From positions 310,001 through 374,000 of the forward strand of contig JAJFIQ010000019.1 in NCBI GenBank assembly GCA_021774785.1: 64,000 nt of DNA, written 5' to 3'. Below are positions 1 to 64,000 of this stretch, piece after piece. The DNA is from Emcibacter sp. GTDB lineage: Bacteria; Pseudomonadota; Alphaproteobacteria; Sphingomonadales; Emcibacteraceae. The notes beneath the pieces were generated by a model. The model worked only from the letters and a program-made list of their open reading frames with translations, did no database searches and was not told where the DNA came from. Made by a program: the position numbers and the translations under genes. Each line of letters opens with the position of its first letter. The stretch's first letter is position 1.

Positions 1-938
1 AAAATAATTTCATGCCGCAAACCGGAAAAATCACGCATTTTTCATGTCCTGAACAGGGGCAGTATTTCAGACTTGATACGGGGGTTCAGACGGGTGATGA
101 GGTCAGCATTTATTATGATCCGATGATTGCCAAACTTATTGTATGGAGCCGAGACCGTGATGGTGCACTTCGACAGATGAGTAAAGCGATAGAGGGGACG
201 GCAGTAGCCGGATTGAAATGTAATCTGGAGTTCCTCGCCCGTATCATTCTTCATCCGGCTTTCAGGAAGGCTGATCTGGATACAGGTTTTATCGAGCGAT
301 ACGCCAAAGACCTTTTGCCAGAAACCAGACGAGCAGACCCAAATATATTGGCCCTTGCCAGCATGGTAGAGCTTGAACCCCACAGGTCAGGAGGTGACCC
401 TTGGGAATTCAGTGATGGCTGGCGCATGAATTTGAATTTAAGAACAAAAATCACCTTTGTAGATCACGATGAAGCCCGGGATATTTTGGTTACTTACCGT
501 GAAAATGATTTCCTTTTGTTGATTGAGGAGACTGAATTAGAGGTCAAAATTTTGCGTCATGATGGGGTCAATCTTGATATTATGGTGGATGGGCACAAGG
601 TATCGGCCAAAGTCATTAAGGATGGGCAGGATTTTACTATCTTCCACAATGCTATGGTAAGCCACTTGCACCATTATCTAGCCGGTGCAGAGGGTGAGGA
701 CGAGGATGGCGGCAGCGGCGTTATCACCACCCCAATGCCGGGCAAGGTGACACAGATTATGGTGAAGGACGGCGATCAGGTTGAACAGGGCCAGCCCCTG
801 ATGGTCCTTGAAGCAATGAAAATGGAACATACCATTAAAGCACAGGTCAATGGCAGGGTAGAAGGGTTTAATCTGTCTGTTGCTGATCAGGTAACGGACG
901 GTGAGATACTGATCCGAATTATTGAGGAAGAAGAATGA
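1..938 (+). CDS. mccA: Methylcrotonyl-CoA carboxylase, biotin-containing alpha subunit (3' part only)
   Basis: This is the C-terminal part of a biotin carboxylase/biotin carrier protein; the frame is open to the left edge, so the ATP-grasp domain lies upstream of the window and the ATG at 12 is internal. About 110 residues of the biotin-carboxylase C-domain come first, then a linker/BT region, then a biotinyl domain with the EAMKMEH motif; the biotinylated lysine codon is 819-821. The subunit carboxylates biotin for 3-methylcrotonyl-CoA carboxylation in leucine breakdown. Substrate assignment rests on the next two genes (HMG-CoA lyase, isovaleryl-CoA dehydrogenase); by sequence alone it could be another acyl-CoA carboxylase. 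Its stop overlaps the next start (ATGA at 935-938), so the genes are translationally coupled. Confidence 0.9.
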
Positions 939-1837
939 CGGCGCCATCAACAGTTCGCCTTTATGAAGTTGGCCCCCGGGACGGATTGCAAAACGAGCAA
1001 AAAACCGTCCCGACAGAGGTTAAAGTCGCCTTGATCGAACGATTGGCCGATGCAGGCTTTAATAAAATTGAGGCTACAAGTTTTGTCTCCCCGAAATGGG
1101 TGCCACAAATGGCAGACAGCCAACAGGTTATGTCGGGAATTTCCCGTAAAGCAGGCGTGGATTATCCGGTTCTGACACCAAACCTGAAGGGACTGGAAGC
1201 CGCATTAGAGGCTGGGGTAACAGAAGTGGCAATCTTTGGTGCCGCATCGGAAAGCTTTAGCCAGAAGAATATAAACTGTTCTGTGCAGAAGAGTTTGGAA
1301 CGGTTTAAGCCGATCATGGATCGGGCCAGTCAGGAGAATATTGCTGTTCGCGGTTATGTTTCCTGTGTGGTGGGCTGTCCTTATGAGGGTGCTATTGATC
1401 CGGTGGTCGTGGCGGATGTGGCCCATAAGATGCACGACATGGGATGTTATGAAATATCGCTGGGTGATACCATCGGTGTTGGAACACCGATGGATATTTG
1501 TACCATGTTAAACGTTGTTATGGATCAGTTGCCCATCGAAAAATTGGCCCTTCATTGCCATGATACCTATGGTCAGGCCCTGGCCAATATTCTGGCGGGG
1601 CTGGATATGGGGATTTCGGTAATTGACAGTTCTGTAGCAGGTTTGGGTGGTTGTCCCTATGCGGCTGGCGCATCGGGCAATGTGGCAACTGAAGACGTGC
1701 TTTACATGCTGAATGGTATGGGTATTGACACAGGCGTGGATCTTGAAAAAGTGATCGACACAGCCTGGTTTATTTCAGATTTTCTGGGGAGGGCGCCTGA
1801 TTCTAAGGTGGCCGTAGCCCGTGGTAACAAACAATAG
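935..1837 (+). CDS. mvaB: Hydroxymethylglutaryl-CoA lyase
   Basis: The 300-residue TIM-barrel protein cleaves 3-hydroxy-3-methylglutaryl-CoA into acetoacetate and acetyl-CoA, the last step of leucine degradation. The N-terminal [10 protein letters not shown] motif (residues 12-21) carries the catalytic Arg/Asp, the metal-binding LHCHD lies at 206-210, and the signature loop GLGGCPYA contains the catalytic cysteine C240. Length and motifs fit bacterial HMG-CoA lyases throughout. The start overlaps the carboxylase stop by four bases, and isovaleryl-CoA dehydrogenase follows after 15 bases, so all three form one leucine-catabolic operon. Confidence 0.95.
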
Positions 1838-1852
1838 AAAAGGACCGAAGAG

Positions 1853-3019
1853 ATGGTTTCCTATCCAACATTGAATTTTAATCTAGGTGAAGACATAGAC
1901 ATGCTGAGAGATGCGGTGTCAAGTTTTGCCAGCAAAGAGCTGGCGCCACTTGCAGAAAAAATTGATGCCACCAACACTTTTCCGGAAGGATTTTGGCGCA
2001 AGATGGGCGACCTTGGCATCTTGGGTGTTACGGTAGACGAAGAATATGGCGGCGTGAAAATGGGATATCTGGCCCATACCATCTGTATGGAAGAAATCTC
2101 ACGGGCTTCTGCAAGTGTTGGTCTTAGTTATGGTGCTCACTCCAATCTTTGTGTTAATCAGATCAGCCGCAACGGCAATGAGGCTCAGAAGCATAAATAT
2201 TTGCCAAAATTGATAAGCGGCGACCATGTGGGTGCTCTTGCCATGAGCGAGCCCGGTGCCGGTTCCGATGTGGTCAGCATGAAACTGCGTGCGGAAAAGA
2301 ATGGTGACAGATATATTCTGAATGGGAATAAAATGTGGATTACCAATGGTCCGGATGCGGATACATTGGTGGTTTACGCCAAGACCGATATGGCGGCGGG
2401 ACCAAGAGGGATTACGGCCTTTATTATTGAAAAGGACTTTAAAGGATTCTCCACAGCGCAGAAATTGGATAAGTTGGGTATGCGTGGCTCAAATACCTGT
2501 GAATTGGTGTTTCAGGACTGTGAAGTGCCTGAAGCGAATGTACTTGGCCAGCTTGATGGCGGGGTGCGCGTGCTTATGTCCGGTCTTGATTATGAAAGGG
2601 TTGTCCTTAGTGGTGGACCCGTGGGTATCATGCAGGCATGCTTAGATGTGGTGTTGCCCTATATTCATGATCGCAAGCAGTTTGGTACGCCCATTGGCGA
2701 ATTTCAACTTATGCAGGGCAAGATTGCAGATATGTATACGGAACTTGCGGCCTGTCGCTCTTATGTCTATGCGGTTGCGGCAGCTTGCGATAGGGGCGAG
2801 ACCACCCGTAAGGACGCGGCGGGATGTATTCTATATTCCGCAGAAAAAGCTACTCAAATGGCATTGCAGGCCATACAGGCCCTTGGTGGCAACGGTTATA
2901 TCAATGAATTCTCCACAGGTCGGCTGTTGCGGGATGCCAAGCTTTATGAAATTGGTGCCGGAACCAGTGAAATACGACGTATGCTAATTGGGCGGGAATT
3001 ATTTGGCGAAACCATGTGA
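1853..3019 (+). CDS. ivd: Isovaleryl-CoA dehydrogenase
   Basis: A 388-residue FAD-dependent acyl-CoA dehydrogenase that oxidises isovaleryl-CoA to 3-methylcrotonyl-CoA. The FAD/substrate signature [12 protein letters not shown] is at residues 129-140. The catalytic base is E248 in LDYERVV, the isovaleryl-type position. The position used in medium-chain enzymes is glycine here (YEIGAGTSE, 365-373), which separates Ivd from general acyl-CoA dehydrogenases. An AAAAGGA ribosome site precedes the ATG. It is the third gene of the leucine operon; the order carboxylase-lyase-Ivd differs from the common arrangement with ivd first, and mccB is not in view. Confidence 0.93.
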
Positions 3020-3089
3020 TTTTATTGAACATATTAATTACAAGTAGGATTAGAATAGACTTTGTCGGTTTTTATTGTAATAATTAATA

Positions 3090-3563
3090 ATGTTCAAGCT
3101 CAAATCGCATTCTTTATCTGATCCTATTTCTTTGGTTGAAATGCCAGAAGAGCATCCAGCACGTCTGTTTTATGACTATTGGTTTGTGTTGTGTGAGGGG
3201 AAGAAATTTGCCAAGAAGTCAGATTTTGACCCCAGTAAGATTCCTGTCTTGCTACCCAATATTGCCATCGTCCAACTGCATTGGGCACGCCAGAAATTAG
3301 ACCCTGTTCTTAAATTGGCAGGAGAACGTTTTTATGAGCTTGGTAAGGTAAGCAGTGGCCAAAGAGTGCAGGATATTTTCCCCGAGAAGGAATATAGTAT
3401 TCGCTGTAGCCTTTATGCTAAAATAGCAAAACAGCCACAGGTATCCTTTTACAATATGCAGATCCCTTTTGAGAGCCGTGAATTCATTAATGTCAAAAAA
3501 GGAATTTTTCCCTTCAGCAGTGATAACAAGAAAGTAGACCATCTCTTTCTTGTTATCGACTGA
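3090..3563 (+). CDS. PAS_5-type domain protein, function unknown
   Basis: The 157-residue protein has the layout of the small alphaproteobacterial PAS_5 family: an aromatic N-terminal segment (RLFYDYWFVL), then the K/R-x-DFDP..IP.LLPNI element around residues 43-58, then a beta-rich remainder. Such proteins are single sensory-type domains with no effector attached; ligand and partner are unknown. A second, diverged member is at 30697-31200. No clear ribosome site precedes the ATG at 3090, so the start is uncertain. The gene converges on the AI-2E permease with two bases between the stops. No helix-turn-helix, kinase or GGDEF part is present. Confidence 0.7.
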   Translation: MFKLKSHSLSDPISLVEMPEEHPARLFYDYWFVLCEGKKFAKKSDFDPSKIPVLLPNIAIVQLHWARQKLDPVLKLAGERFYELGKVSSGQRVQDIFPEKEYSIRCSLYAKIAKQPQVSFYNMQIPFESREFINVKKGIFPFSSDNKKVDHLFLVID

Positions 3564-3565
3564 AG

Positions 3566-4624
3566 CTAATCTCCGACCATAATACTATCCCGTGGTCTGA
3601 TATTGCCGTCTTGAGATAGCATGATGGCGATGGGCTTGGTTTTTGAGAATTGTGAGAAAATAATCATCAGGATTACGGTAAAAGGCACGCTCAGGAACAT
3701 ACCCGCAATTCCCCATATGCTCCCCCAAAGTGCCAGAGATAACATGACCACAAGCGGGCTTAGGTTAAGGCTGTTGCCCATAAGCTTTGGTTCCAGAATA
3801 TTACCTATGGCCATCTGAATGACCACCAAAGAGATAATGACAATGAAGAACGGACTGAAAGTGTCAAACTGAACAAGGCTTAGCAGAGATGGGAAAAGCA
3901 CCGCCAGCATTGAACCCACTGTTGGGATAAAATTGAGCAGGAAGATAAAGAATGCCCAGAAGCTGGCATTATTAACCCCTACCGTCACCAGCACAAGATA
4001 ACAGGCCCCGCCGGTCAGCGCACTGACAAAGGTTTTGACTCCGATATAGGTTTTTACGTCAGCGGAAATATGCTCAAGGATATTAAAGACGGTATCCTTA
4101 TGTGGGGAACCCGCTAACAGCCGGTTGAGTTTGGCATCAAAATATTTCTGTTCAAGCATTAAAAACAAGACATAGATCATGATAAGGCTGGCACTACCAG
4201 CAAGGGAAGCCAGTGTCCCAGCAAGATTGGTAATGAATGGCCCCAAGCTTATCTGGCTGAACACCTGAGCGATATTGGGCTCCTTGTCAATGCCGAATAT
4301 ATCAAATATTTTTGCAGTAAGTTTGGTGAAGTTTTCCTGATAGAGCGGGGCGGCTTCTTTAACTTCTGTAATATTGCTGCTGATCATGCCGACAAGAAAA
4401 TTAAGGACGAGCATGATGGTCAGCAGCGAAGCAATATAGCTCGCCCAGCGGGGAACCTGCCATTTACCAAGGGTGATTTTATGGTAATAATCTGACAGGA
4501 TATTGATCAGATACCAAATGGCTATGCTGATCATGAATGGCACTAGCAGGTCCCGACCAATGACCATGATATAAACTGTAAGGGATATTAAACCCAGTCC
4601 ACCCGCATAGGATAAAACACCCAT
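3566..4624 (-). CDS. AI-2E family transporter (PerM-like)
   Basis: A 352-residue polytopic inner-membrane protein with the AI-2E/PerM organisation: paired helices near the N-terminus (about residues 5-45), a hydrophobic segment near 60-85, an amphipathic soluble stretch, then a block of helices from about 150 on, including the conserved FLLNFIPTVGS loop (about 228-238). Members export small molecules or ions (autoinducer-2 in some, Na+/H+ exchange in others); the substrate here cannot be read from sequence. GGAGG six bases before the ATG supports the start. It is transcribed alone, with its 3' end abutting the PAS_5 gene. Confidence 0.85.
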   Translation of the reverse strand: MGVLSYAGGLGLISLTVYIMVIGRDLLVPFMISIAIWYLINILSDYYHKITLGKWQVPRWASYIASLLTIMLVLNFLVGMISSNITEVKEAAPLYQENFTKLTAKIFDIFGIDKEPNIAQVFSQISLGPFITNLAGTLASLAGSASLIMIYVLFLMLEQKYFDAKLNRLLAGSPHKDTVFNILEHISADVKTYIGVKTFVSALTGGACYLVLVTVGVNNASFWAFFIFLLNFIPTVGSMLAVLFPSLLSLVQFDTFSPFFIVIISLVVIQMAIGNILEPKLMGNSLNLSPLVVMLSLALWGSIWGIAGMFLSVPFTVILMIIFSQFSKTKPIAIMLSQDGNIRPRDSIMVGD

Positions 4625-4768
4625 CCAGTACCTCCCGCCTTATTTTCCTTTATTTGACGGGATGATTGTCCCGTTTTGTAAAGGAAAGGTCAAGTTATGT
4701 TTTAATATATGGCGGGCATTAATTGCAGCTTAAAATTGTAGTCACTGTATATTTTTCACTAATTGTTC

Positions 4769-4796
4769 TTGCATTATTCTTATTTATACCTATTAT
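4769..4796 (+). promoter_or_regulatory. Candidate sigma-70 promoter for the lysis-type cassette
   Basis: TTGCAT at 4769-4774 and TATTAT at 4791-4796 are separated by 16 bases, about 50 bases upstream of the ATG at 4844. Both hexamers are imperfect and the region is AT-rich, so this is a plausible reading, not proof. Confidence 0.35.
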
Positions 4797-4843
4797 AGGG
4801 AAATAGATTCGGTAACTGAGTAATCAAATAGGGGTATTAAAGT

Positions 4844-5467
4844 ATGTTTGAAGAATTAGATGAAGTATCTGCATCAGAAATAAAATCTTCGGAAAATAAT
4901 ATGAGTGATATTCAAGCAAAATCATTTAAAAAAATCCGGAAAATTCGCAAAAAAATTAATAAAAAAAATCCCTTAAAAAAATCCCTTGATTTAAAAGCTA
5001 AAAACTTGCTGGAATTAACGCATGATAAAGCTTCTCTTGGCCCTACAAAAGAAACCGCTGCCAAATTAAGGCAGGATCCACTGGTGCGATTCAAGAATGC
5101 TAATATCCTTAATGATCAGCAAATATGGGCCTTTCAGCGTATTAGACGCGCAGTAGTGCTCATTACAGATGGCACACAGGTACGCACCTCCCGCTTTAAT
5201 GGTGTTGTTGTGCAAACCAGCCGACAGGCTGTTCATATTGAAAGTGATTACGAGATCAAAATCAAAAATCAATATAGCTGTTGGATAGATTGTATGACGG
5301 CGACACAATATCAGGCGGGGCCAGTGCTTGATATCATCATTGATGAGATGTCTTTAAATGCCGCTGATCGCAAATGGGGCAAGAGAAAAGGTTGGGCTAA
5401 AAGCCACCTACAGTCGTCTCTTGATCTTTACGGTGTTTTTCCAACTTCTCATAATAGGAATAAATAG
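4844..5467 (+). CDS. DUF6456-like small basic protein
   Basis: A 207-residue protein with a very basic, disordered-looking N-terminus (Lys-rich, about residues 27-55, encoded by several A-runs) and a folded C-terminal half from about residue 80. The latter runs DPLVRF...ILNDQQ..AFQRIRRA and ends in ADRKWGKRKGWAKSHLQ...LDLYG. This resembles the DUF6456 domain of alphaproteobacterial proteins, which ends in a similar R-x-GW...LALDRL-x-HYG helix and, to my knowledge, occurs in the GTA activator GafA. The match is by eye and weak. It lies just upstream of an M15 peptidase and a 3-TM holin, so it may regulate or belong to that cassette. A phage-derived small DNA-binding protein is the main alternative. 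Confidence 0.5.
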   Translation: MFEELDEVSASEIKSSENNMSDIQAKSFKKIRKIRKKINKKNPLKKSLDLKAKNLLELTHDKASLGPTKETAAKLRQDPLVRFKNANILNDQQIWAFQRIRRAVVLITDGTQVRTSRFNGVVVQTSRQAVHIESDYEIKIKNQYSCWIDCMTATQYQAGPVLDIIIDEMSLNAADRKWGKRKGWAKSHLQSSLDLYGVFPTSHNRNK

Positions 5468-5471
5468 GAAA

Positions 5472-5912
5472 ATGGTTTCTAAGCATTTCAGTCTTGCAGA
5501 ATTAACCCGTAGCACCATAGCTCTGCGCCATGGAATCATCAACGTACCTGAACCAGAGGAAGTTATCAATTTGACCAGGCTTGCCACAAATATTCTGGAG
5601 CCGGTGAGGCAGCATTTCAATATTCCCTTTAGCCCGTCCAGTGCGTATCGGTCAATGGTGGTTAACCGGCTGGTGGGATCTGCGAACAGTTCTCAGCATG
5701 TTACCGGCCACGCAGCAGATTTTGAAATACCAATCATTGCCAATGACGATTTGGCCCATTGGATTAAGGAAAACCTGACATTTGATCAATTGATATTGGA
5801 ATTTCATCACCCGGATGAGCCGAAAAGTGGATGGGTACATTGTTCTTACCACGCGGGATCCAACAGAAACCAAAGCCTGATTTTTGACGGCAGCAATTAC
5901 AGGGAGTTTTAA
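5472..5912 (+). CDS. M15 family peptidoglycan peptidase (endolysin-like)
   Basis: A 146-residue D-Ala-D-Ala carboxypeptidase-type (Peptidase_M15_3) domain that would cut peptidoglycan stem peptides. Zinc ligands are visible: H76 in SSQHVTGHA, D83 in AADFEI and H123 in GWVHCSYH. The start at 5472 is chosen because TAGGAAA precedes it and the homology (KHFSLAELTRS) begins at once; a longer in-frame start at 5358 would overlap the previous gene by over 100 bases. There is no signal peptide, as in phage endolysins that need a holin, and a holin gene follows one base after its stop. The small size and context favour a lysis role over cell-wall maintenance. Confidence 0.85.
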   Translation: MVSKHFSLAELTRSTIALRHGIINVPEPEEVINLTRLATNILEPVRQHFNIPFSPSSAYRSMVVNRLVGSANSSQHVTGHAADFEIPIIANDDLAHWIKENLTFDQLILEFHHPDEPKSGWVHCSYHAGSNRNQSLIFDGSNYREF

Positions 5913-5913
5913 T

Positions 5914-6324
5914 ATGGGACTTTTATCAAATTTGTTTGGTGGTCCGACCATTGATGCGGTCTCCGCCGTTGGTAATGTGGTTGATCAGCTATTCACCAGT
6001 GATGAGGAAAAGGCACAGGCAGCGATACTCATGGAAAAAATTAGCCAGAAACCACAAATTTTACAGTCTGAGATAAACCGGATCGAGGCCGGACATCGTT
6101 CGCTTTTTGTTGCCGGATGGCGGCCTTTCATCGGGTGGGTATGCGGGGTGGGGTTCCTGTGGGCTTTTCTCCTGCATCCTTTGTTTGAATGGATAGTGGC
6201 CCTTCGGGGGCTGGATATCATAGCACCGGGTATAGTCACTGATAATATGATGGAACTGGTCTTGGCATTGCTTGGTCTTGGCACATTGCGCAGCGTTGAA
6301 AAAATGTCCGGACGCAGTAAATGA
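5914..6324 (+). CDS. Three-TM holin of the gene-transfer-agent release type
   Basis: A 136-residue protein matching the GTA_holin_3TM family pattern: N-terminal LLSNLFGGPTIDAV, an amphipathic helix with EEKAQAAILMEKI, the conserved EAGHRSLFVAGWRPFIGWVCG segment (about 59-78), then a membrane hairpin and a last hydrophobic helix near 113-124. Such proteins permeabilise the inner membrane so that endolysin reaches the wall. ATG 5914 is preferred over 5884 because AGGGAG sits eight bases upstream and the longer start would lie inside the peptidase gene. With the M15 gene it makes a two-gene lysis module; no capsid, tail or packaging genes are nearby. Confidence 0.85.
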   Translation: MGLLSNLFGGPTIDAVSAVGNVVDQLFTSDEEKAQAAILMEKISQKPQILQSEINRIEAGHRSLFVAGWRPFIGWVCGVGFLWAFLLHPLFEWIVALRGLDIIAPGIVTDNMMELVLALLGLGTLRSVEKMSGRSK

Positions 6325-6395
6325 TTTATCTGTTGCATTAGATCCCTCAATGGGGGAAACTTGTCCTATGTTTCATTGCAACAGGGGTTAAATTA

Positions 6396-7106
6396 ATGAA
6401 AAAAATATTTATCGGTATTGCCGTTATTTTTGTCATCATAATCGGTGTTTTGGTTTACGGTGCTTCACAGTCGGGGTCAATTATTCAGGAAGCGGTTCTT
6501 GAATATGCGCCGCCCGCAACGGGTGCCGACGTCACCCTTGATAAAGTCAACGTGTCCATTTTGGGGGGCAATGCAGGACTTAGTGGTCTAACAGTTGGCA
6601 ATCCCAAGGGCTTTAAATCCGATTATGCCTTTAAGGTTGCGGATGTTGGGGTAAAAATTGATATGGCCTCTCTTGCCAGCGATATTATTAGAATTGAAGA
6701 GGTTCGCATAGACGGCGCAGATTTGATTTATGAAATCGGCACCAAGGGTAATAACATCAGCAGAATTCAAAAAAATATTGAAGCCTACACCCAAAGCTTG
6801 GTGGGGGAATCATCGGAATCCTCTGGTTCAGGAGGCGAAGCCAAGTTTATTGTTGATCATATCTATATAACGGGCACCAAGGTAAAGCTCGCATCGGACC
6901 TGTTGGGTGGTAAGGGCGTGGCACTGCCTCTGCCGAATATTCATCTTACGGATATTGGCACAGAGGAAAAGGCTGCTTCCGCCGGTGAGGTCGGCTCCAA
7001 GGTTTTCGGCGCGGTGAATAGTGGCCTAAGCAAGATCATCACAAAGGATATGATTAAAGGCACCCTGTCTGGGGTGAAGAAAAAGCTCGGTGATATTTTT
7101 AAATAA
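6396..7106 (+). CDS. AsmA-like membrane-anchored protein
   Basis: A 236-residue protein with one N-terminal membrane anchor (about residues 4-23) followed by a periplasmic beta-rich domain. The run VTLDKVNVSILGGNAGLSGLTVGNPKGF and the later RIEEVRIDGADLIYEIG resemble short AsmA/DUF748-type repeats, a fold linked to lipid transfer or outer-membrane assembly. It is far shorter than AsmA itself (about 600 residues), so only one module is present. AGGGG lies before the ATG. It stands alone between the holin and the LemA gene; its specific role is unknown. Confidence 0.6.
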   Translation: MKKIFIGIAVIFVIIIGVLVYGASQSGSIIQEAVLEYAPPATGADVTLDKVNVSILGGNAGLSGLTVGNPKGFKSDYAFKVADVGVKIDMASLASDIIRIEEVRIDGADLIYEIGTKGNNISRIQKNIEAYTQSLVGESSESSGSGGEAKFIVDHIYITGTKVKLASDLLGGKGVALPLPNIHLTDIGTEEKAASAGEVGSKVFGAVNSGLSKIITKDMIKGTLSGVKKKLGDIFK

Positions 7107-7123
7107 ATATTAGACTGGATTCA

Positions 7124-7155
7124 GGGCGGCCCTATCCGTTTGCATTGTGCCGCCC
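7124..7155 (+). other. Intergenic hairpin after the AsmA-like gene
   Basis: GGGCGGC (7124-7130) and GCCGCCC (7149-7155) form a perfect 7-bp stem with an 18-base loop, directly before the LemA gene. No T-run follows, so it is not a classical terminator. It could be a Rho-assisted stop or an mRNA-stabilising structure. Confidence 0.4.
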
Positions 7156-7201
7156 ATGGGGCCACATTAAGATCAGAGTCAAACATTGAAGGGGACTTAC
7201 T

Positions 7202-7765
7202 ATGATTATTCTCGCTGTCATCGGGGGCATTCTCGCCATAGGCTACTTCTGGTATGTGTCGCTGGTCGGCAAAAAAAACAGTGCGCTGGAGGCCCTGTCC
7301 TCCATTGATGTGCAGTTAAAAAAACGTCATGATCTATTGCCGAATATCTTGAAAATAGCCAAAAAATTCATGGATCATGAAAAAGACCTTATGACCAGAG
7401 TAACAGAAATGCGCGCCCAAGCGGGGAAGAGCTATGATCGTAATAATTCGGATGATGTTACGGGGCACCTACAGGCCGAAAGCGGACTTCAATCGGCCAT
7501 GATGCAGTTTTTTGCCGTTGCGGAAAATTACCCTGACCTGAAATCCAATCAGAATATGATCCGGGCGCAGGAGACATTTGAGGAAGTGGAAGGCCATATC
7601 TCGGCCGCCCGACGGTTCTATAACGCCTCCGTCACATCGCTCAATAATGCGGTGCAAATCTTCCCCGGCAGCATGATCGCGGGCATGGCCAATATCACCA
7701 GCATGCCCTATTTTGAAATGGCAGAGGTGGAAAAGAAGCCCGTTGACGCTTCAGATTTTCTTTAA
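7202..7765 (+). CDS. LemA family protein
   Basis: A 187-residue LemA protein: an N-terminal membrane helix (about residues 2-18) followed by a long helical bundle with the family's YN/NALEALSSIDVQLKKRHDLLPN and later RRFYNASVTSLNNAVQIFPG segments. LemA proteins are membrane-tethered coiled-coil proteins of unsettled function. Strong AAGGGGA ribosome site. The DUF3137 gene follows 9 bases later, a pairing that is common for LemA, so the two probably work together at the membrane. Confidence 0.92.
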   Translation: MIILAVIGGILAIGYFWYVSLVGKKNSALEALSSIDVQLKKRHDLLPNILKIAKKFMDHEKDLMTRVTEMRAQAGKSYDRNNSDDVTGHLQAESGLQSAMMQFFAVAENYPDLKSNQNMIRAQETFEEVEGHISAARRFYNASVTSLNNAVQIFPGSMIAGMANITSMPYFEMAEVEKKPVDASDFL

Positions 7766-7774
7766 AGGCAGGAT

Positions 7775-8752
7775 ATGACGCATCCATCACCATGGGGCAG
7801 TAAAGAGGAAGTGGAATATCCCACAATGGCGGGTTTTCAGTCCTTTTATAATCGTGACCTGAAGGGCGAACTGGCGGCACTTGAGCTGGAACGTCCGGCT
7901 AAGCTCAGAACATTCTGTCTTTGTGTCGGGGCGGCGGTGTCAGTGGGTATTACCATCGCCTTTGTGGTGATGACCATGACCACTATGGAACCGGATATCT
8001 TAATTGTTGTCGTCATGGCGGTGGCGGGTATCGGTTATCTGGCCTACAGGCCGCTTGCCAAGTTACAGCAGGACGCCAAGGTACGAACCATGACTTGCCT
8101 ATGCCGGTTTTTGGGCTTGAATTATCACCTGAAACCACTTGGTGTATCCCTCACGCGGATGGGCGAACTTGACCTGATCCCGACCTATAATGAGAGAAAA
8201 CTGGAAGACCAGATTGAGGGCGATGTCAGGGGCGTTGATTTTGGCCTCTATGAAGCCAAACTGATTAAGAAAACCCGCGACAGCAAGGGCCGCACGCGCC
8301 GTAAAACGGTCTTTCGCGGTCTACTATGTGAATTTGATTTTCACAAGGATTTCAAAGGCACGACGATCATCACCAAGGACCATACAAAGTTTGGTAATTT
8401 CTTCGCCAAATTTGGCAAAATCGGCGAGCGCATCAAACTGGAAGACCCGGAGTTTGAAAGCCTGTTCGAGGTTTACGGCACCGATCAGGTGGAAAGCCGC
8501 TATCTTCTGACCCCCGCCTTCATGGAACGCGCCCGTGATTTGAGCGAGGCCGTCGGTCCCCGTAACCTGCAATTGGCATTTGATAAGGGACGGCTATTAT
8601 TGGCTATTAAAAAAGGCGACAACAGCTTCGAAGGTGGAAGCGCTTTCTCCGACCTCACCGACATCACCCGCATTGAGAAGACCATCAAGGAACTGACACT
8701 GATTTATGATGTGGTGGATAAGTTAAGGCTGGAGCTGGAGACGAAGGTTTGA
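7775..8752 (+). CDS. DUF3137 domain membrane protein
   Basis: A 325-residue protein with two adjacent membrane helices near residues 45-90 (SVGITIAFVVM and IVVVMAVAGIGYLA), between a short cytosolic N-terminus (FQSFYNRDLKGELAAL) and a C-terminal soluble domain. The soluble part contains the DUF3137 hallmark FRGLLCEFDFHKDFKGTT and a late EVYGTDQVESRYLLTPAFM stretch. No catalytic motif is evident. It is coupled to lemA, which is the usual context; the biochemical role is unknown. Confidence 0.85.
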   Translation: MTHPSPWGSKEEVEYPTMAGFQSFYNRDLKGELAALELERPAKLRTFCLCVGAAVSVGITIAFVVMTMTTMEPDILIVVVMAVAGIGYLAYRPLAKLQQDAKVRTMTCLCRFLGLNYHLKPLGVSLTRMGELDLIPTYNERKLEDQIEGDVRGVDFGLYEAKLIKKTRDSKGRTRRKTVFRGLLCEFDFHKDFKGTTIITKDHTKFGNFFAKFGKIGERIKLEDPEFESLFEVYGTDQVESRYLLTPAFMERARDLSEAVGPRNLQLAFDKGRLLLAIKKGDNSFEGGSAFSDLTDITRIEKTIKELTLIYDVVDKLRLELETKV

Positions 8753-8805
8753 ATATAGAATATCCACTGATCAACATATAATTATGCATTTTTCCTCTAG
8801 TTGTC

Positions 8806-9007
8806 ACTCCCGCGCAAACGGGAGTCTAGGTCTTTTTTAAGGAGACTGGATTCATGCCTACGCGGGAATAACAATTGGGAGTAAAACGCGGGAATGACGG
8901 TAGTGATGTTGTGTACCTACCTGTCACCCAGAATTTAGTTCAGTGTCCATGCCTGGAACCTCTTAATAATGGTCAGATGGATTCTGAACCAAGTTCAGAA
9001 TGACGAC
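8806..9007. repeat. Degenerate intergenic palindromic repeats (two families)
   Basis: This non-coding gap carries fragments of short palindromic repeats of the kind dispersed in many proteobacterial genomes. One type has GC-rich ends: ACTCCCG/CGGGAGT hairpin at 8806-8825, CTGGATTCATGCCTACGCGG from 8845 on, and CGCGGGAATGACG at 8887-8899. A second type is AT-richer: CTGTCACCCAGAATTTAGTT from 8931 on, and a 9-bp perfect hairpin ATTCTGAAC/GTTCAGAAT at 8981-9001 followed by GACGAC. Copies look decayed and joined head to tail. No gene is seen in 8753-9036. Confidence 0.65.
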
Positions 9008-9036
9008 TGAGGTTGGGTGTTGGAATGAATATTTGG

Positions 9037-9936
9037 TTATGTTCCTCTAACACTATCAATATTTTTTAATCTTCTGGACAGGTTTTCCGTTAGAAAGTCA
9101 TACAGGGCGCGGATGCGGGCGCTATGCTGGATTTCGGCGTGGGTGACCAGCCAGACCTCTAGTTCCAAATGATGTTTGTCCCTCAGTAAATACTGAATAT
9201 CAGGATATTTTGTTGCCGCTATATCGGGAATAATGCCGATTCCCATTCCATTATTGATGGCTTCATAGGTGGTATTAAGGCTGTTACTGGTAAAGAGGAT
9301 GTTTTCCCTGTGGAAGTGGCTGTATAATTTCTGGGTATAGATATTCTGCGGCATATCCGGACTATAGCCGATGGCATAATGATCTTTCAGGTCTTCGAAA
9401 ACTCTGGGTGTGCCATTTTCTTTCAGATAGCTTTTACTGGCACCCAGATAACTGACAAATGTTCCTAGTTTTTTGGCGATCAAATCAGGTTGATCTGGCC
9501 TTCCCAGACGAACGGCTATATCGGCTTCGCGCCGAACCAGATTAATGACCTGCATATCCACCTGTAGATTGACACTGATGCCCGGATAATGCTCCCTGAA
9601 GCTGAGCAAATCTTCTGTGACCCAGAAGTTGCCGATAAATTCGGTAGTGGTCAGCCGCACATTGCCTTCGAGCCGAAGGTTCTGTCCGGTCAGGTTTTTC
9701 TCTACATTAAGGGCCTGATTTTCCATTTGTTGAACAGTCTGCATAATGCTTTCACCGGCTTCGGTCAGAACCAGACCACGGGGCAGGCGTTGAAACAGCT
9801 GGCTATCAAGGCTTTGTTCAAGGTTGCCAAGCTTCCGGCTCAGGGTCGGCTGGCTGATTTTTAATTTCCTTGCTGCCGCTGTCAGGCTACCGCTTTCCGT
9901 TATCGCCAGAAAAACTTTTAATGCATTCCAGTCCAT
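9037..9936 (-). CDS. LysR family transcriptional regulator
   Basis: A 299-residue LysR-type regulator: winged helix-turn-helix at residues 1-60 (WNALKVFLAITESGSLTAAA, then KLKISQPTLSRKLGNLEQ) followed by a periplasmic-binding-protein-like effector domain. ATG 9936 is chosen over an in-frame GTG at 9945 because AAAGG stands eight bases before the ATG. Variants with this N-terminus (WN rather than L at the start) often act on a divergent gene; here that is the exported TPR protein at 10050, with an inverted repeat between them. Effector unknown. Confidence 0.9.
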   Translation of the reverse strand: MDWNALKVFLAITESGSLTAAARKLKISQPTLSRKLGNLEQSLDSQLFQRLPRGLVLTEAGESIMQTVQQMENQALNVEKNLTGQNLRLEGNVRLTTTEFIGNFWVTEDLLSFREHYPGISVNLQVDMQVINLVRREADIAVRLGRPDQPDLIAKKLGTFVSYLGASKSYLKENGTPRVFEDLKDHYAIGYSPDMPQNIYTQKLYSHFHRENILFTSNSLNTTYEAINNGMGIGIIPDIAATKYPDIQYLLRDKHHLELEVWLVTHAEIQHSARIRALYDFLTENLSRRLKNIDSVRGT

Positions 9937-9969
9937 GATCGTCACCTTTATATCTATTCATTAATGTAT

Positions 9970-9987
9970 AGATATCATAGAATATCT
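9970..9987. promoter_or_regulatory. Inverted repeat between lysR and the TPR gene, candidate operator
   Basis: AGATAT (9970-9975) and ATATCT (9982-9987) form a perfect 6-bp inverted repeat with a six-base centre in the divergent intergenic region. Position and AT-rich dyad suit a LysR-type site, but AT-rich dyads also arise by chance. Confidence 0.3.
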
Positions 9988-10049
9988 TGTATTTCAAATT
10001 CATTTTCTTTGCACTACCTTGAGAGAGTAACCAATATAGGAGAAAGAAT

Positions 10050-10565
10050 ATGACTATTATACAAACCATCAGAACAGTGGCTTATGCCTTACTATTAACA
10101 TCCATAAGTTTCACCATCGGGCAGACGGCTTCTGCCGGACAGTATGAAGTGAAGGCTCAAAAAGAAATTTATTGGTCAATGGGTAAGTCCGACCTGGTTG
10201 TTAAAGCCGGAAAAAAACTTGAAGCTGGCAAACTGGATCAGGCCCGCAGGCTTTATCGTCAGTCCCTGAAGACAACATTGCGCAAAAATGACAGATTCAT
10301 AGCCTATATTAATCTGAGTGTCATTCATAACACCCAGAAGAAATATGAAAATGCCCTTAAATATAGCAACAAGGCCCTAAAGCTTGCCCCTAAAAACTGG
10401 CTCGCCTTTAATAACAAAGGTACGGCTTATTTCGGTCTTGGAAAATATGAACTGGCTAAGGAAAATTTTGCCAAGGCCGTTGCCTTAAACCCCGATGATG
10501 AGAGCCTGCAATTCAACATTGAACTGGCACAATCAAAAATCACCCCTGTTTATGCGGGAAATTAA
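10050..10565 (+). CDS. Exported tetratricopeptide-repeat protein
   Basis: A 171-residue protein with a cleavable signal peptide (hydrophobic core about residues 9-25, likely cut after QTASA) and at least two TPR units in the mature part: one covering KTTLRKNDRFIAYINLSVI to ALKYSNKALKLAP (about 85-115) and one ending AKENFAKAVALNPDD (about 140-155). TPRs mediate protein contacts, here in the periplasm. AGGAG precedes the ATG. It is divergent from lysR and followed by a strong terminator, so it is monocistronic. Partner unknown. Confidence 0.8.
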   Translation: MTIIQTIRTVAYALLLTSISFTIGQTASAGQYEVKAQKEIYWSMGKSDLVVKAGKKLEAGKLDQARRLYRQSLKTTLRKNDRFIAYINLSVIHNTQKKYENALKYSNKALKLAPKNWLAFNNKGTAYFGLGKYELAKENFAKAVALNPDDESLQFNIELAQSKITPVYAGN

Positions 10566-10596
10566 TGGCAATACTATAAAATCATCTAATCTTCAG

Positions 10597-10628
10597 AAGG
10601 TCACGGATATTCCATTCGTGACCTTTTC
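10597..10628 (+). terminator. Rho-independent terminator after the TPR gene
   Basis: AAGGTCACG (10597-10605) pairs perfectly with CGTGACCTT (10617-10625) around an 11-base loop and runs into a T-rich tract. It separates the TPR gene from the helicase gene. Confidence 0.75.
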
Positions 10629-10652
10629 GTTTGTTTATGCTACCCCCTTTTT

Positions 10653-13496
10653 ATGAAGAATATTTCCAACAGAGCTGTAGCAAATGTCAGCCATATAAAG
10701 GCTGTTCTCGGCCCGACCAATACGGGCAAGACCCATTTGGCGGTGGAACGGATGCTGGGTCATTCGTCGGGCATGATTGGCCTGCCTTTGCGTCTTTTGG
10801 CGCGGGAGATTTATGACCGCATTGTGAATTCGCCGCAAAATCCGGCGGGAAAGAATACCGTAGCCTTGATCACGGGGGAGGAAAAAATCATTCCGCGCAA
10901 TCCCCGCTGGTGGGTTTGTACGGTGGAAAGTATGCCGATCGAGAAGACAGTGGCCTTCCTTGCGGTTGATGAAATACAACTGGCGGCGGATATGGCGCGG
11001 GGGCATGTCTTTACCGATCGCCTGATGCGGGCCAGAGGGACGGAGGAAACTATGTTTCTTGGCTCCGAAACTATCGCTCCCTTGATACGCCGCTTTGTAC
11101 CCGACGTGGAATTTGTTACCCGTCCGCGCTTTTCTGAACTGATCTATACCGACCCCAAAAAACTTTCCCGTTTACATCGACGCACGGCATTAGTGACTTT
11201 TTCCGCGCATAATGTCTATGGCTATGCGGAAATGTTGCGCCGGGCCAAAGGGGGCGTTGCGGTGGTCATGGGTGCGCTTAGTCCCCGAACCCGTAATAAA
11301 CAGGTCGAGTTATATCAAAATGGTGATGTGGATTTTTTGGTGGCTACAGACGCCATTGGAATGGGCCTTAATATGGATATTGATCATGTCTGTTTTGCAG
11401 GAACTGCGAAATTTGACGGGCGGCGCATGCGTAACCTGACTCCTTCCGAGGTGGCACAGATCGCGGGTAGGGCCGGTCGTTATATGAATAACGGCACTTT
11501 CGGCTGTCTTGTGGACGGGGCCGATATGCAGGTGGGTCTTAGTGATGAAATGGTCTATGCGGTGGAAAATCATGAATTTGCACCGCTCACGGTTCTGCAA
11601 TGGCGTAACACTTCACTGGATTATAGTCATCCAACTGCACTGATTCGTTCTTTAGATGCCGTGCCGGAGCGAAAAGGGCTTGGCCGGACGCTGGAAAATA
11701 TTGATCTGGCGTCATTACGCCAATTAATAAATGCGCCTGATATCCGACCCCTTTTAGGCGGGCCGGCGGCCCTGAAAAGCCTGTGGGAGGTTTGTCAAAT
11801 ACCCGACTTCCGTAAGGTCTCGGATGATGAACATATCAGGCTCTTGTCCTATATATATCGGCAGACTTCTGCGGATGAGGGCATGCTTGATGCGGACTGG
11901 CTCAAGCAGCAAATCAACCCATTGGATAACCTGAAAGGGGACGTGGATACACTTTCTTCACGTATTGCCCATATAAGGACATGGACCTATATTTCACATC
12001 GTTCACTATGGTTTGACGATGCAAAATATTGGCAAGAATTAACAAGAGATATTGAAGATCGCCTGTCAGATGCGTTACATGAACGTCTGACACATCGCTT
12101 TGTGGATCGGCGAATGTCACATTTAATGAAAGAGTTACGCCAAAAAGGAAGTTTAATGGCAAATATTGATACAGATGGCAGCATATATGTAGAAGGCCAT
12201 TTTATCGGTACCTTGGAAGGGTTCCAGTTTAAAGAAGATGCGGCTGCATTTGGTGAGGATAGCAAGATACTTCGTGCGGCTGCAGACAAGGTGTTGGGGG
12301 AAGAAATCAAGAATAAAGCCGACGAACTGGCACAGGCAGAGGATGGCGAACTGAGCCTTATCCTTGGCGACCCCATGACCCGTTCGACCGTCAACTGGCG
12401 TGGCATTGCCATTGCCCGGGTTGAGAAGGGCGAGACTATTCTGACCCCCAAAGCCATTGTGACCCCGACCCCTGTATTACAGGGCGAGATTCTGGCACAG
12501 GTACAATCCCGTGTTGATCGTTGGCTGACCAATAATGTTGCAGAAGTACTGGCCCCGCTTTTGGCCCTGCAGGAGGCCGTTAATGGCGCAAAGGATGCAG
12601 AAGGCAAAGACCTTATCGATGGCATGGCCCGTGGCATCGCCTTTCAGATGCTGGAAAAGCTTGGTACTATTCCGCGCCGTATGATCGCCCGTGATTTTCG
12701 TGGGGTGGAGCGGGAAGGCCGTTTTCAGTTGAAACAGCTTGGCATCTGGCTCGGTTCGGCCAGCCTTTATATTCCAAGTCTCTTAAAACCAGCCCCAGCA
12801 AGTTTGCGCTTGTTTCTTTGGGCGTTATTCAATGATATGGACCGTTTGCCGGAAGTTCCGGTGGCCGGACTTTGCACTATCACCATAGATCAAAATGCGC
12901 CGCGTACATTCTACGAAGTATCTGGCTATCGTGTGGTGGGAAAGAACGCAGTACGGCTTGATATGCTGGAACGTCTGGCCAATGCGGCACGTGATACTTC
13001 CCTGAAAGGTCCGTTTCCGGCTGATCCAGATCTGATGAGTCTTGTGGGAACCAGTGGCGATGATTTTATCGAAATTATGGGTTATCTGGGTTATGTTCAC
13101 AAGGAATACAGCCCAGAAGAGGCGGCAAAGATAACCAAGGATCGTACCGTCAAGGAAGCGGAAGAAACCGCCCCGAAAAAGGAAGAAAAACCGGAAGTCG
13201 TTGAAGAAACAAAGCCAGAGGGTACTGAAGAAGCCAAAACAGAAGTTAAGACAGGTGAAACCTCCGAGGAGCCCATCGAGCCTGAAAAAATCTTTCTGTT
13301 CAGTCATCAGCCTTATCAGAAACCGCAACAGCGTGGCCCTAAAAAACCTTTTAAAAATGATACTAAGGGTAAATCCGCCAAGACCAAGAAATTTGCCGGA
13401 AAAAAGAAACCAGCACGGAAAGCTGTTGTTCTTGACCCCCATAGTCCTTTTGCGGCCCTAGCCGGACTTAAGGACCAGCTCAAGTCTAAGAAATAA
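10653..13496 (+). CDS. Suv3-like ATP-dependent RNA helicase
   Basis: A 947-residue superfamily-2 helicase of the Suv3 type found in alphaproteobacteria and mitochondria. The Walker A motif GPTNTGKT is near residues 18-25, the Walker B/DEAD-equivalent VDEIQLA near 109-115, and the second RecA domain shows VATDAIGMGLNMDID and QIAGRAGRY. A long middle region follows. The C-terminus is low-complexity: a Glu/Lys-rich stretch (about 830-880) and a Lys-rich tail, likely RNA-binding. Role by family: unwinding structured RNA, perhaps during decay. No clear ribosome site precedes the ATG, so the exact start is less sure. Its stop overlaps the S4 gene start by one base (TAATG). Confidence 0.88.
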   Translation: MKNISNRAVANVSHIKAVLGPTNTGKTHLAVERMLGHSSGMIGLPLRLLAREIYDRIVNSPQNPAGKNTVALITGEEKIIPRNPRWWVCTVESMPIEKTVAFLAVDEIQLAADMARGHVFTDRLMRARGTEETMFLGSETIAPLIRRFVPDVEFVTRPRFSELIYTDPKKLSRLHRRTALVTFSAHNVYGYAEMLRRAKGGVAVVMGALSPRTRNKQVELYQNGDVDFLVATDAIGMGLNMDIDHVCFAGTAKFDGRRMRNLTPSEVAQIAGRAGRYMNNGTFGCLVDGADMQVGLSDEMVYAVENHEFAPLTVLQWRNTSLDYSHPTALIRSLDAVPERKGLGRTLENIDLASLRQLINAPDIRPLLGGPAALKSLWEVCQIPDFRKVSDDEHIRLLSYIYRQTSADEGMLDADWLKQQINPLDNLKGDVDTLSSRIAHIRTWTYISHRSLWFDDAKYWQELTRDIEDRLSDALHERLTHRFVDRRMSHLMKELRQKGSLMANIDTDGSIYVEGHFIGTLEGFQFKEDAAAFGEDSKILRAAADKVLGEEIKNKADELAQAEDGELSLILGDPMTRSTVNWRGIAIARVEKGETILTPKAIVTPTPVLQGEILAQVQSRVDRWLTNNVAEVLAPLLALQEAVNGAKDAEGKDLIDGMARGIAFQMLEKLGTIPRRMIARDFRGVEREGRFQLKQLGIWLGSASLYIPSLLKPAPASLRLFLWALFNDMDRLPEVPVAGLCTITIDQNAPRTFYEVSGYRVVGKNAVRLDMLERLANAARDTSLKGPFPADPDLMSLVGTSGDDFIEIMGYLGYVHKEYSPEEAAKITKDRTVKEAEETAPKKEEKPEVVEETKPEGTEEAKTEVKTGETSEEPIEPEKIFLFSHQPYQKPQQRGPKKPFKNDTKGKSAKTKKFAGKKKPARKAVVLDPHSPFAALAGLKDQLKSKK

Positions 13497-13891
13497 TGGA
13501 AAACCAGAAACCGGAAAGTCAACGTATTGATATCTGGCTCTGGCATGCCCGGTTTTTTAAAACACGGTCTTTATCAACAAAAACATGTCGGGCCGGAAAA
13601 GTCCGCATTAATGGCCAGAAATTTACCAAGGCCAAGACCTCTGTTGTGATTGGTGATGTGTTGACTTTTCCACAAGCCAACGTCATACGAATAGCCAAGG
13701 TTTTGGGCTTTAATATCCGGCGTGGTCCTGCACCGGAAGCGCAATTACTTTATCTTGACATGACCCCGCCCCGGGAAGAAACCATCAAAATTGAAAAATC
13801 CAAAGTTGCCCGCCGAGATAAGGGGGCAGGCCGCCCTACCAAGTCTGAACGTCGGGCCACTGATAAATTGAAAAATATATTCCCTGATTGA
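13496..13891 (+). CDS. S4-domain RNA-binding protein (Hsp15-like)
   Basis: A 131-residue protein with an S4 RNA-binding fold at residues 8-70 (RIDIWLWHARFFKTRSLS, GKVRINGQK, SVVIGDVLTF), the arrangement of heat-shock protein Hsp15, which binds stalled 50S subunits. The C-terminus is basic (RRDKGAGRPTKSERR). It is translationally coupled to the helicase (TAATG), pointing to a shared RNA-related role. In many alphaproteobacteria this pair lies next to ferredoxin and carD; here four other genes intervene. Confidence 0.9.
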   Translation: MENQKPESQRIDIWLWHARFFKTRSLSTKTCRAGKVRINGQKFTKAKTSVVIGDVLTFPQANVIRIAKVLGFNIRRGPAPEAQLLYLDMTPPREETIKIEKSKVARRDKGAGRPTKSERRATDKLKNIFPD

Positions 13892-13942
13892 TCTGTTCAT
13901 CCTTTTTATGTCATGTTGATTTAAATATTTTCAGGAGGATAC

Positions 13943-15205
13943 ATGGGTAGGATCGGATTATTTTGGCTGGCAGTCATGGGAATGACTTTATGCTCTGGGT
14001 TAGCAAATGCGGAGTCAAAAAAACAGGAAGTGGTGAAAAATATCACCCTTCTCCATGCAGGGACATTACTGGCTGTGCCGGGTAAGAGTCCTCTTACAGA
14101 GCAAACAATCGTTATCGAAGGTACGCGGATCAAGGAAATCCACCCCGGTTATGTCTCGGGTGAAGACCTTATGATTCCCTATGCAAAAACGATAGACCTG
14201 AAGGATAAGTTTGTCATGCCGGGGCTTATGGATATGCATGTCCATCTTACCCTTATGAAGGGTAAGGATTTAAAAGCCGATGAAATGGCATTGGAGGGGG
14301 TTATTAATGCAAAAAAGACCTTGATGGCGGGCTTTACCACTGTGCGGGATATTGGAGCCATGGGCAATACTATTTTTAAGCTTCGGAATAAGATCAGGGA
14401 TGGGCATATTGAAGGCCCTCGAATTTTTGCCTCTGGTCAAATTGTCGCTGTCGGATCTATAGATGGTGGTCTGGAATGTAATGGCCCGGAAAGCTGTCGC
14501 CGTACAACCCGTGAATTGATTAGCAACGGTGCCGACTGGATTAAAATATATTCTTCTTGCAGCGGCAGTAAATTCTGTTCTCATGAAGATGGCGCACCCA
14601 TGTTTTTTGATGATGAGATTAAGGCCGTGGTAGCAGTAGCCAATAAATATGGTATTAAGGTCGCGGCTCATTCGCACCCGCGCGACAGTGCGCTGTTTGC
14701 CTTGAAATACGGTGTATCCTCTATCGAGCATGGCTCTTTCATGAATGATAAAGCCTTAAAGGCCATGAAAAAGCAGGGGGTTTACTATGTTCCTACAGTA
14801 TCGGTGCATGATATGTTGGAAGACCTTAAGCGGGACGGTAAGGTCAAGGGGCGTGTGCTGGCCCATAATGATACTTTTCTGAAAATTCACCCTGAAACCA
14901 TAAAAAATGCCTATAAAAGGGGGGTAAAGATGGCCACGGGAAGTGATGCGGGTGTTGTCCCGCATGGTAAAAATTATCGCGAGTTGGAGCGATTTGTTGA
15001 TCTGGGTATTACACCTATGGATGCTCTGAAGATGGCAACTGTGAACGGGGCGGATCTTCTGGACAAAATCCAGGAACTTGGCACGGTAAAGGCCGGAAAA
15101 TATGCCGATATCATTGCTTTATCCGCAGACCCCTTGAAGGATATTCACAATATAGAAAAGGTTATTTTTGTGATGAAGGGCGGCAAAATATATAAAAAGG
15201 AATAA
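13943..15205 (+). CDS. Exported amidohydrolase family protein
   Basis: A 420-residue metal-dependent hydrolase of the amidohydrolase superfamily (imidazolonepropionase/prolidase-like subgroup). A signal peptide covers about residues 1-23 (cut near LANA). Metal-site motifs are complete: MDMHVHL (about residues 93-99), a central lysine segment (GADWIKIYSS), VAAHSHPRD, SIEHGSFM and ATGSDAG. The substrate is not predictable; related exported enzymes act on dipeptides or cyclic amides. AGGAGG precedes the ATG. It is the first of four genes between the S4 gene and the ferredoxin gene. Confidence 0.85.
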   Translation: MGRIGLFWLAVMGMTLCSGLANAESKKQEVVKNITLLHAGTLLAVPGKSPLTEQTIVIEGTRIKEIHPGYVSGEDLMIPYAKTIDLKDKFVMPGLMDMHVHLTLMKGKDLKADEMALEGVINAKKTLMAGFTTVRDIGAMGNTIFKLRNKIRDGHIEGPRIFASGQIVAVGSIDGGLECNGPESCRRTTRELISNGADWIKIYSSCSGSKFCSHEDGAPMFFDDEIKAVVAVANKYGIKVAAHSHPRDSALFALKYGVSSIEHGSFMNDKALKAMKKQGVYYVPTVSVHDMLEDLKRDGKVKGRVLAHNDTFLKIHPETIKNAYKRGVKMATGSDAGVVPHGKNYRELERFVDLGITPMDALKMATVNGADLLDKIQELGTVKAGKYADIIALSADPLKDIHNIEKVIFVMKGGKIYKKE

Positions 15206-15292
15206 TTCTAACTATATCTTAAAGCGTCGTTAAAGACCTTATCCTATACTATGGACAACTTTGACAGAATTGATGACTGTACGGGAAATTTA

Positions 15293-15835
15293 ATGACCAG
15301 CCCATTAAAAATTCTATTGCTGGCTATGTGCGCGGCTGCTTTTGTCGCCTATTTTGGTGAAAAATTTATGTTACTCAATGATGAAGTGGTGGGCGATGGG
15401 AAACTGGCGGTAGGGCAAGCCGGAACTAATCCCGTCTTTGCCAAAACCAATAGCTCCTACTACGGCGGCGATGTTTATATTTCCATGAGCCGTGATGGAC
15501 ATTATTGGGTTACAATCGACGTAAACGGTACGCCAACCCGCTTTGTGGTCGATACGGGTGCCAGCCATATTGCCCTTAGTTATGAAGATGCACAGGCAGC
15601 AGGCCTTGATCCGGATGCTCTCAATTATAATCGGGTTTTTAAAACCGCCAATGGTGTAAGCCGCAAGGCTATAGTCACTATTGATCGTATGTCACTGGAA
15701 TCCATTCAAATAAATGATATTACGGCCTCCGTATCATTGCGGGGTCAGTTGGGGGTATCCTTGCTGGGGATGAATTTTCTCAATAGACTTTCTGGTTTTA
15801 ATGTGGAAAATAACGAGATGATTTTAAAACCTTAA
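15293..15835 (+). CDS. Retropepsin-like aspartic protease, membrane anchored
   Basis: A 180-residue single-domain aspartic protease of clan AA (TIGR02281-type). An N-terminal membrane helix (about residues 4-20) is followed by the protease domain with the active-site triplet VVDTGAS and flap region (ANGVSRKAIVTI), ending in LGVSLLGMNFLNRL, the second conserved strand-helix. It would act as a homodimer, probably on the periplasmic side. ATG 15293 is preferred because CGGGAA precedes it; an in-frame ATG at 15251 lacks a ribosome site. Substrates of these proteases are unknown. Confidence 0.8.
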   Translation: MTSPLKILLLAMCAAAFVAYFGEKFMLLNDEVVGDGKLAVGQAGTNPVFAKTNSSYYGGDVYISMSRDGHYWVTIDVNGTPTRFVVDTGASHIALSYEDAQAAGLDPDALNYNRVFKTANGVSRKAIVTIDRMSLESIQINDITASVSLRGQLGVSLLGMNFLNRLSGFNVENNEMILKP

Positions 15836-15857
15836 AAACTCCCAAATAACTTTAATA

Positions 15858-15886
15858 TTGACACCGTAAACATTAAAGTAGATAAT
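15858..15886 (+). promoter_or_regulatory. Strong sigma-70-type promoter for the TetR gene
   Basis: TTGACA (15858-15863) and GATAAT (15881-15886) are separated by exactly 17 bases, close to consensus, about 60 bases upstream of the TetR start. This is one of the best promoter matches in the window. Confidence 0.65.
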
Positions 15887-15944
15887 CAAGGCAATACAGT
15901 CGTTTGAGCTTTGAATATGGGGTAGTTAATTCGGGAGTTTTTGT

Positions 15945-16586
15945 TTGAATAAATGGTGTTGCCCCCGGGGCAGAAAAACATATCATCATGGTAATCTACG
16001 TGAAACATTGATTGAATCCGCATTGGAAATCTTGAAAGAGGGAACCTTGGCGGACCTCAGCCTACGGGCTTTAGCGCGAAAGGCTGGCGTGTCCCAGACT
16101 GCCCCTTATCGTCATTTTGAAGATAAAGAAGCCCTGATAGCAGTGTTGAAAGAAGAGGGTATGCGAAAACTCAGTGCTGGCATGCAGGAACTTATGGAAA
16201 CTGAGCCAGACCCCTTGGAACGTCTGCACAAGCTTGGCACAAAGTACGTGGAATTTGCAGAAATTTTTCCAGCTCATTTCAAGGTTATGTTTGAATATGA
16301 TTTGTGTGATTATGAAAAATACAGCGCACTCCATAAAGTTTCAGATAACAGTTTTCAGTATCTTCAGGAAACAGTGGATGAATGTCTGGCCTTGCCGGAT
16401 GCCCGAAAGATTGATCCATCTGTTGCACAGTTTGGTGCCTGGTCTATGGTTCATGGTCTTTCTGTATTATTGATGAATCAGTCATTGATAGAGCATATGA
16501 AAAAAGGTCATTTTGAGGGCTTGGGTGATAGAAATAATATCGCAGATCAGGTCACAAGATTCTTTTGCAATTCGCTTGTAAAATAA
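15945..16586 (+). CDS. TetR family regulator with WHG-type C-terminal domain
   Basis: A 213-residue TetR regulator. The DNA-binding domain is at about residues 13-58 (YHHGNLRETLIESALEIL, then LSLRALARKAGVSQTAPYRH). The ligand domain contains a WSMVHGLS segment (about 165-172) typical of the WHG subgroup. The start is a TTG at 15945: GGGAG lies seven bases upstream and no ATG is available before the HTH. The target is not evident; TerB-like follows 12 bases after its stop and may be co-transcribed. The ribosome site is half of a 10-bp inverted repeat (15834-15843 with 15933-15942). Confidence 0.85.
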   Translation: MNKWCCPRGRKTYHHGNLRETLIESALEILKEGTLADLSLRALARKAGVSQTAPYRHFEDKEALIAVLKEEGMRKLSAGMQELMETEPDPLERLHKLGTKYVEFAEIFPAHFKVMFEYDLCDYEKYSALHKVSDNSFQYLQETVDECLALPDARKIDPSVAQFGAWSMVHGLSVLLMNQSLIEHMKKGHFEGLGDRNNIADQVTRFFCNSLVK

Positions 16587-16598
16587 GGAAATATATTA

Positions 16599-17057
16599 GT
16601 GTCTATTTTGAAACGATTGAGCAATATGCTCAAGGATAATCCTGTTCAGGAAGCCGAAAAACCCGAAAATGAAAAGTTGGCGGCGGCAGTTTTGATGGTT
16701 GAAGTGGCCGCCCATGACGGGCAAATTTCACGCATAGAGCGTGAACGTATTCTGTATCTTCTTGAGAATAAACTAGGCCTGTCACAGTCAGAATCACTTG
16801 AACTTTTTGTTGAGGCGATTGCCACCCAGAATGACAGTCATCATATTCTGAACTTCACCCGGAAAATAAAAGATCATTTTGATGAGACCGGGCGGGAAGC
16901 AATACTGGAATTGATGTGGGAAGTGGTATTTGCCGATGGTGAAGAGGACTCCTTTGAAAGTAACATGCTGCGCCGGGTGACAGGTCTGCTTTATGTCTCT
17001 GACAAGAAAAGTGGTCAAATAAGGAAGAAAGTTAAGGCTAGATTGGAATTGAAATAA
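16599..17057 (+). CDS. TerB-like (tellurite resistance domain) protein
   Basis: A 152-residue helical protein of the TerB fold: AAVLMVEVAAHDGQISRIER (about residues 28-47) and the repeat-like MWEVVFADGEEDSFESNMLRRV (about 107-128) carry the acidic DG-x-I/D-x-x-E motifs. TerB domains bind metal and are membrane-stress associated, but lone TerB-like proteins need not confer tellurite resistance. The start is GTG with AAGGA about nine bases upstream. It directly follows the TetR gene. No other ter genes are present. Confidence 0.8.
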   Translation: MSILKRLSNMLKDNPVQEAEKPENEKLAAAVLMVEVAAHDGQISRIERERILYLLENKLGLSQSESLELFVEAIATQNDSHHILNFTRKIKDHFDETGREAILELMWEVVFADGEEDSFESNMLRRVTGLLYVSDKKSGQIRKKVKARLELK

Positions 17058-17172
17058 GAAGATTTTTTTCAATAAAAGCGTTTTTTTAGGTTGTATCCTG
17101 TTTCATAGAAGTTTATGCAGGTTTGTGGACATTAAAGTGATACCATCAGGGTAATATAATAAGGAGAAAGCC

Positions 17173-17508
17173 GTGACCTATTTAGTCACCGAGGCATGCA
17201 TTAAATGTAAATATACAGATTGTGTGGAAGTCTGTCCGGTTGATTGTTTTTACGAAGGTGAGAACATGCTTGTGATTAATCCGGATGAATGTATTGATTG
17301 TGGCGTTTGCGAACCAGAATGTCCAGCAGAAGCCATCTTGCCAGATACGGAAGATGGTCTGGAAAAATGGTTTGAGGTTAATGAAAAATATGCAGCTATC
17401 TGGCCGAATATTACCGAAAAAATTGATCCGCTTCCCGGTGCTGACGATGTTCAAAACGAAGAAAACAAACTTGCAGCGTTAAGTGAAAAACCTGGTGCCG
17501 GCACCTGA
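17173..17508 (+). CDS. fdxA: 7Fe ferredoxin
   Basis: A 111-residue low-potential ferredoxin nearly collinear with Azotobacter ferredoxin I at its N-terminus ([20 protein letters not shown]). By analogy C9, C17 and C50 hold a [3Fe-4S] cluster, and C21, C40, C43 and C46 hold a [4Fe-4S] cluster; C25 is the extra free cysteine. It transfers single electrons in the cytoplasm; the partner is not known. The start is GTG with AAGGAG upstream. It is next to carD, as in many alphaproteobacteria. It could in principle feed electrons to the ATP-dependent reductase encoded at 34934-36930, but nothing in the sequence links them. Confidence 0.93.
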
Positions 17509-17913
17509 TTTTAGCTGAAATCAGTTCGTATCTTCTTTTAAAACTAATAATGATTATGAAAAACGTACCCGTACTGGGGTGCGTTGCAATTTGCGGGTGT
17601 ATTTTGCATAAAAATATGTTATAACGTTTGGACTATAGTGTTTGAACATGTTTTTTTTAAAGCTTTGTTTCAAATGATTAAACCCGAATGAAGGGTTTTT
17701 GATGTCAGACCTGAAAGGGTGTGGCAGTTGTATTTTTGCGATTCTTACGGGTTTTAAGTTTTTGTTTACCATAATTTTAACATATTTATTGGTATTATGG
17801 TTTGACCTTTGAGATAGAAATCGAGCCTATTGCAAATGGTTTCTAGCGCATGTTTTGAATAAGAATTATACGAAATTTGTATTTCGTAACTAGTTTGGAG
17901 TTGTATTAATAAG
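17509..17913 (+). other. 405-bp intergenic leader upstream of carD
   Basis: No credible gene is seen. The region is AT-rich. It begins with a 7-bp hairpin overlapping the fdxA stop (CTGATTT 17505-17511 with AAATCAG 17518-17524, no T-run). It ends with a perfect 8-bp inverted repeat, TACGAAAT (17869-17876) and ATTTCGTA (17881-17888), 25 bases before the carD ATG. The length suggests a long 5' leader or several promoters for carD. Confidence 0.5.
17869..17888. promoter_or_regulatory. 8-bp inverted repeat before carD, operator or leader hairpin
   Basis: TACGAAAT-TTGT-ATTTCGTA is a perfect dyad with a four-base centre. As DNA it could be a dimer-binding site; as RNA it would form a stem-loop with a tetraloop just upstream of the weak ribosome site of carD. 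Confidence 0.45.
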
Positions 17914-18417
17914 ATGGCTAAAGAAAAAAAGTTGGCCTTTGCGGTAGATGATCATATTGTTTATCCAAAGCATGGCGTAGGCGTTATCACTGAAATTGGT
18001 GAGCAGGAAATTTCCGGTATGAAACTGGAACTATATGTAATCCGGTTTGAAAGTGAAAAAATGACACTGCGGGTTCCCACAAACAAGGCTGAACCGTCAG
18101 GCATGCGTGGATTATCTAGTCCGGTTATTATGGATAAGGCCTATACCACTTTAAAAGGGCGGGCTCGTGTAAAACGTACTATGTGGAGCCGTCGCGCACA
18201 AGAATATGAAGCAAAAATCAATTCCGGCAACTTGGTTCATCTGGCCGAAGTGGTAAGAGACCTTCATCGGGGTGGGGATCAGACTGAACAATCTTATAGC
18301 GAGCGTCAGATATATGAATCAGCCATTAGCCGCTTGGCCCGTGAGGTTGCGGCGGTCGAAGAAATTGCTGAAAAAGATGCCATGCTAAAATTAGCGGAAG
18401 TTATGACAGCCGCCTGA
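17914..18417 (+). CDS. carD: CarD family transcriptional regulator
   Basis: A 167-residue CarD/CdnL protein. The N-terminal Tudor-like RNA-polymerase-interaction domain (residues 8-70: DHIVYPKHGVGVITEI, LYVIRFESEKMTLRVP) binds the RNAP beta subunit. The C-terminal helical domain (about 75-165, including RRAQEYEAKINSGNLVHLAEVVRDL) contacts promoter DNA and stabilises open complexes. The expected role is global, often at rRNA promoters. Only a weak GGAG is seen, 14 bases upstream. A good terminator follows the gene. Confidence 0.93.
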   Translation: MAKEKKLAFAVDDHIVYPKHGVGVITEIGEQEISGMKLELYVIRFESEKMTLRVPTNKAEPSGMRGLSSPVIMDKAYTTLKGRARVKRTMWSRRAQEYEAKINSGNLVHLAEVVRDLHRGGDQTEQSYSERQIYESAISRLAREVAAVEEIAEKDAMLKLAEVMTAA

Positions 18418-18451
18418 TTATCGTTGAAAACGAATTCTAATAGTGATTGAG

Positions 18452-18476
18452 AGCCTGATTTAATGCAGGCTTTTTT
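18452..18476 (+). terminator. Rho-independent terminator after carD
   Basis: AGCCTG (18452-18457) and CAGGCT (18466-18471) form a 6-bp stem with an 8-base loop, followed by TTTTTT. It ends the carD transcript before the phosphatase-like gene. Confidence 0.75.
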
Positions 18477-18515
18477 CATATGTTACGGTTAAAATGCTAG
18501 ACAAAGTGACGGTCT

Positions 18516-19349
18516 ATGGAAGTTCCTGACCTTTCAAATATGGATTCTGAAAAATTCGGCTGCCTTGATCAGGTGAAGCGGGTTTGGGCTGTGGGCGCCA
18601 TACATGGTGCAGTGCATATCCTGAAGACATTACATGAAGAACTTCTTCCCCGCTTTCAGACAGGAGACAGGCTTGTTTATCTGGGGAATTATTTTGGTAA
18701 TGAGCATACGGCTACGCAGACATTGGACGAATTACTCATTACCCGTCGAAAATTGATGGCGATTGGGGATATTTCTGAGCCGGGCGCGTTTGTTTATCTG
18801 CGTGGCGCACGTGAAGAAATGCTGACCAAATTGCTTCAACTGCAATATGCCCCTAATCCGTCAGAAGTTATGGATTGGCTGTTGGGTCATCACCTGGGGG
18901 CAGTATTGGAAAGTTATGGTACCAAGGAAAATATTGCACGTGCCATTGCCCGTGAAGGGACAGTATCTATATCTAAATGGACCAGCAGCCTACGCCGGAC
19001 CATAAATACGTATCCTGGCCATTCGGCTTTACTTAATAGTTTGCGCCGGGCGGCCTTTACCAGACAGGGCTCAATATTATTTGTTCATGCTTCTATTGAT
19101 GTTTCCCGGCCTATGACCATGCAAAAGGATAATTTCTGGTGGGATAATGGTCGGTTTGACGATATTAGTGCCGCCTATTATGGATTTTCAAGAATTGTGC
19201 GTGGCTACGATCATTCCAATAAAGGGCTACGTTTGAATAACCCCCATACGGCAACATTGGATGGGGGAAGTGGCAGGGGTGGCACATTGAATGCTGTGTG
19301 CTTTTCAGTAGAAGGGGATGTTATGGATCATATTTCCATTCAGCCATAA
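18516..19349 (+). CDS. Degenerate metallophosphatase-like protein (probable pseudoenzyme)
   Basis: A 277-residue protein aligning with PPP-type metallophosphoesterases but lacking metal-binding residues. The usual GDIHG is GAIHG (27-31), GDYVDRG is GNYFGNE (57-63) and LRGNHE is LRGARE (95-100). The later His in LFVHASID (about 188-195) and the final LDGG element are kept. Loss of the first Asp, the second Asp and the Asn-His pair should abolish catalysis of the known type. The reading frame is intact, so this is a conserved-looking pseudoenzyme, not a decaying gene; a binding or regulatory role is likely. No good ribosome site precedes ATG 18516. Confidence 0.7.
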   Translation: MEVPDLSNMDSEKFGCLDQVKRVWAVGAIHGAVHILKTLHEELLPRFQTGDRLVYLGNYFGNEHTATQTLDELLITRRKLMAIGDISEPGAFVYLRGAREEMLTKLLQLQYAPNPSEVMDWLLGHHLGAVLESYGTKENIARAIAREGTVSISKWTSSLRRTINTYPGHSALLNSLRRAAFTRQGSILFVHASIDVSRPMTMQKDNFWWDNGRFDDISAAYYGFSRIVRGYDHSNKGLRLNNPHTATLDGGSGRGGTLNAVCFSVEGDVMDHISIQP

Positions 19350-19541
19350 AAAGCCAGTTTATTGAGATTAATTTTAAATTTGCGATAAAAGGCCATTAAT
19401 TTGAGATCAGCGTAATATTGACTTATCGCTTTTCTCTAACTTATTAGATATATTGATACTCGGAAGATATCACATATATATAATAGTGAACTACGGAACC
19501 TGTTGAGCTAAAAATAGACTGCAGGTTAAAGGATACTAAAA

Positions 19542-20999
19542 ATGAAAAGTGCCAAGTATTTGGTCCTTTCCGTTTCTGTGATAGCTCTGGCCTCATGTGC
19601 TGCTGTTCCTGTAACGGATAAGAATCTTCCACTCTCTGATATTTCCACGAGTTGGAGCGCTAACGATAAGGCGCAATCTGCCGTGCGTGATGGATGGTTG
19701 AATGATCTCGAAATGGAGACATTATCGAACTTCGTTGAAGAAGTGCTGAATAATAATCCAGATTTTCAGGCCACCGCCCATCGTATGGAAGCCGCCGGCT
19801 ATAATGCAAGAGTGGCGCGAGGCAACCTCTATCCCACATTAAATGCAAGCTTAGGGGTCAGTCGCCGGAGTATTCAAAATCCATTTGTTCCCAGCAACAA
19901 TGTATCGGCGGGACTTGATACCAGATGGGAAGTTGATGTTTGGGGCAGGTTATCTGCTCAATCAGCGGCTGCTAAAGCGGATTATACGGCAGCTATTTAT
20001 GATCAGGAAGGGGCAAGATTGTCCCTTGCGGCACAAGTGGCGCAAACTTGGTTTGATGCCATGGAAGCAGAGGCACAGGTGAAACTTGCCGCGAGAACGG
20101 TAGAGAGTTATGAACGGGCGGTTCGGGTTGTTGAAAAACGCTTTGCCAGAGGGTTAAGCACAGGGCTTGACCTGCGTTTGATCATTAGCAACCTGGAAGC
20201 GTCCAGAGCAAGCCAGAGCGGACGGGAAGATCAGTTGGGTCAACAGAAACGCCGTCTTGAGATATTGGCGGGCCGCTATCCGGCAGCAACTATTATGGCA
20301 ACTGGCGAAATTCCAGACTTGAATGAGGATGTCCCAACAGGATTGCCAGTAAATATGCTGGAACGTCGCCCGGACTTACAAGCTGCCAAGGCTAGGTTAC
20401 TATCCGCAGGCTATAGCAGTCAGGCGGCTGAAAAGGCTCTGTTGCCTTCTTTTTCCATTACGGCAAGCGGTAATAACAGTAGCCGTGGCTTTAGCGACTT
20501 GCTGGATCTGGATAATATATTCTGGAGCGTGATTGGGAACCTTACTCAACCCATCTTTCAGGGTGGTAAGTTACGCTATGCAGCCAAGGGTTCTCAGGAA
20601 TTATTTGAAGCGGAGAAACAGGTTTTTGCTAAAACCTTACTCGCTGCATTTAAGGAAGTTGAAGATGCTCTATCCAGTGAAAAGACCTTGAAAGAACAAG
20701 TTCTGTATACCGGAAAAGCGGCTGAAAATGCTATTGCTGCGGAAAAGGTGGCTCTTGATCAATATGGTCGGGGGCTGATTAAAATTTCAGTTTTACTGGA
20801 ATCACAAAGACAAAGTCTGGCACAGCAGAGCCAGCTTATATCTGTAAAAAAACAACATATTAATAATAGAATAGCACTACACCTTGCATTGGGTGGTGAC
20901 TTTATAACTCGGCAAGATACTCAGGAAATGACACCAAGAGAAACGGCACCAAGAGAAACGGCACCGGATAGTGATATTATAGAAGGAAATGCATTATGA
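19542..20999 (+). CDS. RND efflux outer-membrane lipoprotein (OprM/NodT family)
   Basis: A 485-residue TolC-like outer-membrane channel. The signal peptide ends in a lipobox (ALASC, cysteine at about residue 19). The body shows the two OEP repeats, with LDTRWEVDVWGRL and later IGNLTQPIFQGGKLR typical of NodT-type channels. It forms the exit duct of a tripartite pump with the next two genes; its stop overlaps the adaptor start (ATGA). The far C-terminus has a perfect 15-bp tandem duplication giving a PRETA-PRETA tail. AAGGA supports the start. Confidence 0.93.
   Translation: MKSAKYLVLSVSVIALASCAAVPVTDKNLPLSDISTSWSANDKAQSAVRDGWLNDLEMETLSNFVEEVLNNNPDFQATAHRMEAAGYNARVARGNLYPTLNASLGVSRRSIQNPFVPSNNVSAGLDTRWEVDVWGRLSAQSAAAKADYTAAIYDQEGARLSLAAQVAQTWFDAMEAEAQVKLAARTVESYERAVRVVEKRFARGLSTGLDLRLIISNLEASRASQSGREDQLGQQKRRLEILAGRYPAATIMATGEIPDLNEDVPTGLPVNMLERRPDLQAAKARLLSAGYSSQAAEKALLPSFSITASGNNSSRGFSDLLDLDNIFWSVIGNLTQPIFQGGKLRYAAKGSQELFEAEKQVFAKTLLAAFKEVEDALSSEKTLKEQVLYTGKAAENAIAAEKVALDQYGRGLIKISVLLESQRQSLAQQSQLISVKKQHINNRIALHLALGGDFITRQDTQEMTPRETAPRETAPDSDIIEGNAL
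20932..20965 (+). repeat. 15-bp tandem duplication in the OprM-like gene tail
   Basis: CACCAAGAGAAACGG occurs at 20932-20946 and again at 20947-20961, followed by a third partial CACC. It adds five residues in frame to the C-terminal tail and looks like recent replication slippage. Confidence 0.85.
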
Positions 21000-22189
21000 G
21001 TAACGTGATAGAAAGACCAAAATTAATGAAGAAAATTTTCTCAATCATGCTGCCTGTGATCATTGTCGCTGGTGCTGTTGCCGTAAGTGTCATTCTGGTG
21101 ATGGCCAAGCCAGAGCCGGAAAAAAAGGCAGTGGCTGAAATCGCCAGACATATTCGCGTGGTTGCCGCACATGAGGGGCATGTTGCTCTATATGTAAAAA
21201 CCCAGGGAACAGTGGAAGCCAAACAGGCTATTAATCTGGTGCCGCAGGTTTCCGGGCAGGTGGTTTATGTCTCAGAAAAATTTGTTGCTGGTGGAATATT
21301 CAAGAAGGGCGAAGTGATCCTTCGTCTGGACCCGAGAGATTATCAATATGCGGTAACTTCTACACAAGCACGGGTGACCGAAAGCAAGCAGATTTTGGTT
21401 CGGGAAAGGGCGGAAGCTGCCCTTGCCAAGACGGAATGGGAAGAATTAGGGCAGGGGGATGCCTCTGACTTGACACTTCGCAAACCACAACTTGCTGACG
21501 CGGAAGCAAAAGTGGAAGCGGCAGAAGCCAATCTTCGGGTGGCGAAGTTGAGTTTGGAACGCACAGAAATACGCGCTCCATTCAATGGCTTACTCACGAC
21601 AAAAAATGTTGATTTCGGACAATTTATCAATACTGGAACCAATGTAGGAAAATTATATTCCATTGATGTGCTAGAGGTAAGGCTGCCCATGTCAAGTAAG
21701 GATTTGGCTCAATTCGATATCGCCGGATTACAGTCTGGGAAGGCACAGCTTGACGTTACATTGACCGGTCGGTTTGCCAATAAGGAAAGCAAATGGAAAG
21801 GGACGATTGTCCGTACCGAAGGGCTGGTCAATACCAAAACACGCATCATGTATGTGGTGGCTCAGTTGAGCGGGGAACAATTGCTGTCTCTGGACGGGAA
21901 ACTTCCCATAAGTATCGGACAATTTGTTGCCGCAGAAGTAGAAGGTCATGTTTATGAAACTGTATTCCAATTGCCACGTGCTGTATTGCGTCAGGGTAAT
22001 CAGGTTCTTGTGGTTGATAAGGATAATAAACTTCTGACCCGTAAAATCAAAGTTATAGATTCCAACCGTGATTATGTAGTGATTTCTGAGGGACTAAAGG
22101 ACGGTGATATTGTTGTAAAGTCACAGCTTGGCGTAGATGTTGATGGTATTCTGGTGAAGTATGAAATGAATTCTGGGGATAAGTCATGA
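20996..22189 (+). CDS. RND efflux periplasmic adaptor (membrane fusion protein)
   Basis: A 397-residue HlyD/AcrA-type adaptor. An N-terminal membrane anchor (about residues 14-36) is followed by the lipoyl half-motifs (YVKTQGTVEAKQAINLVPQVSG and later RTEIRAPFNGLL), a central alpha-hairpin rich in Ala/Glu (about 120-180) and beta-barrel domains (ending KVIDSNRDYVVISEGLKDGD). It bridges the inner-membrane pump and the outer-membrane channel. It overlaps both neighbours by four bases (ATGA), so the three genes are translationally coupled. Drug or metabolite specificity cannot be read. Confidence 0.93.
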   Translation: MSNVIERPKLMKKIFSIMLPVIIVAGAVAVSVILVMAKPEPEKKAVAEIARHIRVVAAHEGHVALYVKTQGTVEAKQAINLVPQVSGQVVYVSEKFVAGGIFKKGEVILRLDPRDYQYAVTSTQARVTESKQILVRERAEAALAKTEWEELGQGDASDLTLRKPQLADAEAKVEAAEANLRVAKLSLERTEIRAPFNGLLTTKNVDFGQFINTGTNVGKLYSIDVLEVRLPMSSKDLAQFDIAGLQSGKAQLDVTLTGRFANKESKWKGTIVRTEGLVNTKTRIMYVVAQLSGEQLLSLDGKLPISIGQFVAAEVEGHVYETVFQLPRAVLRQGNQVLVVDKDNKLLTRKIKVIDSNRDYVVISEGLKDGDIVVKSQLGVDVDGILVKYEMNSGDKS

Positions 22190-25100
22190 GCAATATTATG
22201 AAATGGTTTGTTCATAACCCTGTTGCCGCTAATCTTCTGATGTTCATGATGATCATTGGTGGCCTGGTTGGTTTGCAAAATGTTGGAAAGGTGAGCTTTC
22301 CCGTCATTAGTCCTCAGGAAATTGAAGTATCTGTGGTTTATCTGGGCGCCGGACCTGAAGAAGTTGAAGAACGCATCATTATCCGCATCGAGGAAGCTGT
22401 ATATGATCTGGAAGGTGTGAAACGTGTGCGTTCTACGGCACGCGAGGGTATTGGTTTTGTTACCATCGAAGGGGTTGATGATTATGATATGCAAAAGCTC
22501 CTTAATGATGTGAAGGCCCGAGTGGATTCCATTAATACTTTTCCCAGGCTCTCCGAACGACCCTTGGTAAGCCAGCCACTCTTTAATAATGATGTCATTC
22601 GACTGGCGATAGCAGCGAATATACCAGAAACTGAATTAAAAGAACTGGGTCGCGGTATACGCAATGAATTAGCCGCCCTTAAAGGGGTTAGTCAGGTAGA
22701 GCTTAATGCCACGCGCCCTTATGAAATTTCCATCGAAATTGATGAATTTACCCTGCAAAAATATGGCTTGAGTTTTGATGATGTGGCGCAGGCTATTTCC
22801 CGATCGTCGATCAATATGCCGGCGGGTAAAGTAGACAATGATTCTGGCAATATTCAGATCATGACGCGGGGTCAGGGCTATACGGGAAAAGATTTTGAAA
22901 ATATTGTCGTTCTGCGTAATGAAGACGGTACACGTGTGTTGCTCAGTGATGTGGCAAATATTATTGATGGTTTTTCTGAAGATAGATTCAGTGCCCATGT
23001 TAACCGTAAAAATGCGCTGTTGCTTAATGTTACCTCAGGTGAAAACCCCAATGTTGTGGAGATTAGCGAGACGGTTACCGATTATGTGGAAAACACACTG
23101 AAACCCAGATTACCCGAAGGCGTTGAAGCCGTCATCTGGCTTGATAATTCAAAAGGATTTAAAAGTCGGGGCAGTACTCTGATAAGTAATGGACTTAGCG
23201 GTCTTATGCTTGTGTTTCTTGGACTGATGCTCTTTCTTACCCCACGTCTTGCGGCCTGGGTTGTGGTTGGCATTGCGGTGTCTTTCATGGGTACCTTTTT
23301 AGTCCTGCCTTTCACCGGTGAAACCTTGAATATGCTTGCCATGTTTGCTTTCATCTTGATCTTGGGAATTGTGGTGGATGATGCGATCATTGTCGGTGAG
23401 AATATCCACCGGGAAAATCAGCGTGGAGTCACGGGGGAGAAAGCCTCTGTACTTGGGGGCACGAAAGTGGCAAAACCGGTTATTTTCTCGGCTTTAACCA
23501 CGATGATCTTTTTTGCACCTTTGGCTCTGGTACCCGGTGATACCAAGCAATTTACTACCGTGATTGCTATTGTTGTCGTTTTGACTTTGACTTTCTCCCT
23601 CATAGAAAGCCTGTTGATATTACCGGCACATTTGCGGCATGGCGGGGAAATAAAACCGGGGCTTTTGGCTAAATTATTTACGAAAATTGGTTTGACAAAA
23701 TATGTTAATATAGCCAGAGGTTACGCTGAGAGATTTCTGAATGTTGCGGTGACCAAATATTATAGGCCATTTCTGGATAAGTGTTTACGACGCAAGGCCG
23801 TGACCTTGAGTGTATTCGTTGGAATGCTGATTACGGTGATTGCCGGTATTCAGATGGGTGGTCATGTTGGATTTGCTTTTCAGCCCTCTATCCCGCAGGA
23901 TTTTATCCGGGCAGAATATACTTTTCCGAGTGGTGTGCCATTTAATACTATTAAAGAGGCAACCCGTGAACTGGAAAATTCTGCTTATAAAGTGGTTCAG
24001 GACCTAGAAGCCGAATATCCGGATGATAAGATTTTCAAAGCAAGTATGGCTTTTGCCAGCGGCCGTGGTGCGCGGGCATTCTTTGTTCTGGAACCGGGAG
24101 AAAACCGACCGGTTACGACTGAGGAAATAACAACATTATGGCGGGAAGCAACCCCGTTTTTCCCCGATGCCAAGGAAGTTAAATTCGATAATACCTTTAA
24201 CAATGACAGCCGGGGAATGCGTATTCGTCTGTCCTCGTCTGATGTTGATGCAATCGAAGCGGCGGCTGCCGAACTCAAGGCCAAACTGTCCACTTATGAT
24301 GCGATCTTTTATGTGACTGATACGGCAGATTCAGCGCAGGCAGAGGCGGTGTTGTCTCTTATTCCAAGTGCAGAAAATCTGGGAATATCATTGCGGGATC
24401 TGGGTGGTCAGGTAAGACAGGCCTTTTACGGCGAAGAAGTTCAGCGAGTGCCGCGTGGCATTGATGATGTGAAAGTAATGGTGCGCTACCCAGAAGCGGA
24501 TCGCAAATCTTTTGATACCCTGAATAAATTGCGGGTACGGGCAAATGATGGTGAAGAAGTGCCTTTCGGCTCTGTGGCCAATGTGGATTATCGTCCGGCC
24601 TATACGACAATACGCCGTACAGACCGTGAACGGACATTGACAATCATTGCATCATTTGTAGAAGGAAAAGCAGCAGAGGTAGACAAGATCAAGACTGACC
24701 TAAAGGATAATTTCTTTCCTGATTGGCAAAAGAAATACAAAAATGTGAAACGCACTTTTGGCGGCGGTGACGAGGGGCAGCAAGAATTCATGCAATCCAT
24801 CATGACCAACTTCGCCTTTGGCTTGTTCATTATTTATATCCTGTTTGCCATTGCCTTTAAGTCATACTTCAAGCCATTTGTTATCTTCACGGCGCTGCCT
24901 TTTGGTTATATGGGTGCTATTCTGGGTCATTTGATACTGGGGATGGATATCAGTATTTTCTCTATCTTGGGCATTGCGGCGGCTATGGGTGTTGTGATCA
25001 ATGATAATCTGGTGCTGGTTGATTATATATGTGGTCTTCGTGACAAAGGCTATGACGTGATACAGGCCATCGAAATTTCGGCTGAGGAACGTTTCCGTCC

Positions 25101-25341
25101 CATCTTCCTGACATCCTTTACCACTTTCATTGGATTGGTTCCCCTGATGATGGAAAGTAGCGTTCAGGCCAAATTCCTGATTCCGGCAGTGGTGTCCTTG
25201 GCTTTTGGTGTCTTATTTGCTACCACTGTTACGCTCATTCTTGTGCCGGTGCTCTACATCCTTATGTCACGGACTAGGGATAGAATATACAATCTATTTG
25301 GTTGGGAGTTGAAACAAGTTCTGCCGGAACCTGCGGAATAA
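22186..25341 (+). CDS. RND efflux transporter permease (AcrB/MMPL superfamily)
   Basis: A 1051-residue proton-driven RND permease with twelve predicted helices in two repeats. It starts at IMKWFVHNPVAANLLM, has the large periplasmic loops at about 40-335 and 560-855, and the TM4-equivalent charged motif GIVVDDAIIVGEN (about 398-410), whose adjacent Asp pair carries protons. The second half has the matching AAAMGVVINDNLVLVDY. This variant resembles the MexK/VexK-like pumps more than AcrB itself by eye. It is coupled to the adaptor by ATGA and ends at a terminator. No regulator gene is adjacent, so control is unknown. Confidence 0.93.
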   Translation: MSNIMKWFVHNPVAANLLMFMMIIGGLVGLQNVGKVSFPVISPQEIEVSVVYLGAGPEEVEERIIIRIEEAVYDLEGVKRVRSTAREGIGFVTIEGVDDYDMQKLLNDVKARVDSINTFPRLSERPLVSQPLFNNDVIRLAIAANIPETELKELGRGIRNELAALKGVSQVELNATRPYEISIEIDEFTLQKYGLSFDDVAQAISRSSINMPAGKVDNDSGNIQIMTRGQGYTGKDFENIVVLRNEDGTRVLLSDVANIIDGFSEDRFSAHVNRKNALLLNVTSGENPNVVEISETVTDYVENTLKPRLPEGVEAVIWLDNSKGFKSRGSTLISNGLSGLMLVFLGLMLFLTPRLAAWVVVGIAVSFMGTFLVLPFTGETLNMLAMFAFILILGIVVDDAIIVGENIHRENQRGVTGEKASVLGGTKVAKPVIFSALTTMIFFAPLALVPGDTKQFTTVIAIVVVLTLTFSLIESLLILPAHLRHGGEIKPGLLAKLFTKIGLTKYVNIARGYAERFLNVAVTKYYRPFLDKCLRRKAVTLSVFVGMLITVIAGIQMGGHVGFAFQPSIPQDFIRAEYTFPSGVPFNTIKEATRELENSAYKVVQDLEAEYPDDKIFKASMAFASGRGARAFFVLEPGENRPVTTEEITTLWREATPFFPDAKEVKFDNTFNNDSRGMRIRLSSSDVDAIEAAAAELKAKLSTYDAIFYVTDTADSAQAEAVLSLIPSAENLGISLRDLGGQVRQAFYGEEVQRVPRGIDDVKVMVRYPEADRKSFDTLNKLRVRANDGEEVPFGSVANVDYRPAYTTIRRTDRERTLTIIASFVEGKAAEVDKIKTDLKDNFFPDWQKKYKNVKRTFGGGDEGQQEFMQSIMTNFAFGLFIIYILFAIAFKSYFKPFVIFTALPFGYMGAILGHLILGMDISIFSILGIAAAMGVVINDNLVLVDYICGLRDKGYDVIQAIEISAEERFRPIFLTSFTTFIGLVPLMMESSVQAKFLIPAVVSLAFGVLFATTVTLILVPVLYILMSRTRDRIYNLFGWELKQVLPEPAE

Positions 25342-25351
25342 GAATGGAAAA

Positions 25352-25378
25352 GGGCGGCAGTTATGCCGCTCTTTTTTT
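25352..25378. terminator. Bidirectional terminator between RND operon and M48 gene
   Basis: GGGCGGCA (25352-25359) pairs with TGCCGCTC (25364-25371), one G-T wobble, around a GTTA tetraloop, with T7 after it on the plus strand and a shorter T-run on the minus strand. It serves both converging transcripts. Confidence 0.85.
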
Positions 25379-25380
25379 AT

Positions 25381-26868
25381 TTATTTGTCGTAAACAATTA
25401 ATTTTACCCGCTGACCGGCGATAAGCCTACTGTTGCTATTAAGTCCGTTGAGTACAAGGAAACGATCGAGTTTATGATCGGCAAAGGCCATTTTGCGGGA
25501 TAGTTTTTCGGCGGTATCACGCCGCCTTACGGTTACCACGCGTATGATTTTACCTTTTATTTTTCTGGCCTGTCCGGGGGGCAATCTTTTAAAGCTGTAA
25601 GTCATGCGCTGAAGGCTATTGCTAAGGCTGTCCAGCTTACTAAGGGGGGTAATCATCAGAAAATAATAGACTTGGTCACCCGAATAACGGATGGTAACCA
25701 TGCGAACCCGTGACGGGACATTGGCAACCGTAATATCATTCCAGCCAGTGATAGCACCCATGCCGTTTATGGTCAGATCATCAAGACCTTGAAGGGCAGT
25801 GTTTTTGGCAAACTTTCGCCATGTATCAGATGTAAATTCCATCATATTACGGCCTTGCAAATCATCACCGGCAAAAATAATAATACCGCCGCCGGCAGGC
25901 CCGCTACCCTGAGCATATATCCTGTCAGAACTGTTGCTCAGGCGGTAATTTTCCGGCACTGTAAAACGAAAGCGTAGCGGCCCGTGTGAGAAGGTACGGC
26001 CATCAATAACCCCCTGGGCAGGATCATCGCCATATATCATGCCGTCTATGGCATTAAGAAAACGGTCCCGGCCCCTGTCACGACTATTTTGCGGCAGACC
26101 TGTTTCTTGGGCGGCATTAAAGGCGCGGCTGACCCGGTCACGGGTATTGGGGTGGGTTGAGAAAAACTCAGGTGGGCGTTGCTGTCCTGTGCGGTTGGCG
26201 ATTATATCCTGCAAGCTGCTTTCCGCATCCAGTGAGCCTAACATATCCGCCGCTGCGTAAGGGTCAAATCCGGCCCGGGTGGAGTAACGTACTCCTAGCT
26301 GGTCAGATTCATATTCATTTCCCCTTGAATAGCTTTTCAGATAAATTTGGGACCCATAGCCCAAGGCATCGCCCAGGCCTTTGCTTTTAGTCGCCGCCCC
26401 AAGGAGTGCAACCCCGAGACCGGTGAATAGCTGCTGATTATATCTTTTTGCAGAATGACGGGCTGTAACATGGCCGATCTCATGGCCTAATACAGAAGCC
26501 ATTTCAGACTCGCTGTTAAAGAGCGCCAAGATTCCGCGAGTTACATAAATATACCCTCCCGGCAGGGCAAAGGCATTGACAATGGGGGAATTCAGAACCG
26601 TGAAGGTAAAAGGGCTTTTTGGCAGTTCTGATACGCGGGCAAGTCGTCCACCGACAACAGCAACATATCCGGCGACTTTAGGCACATCCAGAACGCCCCC
26701 ATGTTGTTTAATAACAAGGGGGTGTTGTTCTTTTCCAATGGCGGATTCTTTAGCCGGGCTCATGAAGGGGGTAAAATCGGAACTGCCCGTTGCCGGATTG
26801 GTGGTCACACAACCCTGGAGCAATAACGCGGCAATAAACATTCCGATTGCACAAATAGTTTTTCTCAT
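25381..26868 (-). CDS. M48 family metalloprotease lipoprotein with LysM-like tail
   Basis: A 495-residue periplasmic zinc protease of the BepA/LoiP type. The signal peptide ends in a lipobox (LLLQGC, Cys about residue 20). The M48 domain has GLG-type lead-in and the HEIGH zinc motif (about residues 129-133) plus the downstream ESDQLG glutamate. The middle region is a domain seen in this subfamily. The last 55 residues (RVVTVRRRDTAEKLSRK... LVLNGLNSNSRLIAGQRVKLI) resemble a LysM fold that may bind peptidoglycan. Likely role: outer-membrane protein quality control. AAGGA supports the start; the nuclease-like gene lies 11 bases upstream in the same operon. Confidence 0.9.
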   Translation of the reverse strand: MRKTICAIGMFIAALLLQGCVTTNPATGSSDFTPFMSPAKESAIGKEQHPLVIKQHGGVLDVPKVAGYVAVVGGRLARVSELPKSPFTFTVLNSPIVNAFALPGGYIYVTRGILALFNSESEMASVLGHEIGHVTARHSAKRYNQQLFTGLGVALLGAATKSKGLGDALGYGSQIYLKSYSRGNEYESDQLGVRYSTRAGFDPYAAADMLGSLDAESSLQDIIANRTGQQRPPEFFSTHPNTRDRVSRAFNAAQETGLPQNSRDRGRDRFLNAIDGMIYGDDPAQGVIDGRTFSHGPLRFRFTVPENYRLSNSSDRIYAQGSGPAGGGIIIFAGDDLQGRNMMEFTSDTWRKFAKNTALQGLDDLTINGMGAITGWNDITVANVPSRVRMVTIRYSGDQVYYFLMITPLSKLDSLSNSLQRMTYSFKRLPPGQARKIKGKIIRVVTVRRRDTAEKLSRKMAFADHKLDRFLVLNGLNSNSRLIAGQRVKLIVYDK

Positions 26869-26879
26869 GCTTTAGTCCT

Positions 26880-27668
26880 TCATTGGATAATCATTAATTG
26901 CTCTGGATGGGTAACTTCAATCATAGGGCCATTATATGATTTCAGCCAGCCTCTTACCTCTATTTTTTTACCTTCATAATTCTGAGGGTCAATTTCAGCT
27001 TTGATAAATTTTCGGGCGGCGCGGGATTTGATGACAATAGTGAAATCCTCTTTCCATTCGTCACCAAAATTTAGATAATAAGTTCCGCGAATTTTGGCGA
27101 TATTCCTGACAATGCCTGTAACAAGCTGGAAACTGTTGTGGAACTTTTCGCTTGTTTCCTGCGCTTTGGCTTTATAAAAATCCATCGCCCATATGCCGCT
27201 GTTATTCTGGCGCGCAATTTGTTCATATGCCAACATTTCCGGGGTGATAGCCCTATTATCTGGGAATGTGTAGACCCGTGCCATGCCATATTTTAGCATT
27301 TCACCCTGTACCCATACTCCATCATTCAAAAAAAGATGTGCCAAAGCACGGCCATATCTGTCCTGTCTCTGCCCCCCGAAATACAGGGTAACATATTTTC
27401 CTAGAACAAGATCGGACAGTATTTTCTTTGATTCAAACCCCAAGGGCCAACCTTTAAAATTTTTCCGGCCGAGGGGTAGTTTTGGTGCTTGAATTCCCAC
27501 AAGGCGTACGCGGGTCTGATCCTTCAGAATTACCGTATCACCATCATTTATTTTTATGACCTTTTGGGTAGTTGATTTTTTGAGTTTTTGGCGCAGGTCC
27601 GACGGCTCAGTTTGCCCGAGCGAACTGGCAAAGAACAGGATTAAAAAAAGTGTAATTACCTTGTACAT
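26880..27668 (-). CDS. Exported thermonuclease-like (SNase fold) protein lacking two catalytic acids
   Basis: A 262-residue protein with a signal peptide (about residues 1-19) and a staphylococcal-nuclease fold: NDGDTVIL (41-48), VRLVGIQAPK (54-63), DRYGRALAHL and a SGIW segment. Compared with S. aureus nuclease, the DTPE motif that supplies Asp40 and Glu43 reads QAPK, so the metal ligand and general base are replaced, while Asp21, Arg35 and Arg87 equivalents remain. A C-terminal OB-like domain follows (about 165-262). It may bind nucleic acid without cutting it. ATG 27668 is chosen because the signal peptide starts there; longer starts overlap the divergent GST gene. Confidence 0.75.
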   Translation of the reverse strand: MYKVITLFLILFFASSLGQTEPSDLRQKLKKSTTQKVIKINDGDTVILKDQTRVRLVGIQAPKLPLGRKNFKGWPLGFESKKILSDLVLGKYVTLYFGGQRQDRYGRALAHLFLNDGVWVQGEMLKYGMARVYTFPDNRAITPEMLAYEQIARQNNSGIWAMDFYKAKAQETSEKFHNSFQLVTGIVRNIAKIRGTYYLNFGDEWKEDFTIVIKSRAARKFIKAEIDPQNYEGKKIEVRGWLKSYNGPMIEVTHPEQLMIIQ

Positions 27669-27741
27669 ATTTAAAGCATACCTATTATAGAGTGATATAT
27701 ACAAGATGAATTTCATGCATTCATACATAAAGGAAAAAAAC

Positions 27742-28377
27742 ATGCGCATCATTCACGGGGTTCCCTATGCCAGAACAAATTATATCATTTGGGCCATGAA
27801 GGAATTGGGACTGGAATTTGAAATTAATCCGGTTAACCCTATGGTGGGGGAGACAAAAATGCCGGAACATTTGGCGCGCAACCCCAACGGGTTGATCCCC
27901 GTATTGGAGGAGGATGGTTTTTTTCTCTGGGAAACTATGGCGATCAATTCTTATCTTGCCAAGAATTATGGCGACAATCTATTATGGTCCGCAGAACCCC
28001 ATGAAGAAGCGCTTATTATGCAATGGTGCGTATTCGGAGCCATATATATTGATAAGCCAGCGGTAAATTACATCCTCCATAAACAGGCCCTGCCAGAGGA
28101 GATGCGTGATACGGACAGCCTGCGCCAGGCACAGGAAATGCTTGAGCCACATTTAAAAATTTTAAATGATCATTTTGCCAGCGAAGAATATCTGGTGGGT
28201 GGGCGTTTTACAATTGCCGATCTCAATATTTCTGCCATGCTGGATTATCTCCTTAAATCCCGTTTTGATTTGTCGGAATATACAGAACTTCAGTCATGGT
28301 TGTCCCGTTGTGTGGGACGACCAGCGCGTGTTGAAATGGGTGGGAAGCAGGAAGTAAAACTGAAAAAGCCTTCCTGA
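27742..28377 (+). CDS. Glutathione S-transferase family protein
   Basis: A 211-residue protein with a thioredoxin-fold N-terminal domain (RIIHGVPYARTNYIIWAMKELG, NPNGLIPVLEEDG, ETMAINSYLAKNYG with the glutathione-binding ET/ES pair) and an all-helical C-terminal domain (FTIADLNISAMLDYL). It resembles the broad bacterial GST group; substrate unknown. ATG 27742 is preferred because AAAGGA lies eight bases upstream and the fold starts immediately; upstream ATGs at 27706 and 27715 lack this. It is divergent from the nuclease-like gene. Confidence 0.88.
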   Translation: MRIIHGVPYARTNYIIWAMKELGLEFEINPVNPMVGETKMPEHLARNPNGLIPVLEEDGFFLWETMAINSYLAKNYGDNLLWSAEPHEEALIMQWCVFGAIYIDKPAVNYILHKQALPEEMRDTDSLRQAQEMLEPHLKILNDHFASEEYLVGGRFTIADLNISAMLDYLLKSRFDLSEYTELQSWLSRCVGRPARVEMGGKQEVKLKKPS

Positions 28378-28450
28378 TCCTATTTTACATTGCGCGTACT
28401 GTTGATTCTGTTAGTCTCTCTACATTCAATGAATAGAGGGATATAGATTA

Positions 28451-29770
28451 ATGATTAAAACTTTTGCGCTCGCATTTAGTATTGCCACAATGACCAGTTC
28501 GGCTTTTGCTTACGATTCCATTAAGAAGGATATAGCGAAGGATTATGACAGTTATCTGTCAGACCTATATGTTCATTTCCATGAAAATCCCGAATTGAGT
28601 CTTCAGGAATATAAAACGGCTGCCCGTTTGGCAAAAGAATTAAAGGCAGAAGGCTTTGACGTTACAACGGGCGTTGGTGGAACCGGGGTGGTGGCCATTA
28701 TGAAGAATGGCCTGGGGCCGATGGTGATGATGCGGGCTGACATGGATGGACTTCCCGTTGTCGAGAAATCTGGCCTGTCCTATGCCTCTAAAGCGACCCA
28801 GGATTCTATACAGTCCGGTAAAGTAGAACCCGTGATGCATGCTTGCGGGCATGATGTTCATATTACGAGCCTGGTGGGTACCGCACGGCGTATGGCGGCT
28901 ATGAAAGATAAATGGTCCGGTACATTGATGTTGATTGGTCAACCGGCCGAAGAACGGATCATGGGTGCAAAAGCCATGATGGAAGACAATATATGGCAGC
29001 GGTTTGGAAAACCAGATTATGCCTTGGCATTTCATGTTGATGCCGGGGGAGAGGCTGGTATTATCAATGTATCCGAAGGATCGCCATATGCCGGTTCTGA
29101 TTCAGTGGATATCATTATTCACGGTATTGGTGCCCACGGTGCATACCCCCATGCGGGAAAAGACCCGGTTTTGATTGGGAGCCAGATCGTCATTGCATTG
29201 CAAACCCTTGTATCCCGAGAGCTATCCCCCCGTCAGCCGGGCGTGGTCACCGTGGGGTCTTTTCATTCCGGAACCAAACATAATATTATATCTGATCGGG
29301 CACATTTGCAGGTAACGGTACGGAATACGAATCTGGAAACACGCAAGTTACTGTTGGATGGCATTAAACGTATTGCGGAAAATATGGGAAGAGTAGCTGG
29401 CCTGCCGGAGGATAAATTACCGGAAGTGATCAGAGTTCATGACGGTACACCACCAACGGTCAATAATCCTGAACTTGCCCGTCGGCTTAGAACGGTTTGG
29501 CGCTCTAAAATGGGTGATGATATGGTGGTTGATATTCCGCCAACAGGTATGGGCGCAGAGGATTTTCCCTATTTTACAACGGACCCGGCAATAAAGAGCG
29601 TTTATTTTGCGGTTGGCGGCACGCCAAAAGAGGATTTCGAAAATGCAAAAAATGGTGGGCAGGCTGTGGCAAGCCATCATTCACCGTTGTTTAAAATATC
29701 CCCTGAACCTGCTGTAAAAAACGGGGTTGAGGCAACGGTATATGCGTTACTGGATTTGATGTCGAAGTAG
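28451..29770 (+). CDS. Exported M20 family metallopeptidase / amidohydrolase
   Basis: A 439-residue member of the M20D group (hippurate/IAA-amino-acid hydrolase-like). A signal peptide occupies about residues 1-20 (cut after SAFA). Metal-site motifs: MRADMDGLPV, HACGHDVHITSL, GQPAEER and the C-terminal PTGMGAEDFPYF; a dimerisation lid domain lies between. The enzyme probably hydrolyses N-acyl amino acids or small peptides in the periplasm. GAGGG upstream of the ATG is rather distant (about 13 bases). It stands alone between the GST gene and a convergent transporter gene. Confidence 0.88.
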   Translation: MIKTFALAFSIATMTSSAFAYDSIKKDIAKDYDSYLSDLYVHFHENPELSLQEYKTAARLAKELKAEGFDVTTGVGGTGVVAIMKNGLGPMVMMRADMDGLPVVEKSGLSYASKATQDSIQSGKVEPVMHACGHDVHITSLVGTARRMAAMKDKWSGTLMLIGQPAEERIMGAKAMMEDNIWQRFGKPDYALAFHVDAGGEAGIINVSEGSPYAGSDSVDIIIHGIGAHGAYPHAGKDPVLIGSQIVIALQTLVSRELSPRQPGVVTVGSFHSGTKHNIISDRAHLQVTVRNTNLETRKLLLDGIKRIAENMGRVAGLPEDKLPEVIRVHDGTPPTVNNPELARRLRTVWRSKMGDDMVVDIPPTGMGAEDFPYFTTDPAIKSVYFAVGGTPKEDFENAKNGGQAVASHHSPLFKISPEPAVKNGVEATVYALLDLMSK

Positions 29771-29779
29771 ATATTTATC

Positions 29780-29809
29780 AGGGGAATTTCCAGAAATGGA
29801 TGTTCCCCT
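29780..29809. other. Hairpin between convergent M20 and EamA genes
   Basis: AGGGGAA (29780-29786) pairs with TTCCCCT (29803-29809); the loop contains TTTCCAGAAA, which can extend the structure. TATTTC follows. It is probably a weak terminator serving both convergent genes. Confidence 0.45.
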
Positions 29810-30684
29810 TATTTCTTGCGTAACGCCAGTTGGCCGTAATAATAATTTCCCAGCACGACGATAGCAATGCCCCCGAGAACCATAACTGAGGACAGCATCA
29901 GGCGCAGGCTAATGACCTCATGTGAGAATATAACGCCCCCGATCGTGGCGATCACAGGCACCAGCAATTGCACAACAGCCGCTTTTGAAACCGTAAGCCC
30001 GCCAAGGGCCACATACCAGACAGCATAACCAATACCAGAGGCTATGGCACCAGACAGGACGGCGAGAATGACCCCTTCCTGTGACAGGCTGATATAGGGT
30101 AGTGAGGCCACTAATAAAATTACTACAAAAGGGGTGGTTCGCAGAAAATTATAAGCAGTATCACCAAGGGGGTTTTTCGAGCTCCGTCCTTTAAGGGTGT
30201 ATAGACCCCAAGCGATTCCTGCAACCGACATGAGGAAAAAACCTGTTGCCGATGGTGTTGTCAGACTGGGTTTAAGGAGATAGGCAAAACCAGAAAAAGC
30301 AAGTAACAGGCCAGTCCATTCAGAATAATGTAGCCTGTTTCCCGTAATCAGGCTGATTAAAATCATCGTGATTTGAACCGAACCAAATAAAATCAAGGCA
30401 CCCGTTCCCGTATCCAGCGTAATATAGGCAAAGGAAAAAGTCACCGCATACAGGAATAACATAAACGAGGCAGACCAGCTTCCCTTTGATGTGGCCTTGG
30501 CATTTTTATTGGATATTATTAATATTAAAGTCAGGGTGATAATTCCTGATAACAATCGAATAACAGTAAAACTTGCCGCATCAATAGTATTTTCACCCAA
30601 GGCCAGCCGACAGATAACAGAATTTCCTGCAAAGGCTAAAAGTGCGAAACTTGTGTAAGCAATTGTTTTGGGCAATGCGGTCAT
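29809..30684 (-). CDS. DMT/EamA family transporter
   Basis: A 291-residue inner-membrane protein with ten predicted helices in two EamA repeats (first about residues 5-135, second about 145-285). Conserved spots include the early AFAGNSVICRLAL and the repeat-two SKAAVVQLLVPVIATIGGVI with the helix-breaking prolines of the family. Members export amino acids or metabolites; the substrate is unknown. It starts 12 bases after the PAS_5 gene stop and is third in a likely rnd-PAS_5-eamA operon. The ribosome site (AAGG, 12 bases away) is weak. Confidence 0.88.
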   Translation of the reverse strand: MTALPKTIAYTSFALLAFAGNSVICRLALGENTIDAASFTVIRLLSGIITLTLILIISNKNAKATSKGSWSASFMLFLYAVTFSFAYITLDTGTGALILFGSVQITMILISLITGNRLHYSEWTGLLLAFSGFAYLLKPSLTTPSATGFFLMSVAGIAWGLYTLKGRSSKNPLGDTAYNFLRTTPFVVILLVASLPYISLSQEGVILAVLSGAIASGIGYAVWYVALGGLTVSKAAVVQLLVPVIATIGGVIFSHEVISLRLMLSSVMVLGGIAIVVLGNYYYGQLALRKK

Positions 30685-30696
30685 AGGCGGGCGGCC

Positions 30697-31200
30697 TTAC
30701 TTTGATCGGATGGGATATATTGTGGTTCTTTCATCACCGGGGAATTGATAATGCATGCCAAGAAAAAACATAGTCACATCTTCCCCGTTAGCGGATAAGG
30801 GAAGGGCTATTGTCTGATAATCCAATAGTGATCTGTTTGACCATTTTAACTTATCAAAAAACATATAGGGGCTTTTTTCCTTAACCAGCCAGTCAGATCT
30901 GATTTTCACATGTTTTTCTACCAAAGGAAGTTCATCCAGATATTGTCCCGTGACATCATATCCCATAGCCTTCACGGTTTCGGTGCCAACTAATCTATAT
31001 CTATATCGACGAGGTTGTTGCTCTACATCAACCAGCATAATGTAGGGTAGGAGATTAGTTATATCCGCAGGATTCAAATCAGCGCGGGAAGGCATTTCCC
31101 GCTCACCCTTCATATCAAGCCAATATTGATAGACATTCTTCAAAATGCCACTGGGAATCTCATTCATTGCAAAATGATCAATTAAAACGCCATATTTCAT
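30697..31200 (-). CDS. PAS_5-type domain protein
   Basis: A 167-residue single-domain protein of the same family as that at 3090-3563: VYQYWLDMKGEREMPSRADL (about 24-43), the DITNLLPYIMLVDV strand-turn (about 46-59), then RYRYRLVGTETVKAMGYDVT and the LPL region. This copy fits the family pattern better than the first. It would sense a small ligand in the cytoplasm; no output domain is attached. It follows rnd by nine bases and precedes the EamA transporter, suggesting one transcript. Confidence 0.8.
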   Translation of the reverse strand: MKYGVLIDHFAMNEIPSGILKNVYQYWLDMKGEREMPSRADLNPADITNLLPYIMLVDVEQQPRRYRYRLVGTETVKAMGYDVTGQYLDELPLVEKHVKIRSDWLVKEKSPYMFFDKLKWSNRSLLDYQTIALPLSANGEDVTMFFLGMHYQFPGDERTTIYPIRSK

Positions 31201-31209
31201 GCAAAGGCC

Positions 31210-31824
31210 CTAACTATGGGAAAAAATATCTTGTTCATTCCATCCCAACAGATCAAGGTCCGTTCGGGTTGGTAAGAACTCAAAACAGGAGTTTGCCAGT
31301 TCCATACGTCCTGCCCGTTCCAGCATCACATTCAGTCGATTGACCAGTTTATGCAGGTATAGGACGTCCGAAGCGGCATATTCCAATTGTTCCTGAGATA
31401 ATTCATCGGCTCCCCAGTCAGAACTTTGTTGTTTTTTTGAAATGTCAACGCCGATCAACTCCCGGCACAGATCTTTCAGGCCGTGACGATCCGTATAGGT
31501 GCGAACAAGACGTGAAGCAATCTTAGTGCAGTAAACGGGCCGTACCCTCGCATCCAGATATTTATTCAGTACAGCCACATCAAAACGGGCAAAGTGAAAA
31601 ATTTTGATCAGGTTATGATCTTCCAGCATGGCTTTCAGGTTAGGGGCTGTTGTTTGTCCCTGTGCAATCTGGACAAGATGAGCCTTGCCATCGCCCCCTG
31701 ACAATTGAATCAGGCATAATCGGTCCCTATGGGGATTCAATCCCATGGTCTCTGTATCAATGGCCACGGAGCCTGAGAATTTGACATTATCTGGTAGATC
31801 GCCTCGGTGCAGTTCTATAGACAT
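31210..31824 (-). CDS. rnd: Ribonuclease D-like 3'-5' exonuclease
   Basis: A 204-residue DEDDy exonuclease. The four metal-binding acids and the tyrosine are visible: D23 and E25 in AIDTETMG, D82 in FARFDVAV, and Y149/D153 in EYAASDVLYL. The HRDC domains of E. coli RNase D are missing, giving the short form common in alphaproteobacteria. It trims tRNA or other RNA 3' ends. AAGGA six bases before the ATG fits. It is first in a probable three-gene operon with the PAS_5 and EamA genes. Confidence 0.9.
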   Translation of the reverse strand: MSIELHRGDLPDNVKFSGSVAIDTETMGLNPHRDRLCLIQLSGGDGKAHLVQIAQGQTTAPNLKAMLEDHNLIKIFHFARFDVAVLNKYLDARVRPVYCTKIASRLVRTYTDRHGLKDLCRELIGVDISKKQQSSDWGADELSQEQLEYAASDVLYLHKLVNRLNVMLERAGRMELANSCFEFLPTRTDLDLLGWNEQDIFSHS

Positions 31825-32003
31825 GTATGTCCTTTTTTAAATTAATGACTTATGCAATTTTCTTAAATTATATCGCGAAGTGGGCACAACAGGCAACTAA
31901 TATTGCTAGTTTTTACTAAACGTCCAATTAAGGGTACAAAAAAACAAAACGAACGATATGATGAAGCCAAATTTAATCGTCAACAGAGACAAAAGGAATG
32001 CAT

Positions 32004-32615
32004 ATGGGATTTTATGAAAATCATATATTACCCCACGTCATAAACCTTGCCTGTGGTGTTAAACCCGTACGCCGCCAACGTGAGAAGGTTGTGCCCAGCG
32101 CCCAGGGAAAGGTGCTTGAGGTTGGTATGGGTACAGGCTTGAATATGCCCTATTATAACGGTGATTTGGTCGATGTTATTTATGGTCTGGAGCCAAATGC
32201 AAAATCATGCGAAATGGCCGCCGACCCCATATTGAAGGCAGGTTTAAATGTCGATTTCATTGGTCTTGACGGACAGGAAATACCACTAGACAATAATAGC
32301 GTTGATACAGTTGTGTTAACTTATACCCTTTGCACGATCCCGGATGCCCGTAAAGCAGTGAAAGAGATGAGACGGGTTTTAAAACCCGGTGGGAAATTAT
32401 TATTTTCCGAGCATGGTAAGGCCCCCGATGAAGCGGTGAGGAAGTGGCAGGAGCGCATAAACCCCATGTGGAAAATACTGGGTGGTGGCTGTAACCTAAA
32501 CCGCAATATTCCGGATCTGATCAAAAATGGGGATTTTACCATTGAGGCTTTGGATGAAATGTATCTACCGGGTCCGAAATTTGCAACTTACACCTATTGG
32601 GGCTCTGCCATTTAA
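32004..32615 (+). CDS. Class I SAM-dependent methyltransferase
   Basis: A 203-residue cytosolic methyltransferase of the UbiE/phospholipid-methyltransferase-like type. The SAM motif LEVGMGTGLN lies at about residues 36-45, the acidic post-I strand is GLEPNAKSCE, and motif III is LKPGGKLLFSEHG. A C-terminal substrate region (GGGCNLNRNIPDLI) follows. Two in-frame ATGs exist, 31998 and 32004; AAAAGGA is directly against the first, so 32004 with six bases of spacing is preferred. The acceptor molecule is not identifiable. Confidence 0.85.
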   Translation: MGFYENHILPHVINLACGVKPVRRQREKVVPSAQGKVLEVGMGTGLNMPYYNGDLVDVIYGLEPNAKSCEMAADPILKAGLNVDFIGLDGQEIPLDNNSVDTVVLTYTLCTIPDARKAVKEMRRVLKPGGKLLFSEHGKAPDEAVRKWQERINPMWKILGGGCNLNRNIPDLIKNGDFTIEALDEMYLPGPKFATYTYWGSAI

Positions 32616-32683
32616 GGTTTTTTCGCCGAAAGTAACATGTGACACATTAAGTGCCTATAGGATAGGATGCTGAAAATGATGTT

Positions 32684-32770
32684 TGGTGCCCAGAAGAGGA
32701 CTCGAACCTCCACGTCTATACAGACACTAGCACCTGAAGCTAGCGCGTCTACCAATTCCGCCATCTGGGC
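32684..32770 (-). tRNA. tRNA-Leu (anticodon CAG)
   Basis: The 87-nt gene is read on the minus strand from GCCCAGATGGCGGAATTGG to CTGGGCACCA. The acceptor arms GCCCAGA and TCTGGGC pair, the anticodon stem CTAGC/GCTAG holds loop TTCAGGT with anticodon CAG, the long variable arm of a class II tRNA is present, and the T-arm has GGTTCGAGTCC. The terminal CCA is encoded. The core closely follows tRNA-Leu(CAG) of enteric bacteria. Confidence 0.97.
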
Positions 32771-32908
32771 AACATGATTAGTGTGCTGTGATTACGATCA
32801 CAACAGGATAAAGTCAAGTGGTGAAATGAAATAATTAAAATACGCTGGACTATAGTACGGGGGAAAGATAAAAAGGCGGGTATATATACAGCTTTTCTGG
32901 AGAGATTA

Positions 32909-33853
32909 ATGGCACAACAACTGGTGACAATTTTTGGGGGTGCGGGTTTTGTTGGCACTACTTTGGTGGAACATCTGGCCAAGACGGGGGTGCGCATCCG
33001 TGTTGCTGTCCGGCGTCCTAATTCATCGATGCATGTTAAACCTTTGGGAGACGTGGGGCAGGTGCAGGTCGTACAGGCCAACTTGCGGGATGAGGATTCG
33101 GTACGGGCCGCCATTAGAGGGTCCGATGCGGTGATTAATCTTGTGGGTATTTTGTATGAAACGGGGGCCCAGAAATTTAATGCCGTCCATGGGAAAGGCG
33201 CTGAAACTGTGGCCCGTGTAAGTGCCGAGCTTGGGGTCACATCGCTGGTTCATATGTCTGCGATCGGTGCCGATGAAGAATCACCCGCCCTTTATGCCCA
33301 GAGCAAGGCACTTGGTGAAAAGCTTGTGAAGGCCGTTTTCCCCGATGCTACCATCATTCGCCCTAGTGTTGTTTTCGGGACCGGTGACGGGTTGTTTAAC
33401 CGCTTTGCACAGGCCGCGAGCCTGCCTTTATTACCGGTATTTTCCGGTGACACCAAATTCCAGCCTGTCTATGTGGGTGACGTGGTTAAAGTCATAATCA
33501 GGGCCCTGAGTGATAGCAAAATGCAGGGCGAGACATATGAACTGGGCGGCGCGGATGTCTATAGCCTGCGGGAGATAATGCAGCTTGCGGCGAAAGAAGC
33601 CATGCAGAATGTGTGGTTTGTGGATGTCCCGGATTTTATTGCGCCGTTTAAGGTGTTTTTTCTGGGGCTTTTGCCGAATCCGACGATCACGTTGGATCAG
33701 CTCAGAATGTTGGGCAAGGATAATGTAGTTGGAGCGGATGCTCAGGGCTTATCTGAACTAGGCATTACCCCAACCCTAGTGGAGGCTGTTCTGCCAACAT
33801 ATCTGCACCAATACCGCCCCAAAGGCCAATTTGCCGAGGATGTAAAAATTTAG
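32909..33853 (+). CDS. Complex I NDUFA9-like NAD(P)-binding protein
   Basis: A 314-residue atypical short-chain dehydrogenase/epimerase of the NDUFA9 group. The nucleotide-binding motif GGAGFVG is at residues 10-16, with [16 protein letters not shown] and YAQSKALGE downstream. The last is where catalytic Tyr-x-x-x-Lys would be; here YxxSK is shifted, as in the accessory complex I subunit. In alphaproteobacteria these proteins are thought to assist or stabilise complex I, or act in quinone-related steps. The stop overlaps the convergent galE stop by four bases. Confidence 0.88.
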
Positions 33854-34863
33854 TAGCCGTTAGGGTTCTTTGATTGCCAGTTCCAGGCGTGACGAACCAT
33901 ATCTTCAAGGCTGTGACTTGCTGTCCAGTTTAGCTCCTGCTTGGCTAAGGCGGGGTCAGCGTAACAGGTGGCGATATCGCCGTCGCGACGTGGGGCCATT
34001 CGGGTCGGAATTTTAATGCCGTTGGCCTGTTCAAATGCCTTAACCATTTCCAGAACGCTATAGCCCGTCCCTGTGCCCAGGTTATAGGTGACAAGCCCGG
34101 AATTTTCCATCAGTTTATCAAGCGCCTTAAGGTGACCAATGGCCAGATCGACCACATGAATATAATCGCGCACACCCGTACCATCCGGAGTGGGATAATC
34201 ATCACCGAAAACTGAAAGCTCTTTGAGCTTACCCACGGCCACTTGAGTGATATAGGGCATCAGGTTATTGGGGATATCTGTCGGGTCTTCCCCGATCAGG
34301 CCACTTTCATGGGCACCAACCGGATTAAAATAACGTAATCTAACGATATTCCACCTTGGGTCTGCCGTTGTGAGGTCAGCCAGAATATTTTCAATCATCA
34401 ATTTTGAGGTGCCATAAGGATTAGTCGTGCCGCCGGTGGGGAAATCTTCCCGAATGGGTACGCTTGCGGGATCGCCGTAAACCGTAGCGGATGAACTAAA
34501 CACAAGGTTGCGTACATCATATTTTTCCATGACCTGACACAGAGTTAGTGTGCCGACCACATTATTCTGGTAATAGGCGAGGGGCTTGGACACGCTTTCA
34601 GCCACAGCCTTCAGGCCAGCAAAATGAATAACTGCGTCAAATTTCTCGGCGGTAAAGATATCTTCCAATCCCGCCTGATTCAATATATCAAGTTTATGAA
34701 AAGAAAGACTGTTTTTGCCGGTGATATTTTTCACTCGCTGCAAGGATTTTTCGCAGGAATTTGACAGATTATCAATCACCGTTACATCGTGCCGGGCTTG
34801 CAGAAGTTCAAGCACTGTATGACTGCCAATATATCCTGAACCGCCTGTGACCAGTATTTTCAT
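33850..34863 (-). CDS. galE: UDP-glucose 4-epimerase
   Basis: A 337-residue extended SDR that interconverts UDP-glucose and UDP-galactose for cell-surface sugars. GGSGYIGSH (7-15) binds NAD; the catalytic pair is in SSSATVYG and [11 protein letters not shown] (Tyr-x-x-x-Lys); [12 protein letters not shown] is the family substrate loop. Length equals that of E. coli GalE (338). AAGGG stands six bases before the ATG. It lies downstream of, and on the same strand as, the Had/Dch operon, 70 bases after its last gene, so read-through transcription is possible, but a functional link is doubtful. Confidence 0.95.
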
Positions 34864-34933
34864 AGTTACCCTTATAAATAAAGGCTAAGTTTTACAGATA
34901 TATTTGGAAAGAACAAGAATTCTTATGTAGTCA

Positions 34934-35752
34934 TTAGGCCGTTTGACCATGAACAGCCGCCCCGATGGCTCCACAATATTGCGCATTAGGGGCGAGCATG
35001 GTTTTTATGTTTGGATTGGCCTCACTGAGTTTTTCAGTGAACATTTCAACCAGTTTTGGGTGAAAACGCAGAACCCCGCCGGAAAAAGCGACGATGTCCG
35101 TAGTGATGCTGGTCATTTCCATCACTCTCTTTACCACCGAGCTATAAAGGGCATAAATGATATTTTCAACCCGCTCGCCATTCATGAGTACTTTGATGAC
35201 TTCCTGCCCCGAAAAGACCGTGCAGTAACTATTCAGGGATAGTTCCTTGTCGTTGCCACTTGCTAGGCTGGTCATATCTCCAAGGGGTACTTCAAGGCGA
35301 TGGCCCAGTTCCTCTATATAGGCTCCGGTCCCGGCGGCACATTTACGGTTGATTATGAATTGGTCGACTTTCTCGTGATCAATTGAGATGATCTTGGAAT
35401 CCTGACCACCAATATCGATGATGCTATAGGCTTTGTTTAATTCAAGCTGATTCTGGACACCGATGAAATGGGCCTTGATTTCAGTCAGGGCATCATGGGC
35501 GAAGCTGATATATTTACGGCCATATCCGGTGGCGACAATCTTGTGACCGGACTTGATTTCATCACTATCATCTGTGACAAAGGGCGAAAGATCGCCTTCC
35601 TCGCCGGACAGGGCGTGCCGCACATGATCCTGTAAGGGAAACAGGGTCTTTTGTTTGCGTTTCAGCAGAATAGTACCTTGTGTGTCAAGGGCAACAACCT
35701 TGATCTCTGAGCTTCCACAATCAACACCCCAATAAATTTCATCCGTTGTCAT
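34934..35752 (-). CDS. BadF/BcrD/HgdC-type ATPase, activator of the adjacent Fe-S reductase
   Basis: A 272-residue ASKHA-fold ATPase of the 2-hydroxyacyl-CoA dehydratase activase/benzoyl-CoA reductase ATPase family. GVDCGSSEIKVV begins the fold, IIDIGGQDSK is the second phosphate loop, and the two cysteines that bridge a [4Fe-4S] cluster across the homodimer are C138 (RKCAAGTGAYIEE) and C177 (NSYCTVFSGQEVI). It couples ATP hydrolysis to electron injection into a partner, here the preceding gene. ATG 35752 overlaps the partner's TGA by one base; an in-frame TTG at 35755 is less likely. One activase only, whereas benzoyl-CoA reductase has two ATPase subunits. Confidence 0.92.
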   Translation of the reverse strand: MTTDEIYWGVDCGSSEIKVVALDTQGTILLKRKQKTLFPLQDHVRHALSGEEGDLSPFVTDDSDEIKSGHKIVATGYGRKYISFAHDALTEIKAHFIGVQNQLELNKAYSIIDIGGQDSKIISIDHEKVDQFIINRKCAAGTGAYIEELGHRLEVPLGDMTSLASGNDKELSLNSYCTVFSGQEVIKVLMNGERVENIIYALYSSVVKRVMEMTSITTDIVAFSGGVLRFHPKLVEMFTEKLSEANPNIKTMLAPNAQYCGAIGAAVHGQTA

Positions 35753-36930
35753 CAAATCGTCTCCAGAAAGGCTTCAATCAATGTCGTCGCCTGTTCATCG
35801 GAATAGCACCGCAGGTCGCACAGATCGCCGTCGATAGTGATGGTCGGGATGCCTTTGCCTTTGAGTTTGCGCGGCAGATTGTAATAGGCATTGCTGTTAT
35901 TGGGGCAGGTGCGGGCGGCCAGAAAAATCACACCATCAATTTTGAAATCCTTGACCATGCTTTCAATATAATCTTCTTTATACTGGTCATTGCGGTTGAT
36001 GAAAATCTTGATATAGGCCTCGGCCATACTGGTAAGCGGATTTTCCGGGTTAAAGTCGGAAAAAACCCAGCTATTGCAATAGGTTGAAGCGACAACACAG
36101 GCTTTATTTTCTTCGAAAGTATTGGAGAGTGCGCGTAACCGTCCCCATACGGGCATGCCGTCCCAATAGATACGCTTGCTTTCCTGTTTTACAGCGGCAT
36201 GACAATCGGTGACTTTTTGTTTTAGTTTCGCCAGCAGGTCTTTGTAATAATCCACAGCAATTTGGGTTCCGCGCAATACCACAATTGGCCCCATATAAAT
36301 CGTGCCATCAAAGAAGGTCAGCGGACTTGGCGTCGTCTGGGCCATGTTAAGCACATCGGACCACAGGTTTGTAGCCTCCAAAGACAAGGCAACGGTTTCT
36401 TTCAATCGTTCAGGGTCCATAGATGCACCAATTATGGGTTCCAGAAAGGCAATCAAATCTTTAAATTGCTGTGCCACATCATCAATATATTCCTGTCTGA
36501 TCCCCGGTACATTGGTCGGCGGGTGGATGCCAAATATGGGGCAATCAAATTCCTTGGCATAATATTCAAACCAATGCATAACGTCCTTGCATTGGTTGGT
36601 ATTATAAACCAACACATCGGGACGGGGAACTTCCTCAATACCAAAAGCCTTGGTCAGTGGCGTGATGCCCTTTATATAGGCACCCACATCGGAGGTGAGG
36701 TAGCTGCATATCTCCGGCGAATAACCGCTGGCATTGGCCACGGGGATAGTATCCATACAGACCCGTGTCGCACCCAGCATAGCACCGTGATTTTCCGGAA
36801 AAAATACTTCAAACCCCATGGCGCGCAATATTTCCGCCGGACCGACAGATGTACACCATGCCACCTTACGCGCGGGGTTTTTATGCGCCGCGTCAAGGTC
36901 CAGAAAATAGTCTTTCATCACATTAGCCAT
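35752..36930 (-). CDS. 2-hydroxyacyl-CoA dehydratase / benzoyl-CoA reductase (BcrB-like) Fe-S subunit
   Basis: A 392-residue HGD-D family protein. By eye it tracks benzoyl-CoA reductase subunit B: SPEICSYLTSDVG (C75), PDVLVYNTNQCKDVMHWFE (C114), PSPLTFFDGTIYMGPIVVLRGT (201-222) and a late AARTCPNN (C342). Further cysteines are C26, C58, C130, C285, C371 and C375. These proteins bind oxygen-sensitive clusters and reduce or dehydrate acyl-CoAs using ATP-energised electrons. Classic enzymes need a second, related subunit (BcrC or HgdA); none is encoded here, so a homodimer as in double-cubane cluster proteins (E. coli YjiM type) is the main alternative. AAGGACC precedes the ATG. Confidence 0.88.
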   Translation of the reverse strand: MANVMKDYFLDLDAAHKNPARKVAWCTSVGPAEILRAMGFEVFFPENHGAMLGATRVCMDTIPVANASGYSPEICSYLTSDVGAYIKGITPLTKAFGIEEVPRPDVLVYNTNQCKDVMHWFEYYAKEFDCPIFGIHPPTNVPGIRQEYIDDVAQQFKDLIAFLEPIIGASMDPERLKETVALSLEATNLWSDVLNMAQTTPSPLTFFDGTIYMGPIVVLRGTQIAVDYYKDLLAKLKQKVTDCHAAVKQESKRIYWDGMPVWGRLRALSNTFEENKACVVASTYCNSWVFSDFNPENPLTSMAEAYIKIFINRNDQYKEDYIESMVKDFKIDGVIFLAARTCPNNSNAYYNLPRKLKGKGIPTITIDGDLCDLRCYSDEQATTLIEAFLETI

Positions 36931-36944
36931 AGTCGGTCCTTATA

Positions 36945-37694
36945 TTATAGGGATAATAGTCCACAACTTTTGCCACCGTCCACATGAATTACCTGTCCGT
37001 TTATGAATTGTGCATCACCGGACGAGAGGAAACATACGGCAGCAGCAATATCATTCACCGATCCCATCTTGCCCGTAGGCTGCATTCTGAGCAGTCTTGC
37101 CAAGGCTTCTTCCGGCATACTTTTGGTCATGGGCGTGCCGATAAGTCCGGGGGCCACCGCATTGACATTAATCTGGAATCTGGCAAGTTCCAAGGCCAAC
37201 GTACGGGTCAGGCTGACCAGACCGCCTTTACTAGCGGAATAATTCGCCTGTCCAATATTGCCGAGCCATGAACGGGAGACGATATTGACAATCTTACCGC
37301 TATTCTGAGCCTTCATGATGTCAAAGACCGCCTGACAGCAGAGGAACGGTCCTTTCAAGTTCACATCTATGACCTTTTCCCAGTCATCTTCGCTCAGTTT
37401 GGCAAGAAAACCGTCACGGATGATACCCGCATTATTGACCAGAATATCAACGGTGCCAAAAGTGTCCTTGGCCTGTGCGATCATGGCAAATACCTGATCT
37501 TTATTAGAAACATCCGCCGCAACGCATAGGGCTTCCGTATCAAGTTTCCCTGAGATATCTTTCAGGCAGTCTTCATTTATATCTACAAGAACCAGCTTTG
37601 CCCCTTCGCTTGAAAGGCGTTTTGCGATTGCGGCCCCGATGCCCTGTCCGGCTCCGGTTACGACGGCTATTTTATCCTGAAGTCTATTTAACAT
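36945..37694 (-). CDS. Short-chain dehydrogenase/reductase (FabG-like)
   Basis: A 249-residue classical SDR. Cofactor motif TGAGQGIG (14-21), NNAG (about 87-90), catalytic Ser in VNIVSRS, then Tyr and Lys in NYSASKGG, with the C-terminal INGQVIHVDGG. It would oxidise or reduce a 3-hydroxyacyl- or cyclic hydroxyacyl-CoA. The start overlaps the thiolase stop by seven bases, and the BcrB-like gene follows after 14 bases, so it is a firm member of the operon. The substrate is inferred only from context. Confidence 0.88.
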   Translation of the reverse strand: MLNRLQDKIAVVTGAGQGIGAAIAKRLSSEGAKLVLVDINEDCLKDISGKLDTEALCVAADVSNKDQVFAMIAQAKDTFGTVDILVNNAGIIRDGFLAKLSEDDWEKVIDVNLKGPFLCCQAVFDIMKAQNSGKIVNIVSRSWLGNIGQANYSASKGGLVSLTRTLALELARFQINVNAVAPGLIGTPMTKSMPEEALARLLRMQPTGKMGSVNDIAAAVCFLSSGDAQFINGQVIHVDGGKSCGLLSL

Positions 37695-38953
37695 CTCTCA
37701 ACCACCATTGCTATTCCCTGACCGCCGCCGATACAAGCAGATGCCACACCAAATTGTTTATCATCCCGATGTAGCGTACGCAGGGCCGTATGGGCAAGAC
37801 GAAGACCCGTAACGCCTAGGGGGTGCCCCAAGGCTACCGCGCCGCCGTTGACATTTAAAGCATCTTCATCAATGCCAAGTTCACGGGCGCAAGATAATAC
37901 CTGAGCCGAAAAGGCTTCATTGATTTCATAACGGTCAATATCAGAAACTTCCATTTCAAGGGCAGTCAGAAGGCTACGAATAGCTGGCACGGGACCAATA
38001 CCCATAAGATGCGCTTCCACACCTGCAGAGGAGAAGCCACGAATTTTACCCAAGGGTTTTAAGCCGTTGGCGCGAACATAATCACCGGAAGCGATGAGCA
38101 GGCTAGCCGCACCATCAACGATACCTGAAGCATTTCCGGCTGTTGTCGGCCCCTCCTTGCTGAATACGGGTCTCAATTTCGCCAGATTTTCCATTGTGGT
38201 CTGGCGTGGATGCTCATCATAGGCAAGACCATCCCGATTGGCACATTTGAATTTGCGCGGGATAAGACCACCATGGGTGAATTCGCCTCTTGCAGGAACC
38301 GCGCTGATTTCACCGTCAAAAAATCCGGCTTCCTTCGCTCTGGCATAGCGGTTTTGACTTCGGAAGGCATAAGCGTCAACCTCTTCACGGCTGAGACCAT
38401 ATTTTGCCGCCAGATTATCGGCCGTTTTGCCCATGGGAACGGCGGCTGAATCATTCAGTGCTTCCCATAACAGGTCAACATAGTCCGGACGTCCAAGGGG
38501 AAATCCTTGTCGTGCGGAATAGGACACCAGCGGATAGCGGCTCATGGTATCTGTCCCGCAGCCCAAAACCACATTAGCTTTACCGAGCGCGATCTGTTCT
38601 GCAGCCTGTCCCAATACTTCGACACCTGATCCGCAGATGCGCTGCACAAGAACCGCCGGGGCGGTCAGGGGCGTGTCCGCATAAAGTGCGATGTGGCGTG
38701 GCAGGAAGAAACAGTCTTCGGCGGCTTGTCCGATATTGGCGGCAATCACCTGATCCACTTCACCGCCACCAATGCCACTGGCGTCCAATGCCGCTTTTGC
38801 GCTATGAATACCAAGATCGGTTGGTGAAACCGTGGAAAGGCTTCCGGTGAATTTGCCGAACGGTGTCCGTTTGCCGTCGATGATATAAATATCATCGAAA
38901 AGCACACCGATGCCGCCTTCGCGGGAATTATATCCAGTTGCTGATACACTCAT
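37688..38953 (-). CDS. Thiolase (acetyl-CoA acyltransferase)
   Basis: A 421-residue degradative-type thiolase. The nucleophile is C107 (QRICGSGVE), with NEAFSAQ (about 345-351), H377 in GGAVALGHPLG and the proton-donor C407 in SACIGGGQG; all are intact. It performs thiolytic cleavage of a 3-oxoacyl-CoA. A 15-20-residue N-terminal extension precedes the usual start (DDIYIIDGKRTPFGKF); AGGAGC before ATG 38953 supports it, though a GTG inside the extension cannot be excluded. It lies between the dehydrogenase/hydratase fusion and the SDR in the operon. Confidence 0.92.
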   Translation of the reverse strand: MSVSATGYNSREGGIGVLFDDIYIIDGKRTPFGKFTGSLSTVSPTDLGIHSAKAALDASGIGGGEVDQVIAANIGQAAEDCFFLPRHIALYADTPLTAPAVLVQRICGSGVEVLGQAAEQIALGKANVVLGCGTDTMSRYPLVSYSARQGFPLGRPDYVDLLWEALNDSAAVPMGKTADNLAAKYGLSREEVDAYAFRSQNRYARAKEAGFFDGEISAVPARGEFTHGGLIPRKFKCANRDGLAYDEHPRQTTMENLAKLRPVFSKEGPTTAGNASGIVDGAASLLIASGDYVRANGLKPLGKIRGFSSAGVEAHLMGIGPVPAIRSLLTALEMEVSDIDRYEINEAFSAQVLSCARELGIDEDALNVNGGAVALGHPLGVTGLRLAHTALRTLHRDDKQFGVASACIGGGQGIAMVVERC

Positions 38954-38956
38954 TAC

Positions 38957-40945
38957 TTATGCTCCTTTAAATTCTGGCCTGAAGCCTTTAACGACACTTG
39001 ATAACCCCTGAAGAGCATCCTCAGTGGCAAATATTTCTTTTAATCCGGCAAGCTCCAGCTTAAGCCCATCTTCAAGTGACAGGTTAGCGCCGTCGTCCAT
39101 CAATTTCATGGCTGTTGACAGTGCTATTGGGGCTTTTTTGGAAAGGATCTTAGCTTGTGGGTGGTTGGCGTTGAATGTGCCATCAAAATCAATGAACAAT
39201 GCTTCTGTTTCACTTTGATCCGTCTTGCCCGCCTGCTTTGCGCCGAGGGTTATATCTGACAGATCATACAGGTCATATAGGGGATCAATGATTTGATCCA
39301 CCAGACCATATTCATAGGCTTTGCCTGCATTAAAGAACTGACCCGTTGCGACCATGAATTTGGCAAGACTCTTGCCGATCAAACGGCTTGTGCGTTGGGT
39401 GCCGCCAAGGCCGGGGTAAATCCCAATTCCGGTCTCAGGGAAGGCGATGACGGTATTCTTTGTGCCAACACGATAATCACAGGCCAGCGCCAGTTCCATG
39501 CCACCACCCAACGTCAGCCCATCAACAAAGGCGCAAGTTGTTTTGGCGGAATTCTGAATTCTTGCCAATACTTCCTGGCCAAATTCAGTGAATTTCTGAA
39601 TACGGTCAAGGTCATTGGCGGCGATACCATCAAGGAAAAACTTGATGTCTGCCCCTGCAACAAAGGCCTTGCCCTGTCCCAGAATATAAATGGTTTTCAG
39701 GTCTGGGTTTTGGTCAAGCTCGCTAAAGCATTTATCCAACTGATTAATCACAAGCTCGCCAAGGGCATTCATGCGGTCGGGCAGGTTAAATATTACAAAC
39801 CCAGTATCCCCCTTGCGTCTGGCCTGTACCCATTCCAGTTCCACCGGATCGTTAGATCCAAAGGCAAATTCCGGCATGGGCATATCCCAACTTGAGAATA
39901 GATCCTTGACCATTGCACCAACTTTTTCAACGCCGATCTTGTTCATTAGCTCAAAGGGGCCAACGGGCCAGCGCAGGCCCGCGCGGGTGCCCAGATCATT
40001 TGATGTGGCATCTACGACGCCTTCACCGACCATCTGCGCCGCAATGCCGAGCGACGATGCTATGAGACGCGACGTCACGACGCCTTCATCATTGGTACCA
40101 CCATTCAGGATTGTCGTATCTACTTCATCCCACATATTACCTGTGGCGACCTGATCGCAAAGTATTTTCGCAGGCTTGTAAAAATCACCGAGCTTACTGG
40201 CTAAACCGTCTGCGGCATGCATGGCTATGGGAACACCTGTGGCATTCATCAGGGCAAATGGTCCCATGCCAATGCCAAAGACCTGACGGGCCACCTCATC
40301 GATAAATTTAATACTGCCGAAGCCTTCTTCCAAGAGCCGTGCGCCTTCATTAAGCCACGGCACAAAAAACCGGTTGATGGCAAAACCGGGGGCATCCTTG
40401 ACGATGATCGGTGTCTTACCGTGATAGGCATAGAAATTAACCAGATCATCGATCAATCTCGCGTCGGAAAGCGGGCCGGGGATAACCTCGACTAGTTTGT
40501 TTTTGGCCGCATGATAAAAATAATGCACGCCGACAATGCGTTCAGGATGCTTTGCACCCTCAGCAATATCACCGATTAGGAAGGAGGATGTGTTGGAGGC
40601 AATAATACAGTCCGTACGCAGAACCGTTTCCAAATTTTTGAATAAATCCTGTTTAACTTTCAGGTCTTCAAAAATAGCCTCAACCACAAGGTCTGTATCT
40701 TTCAGGGCAGATTGCTCCGTGGCACAGATCAGGTTTGCCATGATGCTTTCAAACTGTTCTTCACTGATGATGCGCCGTTTCATAGCCTCACCGAGTGAAT
40801 CTGCAATGGTCTGACGTCCGCGCGCTGTACTTTCCGCTGATTGATCCAGCAGGGTAACAGGCAGTCCCTTCATCAGGAAATGCTGGGCAATGGCGGCGCC
40901 CATGGTTCCGGCGCCTACAACGCCAATATTTTCAATTTTTCTCAT
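38957..40945 (-). CDS. 3-hydroxyacyl-CoA dehydrogenase / enoyl-CoA hydratase fusion
   Basis: A 662-residue bifunctional protein with the dehydrogenase at the N-terminus (GVVGAGTMGAAIAQ at 8-21, ASNTSSFLIGDIA, VGVHYFYHA) and a crotonase domain from about residue 385 on. The crotonase part keeps both catalytic glutamates (GGGMELAL and FPETGIGIYPGLGGTQR). The domain order is the reverse of E. coli FadB and matches the stand-alone type found in archaea and some anaerobes. It would hydrate an enoyl-CoA and oxidise the resulting 3-hydroxyacyl-CoA. Its ATG overlaps the upstream gene's stop (ATGA), and thiolase follows directly. Confidence 0.93.
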   Translation of the reverse strand: MRKIENIGVVGAGTMGAAIAQHFLMKGLPVTLLDQSAESTARGRQTIADSLGEAMKRRIISEEQFESIMANLICATEQSALKDTDLVVEAIFEDLKVKQDLFKNLETVLRTDCIIASNTSSFLIGDIAEGAKHPERIVGVHYFYHAAKNKLVEVIPGPLSDARLIDDLVNFYAYHGKTPIIVKDAPGFAINRFFVPWLNEGARLLEEGFGSIKFIDEVARQVFGIGMGPFALMNATGVPIAMHAADGLASKLGDFYKPAKILCDQVATGNMWDEVDTTILNGGTNDEGVVTSRLIASSLGIAAQMVGEGVVDATSNDLGTRAGLRWPVGPFELMNKIGVEKVGAMVKDLFSSWDMPMPEFAFGSNDPVELEWVQARRKGDTGFVIFNLPDRMNALGELVINQLDKCFSELDQNPDLKTIYILGQGKAFVAGADIKFFLDGIAANDLDRIQKFTEFGQEVLARIQNSAKTTCAFVDGLTLGGGMELALACDYRVGTKNTVIAFPETGIGIYPGLGGTQRTSRLIGKSLAKFMVATGQFFNAGKAYEYGLVDQIIDPLYDLYDLSDITLGAKQAGKTDQSETEALFIDFDGTFNANHPQAKILSKKAPIALSTAMKLMDDGANLSLEDGLKLELAGLKEIFATEDALQGLSSVVKGFRPEFKGA

Positions 40946-41868
40946 TTTGAACTCTCTGTGGTTTTTATCAGATTGTACATTATTGGGATCATGGTGACCT
41001 CGACCCCATATTCTTCAGCGTAGCGGGTTAACCTGCCGCACATATATTCGTTTTCGGTAATTTTGCTGTTTTCTATATCAATCAGTATAGATGGTTTATG
41101 ATTGCCGCCCTTCTCAAGATAACCTAGCGCATGATTAAGGAAATCATCTTCGATAGGAATATTCATGGCCTGTGCAATACGGATACCTTCTTCAATGATC
41201 TGGGCGACCATTGTTCTCATATAATCGCGGCCAAAGACGTTGCTCATGGTATGGCGGGTGATAGCGCAAAGGCTGCCAAGGGATGAGTTAAGCAGGGCCT
41301 TTTTAAAGACTTCTGTGCGGTAGTCTTTACGCACTTCTAGACAGGTTCCCGCTTCTGTAAAATCAGCAGCTATTTGATGGATGATTTTTTCATCAATATC
41401 CGGCATCAGGGACAGATAATGGCACATGGAAAAACTGACCCGCACCATATTTTCCGATGACTTGCCACAGCCCATATTCACAGACATGCGAAGGGTATGA
41501 CCGGGACCGAATATGTCGCTGATCTGATGCTCGGTATCCAATCCATTCTGACAGGACAGGAATATTAAATTCTCGTTGTAATTCAGGTCTTTGATTATTT
41601 TTAATATACTGGGGGATTGAGAGCTTTTGGTGCAGATTAGGATCACTTCTACGCCCGTATCAAGAAATTCCTGCATATCATTATAAAGGTCGGTGACTTC
41701 AGCCGAAGCGTTGAGTTCTCCTTTTATTTCAAGAGGATGACCCCGCATGGCTATGCGAACGGTAGGGTCCCGATAGAATACTGAAACCCGATGGCCGCTT
41801 TGTGCCAGATGGGCAGCAAAAACCCTGCCCACTGGTCCAAATCCTATGACGCCGTAATGGGTTTTCAT
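40942..41868 (-). CDS. Ketopantoate reductase-like oxidoreductase
   Basis: A 308-residue protein of the ApbA/PanE fold. The NADP-binding loop is GFGPVG (9-14). The N-terminal Rossmann domain is followed by a helical C-terminal domain (KKALLNSSLGSLCAI is the conserved substrate region with the lysine). True PanE makes pantoate; the placement inside an acyl-CoA operon, with ATGA overlap to the fusion gene, suggests a different 2-oxo or 3-oxo acid substrate. ATG 41868 is chosen because GGAG is seven bases upstream, inside the end of the synthetase gene; the longer start at 41886 overlaps that gene. Confidence 0.8.
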   Translation of the reverse strand: MKTHYGVIGFGPVGRVFAAHLAQSGHRVSVFYRDPTVRIAMRGHPLEIKGELNASAEVTDLYNDMQEFLDTGVEVILICTKSSQSPSILKIIKDLNYNENLIFLSCQNGLDTEHQISDIFGPGHTLRMSVNMGCGKSSENMVRVSFSMCHYLSLMPDIDEKIIHQIAADFTEAGTCLEVRKDYRTEVFKKALLNSSLGSLCAITRHTMSNVFGRDYMRTMVAQIIEEGIRIAQAMNIPIEDDFLNHALGYLEKGGNHKPSILIDIENSKITENEYMCGRLTRYAEEYGVEVTMIPIMYNLIKTTESSK

Positions 41869-41872
41869 GGGG

Positions 41873-43588
41873 CTACTCCAGATCAATCACAAAAGCATCA
41901 TGGGGAAGGTCATCATAATTTTCTTCCTGCATGGCTTTGATATAGGGCTGGTATTTCTCTTCAATCCGTCGTGGGATTAACTTGAAAGACGGTGTTAGTT
42001 CATTTTCTTCCAGTGACAGTTCGCGCTGGATAACTAAAGCCTTTCCAATGCGCTCAAATCCGGTTAACTGATAAGTATTGATCTCATCAACACAGCCGGA
42101 AAGGCAGCTTGACAGGCTAGCGCAACTGCCAGGAAACTCACAGCCCGGATCATCCTGCTGATTGCGCACACTTGCCGCCATTAATTCTGAGTTTGGGAAG
42201 ACCAGCATGAAGGGATTTTTCTGACCGGAACCGAAAACATAAGCATATTTGACAAATTTGCATCTTCGGCAGACATTTTCTTCAATATTGGACGGGAAAA
42301 GTTTTTCGCCGTTGCTCAGTTTGAACATTCTTTCCTTGCGGGAAATTATTTTCACGCCGTCCTGACTTATTTCACCGATGTCACCGGTATGGAACCAGCC
42401 GCCTTCGGAAAAGGCTTTTGTGGTTGCAGGTTTGTTTTTAAAATAACCACTCATGACATTTTCACCACGCACCAGCAGTTCGTTATCTTCCCCAAGGCGC
42501 ATTTCAACACCCGGTATGGGAAAACCAACGATACCAGGAATACGGTCCATACTGAATCTGGTCAGCGTACAGCAGGGGGAGGTTTCGGTCAGTCCCCATG
42601 ATTCAACAACAGGGATATTATGCTGGCGGAAAATATCTGAGGTGCTGAGCGGCAGGGGGGCCGCAGCCGTAAAGACAAATTTCAATTCATCATGGAAGAA
42701 AGACTTTTCAGCCTTTTCCGATGTGAGTACCTTACCGACGATGGCCTGATAGATCACCGGCACGCTGAAATACATATGGGGTCTGATTTCAGCAAAATTT
42801 TCCAGAAGCCGGTCAATATCCTTACCAAAACTGTCATCAATGGCGAGGCAACCGCCGGAGTGAAGAGCAAGAAAACGTTCAAACAGGCCACCAAAACTAT
42901 GGTGCCACGGCAAGTAGCATAAAAAACGCATGCCTGGTTCTGGCTTCCACATTATTTGCAGGGCTTTCTGCTGGCTCATGATATTGGAATGATGAAGCTG
43001 GACACCTTTTGGAAAACCACTTGTACCTGAAGTATACATTATCATGGCGAGTGCAGAGGAGGGGACGGAGCGGAAATGCTGTTCAATTTCAGCTTTAGTA
43101 TCTGCCGTAGTTTTTTGGTTCAATATGTCATCAAATTCTGGTGTCGATAGAAAAACCAGCCTTTTCGGCAGGCAATCTTCATTCAGTGATAATATCTTTT
43201 CCGGATTGTCGCTGATGAGCATACTGATATCTGAAAAAGTGATCAGTTTTTCCATTAACGCGTTGGGATATTTGGCAAATATAGGCACGCAAACTAATCC
43301 ACAACTCATGACAGCCATTTCACAGACAAGCCGTTGGTAGTCGTTACCCGCGATAAATGAAACCCGGTTCAGCTTTTCATTCTTTGGGTCAAGGCCAGAG
43401 TTTAGCAAATAGATGGACAGGGAAATAATATCGTCGGTTAACTGTTCCCACGACCAATATTCATATTCATCATCTGTACGTTGGGCAAAGGCGGGAGCCA
43501 TTGCATAAGCGTCACGATTGTTAAGAAACATGGTACCAACATTGGGCGTATAGTCACCCAGTTCTATGTCAGACTTTAAAATGTTCAT
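41873..43588 (-). CDS. AMP-forming acyl-CoA synthetase with a cysteine-rich C-terminal insert
   Basis: A 571-residue adenylate-forming ligase of the long-chain acyl-CoA synthetase type. The P-loop is MYTSGTSGFPKG (about residues 194-205), with ESWGLTETSP and WFHTGDIGEI further on. It would activate the operon's acid substrate with ATP and CoA. In the C-terminal lid region, where related enzymes have charged helices, there is a Cys-rich stretch C-x5-C-x5-C-x3-C (codons within 42092-42142), plus CRRC just before. This pattern is unusual and could bind metal. ATG 43588 overlaps the TetR stop (ATGA); the in-frame start at 43621 would lie deeper inside tetR. Confidence 0.9.
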   Translation of the reverse strand: MNILKSDIELGDYTPNVGTMFLNNRDAYAMAPAFAQRTDDEYEYWSWEQLTDDIISLSIYLLNSGLDPKNEKLNRVSFIAGNDYQRLVCEMAVMSCGLVCVPIFAKYPNALMEKLITFSDISMLISDNPEKILSLNEDCLPKRLVFLSTPEFDDILNQKTTADTKAEIEQHFRSVPSSALAMIMYTSGTSGFPKGVQLHHSNIMSQQKALQIMWKPEPGMRFLCYLPWHHSFGGLFERFLALHSGGCLAIDDSFGKDIDRLLENFAEIRPHMYFSVPVIYQAIVGKVLTSEKAEKSFFHDELKFVFTAAAPLPLSTSDIFRQHNIPVVESWGLTETSPCCTLTRFSMDRIPGIVGFPIPGVEMRLGEDNELLVRGENVMSGYFKNKPATTKAFSEGGWFHTGDIGEISQDGVKIISRKERMFKLSNGEKLFPSNIEENVCRRCKFVKYAYVFGSGQKNPFMLVFPNSELMAASVRNQQDDPGCEFPGSCASLSSCLSGCVDEINTYQLTGFERIGKALVIQRELSLEENELTPSFKLIPRRIEEKYQPYIKAMQEENYDDLPHDAFVIDLE

Positions 43589-44211
43589 AACGATTTCTTT
43601 CTGTTTTCTTCCGCGCAACAACCCTTGGTGAAGGTGTGGAAAATATCGTCCGCAACCTCCTGTGCCGTGCCGTGGTCTGTTGCAGAATACCAGCCGAAAA
43701 TCCAGTTCATCATACCATATAATAGATATGTTTTGCGACTGATGACATCATCAGGATAATCTACGTCTGTCTGGCTACGCATATATTCCCCAACAATATT
43801 CTGGGCAAGCTGCGTGTATTCCTGTTTAAGTTTCCACAGTATCTGACTTCTTTGCTCATTCATTTCCATGGTGCCAGAGGTCATAATCCGCATTTCACTT
43901 AAGTGATCTATGAAATAGGTCACATGATTGCTGATCAATTTTGAAAGCCGTTGTTCCGGTCTGAGGTCATCTATCAACAACCTATTTGACATATCAAGAA
44001 GTGACGTGAAGCCGCGCTGATTAATCAGGAACAGAAGTTCTTCCTTGTTACTGAAATAATGATATAGGCCGGAGAGGCTGCGTCCTGTGACCTGTGCCAG
44101 GTCCCGCATGCTGGTGCCGTGGTAACCAAGATGCGCCATTAACTGGGCAGATTTATCCAAAATCTCGTCCAGACCGCTAAGGCGTTTATTGATGACGGCT
44201 TGATCGCTCAT
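43585..44211 (-). CDS. TetR family regulator, probable repressor of the operon
   Basis: A 208-residue TetR protein with an N-terminal HTH (about residues 14-60: LDEILDKSAQLMAHLGYHGT, SMRDLAQVTGRSLSGLYHYF) and a helical ligand domain. It resembles regulators of acyl-CoA catabolism, which release DNA on binding a CoA thioester. It begins immediately after the stop of the Dch-like gene (TAAATG) and overlaps the synthetase start, so it is made from the transcript it presumably controls. A perfect palindrome upstream of the first gene (46098-46111) is the likely target. Confidence 0.9.
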   Translation of the reverse strand: MSDQAVINKRLSGLDEILDKSAQLMAHLGYHGTSMRDLAQVTGRSLSGLYHYFSNKEELLFLINQRGFTSLLDMSNRLLIDDLRPEQRLSKLISNHVTYFIDHLSEMRIMTSGTMEMNEQRSQILWKLKQEYTQLAQNIVGEYMRSQTDVDYPDDVISRKTYLLYGMMNWIFGWYSATDHGTAQEVADDIFHTFTKGCCAEENRKKSL

Positions 44212-44988
44212 TTATGTGTTGTCCCATTCCGGGGCGCGTTTGGCCAGGAAGGAGCCAATGCCCTCATTGGCATCATGGCTTTTCATCAATTCATCAAGGT
44301 ACATCCGTTCCAGATCGCCGATATGTTGACGATAAATTGAATTAATGCTCAACCGTACGGCACGATTGGCAAAGCGCAGGCTGCTGGCACTGCGGGGCAG
44401 AATGTTTTTCTCAATATAGCTATCGATTAACTGATCAAGGTCTGCTGCTGGGGCTACTTGATTGATGACGCCACAGTTTTGCAATTCTTGCGCACTTAAT
44501 TTAGCACCCGTCAGCAACATATGTGACGCTGTTACGCCATTCGCGAGGAAGGGGAGCAGGGCTGCGGCAACGGGGGGAAAGACCCCAAGCTGAATTTCTG
44601 GTACGGCATATTTTGATTTTTCTTCGGCAAAAATTAACCCGCAAACAAGAGCCAGTTCAAATCCGCCTCCAAGACAAAAACCAGACACATTGGCTAATGT
44701 CGGCACGGGATGAGCTAAAATTTCGCCACACATAAGGTGAAATCCGGGTAGCATATTATCCACCTGATCAACGGTATGTTCTTCTACACTGGCACCAAAA
44801 CAGAAATGGTCACCGGCCCCCTTAAAGATGAGAAGTTTTCTGTCCTTATTGTTAAGGTCATCTTTCAGGAAGGCTCTTATTTCTGCCATCATTGCCGCAG
44901 TCAATATATTTGCAGGAGCATCATTGAGGGTAATTTCAGCAATCTGCCCTTCATATTTTTCTTTAATTTCAATTGTTTGGTAGGTCAT
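44212..44988 (-). CDS. Cyclohexa-1,5-dienecarbonyl-CoA hydratase-like (Dch) crotonase
   Basis: A 258-residue crotonase-superfamily enzyme. It shares with Dch of anaerobic benzoyl-CoA degradation the segments PANILTAAMMAEIR (25-38), FGASVEEH (64-71), GGGFELA with E111, VPEIQLGVFPP with E131, and ASSLRFANRAVR. Dch adds water to the cyclic diene made by benzoyl-CoA reductase. Both catalytic glutamates remain. ATG 44988 follows AGGAG and the Had stop by seven bases; a start at 45024 would overlap Had. Subfamily assignment is by motif recall; an ordinary enoyl-CoA hydratase is the alternative. Confidence 0.75.
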   Translation of the reverse strand: MTYQTIEIKEKYEGQIAEITLNDAPANILTAAMMAEIRAFLKDDLNNKDRKLLIFKGAGDHFCFGASVEEHTVDQVDNMLPGFHLMCGEILAHPVPTLANVSGFCLGGGFELALVCGLIFAEEKSKYAVPEIQLGVFPPVAAALLPFLANGVTASHMLLTGAKLSAQELQNCGVINQVAPAADLDQLIDSYIEKNILPRSASSLRFANRAVRLSINSIYRQHIGDLERMYLDELMKSHDANEGIGSFLAKRAPEWDNT

Positions 44989-44995
44989 TTTAATG

Positions 44996-46066
44996 TTACT
45001 CCTGATCTGGAACCATAATGGCACGGCGGCTTAATTTATGGGCATTGGCCAGCTCAATGACCTCATTAAGTTCTGACAAGGGATACTCCACGATATTGTC
45101 CTTCAGGTTTATGCTGCCATCCAATACGCCTTTGACCACGGGCGGGTAATATTTTGGGCTGCAGCCCCAATTGCCAAACAGGTCCGCATCAAAGGCCATT
45201 ATATTGCTTAGGCGAAGTTCAAGTTTGCCCATGGTGAAACCGATTACGCCAAGTGTTGCGGCAAAGGTCAGCAGGGAAAAGGCAACATTTTGACCAGATG
45301 TTGATCCACTGGTTTCAAATATTTTCCATTGGTATTTTGGCAGGTTATTTTCCTTGACTAAGGAACGAATGGCTTTTTTTATCCCGCGCCCATCCATGCC
45401 GGCAGTGCAGATACCAAAATCTGCGCCCTGTTTTTTAACGGCCTCTACCTTTCCCTCATCAATATCAAGGGCAATGACAGTGGCCCCTGCGTTATGAGCA
45501 TGTTGTGCCATATAAAGGCCAACGCCGCCTGTACCAATGACAATCGCCAAATCACCTTCTTTTAGGCCACTACGGATCATGGATTGATAGGGCGTGGTGA
45601 TGGCATCGGCTATCACGGACAATTCCTGTAATTCAAATTTGCCAAGATCATCATCCAGCTCGCAGAGGAAGCGGGCAGGGACAACAATATGACTGGCAAA
45701 GCCGCCTTGAAAATCATTTCCTGGCATGAGTTGATGCTGGCAGATGTTGTCACGTCCGGCTTTGCAAAGCTCACATTCCCCGCATGGCAAAACGGCCGGA
45801 ATGATCACCTGTTTTCCAAGAAGATTTTCATAATGGCTACCAGTGGCTTCTACGGTTCCGCTAATTTCATGACCCAAAATGAGGGGCAGGTCATGTTTGG
45901 TACCAACGGAACCAGAAATATAACCTAGGTCTGTATGGCAGACACCACAGCCGGCCACTTTAACAACCACATCATCATCAGAAATGTCATCTATAGTAAA
46001 GCTTCTCTTTTCCAGCGGTTGTCCCGTGCTAACAAAGAACATTCCCCATGCTTCAATTGATGACAT
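44996..46066 (-). CDS. 6-hydroxycyclohex-1-ene-1-carbonyl-CoA dehydrogenase-like (Had) alcohol dehydrogenase
   Basis: A 356-residue zinc-dependent medium-chain dehydrogenase. Catalytic zinc motif GCGVCHTDLG (C40, H44 region) and GHEISG (65-70); structural zinc C95, C98, C101, C109 in CGECELCKAGRDNIC; NAD loop GTGGVG (178-183). Several stretches match Had of benzoyl-CoA degradation more closely than ordinary alcohol dehydrogenases: KQVIIPAVLPCGECELC, MPGNDFQGGFASHIVVPAR, ADAITTPYQ, RLSNIMAFDADLFGNWGC and HKLSRRAI. Had oxidises the cyclic hydroxyacyl-CoA formed by Dch. First gene of the operon; AGGAG before the ATG, palindromic operator 32 bases upstream. Confidence 0.82.
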   Translation of the reverse strand: MSSIEAWGMFFVSTGQPLEKRSFTIDDISDDDVVVKVAGCGVCHTDLGYISGSVGTKHDLPLILGHEISGTVEATGSHYENLLGKQVIIPAVLPCGECELCKAGRDNICQHQLMPGNDFQGGFASHIVVPARFLCELDDDLGKFELQELSVIADAITTPYQSMIRSGLKEGDLAIVIGTGGVGLYMAQHAHNAGATVIALDIDEGKVEAVKKQGADFGICTAGMDGRGIKKAIRSLVKENNLPKYQWKIFETSGSTSGQNVAFSLLTFAATLGVIGFTMGKLELRLSNIMAFDADLFGNWGCSPKYYPPVVKGVLDGSINLKDNIVEYPLSELNEVIELANAHKLSRRAIMVPDQE

Positions 46067-46402
46067 TTCACTCTCCTGATTAATGTTATAAATTATCCGA
46101 ACGATCGTTCGTTAATTTAAGTAAAATTAAGGGTATTTGCAATGTCTATTTTGTTGTGATGGCTTTGACGGCGGCGCATTTTTATAATTTAAGAGAGAAA
46201 TTTAAGAGGTAAAATAACATCATAACTACAAATTTTGTGAATTTTGGTAACGCTTGCAACAAGAATTCCAAAAATTTTGGGACCGTTCGCATGAAGGTAT
46301 TAAAGAGGTTTAGTAATGTATACAGACAAATTATTTGATGGGCTGTGGTATATTATTCACAAATTCAGGTAATAACACGCCCTGAATAGAATATTGATTC
46401 TA
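46067..46402. other. Intergenic region between the Had operon and the GGDEF gene
   Basis: No gene is seen in these 336 bases. The operon-proximal end has the ribosome site and palindrome. The rest is AT-rich with scattered A/T runs and no strong hairpin except a 7-bp dyad (ATAGAAT/ATTCTAT, 46386-46403) at the end of the GGDEF gene, which lacks a T-run. Confidence 0.6.
46098..46111. promoter_or_regulatory. Perfect 14-bp palindrome, candidate TetR operator of the Had/Dch operon
   Basis: CGAACGATCGTTCG is a complete dyad with no central gap, 31 bases upstream of the Had ATG. On the minus strand a GATAAT hexamer follows it directly, so a bound repressor would block the promoter. Size and symmetry suit TetR-family sites, and the operon encodes a TetR. 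Confidence 0.75.
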
Positions 46403-47608
46403 TCAAACTATTGATATTTTGACTTTCCTGTCACACTCAATCGCAACTTCAATATTTCCTCGTCCATTTTCTTTCACTTTATAAAGGGCATCATCGGCCG
46501 CTTTAATCAGGCTTTCAGTTGAAGAAGCATGCTCTGGAAATAGAGATATGCCAATACTGGCCCCGATTTCCAGTTTAACGCTTCTTATAATAATGGGTTT
46601 GGTTAATGTTTTCAACATTCGGTTGAGTGGCACGAGAACTTCTTTAATTTCACTGGTATTGGGGAACAGAATGGCAAATTCATCACCCCCTATCCGGGCA
46701 ACGAAGTCTACATCCCGAATATTAGACTTCAGGATTTCTGCTACCCTTTGCAGTAGAGCATCCCCCATAGGATGACCATAAGTATCATTCACGTTCTTGA
46801 ATTTATCAAGATCAATCAGAGCGAGTGCAACAGTATTATCACCCTGTCGTTTCTGATTTAGAAGCCCTTCAAGCTTCTCGGTGAAATACGCTCTGTTTGC
46901 CAATCCGGTCAGAGAATCAAAATGGGCCATATGCCGGATAACGCGTTCCGCTTTTTTCCTTTGTGTGATATCAGAATAAACGACAACAAACCCACCATCT
47001 GGCATAGGCGTCATTGATATTTCCAACGTGCGGTCATCTTGCAAATTTCTTTCAAAATAACTGATGTCCTGCTTCAGAAAACTATCTTCAATAACATGAA
47101 TATTATTTAAAGTTCCAAATGTATTATCGGCAGCCTGACATGAAATCTGATCAAGATGTTTTGTCAGAACTTTATAGAGAATACCTTCTTTAACAGTACC
47201 TTCCGGCATATCCAAAATAGTTTCCAGATTGTTATTCCATTTCAGCAAGGTCATATCCGGGGAGAAGGCACATATCCCTTGGGTCAGGGTGTCCATAACA
47301 ACATTCAATAATTTGTTGTTGGACTCTGATTCCTGTCTGATCTGTAGATATTCTTTCATTTCGGTAACTCTTTGAAAGATTTCTTTTCTGAGCTTGTTAG
47401 TTTGTAGCATTGTTTGTTTCAGGACATAGGCGAGTGCGACCCCGGTAAATATCGCGATAGCCTGTATAAGAATCGGTAATGAGTAGTCAGTCTCTACTAG
47501 ACTATCCTGATGGTAGATATCAAATACAGCCCCCGCCAGTCCTGCGAGAGATATTACAAAGAAGATTATAAGAGGATAAAATATATTATTTTTAATTTTA
47601 ATACCCAT
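46403..47608 (-). CDS. Membrane-anchored PAS-GGDEF diguanylate cyclase
   Basis: A 401-residue protein with two membrane helices (about 10-30 and 44-64), a short coiled coil (70-95), a PAS domain (about 97-213) and a GGDEF domain (about 225-390). The active-site motif is intact (GGDEF, 307-311), and an RxxD product-inhibition site (R298-D301) lies five residues before it, so it should make cyclic-di-GMP under feedback control. The PAS domain, lacking obvious cofactor residues, would supply the signal. It is transcribed alone, with AT-rich gaps on both sides. Confidence 0.93.
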   Translation of the reverse strand: MGIKIKNNIFYPLIIFFVISLAGLAGAVFDIYHQDSLVETDYSLPILIQAIAIFTGVALAYVLKQTMLQTNKLRKEIFQRVTEMKEYLQIRQESESNNKLLNVVMDTLTQGICAFSPDMTLLKWNNNLETILDMPEGTVKEGILYKVLTKHLDQISCQAADNTFGTLNNIHVIEDSFLKQDISYFERNLQDDRTLEISMTPMPDGGFVVVYSDITQRKKAERVIRHMAHFDSLTGLANRAYFTEKLEGLLNQKRQGDNTVALALIDLDKFKNVNDTYGHPMGDALLQRVAEILKSNIRDVDFVARIGGDEFAILFPNTSEIKEVLVPLNRMLKTLTKPIIIRSVKLEIGASIGISLFPEHASSTESLIKAADDALYKVKENGRGNIEVAIECDRKVKISIV

Positions 47609-47921
47609 TATTTAAACCATTTGCTCAATAAAAACCCTTATATAAGCAATTTTTAAAGTAAAGATGTAAAGGAAAGGTTTAGATAGGATTATTTGTTTAA
47701 ATTATATATTGGATTATTATAACAGGTAAAAGGTCTTTACTATTTATGATTGTATCTGGATAACTACGAAAATACTATAGCTGTTCATCACGGATGCGAA
47801 GTCGTTGTTTCTTTTTTTAATCAAAATTTTGACATTATTAAGTGGCTATAAAGGACTTTATATTAAAGTGAAGACTAAGAAAATTTATTCAATAATTATA
47901 TAAATAAACTAGGCAAGTAAA
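47609..47921. other. AT-rich divergent intergenic region
   Basis: These 313 bases separate the GGDEF gene from the TPR-like gene. They are strongly AT-rich. I see no gene, repeat or convincing promoter pair; at least two divergent promoters must lie here. Confidence 0.5.
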
Positions 47922-48278
47922 ATGAAATTAAATGATCGAATTGGGATGTCTTTTTTACTGATGTTTCTATCTTTTGGGGGCAGTCAGCAAGCTTTTTCAG
48001 AAGGTTTCTATGAAGATATTAAAGTTGCGGATCAAAAGGTAATTCTGGAACAATATGAAGAAGCGAAAGTAATTTACCAGCAGATAATCAGTTCTTCGGA
48101 TTTTTCTATTGTCGAGGCTTATGCTCACTATAAGTTAGGGTCATTATATAGTAGGCAGCAGGAACCCGCAAAAGCGATATCAGAATATCAAAAAGGACTT
48201 CAGTCACTGAAAGAGGCCGGAGAAACCAACCATCAAATTGGAAAGTATCTTGTGCGGGCAATAAATGCCGAAGGTTAG
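47922..48278 (+). CDS. Small exported TPR-like protein
   Basis: A 118-residue protein with a signal peptide (about 1-26, likely cut near QQAFS) and one to two TPR-like helical hairpins: VILEQYEEAKVIYQQII, then EAYAHYKLGSLYSRQQEPAKA and AISEYQKGLQSL. Partner unknown. A weak AGG precedes the ATG. A strong terminator lies about 100 bases after the stop. It is one of several small exported proteins in this part of the window. Confidence 0.7.
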   Translation: MKLNDRIGMSFLLMFLSFGGSQQAFSEGFYEDIKVADQKVILEQYEEAKVIYQQIISSSDFSIVEAYAHYKLGSLYSRQQEPAKAISEYQKGLQSLKEAGETNHQIGKYLVRAINAEG

Positions 48279-48380
48279 TTTCTATCTTTGAAGTTCACAA
48301 AGCTGTGATCAATTGTTGATTTGCAAGTGATGAGGGCAGGGCATAATGTGAAAACACTACATAGTTCCTCCCCTCGACTT

Positions 48381-48407
48381 GGTCAGCCTCCGTGCTGACC
48401 TTTTTTT
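48381..48407 (+). terminator. Rho-independent terminator
   Basis: GGTCAGC (48381-48387) and GCTGACC (48394-48400) make a perfect 7-bp stem with a six-base loop, followed by T7. It ends plus-strand transcription from the TPR-like gene and abuts the ilvD stop codon of the opposite strand. Confidence 0.85.
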
Positions 48408-50256
48408 ATTGTCTACTCAATTTTGAAATATCACGTACAGCACCCTTGTCGGCTGATGTGGCCATCAAACCGTATGCTTGCAATGCTTTTGACACTTTAC
48501 GCGTGCGCAGTTTTGTTGGTTTCCAGGCCTCCTGGCCATTGGCATCCATGGCCCTGCGACGCGCCGCCATTTCATCGTCTGAAACCGCCATAAGGATGAT
48601 CCTGTTTGGAATATCAATTTTAATGATATCGTCATTTTCGATCAGGGCAATGGCACCGCCAGACGCGGCTTCCGGCGACACATGGCCAATGCTGAGTCCC
48701 GATGTGCCTCCGGAAAAACGGCCATCTGTGATAAGAGCACATTTTTTGCCAAGGCCCATAGATTTTAAATATGATGTGGGATAAAGCATTTCCTGCATTC
48801 CGGGTCCACCTCTGGGTCCTTCATAACGGATGATGACCACATCGCCCGCCTTAACTGCCCCCGTTGTAATGCCCTTTACCGCATCATCCTGACTTTCGAA
48901 TATGCGGGCAGGTCCCGTGAAGGTTAAATTTTCTTCGTCAACGCCCGCCGTCTTCACGATACAGCCATCAAGGGCAATATTACCTTGTAAGACAGCAAGA
49001 CCACCATCTTTGCTATAGGCATTTTTGATGTTTCTTATACAGCCCGTTTCACGGTCAAGGTCAAGGGTGGTATAGCGTTTATTTTGAGAGAATGCCTCTG
49101 TGGTTCTTACCCCACCCGGTGCCGCCTTGAAATAAGTCAGGGTATTTTCAGTGGGGTTGCGATTGATATCAAATTTCTCAATGACCTCAGCTAAGGTGCC
49201 GCCATGGGCGGTGATACAATCGCGGTTAAGTAATTCCCCCTTGTCCAATTCACCCAGAATACCGATAATACCACCCGCACGATGAACATCTTCCATGTGA
49301 TAATCTTGAGTGGCCGGGGCAACTTTGCAAATGTTAGGTACCTGCTTTGAAAGCCGGTCAATATCAGCCATGGTGAAGTCAATCCCACCTTCCTGTGCCG
49401 CTGCCAGCAGGTGAAGCACGGTGTTGGTTGAACCGCCCATGGCAATATCCAGCGTCATGGCATTTTCAAAAGCTTTAAAGCTGGCAATTGAGCGCGGTAG
49501 TACGGTGCTGTCATCATTTTCATAATAAGCTTTGGTGTTTTTGGTGATGGTGCGTGCTGCCTGCAGGAACAATTCTTTCCTGTCCGCATGGGTAGCGAGC
49601 AGGGTGCCGTTGCCGGGTAGTGACAGGCCCAATACCTCGGTCAGGCAATTCATGCTGTTTGCCGTGAACATGCCGGAACAGGAACCGCAAGTGGGGCAAG
49701 CAGAGCGTTCTACCTGTTCTACGACCTCATCACTGACATTTGGGTCAACGCCCATGATTATGGCATCAACAAGGTCCAGTTTGTGATTAACGGTCTTGGT
49801 TTTACCAGCTTCCATGGGGCCACCGGATACAAATATTGCCGGAATATTCAGTCGTAGAGCCGCCATCAACATGCCGGGGGTGATCTTGTCACAGTTGGAT
49901 ATACATATCATGGCGTCTGCACAATGGGCTTCAACCATATATTCCACACTATCGGAAATTACTTCGCGACTGGGCAGGGAATAAAGCATGCCATCATGTC
50001 CCATGGCAATGCCATCATCTACGGCTATGGTATTAAATTCCTTTGCAATACCGCCATGCTTCTCAATTTCCTGTGCCACCATTTGACCGATATCCTTAAG
50101 ATGGACATGGCCCGGAACAAACTGTGTAAAGCTGTTGACGACAGCGATGATCGGTTTGCCAAAATCCGCATCCTTGACGCCAGTGGCTCGCCAGAGAGCA
50201 CGGGCACCTGCCATGTTGCGACCATGGGTCGAAGTTTTTGAGCGATATTGAGGCAT
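48406..50256 (-). CDS. ilvD: Dihydroxy-acid dehydratase
   Basis: A 616-residue Fe-S dehydratase that makes 2-oxo acids in isoleucine, valine and pantothenate synthesis. The N-terminus [20 protein letters not shown] matches E. coli IlvD, and the cluster cysteines appear in [12 protein letters not shown] (118-129) and [17 protein letters not shown] (from C187). ATG 50256 is preferred over 50262 because AAGGA is then eight bases upstream and the protein starts as in homologues. It is transcribed alone on the minus strand. Confidence 0.97.
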
Positions 50257-50489
50257 AGGCATATTCCTTGAGCAATAGGCAACAGTGATTACCTATTATA
50301 ATTATACGGCATATGGGATCATAAATATCATTTTTCCATGAGTTGTCGATATTTTATTCCGAAATTTGGTAATAAATAGAATATTCAGCAGGTCATTTTG
50401 GTAAACAATAAAAACATGGCAAAATTGACAAGAGACAATTACACTGACTTCATATTCAACCATTAAAGATCGCAAAGAGGGTAAGCACA

Positions 50490-51005
50490 ATGATCAAAAG
50501 CGCCGTAATATTTTTTATAATTTTTGGTAATATTGTATTGGTCAGTGCCCATGCACAGGCCGACCAGTTTCAATCTATTCTGGATTGTACAAAAATTATG
50601 GAGGACCAGAAGCGTTTGGCCTGTTTTGATGCAGTCTCTAAAAAGCTAGTTAATTCAGGGGTTAACATTGTAAAAGCCAAACCAACAAAGGAAGAGAAAA
50701 TTGCTGATTTCGGGAAAAAGCAATTAAGCAGGTCGCCGGTGAAAAAGGTTCAACAGGCACAGAAGAAAGAAGAAGAGAAAGAACTGAAAGCTATAAAACT
50801 GACTGTGGTTGATGTTGCCTATACTTTAACCAAAAAATTTGTACTCTTCATGGAAAATGGCCAAATCTGGAGACAGAAAGAGGGTAAAAGAGTTCGTCTT
50901 CCCAAGAAAAAATTTGAAGTAGAAATTAAAAAAGGCATGGTAGGTGGTTTTACGATGACTGTGCCAACTAAAAAATCATTAATCAGGGTGTTTCGCCTGA
51001 AATAG
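50490..51005 (+). CDS. Exported hypothetical protein with a C-x10-C N-terminal motif
   Basis: A 171-residue protein with a signal peptide (about 1-24). The mature N-terminus DCTKIMEDQKRLACFDAVS carries two cysteines in a pattern found in various small exported proteobacterial proteins, probably a disulfide. A Lys/Glu-rich linker (about 75-105) leads to a beta-rich C-terminal domain (KFVLFMENGQIWRQKEGKRV) that resembles a small SH3-like barrel. Function not recognised. GAGGG precedes the ATG. The next small exported protein starts within 40 bases, so they may share a transcript. Confidence 0.7.
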   Translation: MIKSAVIFFIIFGNIVLVSAHAQADQFQSILDCTKIMEDQKRLACFDAVSKKLVNSGVNIVKAKPTKEEKIADFGKKQLSRSPVKKVQQAQKKEEEKELKAIKLTVVDVAYTLTKKFVLFMENGQIWRQKEGKRVRLPKKKFEVEIKKGMVGGFTMTVPTKKSLIRVFRLK

Positions 51006-51042
51006 AAGATTTAATATGATTAGAATACAAGGGAGTATTTTG

Positions 51043-51537
51043 ATGAAATATCTAATTTTTTTAATGTTTTTAATTTGTCCTATGAGCATGGCACATGGTG
51101 CAGAACAGACGGTAAAGCCATGCAGTGGTGACAATCACACGACATTGGATTTCTGGCTCGGGCATTGGAAAGTGTCCTGGCAAGGCGGGGAGGGCACCAA
51201 CACAATTACCAGAAGTCATGGAAATTGTGTGATTAATGAAAATTTTAAAAGCCCTTCTCTTCATGGCATGAGTATTTCAATGTATGTTAAGGTGACAGGC
51301 CAATGGCGCCAGACATGGATGGATGATAAGGGCAGTTTTTTTGATTTTTATGGTCAAAAAGACGGTGCAAACTATATCTTTCATACAAAAGAAAACCTAC
51401 AACAGCCTGGCATTCAGCTCCGCATGGTATTCACAGATATTAAGGCGAATAGTATGACATGGCTATGGCAGAAAACCAGTGATGGTGGAAAAAGCTGGCA
51501 CGAAAACTGGAAGATAAATTATTCCCGTTTGAAATGA
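51043..51537 (+). CDS. Exported DUF1579-like protein
   Basis: A 164-residue exported protein (signal peptide about 1-19, cut near AHGAE). The mature part starts with LDFWLGHWKVSW, a motif like the FDFWLGxW entry of DUF1579/lipocalin-like beta-barrels, and continues with alternating strands (WRQTWMDDKGSFFDFYG). Small ligand binding is plausible but not shown. ATG 51043 is chosen because GGGAG is seven bases upstream and the signal peptide starts there; a longer start at 51016 has no ribosome site. Confidence 0.7.
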   Translation: MKYLIFLMFLICPMSMAHGAEQTVKPCSGDNHTTLDFWLGHWKVSWQGGEGTNTITRSHGNCVINENFKSPSLHGMSISMYVKVTGQWRQTWMDDKGSFFDFYGQKDGANYIFHTKENLQQPGIQLRMVFTDIKANSMTWLWQKTSDGGKSWHENWKINYSRLK

Positions 51538-51783
51538 ATAAAAACTAATTAATAACCGAATTCCTATATCGCAGACGTTTACGACCATCCTTGCAAAGTG
51601 AAACAAATTGTTAACAAATTGTTAAGAATTTGATACAGTTTGAACTGTTTTTGATTCTCTGTGTGACGCCAAACTTTCAATTCATTGAAATATAACAATA
51701 AAATCATCTTGGCCTTTACTGTAGCATTGGATTATTGAAAGGCCGTAATAACGGTGTTGGCGTAAATAATGTGGGATAATGTT

Positions 51784-52143
51784 ATGAGTGGAAAATTTCT
51801 TTTAATCATCTTTGGCGTGATTATGGGTATTACAACGTCTGTGGCACAGGCTGGAACGCGAATAGACTCACCCCTCGAAATAGTCAAAATTGATGATCCT
51901 GCTTCTGAAAAGAAATGCTTGGAAGCCTTCGTGAATTCAGAATTTTTACAGGCCTTTAGTATATGCTTGCCGTTGGCTCAAAATGGAATGCGTGATGCTC
52001 AGTTGGTTACCGGTTTGATGTATGTCTTTGGTGACGGAACAGAGAAGAACACCGAACTGGCCGAATTATGGTTAAAAGAGGCCGTTCGTAACGGCAGCTT
52101 GGAAGCAAAACAAGTTCTTAGTGAATTTGGCATGGCGGAATAA
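51784..52143 (+). CDS. Exported Sel1-like repeat protein
   Basis: A 119-residue protein with a signal peptide (about 1-23, cut after AQA) and one and a half Sel1-type repeats: AFSICLPLAQNGMRDAQLVTGLMYVFGDG and then AELWLKEAVRNGSLEAKQVL. Two cysteines bracket the first helix (ekKC...SIC). Sel1 repeats mediate protein contacts. ATG 51784 with GTGGGA upstream is preferred; ATG 51769 is also possible and would add five residues before the signal peptide. No neighbour suggests a partner. Confidence 0.7.
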   Translation: MSGKFLLIIFGVIMGITTSVAQAGTRIDSPLEIVKIDDPASEKKCLEAFVNSEFLQAFSICLPLAQNGMRDAQLVTGLMYVFGDGTEKNTELAELWLKEAVRNGSLEAKQVLSEFGMAE

Positions 52144-52281
52144 TTCCGGCAAATTGGACTGGCTCTGGCCTTATCTATTTCATCGTAAAATCATGTCATT
52201 TTATCTCAATTCCTTAGGTGTATTATACAGTAATGGGCAATAAATCCTCTTAACTTAAATGTTAATGTCAGGGGATTGACA

Positions 52282-53064
52282 ATGTCTATACTCAACAAAA
52301 TAACTTCATTAGTAATATGCTTTACATTTTTTATAGTGGGAATTACCACGGCCAATGCGGGTAATGATAATTATCATGCACTGGTTCAGGCAGCCGTGGA
52401 TAATCCACTTCGTGATGAAAAAGACCGAAAACGAGATATAAACCGTAAACCTGCCCAGATTATTGAATTCATGGGAATCAAACCCGGTATGGCTGTCATG
52501 GAGTTGTTGGCAGGAAGTGGTTATTATGCTGAAATTCTGTCCAAAGTAGTCGGCGAGAGAGGCAAAGTGATTGCTCTTAACAATAAAGCCTATATGGCCT
52601 TTACCAAGGATGCCATCATTGGGCGCATAGAGCAGTCGGGCCGGATGGAAAATGTGGAACTGAAAATTGCCGAAGTCAATGAAATGGAATTGGCCGTAAA
52701 TGAGATGGATGCGGTTTTTCTTATCTTATCCTATCACGATTTTTATTATGTTGATGAAAAAGGCGGCTGGCCAAAAGTGAATTTGGACCGCACTTTGAAG
52801 CAGCTTCATAAAACACTGAAAGAAGGTGGTGTGCTGGCCGTTATCGATCATGCCGCTGTTAAAGGTTCACCCCATGAAACGGGTTCAACCCTTCACCGCA
52901 TTGATCCGTTAATTGTCAAGGCAGAACTGTCTGCTGCGGGATTTAAATTAACACGGAAAAGTGATGTTCTGGCTAATGAGATGGATGATATGCTCAAACC
53001 AATGTATGATAAATCAATTCGCGGCAATACCAATCGTTTTGTCTATCGCTTTATAAAAAAATAG
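52282..53064 (+). CDS. Exported methyltransferase-like protein
   Basis: A 260-residue protein with a class I methyltransferase fold, MAVMELLAGSGYYAEILSKV being the SAM-site region, plus AVFLILSYHDFYY and LKEGGVLAVIDHAA as later strands. Oddly it starts with a clear signal peptide (hydrophobic core about 8-24, cut after ANA), which would place it in the periplasm, where SAM is not known to be available. The motif I glycines are partly altered (ELLAGSG). Similar exported proteins are known in proteobacteria without defined function. ATG 52282 follows AGGGGA; a TTG at 52276 is less likely. Confidence 0.75.
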   Translation: MSILNKITSLVICFTFFIVGITTANAGNDNYHALVQAAVDNPLRDEKDRKRDINRKPAQIIEFMGIKPGMAVMELLAGSGYYAEILSKVVGERGKVIALNNKAYMAFTKDAIIGRIEQSGRMENVELKIAEVNEMELAVNEMDAVFLILSYHDFYYVDEKGGWPKVNLDRTLKQLHKTLKEGGVLAVIDHAAVKGSPHETGSTLHRIDPLIVKAELSAAGFKLTRKSDVLANEMDDMLKPMYDKSIRGNTNRFVYRFIKK

Positions 53065-53108
53065 GTTTATATTGCTCTTAAGTGAATCATTAAGAGTGAT
53101 ATTTAATT

Positions 53109-54101
53109 ATGTCAGAAAATAAACTTCCGACTTTGCAGGATGTTCAGGCTGCCGCAGAGAGACTGCGCGGCGTTGCTATAAAAACACCTCTTTTACATTC
53201 GGTTTCCCTGTCTGAGGAACTTAGCGCACAGGTTTTCCTCAAGCCGGAAAATTTGCAAAGGGTGGGCGCATTTAAATTTCGCGGTGCCTATAATCGGTTA
53301 TGTCGGCTAACAGTAGGGGAAAAGGCACGCGGCGTAGTTGCCTTTTCTTCCGGTAACCATGCCCAGGGTGTTGCTTTGGCTGCCAAAATTCTTGATATTA
53401 AAGCTACCATAGTTATGCCCTCTGATGCACCTGAAATGAAACGGGACAACACGCTTGGCTATGGGGCAGAAATTGTTGAATATGATCGGGAGACAGAGAG
53501 CCGCGAAGAAATTACGCAGGCCATTGCTGATGAAAAGGGTTCTGTGATGGTCACGTCTTTTGAAGATTTTGACATTATCACGGGGCAGGGTACTGCGGGA
53601 TTAGAAGTCATAGAACAGGGACAGGAAATTGGTGTAACATTTGACCAGTTTTATTGTCCTATTGGTGGCGGTGGTCTTATTTCCGGCTGTGCCACGGCAA
53701 TAAAGGGGCTAAGCCCGGATACGGAAATATATGGCATAGAGCCAGAGGGTTTTGATGATGTGAAACGGTCCCTTGCAATGGGGTCGCGTCAAAGTAACAG
53801 CCAACAGGCGGGTTCTGTTTGTGATGCTCTGCTGAGCATAGCACCCGGTATCAACACATTCCCCATTATGCAGAAATATTTAAAATCTGTTCTGACTGTA
53901 AGCGATGATGAGACCTTATTTGCCGTGAAATATGCATGGGACAAGCTCAAACTGGTGGTGGAGCCGGGTGGGGCCGTGGCGTTGGCGGCATTACTGGCGG
54001 GTCGTATGGATGTTAGGGGGAAAACCATCTGCTTGCTGCTGAGTGGCGGTAACGTGGATGCTGAAATATTTCAGTTAGCAATTAATAGTGAGAATTTATG
54101 A
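53109..54101 (+). CDS. PLP-dependent threonine/serine dehydratase without ACT domain
   Basis: A 330-residue fold-type II PLP enzyme. The cofactor lysine is K56 in GAFKFRGAYN, the substrate-carboxylate loop is SSGNHAQGVA, and the phosphate cup is GGGGLISG. The C-terminal ACT regulatory domain of biosynthetic IlvA is missing, so catabolic threonine/serine dehydratase, serine racemase or a hydroxyaspartate dehydratase are the choices. It does not carry an obvious distinguishing motif. The stop overlaps the LOG-family start (ATGA), coupling the two genes. No clear ribosome site is seen. Confidence 0.88.
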   Translation: MSENKLPTLQDVQAAAERLRGVAIKTPLLHSVSLSEELSAQVFLKPENLQRVGAFKFRGAYNRLCRLTVGEKARGVVAFSSGNHAQGVALAAKILDIKATIVMPSDAPEMKRDNTLGYGAEIVEYDRETESREEITQAIADEKGSVMVTSFEDFDIITGQGTAGLEVIEQGQEIGVTFDQFYCPIGGGGLISGCATAIKGLSPDTEIYGIEPEGFDDVKRSLAMGSRQSNSQQAGSVCDALLSIAPGINTFPIMQKYLKSVLTVSDDETLFAVKYAWDKLKLVVEPGGAVALAALLAGRMDVRGKTICLLLSGGNVDAEIFQLAINSENL

Positions 54102-54679
54102 AAAAAATATGTGTTTATTGTGGGTCTAGCTCCGGTAAAAGCCCTGAATATATTGAATCCGCCCGTATCCTAGGCAGGGAATTGGTGAAGCGAAATATTA
54201 CGTTGGTTTATGGCGGTGCCAGTGTGGGAATAATGGGTGAAATTGCTGATACTGTATTGGCTGCCGGTGGTGAGGTTATTGGCATAATGCCACAGGCTTT
54301 AGCCGATAAAGAAATATCCCATAAGGGTTTGACCGAACTAAGGGTCGTGCAGTCTATGCATGAGCGCAAGGCAATGATGGAAGAAATTTCAGATGGTTTT
54401 ATTGCACTTCCCGGCGGTATGGGCACTATTGAAGAGTTATTTGAGGTATTGACCTGGTCACAGCTTGGATACCATAGAAAGCCCTGCGCCCTGCTTAATA
54501 TTAAGGGGTATTATGATTCTATTACCCAATTTTTAAATCATGCCGTAGAAGAACAATTTGTGAAATCCATTCACCGTGAGATGATTTTGATCGAAGACAA
54601 TTCGACAAGGTTATTAGATCTTATGGCAACATATCAGTCACCAAAGGTTGATAAGTGGATTGGGCGCAAACAAACCTAG
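54098..54679 (+). CDS. LOG family protein (TIGR00730), nucleotide 5'-monophosphate phosphoribohydrolase-like
   Basis: A 193-residue Rossmann-like protein. The catalytic and nucleotide motifs of the LOG family are intact: YGGASVGIMG (38-47), MHERKAMME (87-95) and PGGMGTIEE (105-113). Family members cleave the N-glycosidic bond of nucleoside monophosphates, releasing a free base (cytokinins in plants and some bacteria; AMP/GMP-type substrates in others). It is translationally coupled to the PLP dehydratase; the pairing may be only transcriptional convenience. Confidence 0.92.
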   Translation: MKKICVYCGSSSGKSPEYIESARILGRELVKRNITLVYGGASVGIMGEIADTVLAAGGEVIGIMPQALADKEISHKGLTELRVVQSMHERKAMMEEISDGFIALPGGMGTIEELFEVLTWSQLGYHRKPCALLNIKGYYDSITQFLNHAVEEQFVKSIHREMILIEDNSTRLLDLMATYQSPKVDKWIGRKQT

Positions 54680-54738
54680 CCGCCCCTGAAAATATATGCT
54701 AGCGTCCGGCTAAATAAAAATCATACCGGGATAGAAAA

Positions 54739-56388
54739 ATGAAAAAAATACTGTTTGTTATGTTTATCATAGCCATCGGCTTGACGATTGCTGTTTATGA
54801 TAAGGTACCCCCCCATAAAGTTGCCATAAACATTGATGTTGAACGCTTAACAGAAAACACCAAGATTTTGGCTTCCGATGAATTTGAAGGCCGTGGCCCG
54901 GGAACGGCGGGTGAGGAAAAGACTATTAATTTCCTGAAGCAGGAATTTGAAAAACTGGGACTGAAACCGGGAAATGGCGACAGTTATTTTCAAGGTGCAA
55001 ACATGGTGGAAATTACCGCTTCTCCTGAAACCAGTATGAATATAGAGACAGCCGATGGTGTAACAGCACTTAAATACGGGCCGGAATTTATGGGCTGGAC
55101 CAAGCGTGTTACGGACGCCGTCTTTGTCAGGGACAGCGAAATGGTCTTTGTTGGATATGGAGCAGTGGCACCTGAATATGGCTGGAATGATTATGACGGT
55201 ATAGATGTTAAGGGAAAAACCGTTGTTGTCATGGTCAATGACCCCGGTTTTGCCACACAAAACCCTGAGCTGTTTACCGGAAATGCCATGACCTATTACG
55301 GGCGCTGGACATATAAATATGAGGAAGCCGCCCGTCAGGGAGCTGAAGCTGTCATCATTATCCATGAAACAAAGCCTGCTGCATACCCGTGGGAAGTCGT
55401 AGAAGGAAGCTGGTCAGGCCCCCAATTTACCCTTGAAAGCGAAGATGGTAATATGTCGCGGGTCGTTGCGGAATCCTGGGTTCCCGGTGAGGAAATGGCC
55501 AAAATTTTTAGTGCGGCTGGACTTGATTATAAGGAAATGACCGCGCTCGCAGCGACCAAAGACTTTAAAGCGGTTTCTTTAAAGGCGAAGATGTCTGTTA
55601 CGTTAAAAAATAAGATACGGCGGGTCGTGTCCAATAATGTGGTTGCCATATTGCCGGGCGCGGAACGGGCCGATGAATATATTATCCATATGTCCCATTG
55701 GGATCATATGGGACGGGATACTTCACTGGAAGGTGATCAGATTTATAATGGTGCCGCAGATAATGCCAGCGGTACTGCCGGATTGATTGAGCTAGCGAAT
55801 GCTTATCTTTCCGGTGCACAGAAACCAGGTCGTTCGATCATGTTTCTGGCGGTTACCGCAGAAGAACAGGGTTTGCTTGGCTCTGAATATTACGGCAAAA
55901 ATCCAATTGTTCCGCTAAACAAGACTGTGGCAGCTATAAATATGGATGTGCTTGGCTATATTGGTGAAACCCATGACGTGACTATTGTCGGTTACGGTAA
56001 TTCCGAATTGGATGATTATGTTGACCGGGCGGTTCAAAAGCAGAAGCGTATTGCTAATCCCGACCCCAAGCCGGAAAATGGTTATTTTTATCGGTCAGAT
56101 CATTTCAGCCTTTCCAAGGAAGGTGTGCCGGCGGTTTATTTTGAAGCTGGTGAAAATAGTATTGAACATGGCCTGAAGTGGGGGAAAGAGAAAGCAGCGG
56201 ATTATGTGGCCAACCGTTACCATAAACCGTCCGATGAATATTCTGAGAGCTGGAATATGTTAGGTGCGGTTAAGGATTTGGAACTGATGTATAAAATCGG
56301 GCTGCAATTGTCCCACGAAGACAGTTTTCCCAACTGGCGTGAAGGCAATGAATTCAGAGCCAAACGTGATGCCATGATGAAGGAATAA
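54739..56388 (+). CDS. M28 family metallopeptidase with PA domain
   Basis: A 549-residue exported or membrane-anchored aminopeptidase-type enzyme (hydrophobic N-terminus about 3-20). A protease-associated region lies at about 130-260 (MVFVGYGAVAPEYGWNDYDG). The M28 zinc site follows: HMSHWDHMG, NGAADNASGTAG, TAEEQGLLGSEYY and the last ligand in YFYRSDHFSLS. It would release N-terminal residues from peptides in the periplasm. GGGA precedes the ATG. A PepSY protein gene begins five bases after the stop. Confidence 0.9.
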   Translation: MKKILFVMFIIAIGLTIAVYDKVPPHKVAINIDVERLTENTKILASDEFEGRGPGTAGEEKTINFLKQEFEKLGLKPGNGDSYFQGANMVEITASPETSMNIETADGVTALKYGPEFMGWTKRVTDAVFVRDSEMVFVGYGAVAPEYGWNDYDGIDVKGKTVVVMVNDPGFATQNPELFTGNAMTYYGRWTYKYEEAARQGAEAVIIIHETKPAAYPWEVVEGSWSGPQFTLESEDGNMSRVVAESWVPGEEMAKIFSAAGLDYKEMTALAATKDFKAVSLKAKMSVTLKNKIRRVVSNNVVAILPGAERADEYIIHMSHWDHMGRDTSLEGDQIYNGAADNASGTAGLIELANAYLSGAQKPGRSIMFLAVTAEEQGLLGSEYYGKNPIVPLNKTVAAINMDVLGYIGETHDVTIVGYGNSELDDYVDRAVQKQKRIANPDPKPENGYFYRSDHFSLSKEGVPAVYFEAGENSIEHGLKWGKEKAADYVANRYHKPSDEYSESWNMLGAVKDLELMYKIGLQLSHEDSFPNWREGNEFRAKRDAMMKE

Positions 56389-56393
56389 GTGCG

Positions 56394-57155
56394 ATGGATG
56401 TAGCGCGACGATCCGGCAAATCAAAATCGGTAAATTATAAGCTGATATTTCGCCGGATTCATAAATGGGTAGGTCTAATCGTTGGCATACAACTTGTCCT
56501 GTGGATGGCGAGCGGTTTTATTATGTCATATTATCCGATTGAGGACGTTCATGGTGACCACCTGTGGCACAAAACGGCACAACCTTCCCCATTAAGTACG
56601 GAAGATATTTCATTTAACATCAAAGATCTGATGGTGAGATACGGCTCACAAGAGGTTAGCAATGTGCGCTTGTTTGCCAGAAATGGTCAAGCAGCTTATG
56701 AAGTGCGCCTGAAGGACGAAACAATATATCTTGATGCCAATGATGGAGAAACCCTTGCCCCCATTACTGAACAACAGGCGATAACCATTGCCAAGACGGC
56801 TTACCAATGGACAGGGCAATATAAATCAATCGAAAATATTACCGACAGTAAGCAATATGGTGAAATTCGGGGTCGGCCCCTGCCAATCTGGAAGGTGAAT
56901 TTTGACGATGATGTTAATACCAGCCTTTATGTGTCGCCTGATTATGCACGGGTAACCACGGCACGATCCGACATATGGCGACAATTTGATTTTTTCTGGA
57001 TGCTTCATATCATGGATTATGATACGCGGGATAATTTTAACACCTGGCTGTTGATTTTAGCATCAAGTTTGGGATTTTTTATCGCGTTAAGCGGTATGAT
57101 ATTGATTTTCTATGCCTTTACTAAGAAAGATTTTCGCTGGATTAGAAAGCGATAA
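56394..57155 (+). CDS. PepSY-domain membrane protein
   Basis: A 253-residue protein with two membrane helices: one after the Arg-rich start (RRIHKWVGLIVGIQLVLWMASG, about 21-42) and one near the C-terminus (about 218-240), flanking a periplasmic PepSY-like domain (APITEQQAITIAKTAYQW, and RPLPIWKVNFDDD). The IHxWxG motif is shared with PepSY_TM proteins linked to iron uptake or reduction. AAGGA within the end of the M28 gene serves its ATG, so the two are co-transcribed. PepSY domains can inhibit peptidases, which would suit that partner. Confidence 0.85.
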   Translation: MDVARRSGKSKSVNYKLIFRRIHKWVGLIVGIQLVLWMASGFIMSYYPIEDVHGDHLWHKTAQPSPLSTEDISFNIKDLMVRYGSQEVSNVRLFARNGQAAYEVRLKDETIYLDANDGETLAPITEQQAITIAKTAYQWTGQYKSIENITDSKQYGEIRGRPLPIWKVNFDDDVNTSLYVSPDYARVTTARSDIWRQFDFFWMLHIMDYDTRDNFNTWLLILASSLGFFIALSGMILIFYAFTKKDFRWIRKR

Positions 57156-57156
57156 T

Positions 57157-57477
57157 TTATCCGGTGGCGCATTTGGCACATTGGGGCAGGGACGGGTTTA
57201 GTTTAAGTCGCTTCCCCTCAATATCCTCACCACAAGTGATGCAATAGCCGAACTCGTCTTCTTCTATACGGTGAAGGGCAGAGATAATACGGGTTAGTTC
57301 CATCTGGCGCCTGCGGTCAACTTCCTGAGACATGGCTTGTTTTTGCAGGGCATCCATGCGCGAGAGACGACCAACCTTGCTTTGATCAAGGTCTACGGCG
57401 GCACTGTCTTCTTTAGCGAGGGTGATTAGTTCTTGTAAGGCATCTCTGTCTTCAAGTAATCGTTGCTTGTAGTTCAT
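57157..57477 (-). CDS. TraR/DksA-family zinc finger protein
   Basis: A 106-residue DksA-like protein. A coiled-coil N-terminal half (about 1-70) ends in a C4 zinc finger, C79, C82, C100, C103 (CITCGEDI and CAKC). DksA-family proteins enter the RNA polymerase secondary channel and adjust promoter opening, often with ppGpp. The coiled-coil tip lacks the usual DxxDxA motif in plain form, so activity may differ; this is a short paralogue, not full-length DksA. AAGG precedes the ATG. It converges on the PepSY gene with one base between the stops. Confidence 0.88.
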   Translation of the reverse strand: MNYKQRLLEDRDALQELITLAKEDSAAVDLDQSKVGRLSRMDALQKQAMSQEVDRRRQMELTRIISALHRIEEDEFGYCITCGEDIEGKRLKLNPSLPQCAKCATG

Positions 57478-57542
57478 TTTTTACCTTGTTAATTTCAAGT
57501 AATTTATAGATTATATGGAAAATTGCTCAATGGATACGCTCT

Positions 57543-58193
57543 ATGCAAAAAATAATCACCGACCATTTTCCTGAATTGGATCAGCTTTCGGACGAAAGCA
57601 AAAATATTCTTGAGACTGGCATCCAAATTACCAAGGCCCCTGCCGGTACAGTTATGTTCTCCGAAGGTAGTGAATGCAGGGGTTATGTCATGCTGCTTGC
57701 AGGGACAGTGCGGGTTCAGAAAACATCTGAAGATGGTAGGGAAATTGTTCTCTACCGGGTGGAAGAAGGTGAATCCTGTATCATGACCACCACTTGTCTG
57801 ATTTCTGAAGAGCATTACGGGGCAGAGGGGATTGCCGAAGCTGATATTACAGTAGCCACTGTGCCCCCAGCAACGTTTAATCACTTGCTGGAAAAATCCA
57901 GTAAATTTCGTAATTTTGTGTTTGAGGTTTATGCCAAACGTATGTCCATGTTAATGATGTTGGTGGAAGAGGTGGTGTTTAAAAAGCTCGATAAACGTCT
58001 GGCCCAATTGCTGTTGGACAGAAATAATAATCAGTTTGAGGTTACCCATCAGGACATTGCTCTGGAGCTTGGATCGGTGCGGGAAGTGGTTAGCCGCCAG
58101 CTAAAAGTTTTTGAACGGGGCGGGCTGATTAAACTGGGCCGTGGTATGATAGAGATCCTCAATCGAAGCGGGCTTCAGACGGCTGCTGATTAA
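57543..58193 (+). CDS. Crp/Fnr family regulator with conserved-looking cysteines
   Basis: A 216-residue regulator: cyclic-nucleotide-type beta-roll (about 10-125), long dimer helix (about 125-150) and winged HTH (THQDIALELGSVREVVSRQLK, about 168-188). There is no FNR-type N-terminal cysteine cluster. Three cysteines lie in the sensor domain: C45 (SECRGY), C79 and C85 (ESCIMTTTC), a spacing that could form a disulfide or persulfide switch. The two DUF2892 genes and a transporter set lie downstream on the same strand, with a short gap of 95 bases. Regulators of this look are often near sulfur-handling genes; that link is inference. Confidence 0.88.
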   Translation: MQKIITDHFPELDQLSDESKNILETGIQITKAPAGTVMFSEGSECRGYVMLLAGTVRVQKTSEDGREIVLYRVEEGESCIMTTTCLISEEHYGAEGIAEADITVATVPPATFNHLLEKSSKFRNFVFEVYAKRMSMLMMLVEEVVFKKLDKRLAQLLLDRNNNQFEVTHQDIALELGSVREVVSRQLKVFERGGLIKLGRGMIEILNRSGLQTAAD

Positions 58194-58288
58194 TTTTTCC
58201 CTTATGTGACTTCCGTCACTTATTTTCTTTAGTGTTTGTGTTTTACTTGCATTTATTGAGTAAAAATTCATCAAACAGGAGAGAAGTG

Positions 58289-58486
58289 ATGAAAACAAAT
58301 GTAGGTAACTTAGATATAATACTTCGTATCGTCGTCGGTGTAGCCTTGATAGTCGCAGCATTGACAGGATATTTTACACCTTGGGGCTGGATTGGTATAA
58401 TACCACTTGCTACCGCTATCATGGGCTGGTGCCCGGGATATTCATTGTTAAATGTGAGTAGCTGCCCACTTTCAAAAGGAGAATAG
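58289..58486 (+). CDS. DUF2892 small membrane protein
   Basis: A 65-residue YgaP-type inner-membrane domain: MKTNVGNLDIILRIVVGVAL then two helices and GWCPGYSLLNVSSC, with the conserved GxCPxY cysteine. DUF2892 is the membrane part of YgaP-like rhodaneses, here without the rhodanese. AGGAGA stands seven bases before ATG 58289; the longer frame upstream has no homology. The Crp/Fnr gene is upstream and a second DUF2892 gene starts one base after the stop. Confidence 0.88.
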   Translation: MKTNVGNLDIILRIVVGVALIVAALTGYFTPWGWIGIIPLATAIMGWCPGYSLLNVSSCPLSKGE

Positions 58487-58487
58487 A

Positions 58488-58691
58488 ATGGCCTTAGATC
58501 GTATTGTATTTGCCTTTGCTGGCGTGATGATAATGCTAAGTTTGGCTCTAGCCTTAACGATTCATATATATTGGTTGGGGCTTGCGGCTTTTGTTGGCTT
58601 GAACATGTTTCAGGCCGCCTTCACCGGCTTTTGTCCATTAGCAATAATGCTGAAAAAAGTCGGTGTAAAACCCGGCAAGGCATTTTCCTGA
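58488..58691 (+). CDS. Second DUF2892 small membrane protein
   Basis: A 67-residue protein with the same design (two helices, then FTGFCPLAIMLKKVGVKPG, with the conserved cysteine). It differs from its neighbour enough to be an old duplication. AGGAG in the end of the previous gene serves its ATG. The two may form a heterodimer. The MMPL transporter gene follows 19 bases later. Confidence 0.88.
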   Translation: MALDRIVFAFAGVMIMLSLALALTIHIYWLGLAAFVGLNMFQAAFTGFCPLAIMLKKVGVKPGKAFS

Positions 58692-58710
58692 GAAACCCAA
58701 GGGGGATAGC

Positions 58711-61293
58711 ATGATACATATTTCAGAAACAGCAACCCGTCGGCCCAAGGTATTTTTCTGGCTTAGTGGTCTTTTGAGTTTGATTATGATCAGCCTTGTG
58801 ACCTTGCCCAGTGTGTGGCCTACGTCTTTCGGGTTGTTAAATCCGCTTCAGATTGATACGGACCCGGAAAATATGCTGTCTCCTGATGAGCCAGTAAGGG
58901 TTTATCATAATGCCCAGAAAAAGGAATTTGCCCTTTATGACATGGTCGTCGTAGGGGTGGTGAATCAAACTAATCCGCAAGGGGTATTTAACAAGAGCTC
59001 GTTAACCGATATTCATGCCTTGGCTGATTTTGCGACTAGGGTCGATGGTGTTATTTCCGTTGACCTTATGTCCCCGTCCACGGTCGATAATATCGAACCG
59101 GGCGGGCCGGGTGTCGTAAAATTTGAATGGCTGATGAAAGAGCCGCCAGTGAATGATGCCGAGGCCCTTACTGTTCGTGACAAGGCCCAAAACCTGCCCT
59201 TACTTAATGGAACTATAGTATCCGAAGATGGCAAGGCTATCGCGCTCTATATCCCGATTACAGCCAAGAATATAAGTTACAATGTGGTTGAGGCATTAAA
59301 GAGCAAAATCAACGAATTTAATGGTGATGACCGTTACCATATTACCGGCCTGCCGGTGGCGCAGGATACCTTTGGCGTTGAAATGTTCATACAGATGGCT
59401 ATTTCAGCCCCCATGGCCATGCTGCTGATTTTTTTGTTAATGTGGTATTTTTTCAAGAAAGCATCGCTTGTTGTATCCCCAATGATTGTTGCCATGGTGT
59501 CGGTGATTACCACCATGGGGCTTCTTGTGATAACCGGTAATACTGTTCATATCATGAGCAGTATGATTCCGATTTTCATCATGCCAATTGCGGTATTGGA
59601 TGCTATTCATATATTAAGCGATTTTTACGATAAATATCCGCAGTTTAAAGACCGTAAAACGACCATTCAGCATGTGATGAAAGAATTGTCAGCACCCATG
59701 TTGTTTACGACATTGACCACGGCGGTTGGTTTTGCTTCTCTTGCTCTGACGCCTATTCCTCCGGTACAGGTTTTTGGGTTATTTGTATCCATTGGTGTCG
59801 TTCTGGCATGGTTCTTTACCATCACGCTTGTCCCGGCTTATATTATGTTGATGCCGGAAGAAAGCTTCGCCGATTTCGGCCTTGATCATAGTGAGGGGGA
59901 TAGCAATAGCCCCTTGGCCAGAACTCTGAACGGACTTGGTCGGGTGACATTTTGTGGCGCGAAAATGATTATTGTGGCGGTGTTTGTACTGGCAGGTGTC
60001 GCATGGGTCGGTGTTAACAAGATCGTTATAAATGACAATCCGGTGAAATGGTTCTCTCCTGACCATGAAATCCGGGTCGCGGACCGGGCGCTAAACGAAC
60101 GGTTCGCGGGAACTTACATGGCTTATCTGGTATTGGAAGGCAAAGAGGAAGCACAGCTCTCCCAATTTGCCGACGGATTGAAACTGGGAATGCAGTCCCA
60201 TGGCCTGTTAGAATTAATCCCGGATGTGGAAACATTTTCGCTGGAAGCAAAGGATGCCAAAGAGCTTGTAAATCTACTCGTTCAAAAGATTGAACAACGC
60301 ATGGAGATTGTTTCCGATGAAGATTGGGATAAATGGGATGTGGCACTTACCTGGGTCGGAGAATATCTGGGCCGTGGTGAAACCTTCAAAAACCCTGACG
60401 TCCTGAGATATATGAGCCGCCTACAGGACTATCTGCAAAGCACGGGCTTGGTTGGTAAAAGCAACAGCCTGTCCGATGTGGTCAAGACTGTGCATCGCGA
60501 GCTATTTATGGGCCGCGCGACAGATTACCGTATCCCTGAAAGCCGTGGTTCGGTGGCTGAAACCCTTATCACCTATCAGAATAGCCACCGTCCACAGGAT
60601 TTATGGCACTTTGTCACACCGGATTATAAAAAGTCCAATATGTGGCTTCAGTTAAAGTCTGGTGATAATCGGGATATGAGTGCCCTGATAGATAAAGTTG
60701 ACCAGTTTATTGAGGATAACCCGTCACCGGAGGGTATTACCCATAACTGGTTCGGGCTGACTTATATCAATGTAATCTGGCAGGATAAAATGGTTAGCGG
60801 TATGGCTGAGGCCTTCATCGGCAGCTTTATCATAGTCCTGATAATGATGACGTTCCTGTTCCGGTCATTGTGGTGGGGCATATTGGCTATGATCCCGCTG
60901 ACCTTCACTATTAGTATGATTTATGGATTCATTGGCTTGATCGGTAAGGATTACGATATGCCGGTGGCTGTATTGTCTTCGCTAAGTCTGGGTCTAGCTG
61001 TGGATTATGCCATTCACTTTTTAGCCAGAAGCCGGGAAATGAGAAAGAAATTTTCCGACTGGAAAGAAACCTCGGTTGCTGTTTTTGGAGAGCCAGCCCG
61101 CGCTATTGCCCGTAATGTGATTGTGGTTGGTATTGGCTTCATACCACTGCTTGCGGCACCGTTGGTTCCCTATCAAACCGTTGGTGTTTTTATATCGGCT
61201 ATTTTGGTTCTGGCCGGTGTAGCGACGCTTACCATTCTTCCGGCTTTGATCCGTTCATTTGAAAGTCTGCTGTTTAAAAAGGATGTAACATGA
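58711..61293 (+). CDS. MMPL/RND superfamily exporter
   Basis: An 860-residue transporter with two repeats: TM1 about 14-34, then a periplasmic domain, TM2-6 about 225-380; TM7 about 412-432, second domain, TM8-12 about 700-850. The repeat motifs IMPIAVLDAIHILSDFY and SLGLAVDYAIHFL hold the charged membrane residues. It belongs with hydrophobe exporters that move lipids or hydrophobic compounds out of the membrane. AGGGGG precedes the ATG. It overlaps the LolA-like gene by four bases (ATGA), and a beta-barrel gene follows, a common three-gene set. Confidence 0.9.
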   Translation: MIHISETATRRPKVFFWLSGLLSLIMISLVTLPSVWPTSFGLLNPLQIDTDPENMLSPDEPVRVYHNAQKKEFALYDMVVVGVVNQTNPQGVFNKSSLTDIHALADFATRVDGVISVDLMSPSTVDNIEPGGPGVVKFEWLMKEPPVNDAEALTVRDKAQNLPLLNGTIVSEDGKAIALYIPITAKNISYNVVEALKSKINEFNGDDRYHITGLPVAQDTFGVEMFIQMAISAPMAMLLIFLLMWYFFKKASLVVSPMIVAMVSVITTMGLLVITGNTVHIMSSMIPIFIMPIAVLDAIHILSDFYDKYPQFKDRKTTIQHVMKELSAPMLFTTLTTAVGFASLALTPIPPVQVFGLFVSIGVVLAWFFTITLVPAYIMLMPEESFADFGLDHSEGDSNSPLARTLNGLGRVTFCGAKMIIVAVFVLAGVAWVGVNKIVINDNPVKWFSPDHEIRVADRALNERFAGTYMAYLVLEGKEEAQLSQFADGLKLGMQSHGLLELIPDVETFSLEAKDAKELVNLLVQKIEQRMEIVSDEDWDKWDVALTWVGEYLGRGETFKNPDVLRYMSRLQDYLQSTGLVGKSNSLSDVVKTVHRELFMGRATDYRIPESRGSVAETLITYQNSHRPQDLWHFVTPDYKKSNMWLQLKSGDNRDMSALIDKVDQFIEDNPSPEGITHNWFGLTYINVIWQDKMVSGMAEAFIGSFIIVLIMMTFLFRSLWWGILAMIPLTFTISMIYGFIGLIGKDYDMPVAVLSSLSLGLAVDYAIHFLARSREMRKKFSDWKETSVAVFGEPARAIARNVIVVGIGFIPLLAAPLVPYQTVGVFISAILVLAGVATLTILPALIRSFESLLFKKDVT

Positions 61294-62075
61294 AAAATAT
61301 ATTCAAATTATTTTTGGTTTTGTCATTTCTAGGGGCTGTTCCGGCAGCGGCAATGGATGTTATGGAGGTCGTAAAGAAGGCCAATCATGTTTCCTATTAC
61401 AAGGGCGATGACGGCCGGGCAAAGGTCAATATGCGTATCATTGATGCCCAAGGCCGTGAAAGGGTGCGGGAATTTATCATTCTGCGCAAGGATGACGGTG
61501 ATGATGATGGTAAACAAAAATTCTATGTTTATTTCAATAAACCGGCAGATGTGAAAAAAATGGTTTTTATGGTGGTCAAGAATATGGACCGGGATGATGA
61601 CCGCTGGTTATATCTTCCGGGTCTTGATCTGGTGAAACGCATAGCCGCCAGTGATGAACGAACCAGTTTTGTTGGTTCCCATTTTTTTTATGAGGATGTA
61701 TCCGGGCGTGGAATTCAGGAAGACACTCATGCGATAGTAGAAGAAAATGACAGTACTTATGTGGTGGAAAGCAAGCCAAAGGATGCGAAAGCAGTGGAAT
61801 TCACCTCTTTCAAAAGCTGGATACATAAGGCAACATTTCTGCCAATTAAAACAGAATATTATGATGATCAGGGAAAGAAAACCCGAAGTTATACGGCCCT
61901 GAAAGTGGAAATGATTGGCGGTCATCCTACGGTTACTGCTGCCAGCATGGAAAACCACCAAACCGGGGGTAAAACCCTGATGAATTACAGTGTGGTGAAA
62001 TATGATGTTGGGCTGCCGGATAATATCTTCAGTGAACGGTATTTGCGTAAAGCGCCCCGTAAATATTTAAGGTAA
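61290..62075 (+). CDS. Outer-membrane lipoprotein-sorting-like (LolA-fold) protein
   Basis: A 261-residue periplasmic protein of the LolA-like group associated with MMPL exporters. Signal peptide about 1-21 (cut near AAAMD). The fold markers are REFIILRKDDGDDDG, KKMVFMVVKNMDRDDDRWLYLPGLDLVKRIA and GSHFFYEDVSGRG. It should shield a hydrophobic substrate between the inner-membrane pump and the outer membrane. Translationally coupled to the MMPL gene; the barrel gene follows three bases after its stop. Confidence 0.88.
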   Translation: MKNIFKLFLVLSFLGAVPAAAMDVMEVVKKANHVSYYKGDDGRAKVNMRIIDAQGRERVREFIILRKDDGDDDGKQKFYVYFNKPADVKKMVFMVVKNMDRDDDRWLYLPGLDLVKRIAASDERTSFVGSHFFYEDVSGRGIQEDTHAIVEENDSTYVVESKPKDAKAVEFTSFKSWIHKATFLPIKTEYYDDQGKKTRSYTALKVEMIGGHPTVTAASMENHQTGGKTLMNYSVVKYDVGLPDNIFSERYLRKAPRKYLR

Positions 62076-62078
62076 ATT

Positions 62079-63410
62079 ATGATCCAACTTGTTGTCGTTA
62101 TATTATTTCTGGTGGTGCCTCAATTATTGCAGGCGCAGGAAATAGAGCTGCCGGCAGGATTGGACGATCTTTCCATTATGACGCAGGAGGATGACACAGA
62201 ACAGGGTCTGCCATTTGATCTGAGTGGTTTTCTGGAAAGCCGGGTCGGGACACGAATGCAAAATGATGCCCATGAAAAGGATATGAGCATTGGTGAGATA
62301 CGGCTTCAAGTTGGAATAGAAAAAGAATTTGATAGTCTAACGTTTAACTTTGTTTCTGATTTTATTTATGATCCGGTATTGGACAAACATTCTCTTGATC
62401 TGGAAACAGGGCAGGGTTTCGTGGATATACGCGAGGCAAATATTGTATTTAGCCCGCTGGAATTTATGGATGTGAAAGTCGGACGTCAGGTTCTCACATG
62501 GGGCACGGGGGATTTGGCCTTTATCAATGATCTTTTTCCCAAGGATTGGAATAGTTTTTTCATAGGCCGGGATGATGAATATTTGAAAGCTCCGTCCGAT
62601 GCCATCAAGACGGCGTTCTTCTTCGGGGACTATAATCTGGATATTATCTATATGCCGCGATTTGATGTGGATCGTTTTATTGACGGGTCGCGCATTTCCT
62701 TTTTTGACCGGGCAAGTGGAGGGTTGAGTGGACGTGAGAATCCTGTTCTTGATGACCGTCCGGATACATGGTTCAGTGATGATGAACTGGCCGCGCGTTT
62801 TTATCACTCTTTCGGTGCTTATGAAACCGCGCTTTATTATTACAGTGGATATTGGAAAAGTCCAGCAGGTCAGGATATGTCCACAGGGCTGGCGACCTTT
62901 CCGCGTCTTCAGGTTTTTGGTGCAAGTGTGCGGGGGCCACTGTCAAAAGGGATTGGTTCGGTAGAAGTGGGTTATTATAAAAGTGAGGGCGGTGCCGCAT
63001 CAAACCCGCTTATCCGTAATGATGAATTTCGCCTGCTTGTGGGCTATGAACAGGAAATTGGTACTGAATTTACAGGGTCCTTTCAATATTATTTGGAGCG
63101 TAAGCTGGATCATAGTCAATATCTGGCCTCGTTACCGGTTGGGGTCATTCGGGACAAGCAAAATAGGCATCTTTTCACCGTTCGTCTGACCAAAATGCTT
63201 ATGCAGCAGGATTTGAAACTGTCCTTGTTTAATTTTTATTCACCCTCCGATAAGGACGGTTACCTGCGTTTGAATGTATCTTATAAAATTCGGGATAATT
63301 TAAAAGTTGAGGCGGGGGGTAATGTTTTTTATGGACAAAAGGATTATAGCTTTTTTGGGCAGTTTAAAGATAATAGTAATATATTTACTGCTCTGCGCTA
63401 TGATTTTTAA
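62079..63410 (+). CDS. Outer-membrane beta-barrel protein (DUF1302-like)
   Basis: A 443-residue exported protein (signal peptide about 1-19, cut after LLQA). Amphipathic strands alternate through the protein, and the C-terminus ends in a strand with terminal Phe (SNIFTALRYDF), the barrel-insertion signal. The segment VKVGRQVLTWGTGDLAFIND resembles the DUF1302 family often found beside MMPL and LolA-like genes. It would be the outer-membrane port of the export route. AAGG precedes the ATG. Last gene of the probable six-gene operon beginning at 57543. Confidence 0.8.
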   Translation: MIQLVVVILFLVVPQLLQAQEIELPAGLDDLSIMTQEDDTEQGLPFDLSGFLESRVGTRMQNDAHEKDMSIGEIRLQVGIEKEFDSLTFNFVSDFIYDPVLDKHSLDLETGQGFVDIREANIVFSPLEFMDVKVGRQVLTWGTGDLAFINDLFPKDWNSFFIGRDDEYLKAPSDAIKTAFFFGDYNLDIIYMPRFDVDRFIDGSRISFFDRASGGLSGRENPVLDDRPDTWFSDDELAARFYHSFGAYETALYYYSGYWKSPAGQDMSTGLATFPRLQVFGASVRGPLSKGIGSVEVGYYKSEGGAASNPLIRNDEFRLLVGYEQEIGTEFTGSFQYYLERKLDHSQYLASLPVGVIRDKQNRHLFTVRLTKMLMQQDLKLSLFNFYSPSDKDGYLRLNVSYKIRDNLKVEAGGNVFYGQKDYSFFGQFKDNSNIFTALRYDF

Positions 63411-63411
63411 G

Positions 63412-64000
63412 TTATTTCTGGTAAGTGAAAACTTTATTTTCATCAGATAATACGACAGAACGAAAGGCCTTGACGAGAGGGATATCCAATTGTCCTTCTG
63501 CTTCCATCATTATGTCAATGGCTTTTTCTGCATGCATGGATGGCTTGTATGAGCGTTTATCTACCAAACCGGAGAACATATCCGCAATCGCTGTCATGCG
63601 GGCCAGGTCGCTGACCTCTGCCCCTTTCAGGCCATCAGGGTACCCCGTACCATCCAGTCTTTCATGGTGATGGGTTGCTATATCAATCATATCTGAATCC
63701 CAATTTTCCACATTAAGTATGAGGCGGCAATTTTTTGGATGTTCTTTCATGACTTTCCACTCGGTCGCAGTTAGTTTTGCCGGTTTATCAAGAATTTCCA
63801 ATGGCGTCATGGCTTTGCCGATGTCATGCATCATGCCACCCATAGCCAGCAATTGTAAATCTGCTTTCTTGACCCCCAGCAACATGCCGAAAGAGGTCAG
63901 GTAACCACAAACCATCATACTGTGCCGATACGTATAATTGTGATGCTGACGGATGGCATTCATCCAATTGTTCAGCCCGTCTTTCGCTGTTGCTTCAATG
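63412..64000 (-). CDS. HD-GYP domain protein (C-terminal part only)
   Basis: The frame stays open to the right edge, so the true start lies outside. The visible part is an HD-GYP phosphodiesterase domain: YTYRHSMMVCGYL (first His), GGMMHDIGKAMTP (HD motif), EHP, HHHERLDGTGYPDG (GYP motif), then ARMTAIADMFSGLVDKRSYK. All metal-binding residues seem present, so it should hydrolyse cyclic-di-GMP. Any sensory domain is not in view. Together with the GGDEF protein at 46403-47608 it shows that the organism uses c-di-GMP. It converges on the beta-barrel gene with one base between the stops. Confidence 0.92.
   Translation of the reverse strand, partial: IEATAKDGLNNWMNAIRQHHNYTYRHSMMVCGYLTSFGMLLGVKKADLQLLAMGGMMHDIGKAMTPLEILDKPAKLTATEWKVMKEHPKNCRLILNVENWDSDMIDIATHHHERLDGTGYPDGLKGAEVSDLARMTAIADMFSGLVDKRSYKPSMHAEKAIDIMMEAEGQLDIPLVKAFRSVVLSDENKVFTYQK

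Follow-up and report, generated by a model that had tools for sequence, protein, structure and literature searches.

A conserved ten-gene operon of Emcibacter belongs to anaerobic benzoyl-CoA metabolism and may encode a dehydrative feeder route

Introduction

Among the closest described counterparts of the operon analysed here are the 2-hydroxyacyl-CoA dehydratases of fermenting Clostridia, the (R)-2-hydroxyisocaproyl-CoA dehydratase HadBC with its activator HadI and the phenyllactyl-CoA dehydratase FldABC, the latter likened by description. As in these systems, an ATP-driven activase is accompanied by a 2-hydroxyacid dehydrogenase that would act earlier in the proposed path, and the Fe-S protein with an HGD-D domain (hereafter the HGD-D protein) is of the HadB catalytic-subunit type, with the same three cluster cysteines and the same Glu and Ser positions. 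However, the clostridial enzymes are alpha/beta pairs, whereas a single HGD-D gene is present here, and its invariant C285 and C26 set the protein further apart. Moreover, the clostridial systems employ a CoA-transferase rather than a ligase, and their product is reduced, in contrast to the oxidation to benzoyl-CoA proposed here.

Class I benzoyl-CoA reductases (BCR; BcrCBAD, BzdNOPQ and MbdONPQ) share the superfamily, the fold and the activase family, and their genes are linked to the operon in relatives, but the HGD-D protein lies outside the BcrB/MbdO clade and has neither a beta subunit nor a BcrA/BcrD pair. The double-cubane cluster protein (DCCP) and its reductase likewise combine a single HGD-D gene with a single activase, and C285 matches C309 of DCCP, but the two proteins fall in different halves of the tree.

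The described anaerobic phenylalanine and propanoate pathways also end at benzoyl-CoA, the propanoate branch using beta-oxidation and a presumed dehydroxylation, and a TetR-like regulator, PprR, is present there as well. In the portion of that description available to us, however, phenylalanine passes through phenylacetyl-CoA and phenylglyoxylate, and a 2-hydroxyacyl-CoA dehydratase was not found. In a literature coverage that takes in few of the subscription journals, a single paper proposes an aryllactyl-CoA dehydratase route into benzoyl-CoA (PMC13416013), and the combination of Emcibacter and benzoyl-CoA returned no such route. As far as its accessible text goes, that paper suggests for the benzene degrader BzS1 a hypothetical phenyllactyl-CoA dehydratase step leading from phenylpyruvate via cinnamoyl-CoA to benzoyl-CoA (PMC13416013). 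It differs from the present case in being a hypothesis for benzene activation in which the dehydratase is called unassigned, and an FldB-like candidate of 30% identity is given, in the same accessible text, as not detected (PMC13416013).

Architecture of the operon and its link to the ring pathway

The window is a 64,000-nucleotide stretch of Emcibacter sp. (GCA_021774785.1, contig JAJFIQ010000019.1, 310,001 to 374,000 of the forward strand), and all positions refer to it. Its ORF listing contains ten minus-strand ORFs at 34934-46066 (Table 1), separated by overlaps or by gaps of at most about 15 bp, given internal ATG starts that are likely, judging from the sequence, for the Dch-like, ACS and PanE ORFs. 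An earlier note on this DNA had read the same one-strand operon but extended it to 46111, which is the end of a palindrome core (46098-46111) beyond the genes. The gene content and the conserved order were computed directly; as the order recurs in other genomes, it is not due to chance, and the operon is a real unit of anaerobic benzoyl-CoA metabolism.

Table 1. Genes and putative operator of the operon (window coordinates)
Feature	Position	Strand	Basis
Had, 6-hydroxycyclohex-1-ene-1-carbonyl-CoA dehydrogenase	44996..46066	-	TIGR03201
Dch-like enoyl-CoA hydratase	44212..45024	-	TIGR03189 best family; likely start ATG near 44988
TetR-family regulator	43585..44211	-	Pfam TetR_N, TetR_C_24
Acyl-CoA synthetase (ACS)	41873..43621	-	Pfam AMP-binding; likely start ATG near 43588
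PanE-type 2-hydroxyacid dehydrogenase (PanE/ApbA)	40942..41886	-	TIGR00745; likely start ATG near 41868
3-hydroxyacyl-CoA dehydrogenase / enoyl-CoA hydratase fusion, dehydrogenase first	38957..40945	-	Pfam 3HCDH_N, 3HCDH, ECH
Thiolase	37688..38953	-	TIGR01930, 391.1 bits, above cut-off
SDR dehydrogenase, FabG-like	36945..37694	-	Family scans
HGD-D Fe-S protein, proposed 2-hydroxyacyl-CoA dehydratase	35752..36930	-	PF06050, 238.2 bits
Activase, BcrAD_BadFG / CoA_E_activ ATPase	34934..35755	-	TIGR00241, 162.6 bits, above cut-off
TetR-type palindrome ACGAACGATCGTTCGG, probable operator	46097..46112	.	At least 31 bp upstream of Had start

Had scored 462.1 bits against TIGR03201 (cut-off 338.65) and is the sole protein of the genome above that cut-off. 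The second protein reached 194.4 bits against TIGR03189, below the cut-off of 292.5, and is therefore called Dch-like; TIGR03189 is still its best-scoring family, and with the runner-up at 97.8 bits it is the top candidate of the genome. The Had and Dch names proposed from the sequence thus held as best matches, the latter below its cut-off, and neither protein scored best to ordinary alcohol dehydrogenases or enoyl-CoA hydratases.

The bcrCBAD, oah and korAB genes were recognised on a different contig of the same genome, the true BcrB scoring 824.3 bits against TIGR02260. These genes and the score of Had bear out the earlier tie to benzoyl-CoA degradation, but the operon alone is not the complete route it was taken for, because the genes for ring reduction and ring opening lie on that other contig. 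In two close relatives, bcr/oah/kor-type genes adjoin the operon, and in some gammaproteobacteria both form a single cluster. At locus L092 the Dch-like gene lies between oah and the TetR-bcr genes, and relatives of the TetR regulator (47-50% identity) adjoin bcr genes in L092, L094 and L096. Co-occurrence with BCR, computed directly, is marked: BcrB exceeds its cut-off in 22 of the 25 genomes that carry an HGD-D orthologue (a count outside which Emcibacter's own genome was kept), versus 3 of 398 genomes of the phylum, its own included.

The HGD-D protein and its cluster site

The HGD-D protein had been taken for a BcrB-like subunit, but it scored 220.7 bits against NF052455, the equivalog model of one specific enzyme, the 2-hydroxyisocaproyl-CoA dehydratase alpha subunit HadB (cut-off 750), compared to 147.0 bits against the BcrB model TIGR02260 (cut-off 486.55) and 82.7 bits against the double-cubane cluster protein model NF040772 (cut-off 350). 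It is below the cut-off of every NCBIfam model matched. In a tree of catalytic subunits it forms its own clade outside the BcrB/MbdO clade, which together with the model scores rules out BcrB identity; the branches are long, the tool gave a warning, and the position of HadB relative to the HGD-D protein is left unsettled. In structure comparison, the predicted model (pLDDT 85.6) matched the 3o3m alpha subunit with a Z-score of 44.3 and the 3o3o alpha subunit with 42.3, the latter tied with BzdO (42.0), so that this comparison alone does not part it from a BCR-type subunit.

The subunit type and the ligand residues were computed directly. Five cysteines (C26, C75, C114, C285 and C342) are invariant in alignment A1, which was built from the Emcibacter protein and its counterparts at 20 of the 25 orthologue loci, leaving out L024, L025, L026, L028 and L030. 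The orthologue set drops L046-L050 (at most 29% identity) and L030 (same contig as L029), and G014, a fragment of 94 residues, was excluded from the counts. C75, C114 and C342, invariant in 21/21 sequences, align with the catalytic-cluster positions of HadB and BzdO; Glu46 and Ser28 are as in HadB, the glutamate also being common to BCR subunits. The two extra cysteines, C26 and C285, coincide with ligand positions of the double-cubane cluster or directly adjoin them. C285 aligns with DCCP C309 and BzdN C263, in a column that is unreadable for BzdO, whereas C26 misses BzdN C36 by a single column, and a cysteine of MbdO likewise falls in the C26 column. Altogether, four of the six columns of the BzdN double-cubane ligands hold Cys in the HGD-D protein, C26 is one column off the fifth, and BzdN C293 has no counterpart.

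Thus, the protein possesses the HGD-D domain with the three catalytic [4Fe-4S] cluster cysteines of the HAD family, and a homologous single-gene ATP-driven activase, both cysteine motifs of which align with solved activases. However, it lacks its own beta-type partner gene, the sole beta-type protein of the Emcibacter genome being BcrC, so the alpha/beta heterodimer of the family is missing; for this reason we do not file it as a standard HAD member, though it may work like one. Exactly three HGD-D matches were found in 13 of 16 other genomes.

Neighbouring genes in relatives

Across the 25 genomes, the HGD-D gene is accompanied by the activase in 24, ACS in 16, PanE in 16, HcrA in 15 and the fusion gene in 14; the 25th genome (L043) has a PanE-activase fusion instead, at 33% identity. 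The ACS gene directly precedes the HGD-D gene in L029, L031, L032 and L044, loci that show none of the beta-oxidation genes of the operon. At E <= 1e-25, ACS matched no solved structure and therefore yielded no substrate hint. The PanE-type protein scored 148.4 bits against TIGR00745, above the cut-off of 141.35. In L042 the order is PanE-HGD-D-activase-aminotransferase, with PanE directly before the HGD-D gene, and in L040 it is HGD-D-activase-aminotransferase. PanE was not seen in the loci of nine of the 25 genomes, some loci being cut by contig ends. The aminotransferase is adjacent in only two of the 25, and its nearest solved relatives are tied, an enzyme named as aromatic scoring 196.9 bits and another named as aspartate 196.2 bits.

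The Emcibacter operon itself has no Hcr genes; in relatives, HcrCAB-like (4-hydroxybenzoyl-CoA-reductase-like) genes lie between the SDR and HGD-D genes. The four insert cysteines of the L027 HcrB align with those of the solved 4-hydroxybenzoyl-CoA reductase (1rm6_B). The L027 alpha, beta and gamma subunits scored 828, 198.6 and 149.3 bits, all below the equivalog cut-offs of 994.55, 404.55 and 257.8, and the gamma subunit scored higher to other XDH-family models.

A proposed dehydrative route and its alternatives

We propose, with a probability of roughly 0.57, that the operon encodes a dehydrative feeder into anaerobic benzoyl-CoA degradation together with part of the ring pathway. The starting 2-oxo acid would most likely be 4-hydroxyphenylpyruvate or phenylpyruvate; its reduction by PanE would yield the (R)-2-hydroxy acid, which the synthetase would convert to its CoA ester. 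The activase would then pass an electron, driven by ATP, to the HGD-D protein for the ketyl-radical removal of water, giving coumaroyl- or cinnamoyl-CoA, and the fusion protein, SDR and thiolase would carry out beta-oxidation to (4-hydroxy)benzoyl-CoA. The ring hydroxyl would be taken off by 4-hydroxybenzoyl-CoA reductase, the gene of which is in the operon of relatives and elsewhere in the Emcibacter genome. Finally, BcrCBAD from the other contig would reduce the ring, and the Dch-like protein, Had and Oah would finish ring opening. The earlier pathway logic, in which activation to a CoA ester and the action of an ATP-driven Fe-S enzyme are followed by hydration, oxidation and thiolysis, is largely retained.

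We infer every substrate of this route, the direction of PanE and the subunit make-up, and, by homology, the radical mechanism. PanE and, in relatives, the aminotransferase and 4-hydroxybenzoyl-CoA-reductase-like neighbours point to an aryl 2-hydroxy acid, probably derived from tyrosine or phenylalanine. This is preferred over the alicyclic or unsaturated cyclic acid suggested earlier because the family scans (NCBIfam/Pfam) assigned none of the ten genes to the acyl-CoA dehydrogenases, and because of these neighbours. An alicyclic substrate is not supported: among the family matches shown for the ten genes, the only one specific for it is that of the SDR to the cis-4-hydroxycyclohexanecarboxylate dehydrogenase model, at 203.7 bits (cut-off 350). 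That model is one of many SDR models matched.

Alternatively, the substrate dehydrated by the HGD-D protein and activase might be non-aromatic, an (R)-2-hydroxyacyl-CoA made for example from leucine or a different amino acid, and a common need for low-potential electrons would then be their only link to the benzoyl-CoA genes. PanE, ACS, the dehydratase and the aminotransferase would suit any 2-oxo acid, and the tie between aromatic and aspartate aminotransferases agrees with this; but the frequency of BcrB in genomes with the orthologue, the Hcr-like genes adjoining the HGD-D gene in many genomes, and the fusion protein with one thiolase, which leads naturally to an aroyl-CoA, render it unlikely. 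No likelier is an additional ATP-dependent BCR-like reductase acting on another aryl-CoA, possibly sharing BcrC. The structural tie of BzdO with one dehydratase entry, the close link to the genes of BCR and of the ferredoxin-reducing Kor and the missing dehydratase beta subunit would accord with such an enzyme, whereas the higher HadB score, the separation from the BcrB/MbdO clade and the single-gene-type activase in place of BcrA/BcrD speak against it, and PanE, though fused to the activase in L043, would be left without a role. PanE would be equally idle if the operon served plant-type enoic acids (coumarate or cinnamate) activated directly by the synthetase, with the HGD-D pair in a side role. 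Enoic acids likewise need no acyl-CoA dehydrogenase, and Hcr-like genes suit coumarate, but the synthetase adjoins the HGD-D and activase genes in the four loci that show none of the operon's beta-oxidation genes; we consider this the most improbable of the three.

Returning to the dehydrative feeder, a more specific version is tentative and, in our estimate, stands somewhat below even odds: the HGD-D protein would be a radical 2-hydroxyacyl-CoA dehydratase of a new single-gene type, serving a dehydrative tyrosine/phenylalanine route via benzoyl-CoA in respiring bacteria. As to its subunit make-up, it might be a homodimer in which the same polypeptide, with five cysteines at an unusual cluster site, both catalyses the reaction and stores electrons. 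Such an enzyme would stand between double-cubane proteins on one side and the heterodimeric dehydratases and benzoyl-CoA reductases on the other. It might instead be a catalytic subunit for which BcrC of benzoyl-CoA reductase serves as partner. If true, the radical chemistry of amino-acid-fermenting Clostridia would also serve anaerobic aromatic-ring degraders, taking aromatic amino acids to benzoyl-CoA by a route that bypasses phenylacetate. It would further provide a natural single-gene dehydratase for the origins of double-cubane proteins, dehydratases and benzoyl-CoA reductases, and a genomic marker of this activity in sediments and groundwater.

Putative TetR operator

Shared regulation of the operon and the korA-oah locus was considered and rejected: the region upstream of Had and the korA-oah gap have no common 18-base stretch with at least 15 matches, and the genome holds no second exact palindrome. 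With one mismatch allowed, the palindrome has 5 genome sites versus 10 for the backward control, and for these reasons a regulon beyond the operon is unsupported. The palindrome core CGAACGNNCGTTCG at 46098-46111 is the only exact copy in the genome, and the 46097-46112 palindrome is probably the operator at which the TetR regulator represses. An exact copy also precedes the first gene at L082, L084, L092, L094 and L096, as does a copy with one mismatch at L081.

Organization of the operon

Ten tightly packed same-strand genes, as the earlier note had described, form a minus-strand operon in the order Had, Dch-like, TetR, acyl-CoA synthetase (ACS), PanE-like, dehydrogenase/hydratase fusion, thiolase, SDR, HGD-D Fe-S protein and activase, with junctions that are overlaps or gaps of a few bases. 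Family scans concur with the gene names in that note, except that the Dch-like protein, at ~194 bits (194.1-194.4), lies below the Dch cut-off of 292.5, and the Fe-S protein, previously likened to BcrB, is closer to the 2-hydroxyisocaproyl-CoA dehydratase alpha model (220.7 bits, compared to 147.0 for BcrB; below both cut-offs). No acyl-CoA dehydrogenase was found among the ten operon genes, which include a hydratase, dehydrogenases and a thiolase; therefore, the enoyl-CoA must have another source.

Coordinates of the operon and related features (positions in the window unless a locus or contig is named)
Feature	Location	Strand	Description
Operon	34934-46066	-	Ten genes, Had to activase
Activase gene	34934-35755	-	BcrAD_BadFG ATPase
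HGD-D gene	35752-36930	-	Fe-S protein, proposed 2-hydroxyacyl-CoA dehydratase
SDR/HGD-D junction	36930-36945		Genes 14 bp apart; Hcr-like genes, which occupy this junction in the relatives examined, absent
Gene after activase	33850-34863		UDP-glucose 4-epimerase-like by eye
Palindrome	46097-46112		Contains CGAACGNNCGTTCG; predicted site
L029	G147:C13, 21624-22715		ACS-HGD-D-activase stretch
L030	G147:C13, 67274-68365		Same stretch, opposite orientation
L043 ORF	L043:11712-13604		630 residues, PanE-type dehydrogenase-activase fusion
L045 genes	L045:12814-14899		NADH-dependent phenylglyoxylate dehydrogenase subunits, above cut-off
L104	G000:C24:140001-160000		Locus of the window's own genome with HcrA

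The HGD-D protein resembles catalytic subunits

Structural comparison of the HGD-D AlphaFold2 model (mean pLDDT 85.6) gave the highest Z-scores for dehydratase alpha (44.3 for 3o3m and 42.3 for 3o3o), BzdO (42.0) and MbdO (39.1), whereas the double-cubane cluster protein DCCP reached 32.5 and dehydratase beta 30.9. These matches show a subunit of the catalytic type; structure alone does not tell a dehydratase from a benzoyl-CoA reductase (BCR). In the tree, 21 orthologues form one clade (100/100) within the catalytic half (100/100), separate from the BcrB/MbdO clade, and the positions of HadB (2-hydroxyisocaproyl-CoA dehydratase alpha) and BzdO are not resolved.

Five cysteines (C26, C75, C114, C285 and C342) are invariant in all 21 orthologues. 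C75, C114 and C342 align with BzdO C95, C128 and C380, the three catalytic-cluster ligands according to PMC11971306. C285 aligns with BzdN C263 and DCCP C309 at a double-cubane position; HadB, BcrB, MbdO, HadC, BcrC and MbdN have no cysteine in this column. C26 is one column off BzdN C36, where MbdO also has a cysteine, and the alignment revealed no counterpart of BzdN C293. In addition, Ser28 corresponds to HadB Ser37, which is not matched in BcrB or MbdO, and Glu46 corresponds to HadB Glu55, common also to BcrB, MbdO and BzdO; a conserved glutamate participates in dehydratases, as stated in PMC5897657.

Known dehydratases are described as alpha/beta heterodimers in PMC11574389. By contrast, the only beta-type subunit here is BcrC, one of three HGD-D proteins in the own genome, together with BcrB and that of the window; exactly three matches were also found in 13 of 16 other genomes.

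Conservation and gene order

HGD-D orthologues of 55-89% identity occur at 25 of 30 loci in 24 genomes: Emcibacter-like genomes, gammaproteobacteria (records titled Lysobacterales, Rhodanobacteraceae, Thermomonas and others), myxococcal and deltaproteobacterial MAGs and one Bacteroidetes MAG, the nearest being in Emcibacter-titled records. Three Emcibacter-like loci seen whole (L081, L082 and L084) keep the order of the window with HcrC, HcrA and HcrB inserted between SDR and HGD-D; L083 lacks TetR and thiolase. Beyond the operon, L027 and L028 carry one further gene, then korBA on the opposite strand, then oah and bcr genes. In genome G152 (L094 and L035) one stretch carries Had, Oah, Dch, TetR, BcrCBAD, ACS, PanE, fusion, thiolase, SDR, HcrCAB, HGD-D, activase and KorAB; G156 (L092 and L093) has the same set in one stretch, save that HcrB is below threshold. 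The gene set is conserved across several phyla, and its HGD-D proteins make up a new dehydratase-like clade. L029 and L030 lie on one contig with equal scores and neighbours; this repeat could be either a genuine duplication or an assembly palindrome.

Among 25 orthologue-bearing genomes, the own one left out and many loci being cut by contig ends, the tally is activase 24, ACS 16, PanE 16 (two at just 28-31% identity), HcrB 16, HcrA 15, HcrC 15, fusion 14, SDR 12, thiolase 10, Dch 10, Had 7, TetR 7 and aminotransferase 2.

The Hcr-like proteins score below the cut-offs of the 4-hydroxybenzoyl-CoA reductase models (at L027, alpha 828/994.55, beta 198.6/404.55, gamma 149.3/257.8 bits). The best match of L027 HcrB is the solved Thauera enzyme, all four insert cysteines of which are kept. 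None of the 19 other genomes scanned encodes an HcrA above cut-off; at E <= 1e-150, a threshold that also admits other molybdenum enzymes of this family, 17 of them give a match. The operon of the window's species lacks Hcr genes, and its genome encodes HcrA above cut-off elsewhere (1169.2 bits). At L104 this HcrA lies near a helix-turn-helix and shikimate-kinase domain protein and a protein that PaaA_PaaC matches weakly (25.6 bits, below cut-off), surroundings that we take to resemble an aerobic benzoyl-CoA (box) pathway with a BzdR/BoxR-type regulator.

A proposed feeder route into benzoyl-CoA degradation

Another contig of the own genome (3.5 Mb, 28 contigs) carries oah, bcrC, bcrB, bcrA and bcrD, all scoring above the respective curated cut-offs; a divergent 2-oxoacid:acceptor oxidoreductase of the korAB type lies there as well. 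The window holds the sole Had above cut-off and the best Dch candidate of this genome (the next has 97.8 bits; none exceeds the cut-off), so the benzoyl-CoA pathway is probably divided over two loci.

BcrB above cut-off accompanies the orthologue in 22 of 25 genomes, the exceptions being G002, which is 74% complete, the fragment G010, and G159, where all matches are weak. In a phylum-wide sample of 398 genomes, three have BcrB above cut-off and one has the orthologue, the own genome counting in both; because the 25 were picked by gene and are related, 22/25 against 3/398 should be read as a contrast rather than as a test. BCR also occurs without the orthologue, in G348 and G386 (BcrB above cut-off, no orthologue match, taking the two 398-genome scans as one sample) and in G050 and G067 (bcrC, bcrB and bcrA present, no close orthologue found), which fits a system feeding BCR better than a BCR component. 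At L062 (G067) and L063 (G050), from other genomes of the same taxonomic order, TetR (48% identity to that of the window), bcrC, bcrB and bcrA lie together.

Neighbouring genes supply steps flanking a 2-hydroxyacyl-CoA dehydration. An aminotransferase directly follows the activase at L040 and L042; for that of L042, the nearest solved proteins, named aromatic and aspartate aminotransferase, are practically tied. Directly upstream of HGD-D lies PanE at L042, ACS at L029, L031, L032 and L044, and an ADP-forming-type CoA ligase at L043, in the Bacteroidetes MAG, where PanE-type and activase parts are fused (ApbA domains within 22-323, BcrAD_BadFG 365-608). The L043 stretch also has bcrCBAD, Had, Oah, Dch-like, thiolase and the orthologue itself. 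At L045, the phenylglyoxylate dehydrogenase genes lie close behind those of HGD-D and activase. The nearest solved structure to the window PanE is 3wfi (54.7 bits; 3hn2 is close at 51.5), presumably Enterococcus faecium D-mandelate dehydrogenase. PMC12350541 places the latter enzyme among D-2-hydroxyacid dehydrogenases of the ketopantoate-reductase family.

Altogether, a dehydrative feeder from a 2-oxoacid via (R)-2-hydroxyacyl-CoA and enoyl-CoA into anaerobic benzoyl-CoA degradation is the best explanation, at a probability of about 0.57, set thus because the structure match and the aminotransferase were given less weight. Given (4-hydroxy)benzoyl-CoA as end point, the simplest substrate would be (4-hydroxy)phenyllactate from tyrosine or phenylalanine.

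Aryllactyl-CoA dehydration is known in fermenting Clostridia (PMC5897657, PMC11574389), Aromatoleum degrades phenylalanine via phenylacetyl-CoA (PMC9765128), Desulfococcus multivorans is described as converting phenyllactate to phenylpyruvate (PMC5109826), and a 2026 paper on a benzene degrader proposes a phenyllactyl-CoA dehydratase step toward benzoyl-CoA, naming candidate genes and calling the dehydratase unassigned (PMC13416013). Our literature search, with most subscription journals outside its coverage, turned up no published account of a gene cluster like this one.

Flanks of the operon

The palindrome contains the sole exact CGAACGNNCGTTCG of the own genome. Exact copies of the site were found at 7 of 104 loci: two of these coincide with its location in the window, and at L082, L084, L092, L094 and L096 the copy precedes the first operon gene; L081 has a copy with one mismatch. 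All six have the TetR gene, and in L083, which lacks it, the palindrome is decayed; the remaining loci mostly stop short of this region. TetR is a natural candidate regulator at this predicted site. At the other end, the epimerase-like gene is probably unrelated to the operon; at L027, a protein with the same beginning likewise follows the activase.
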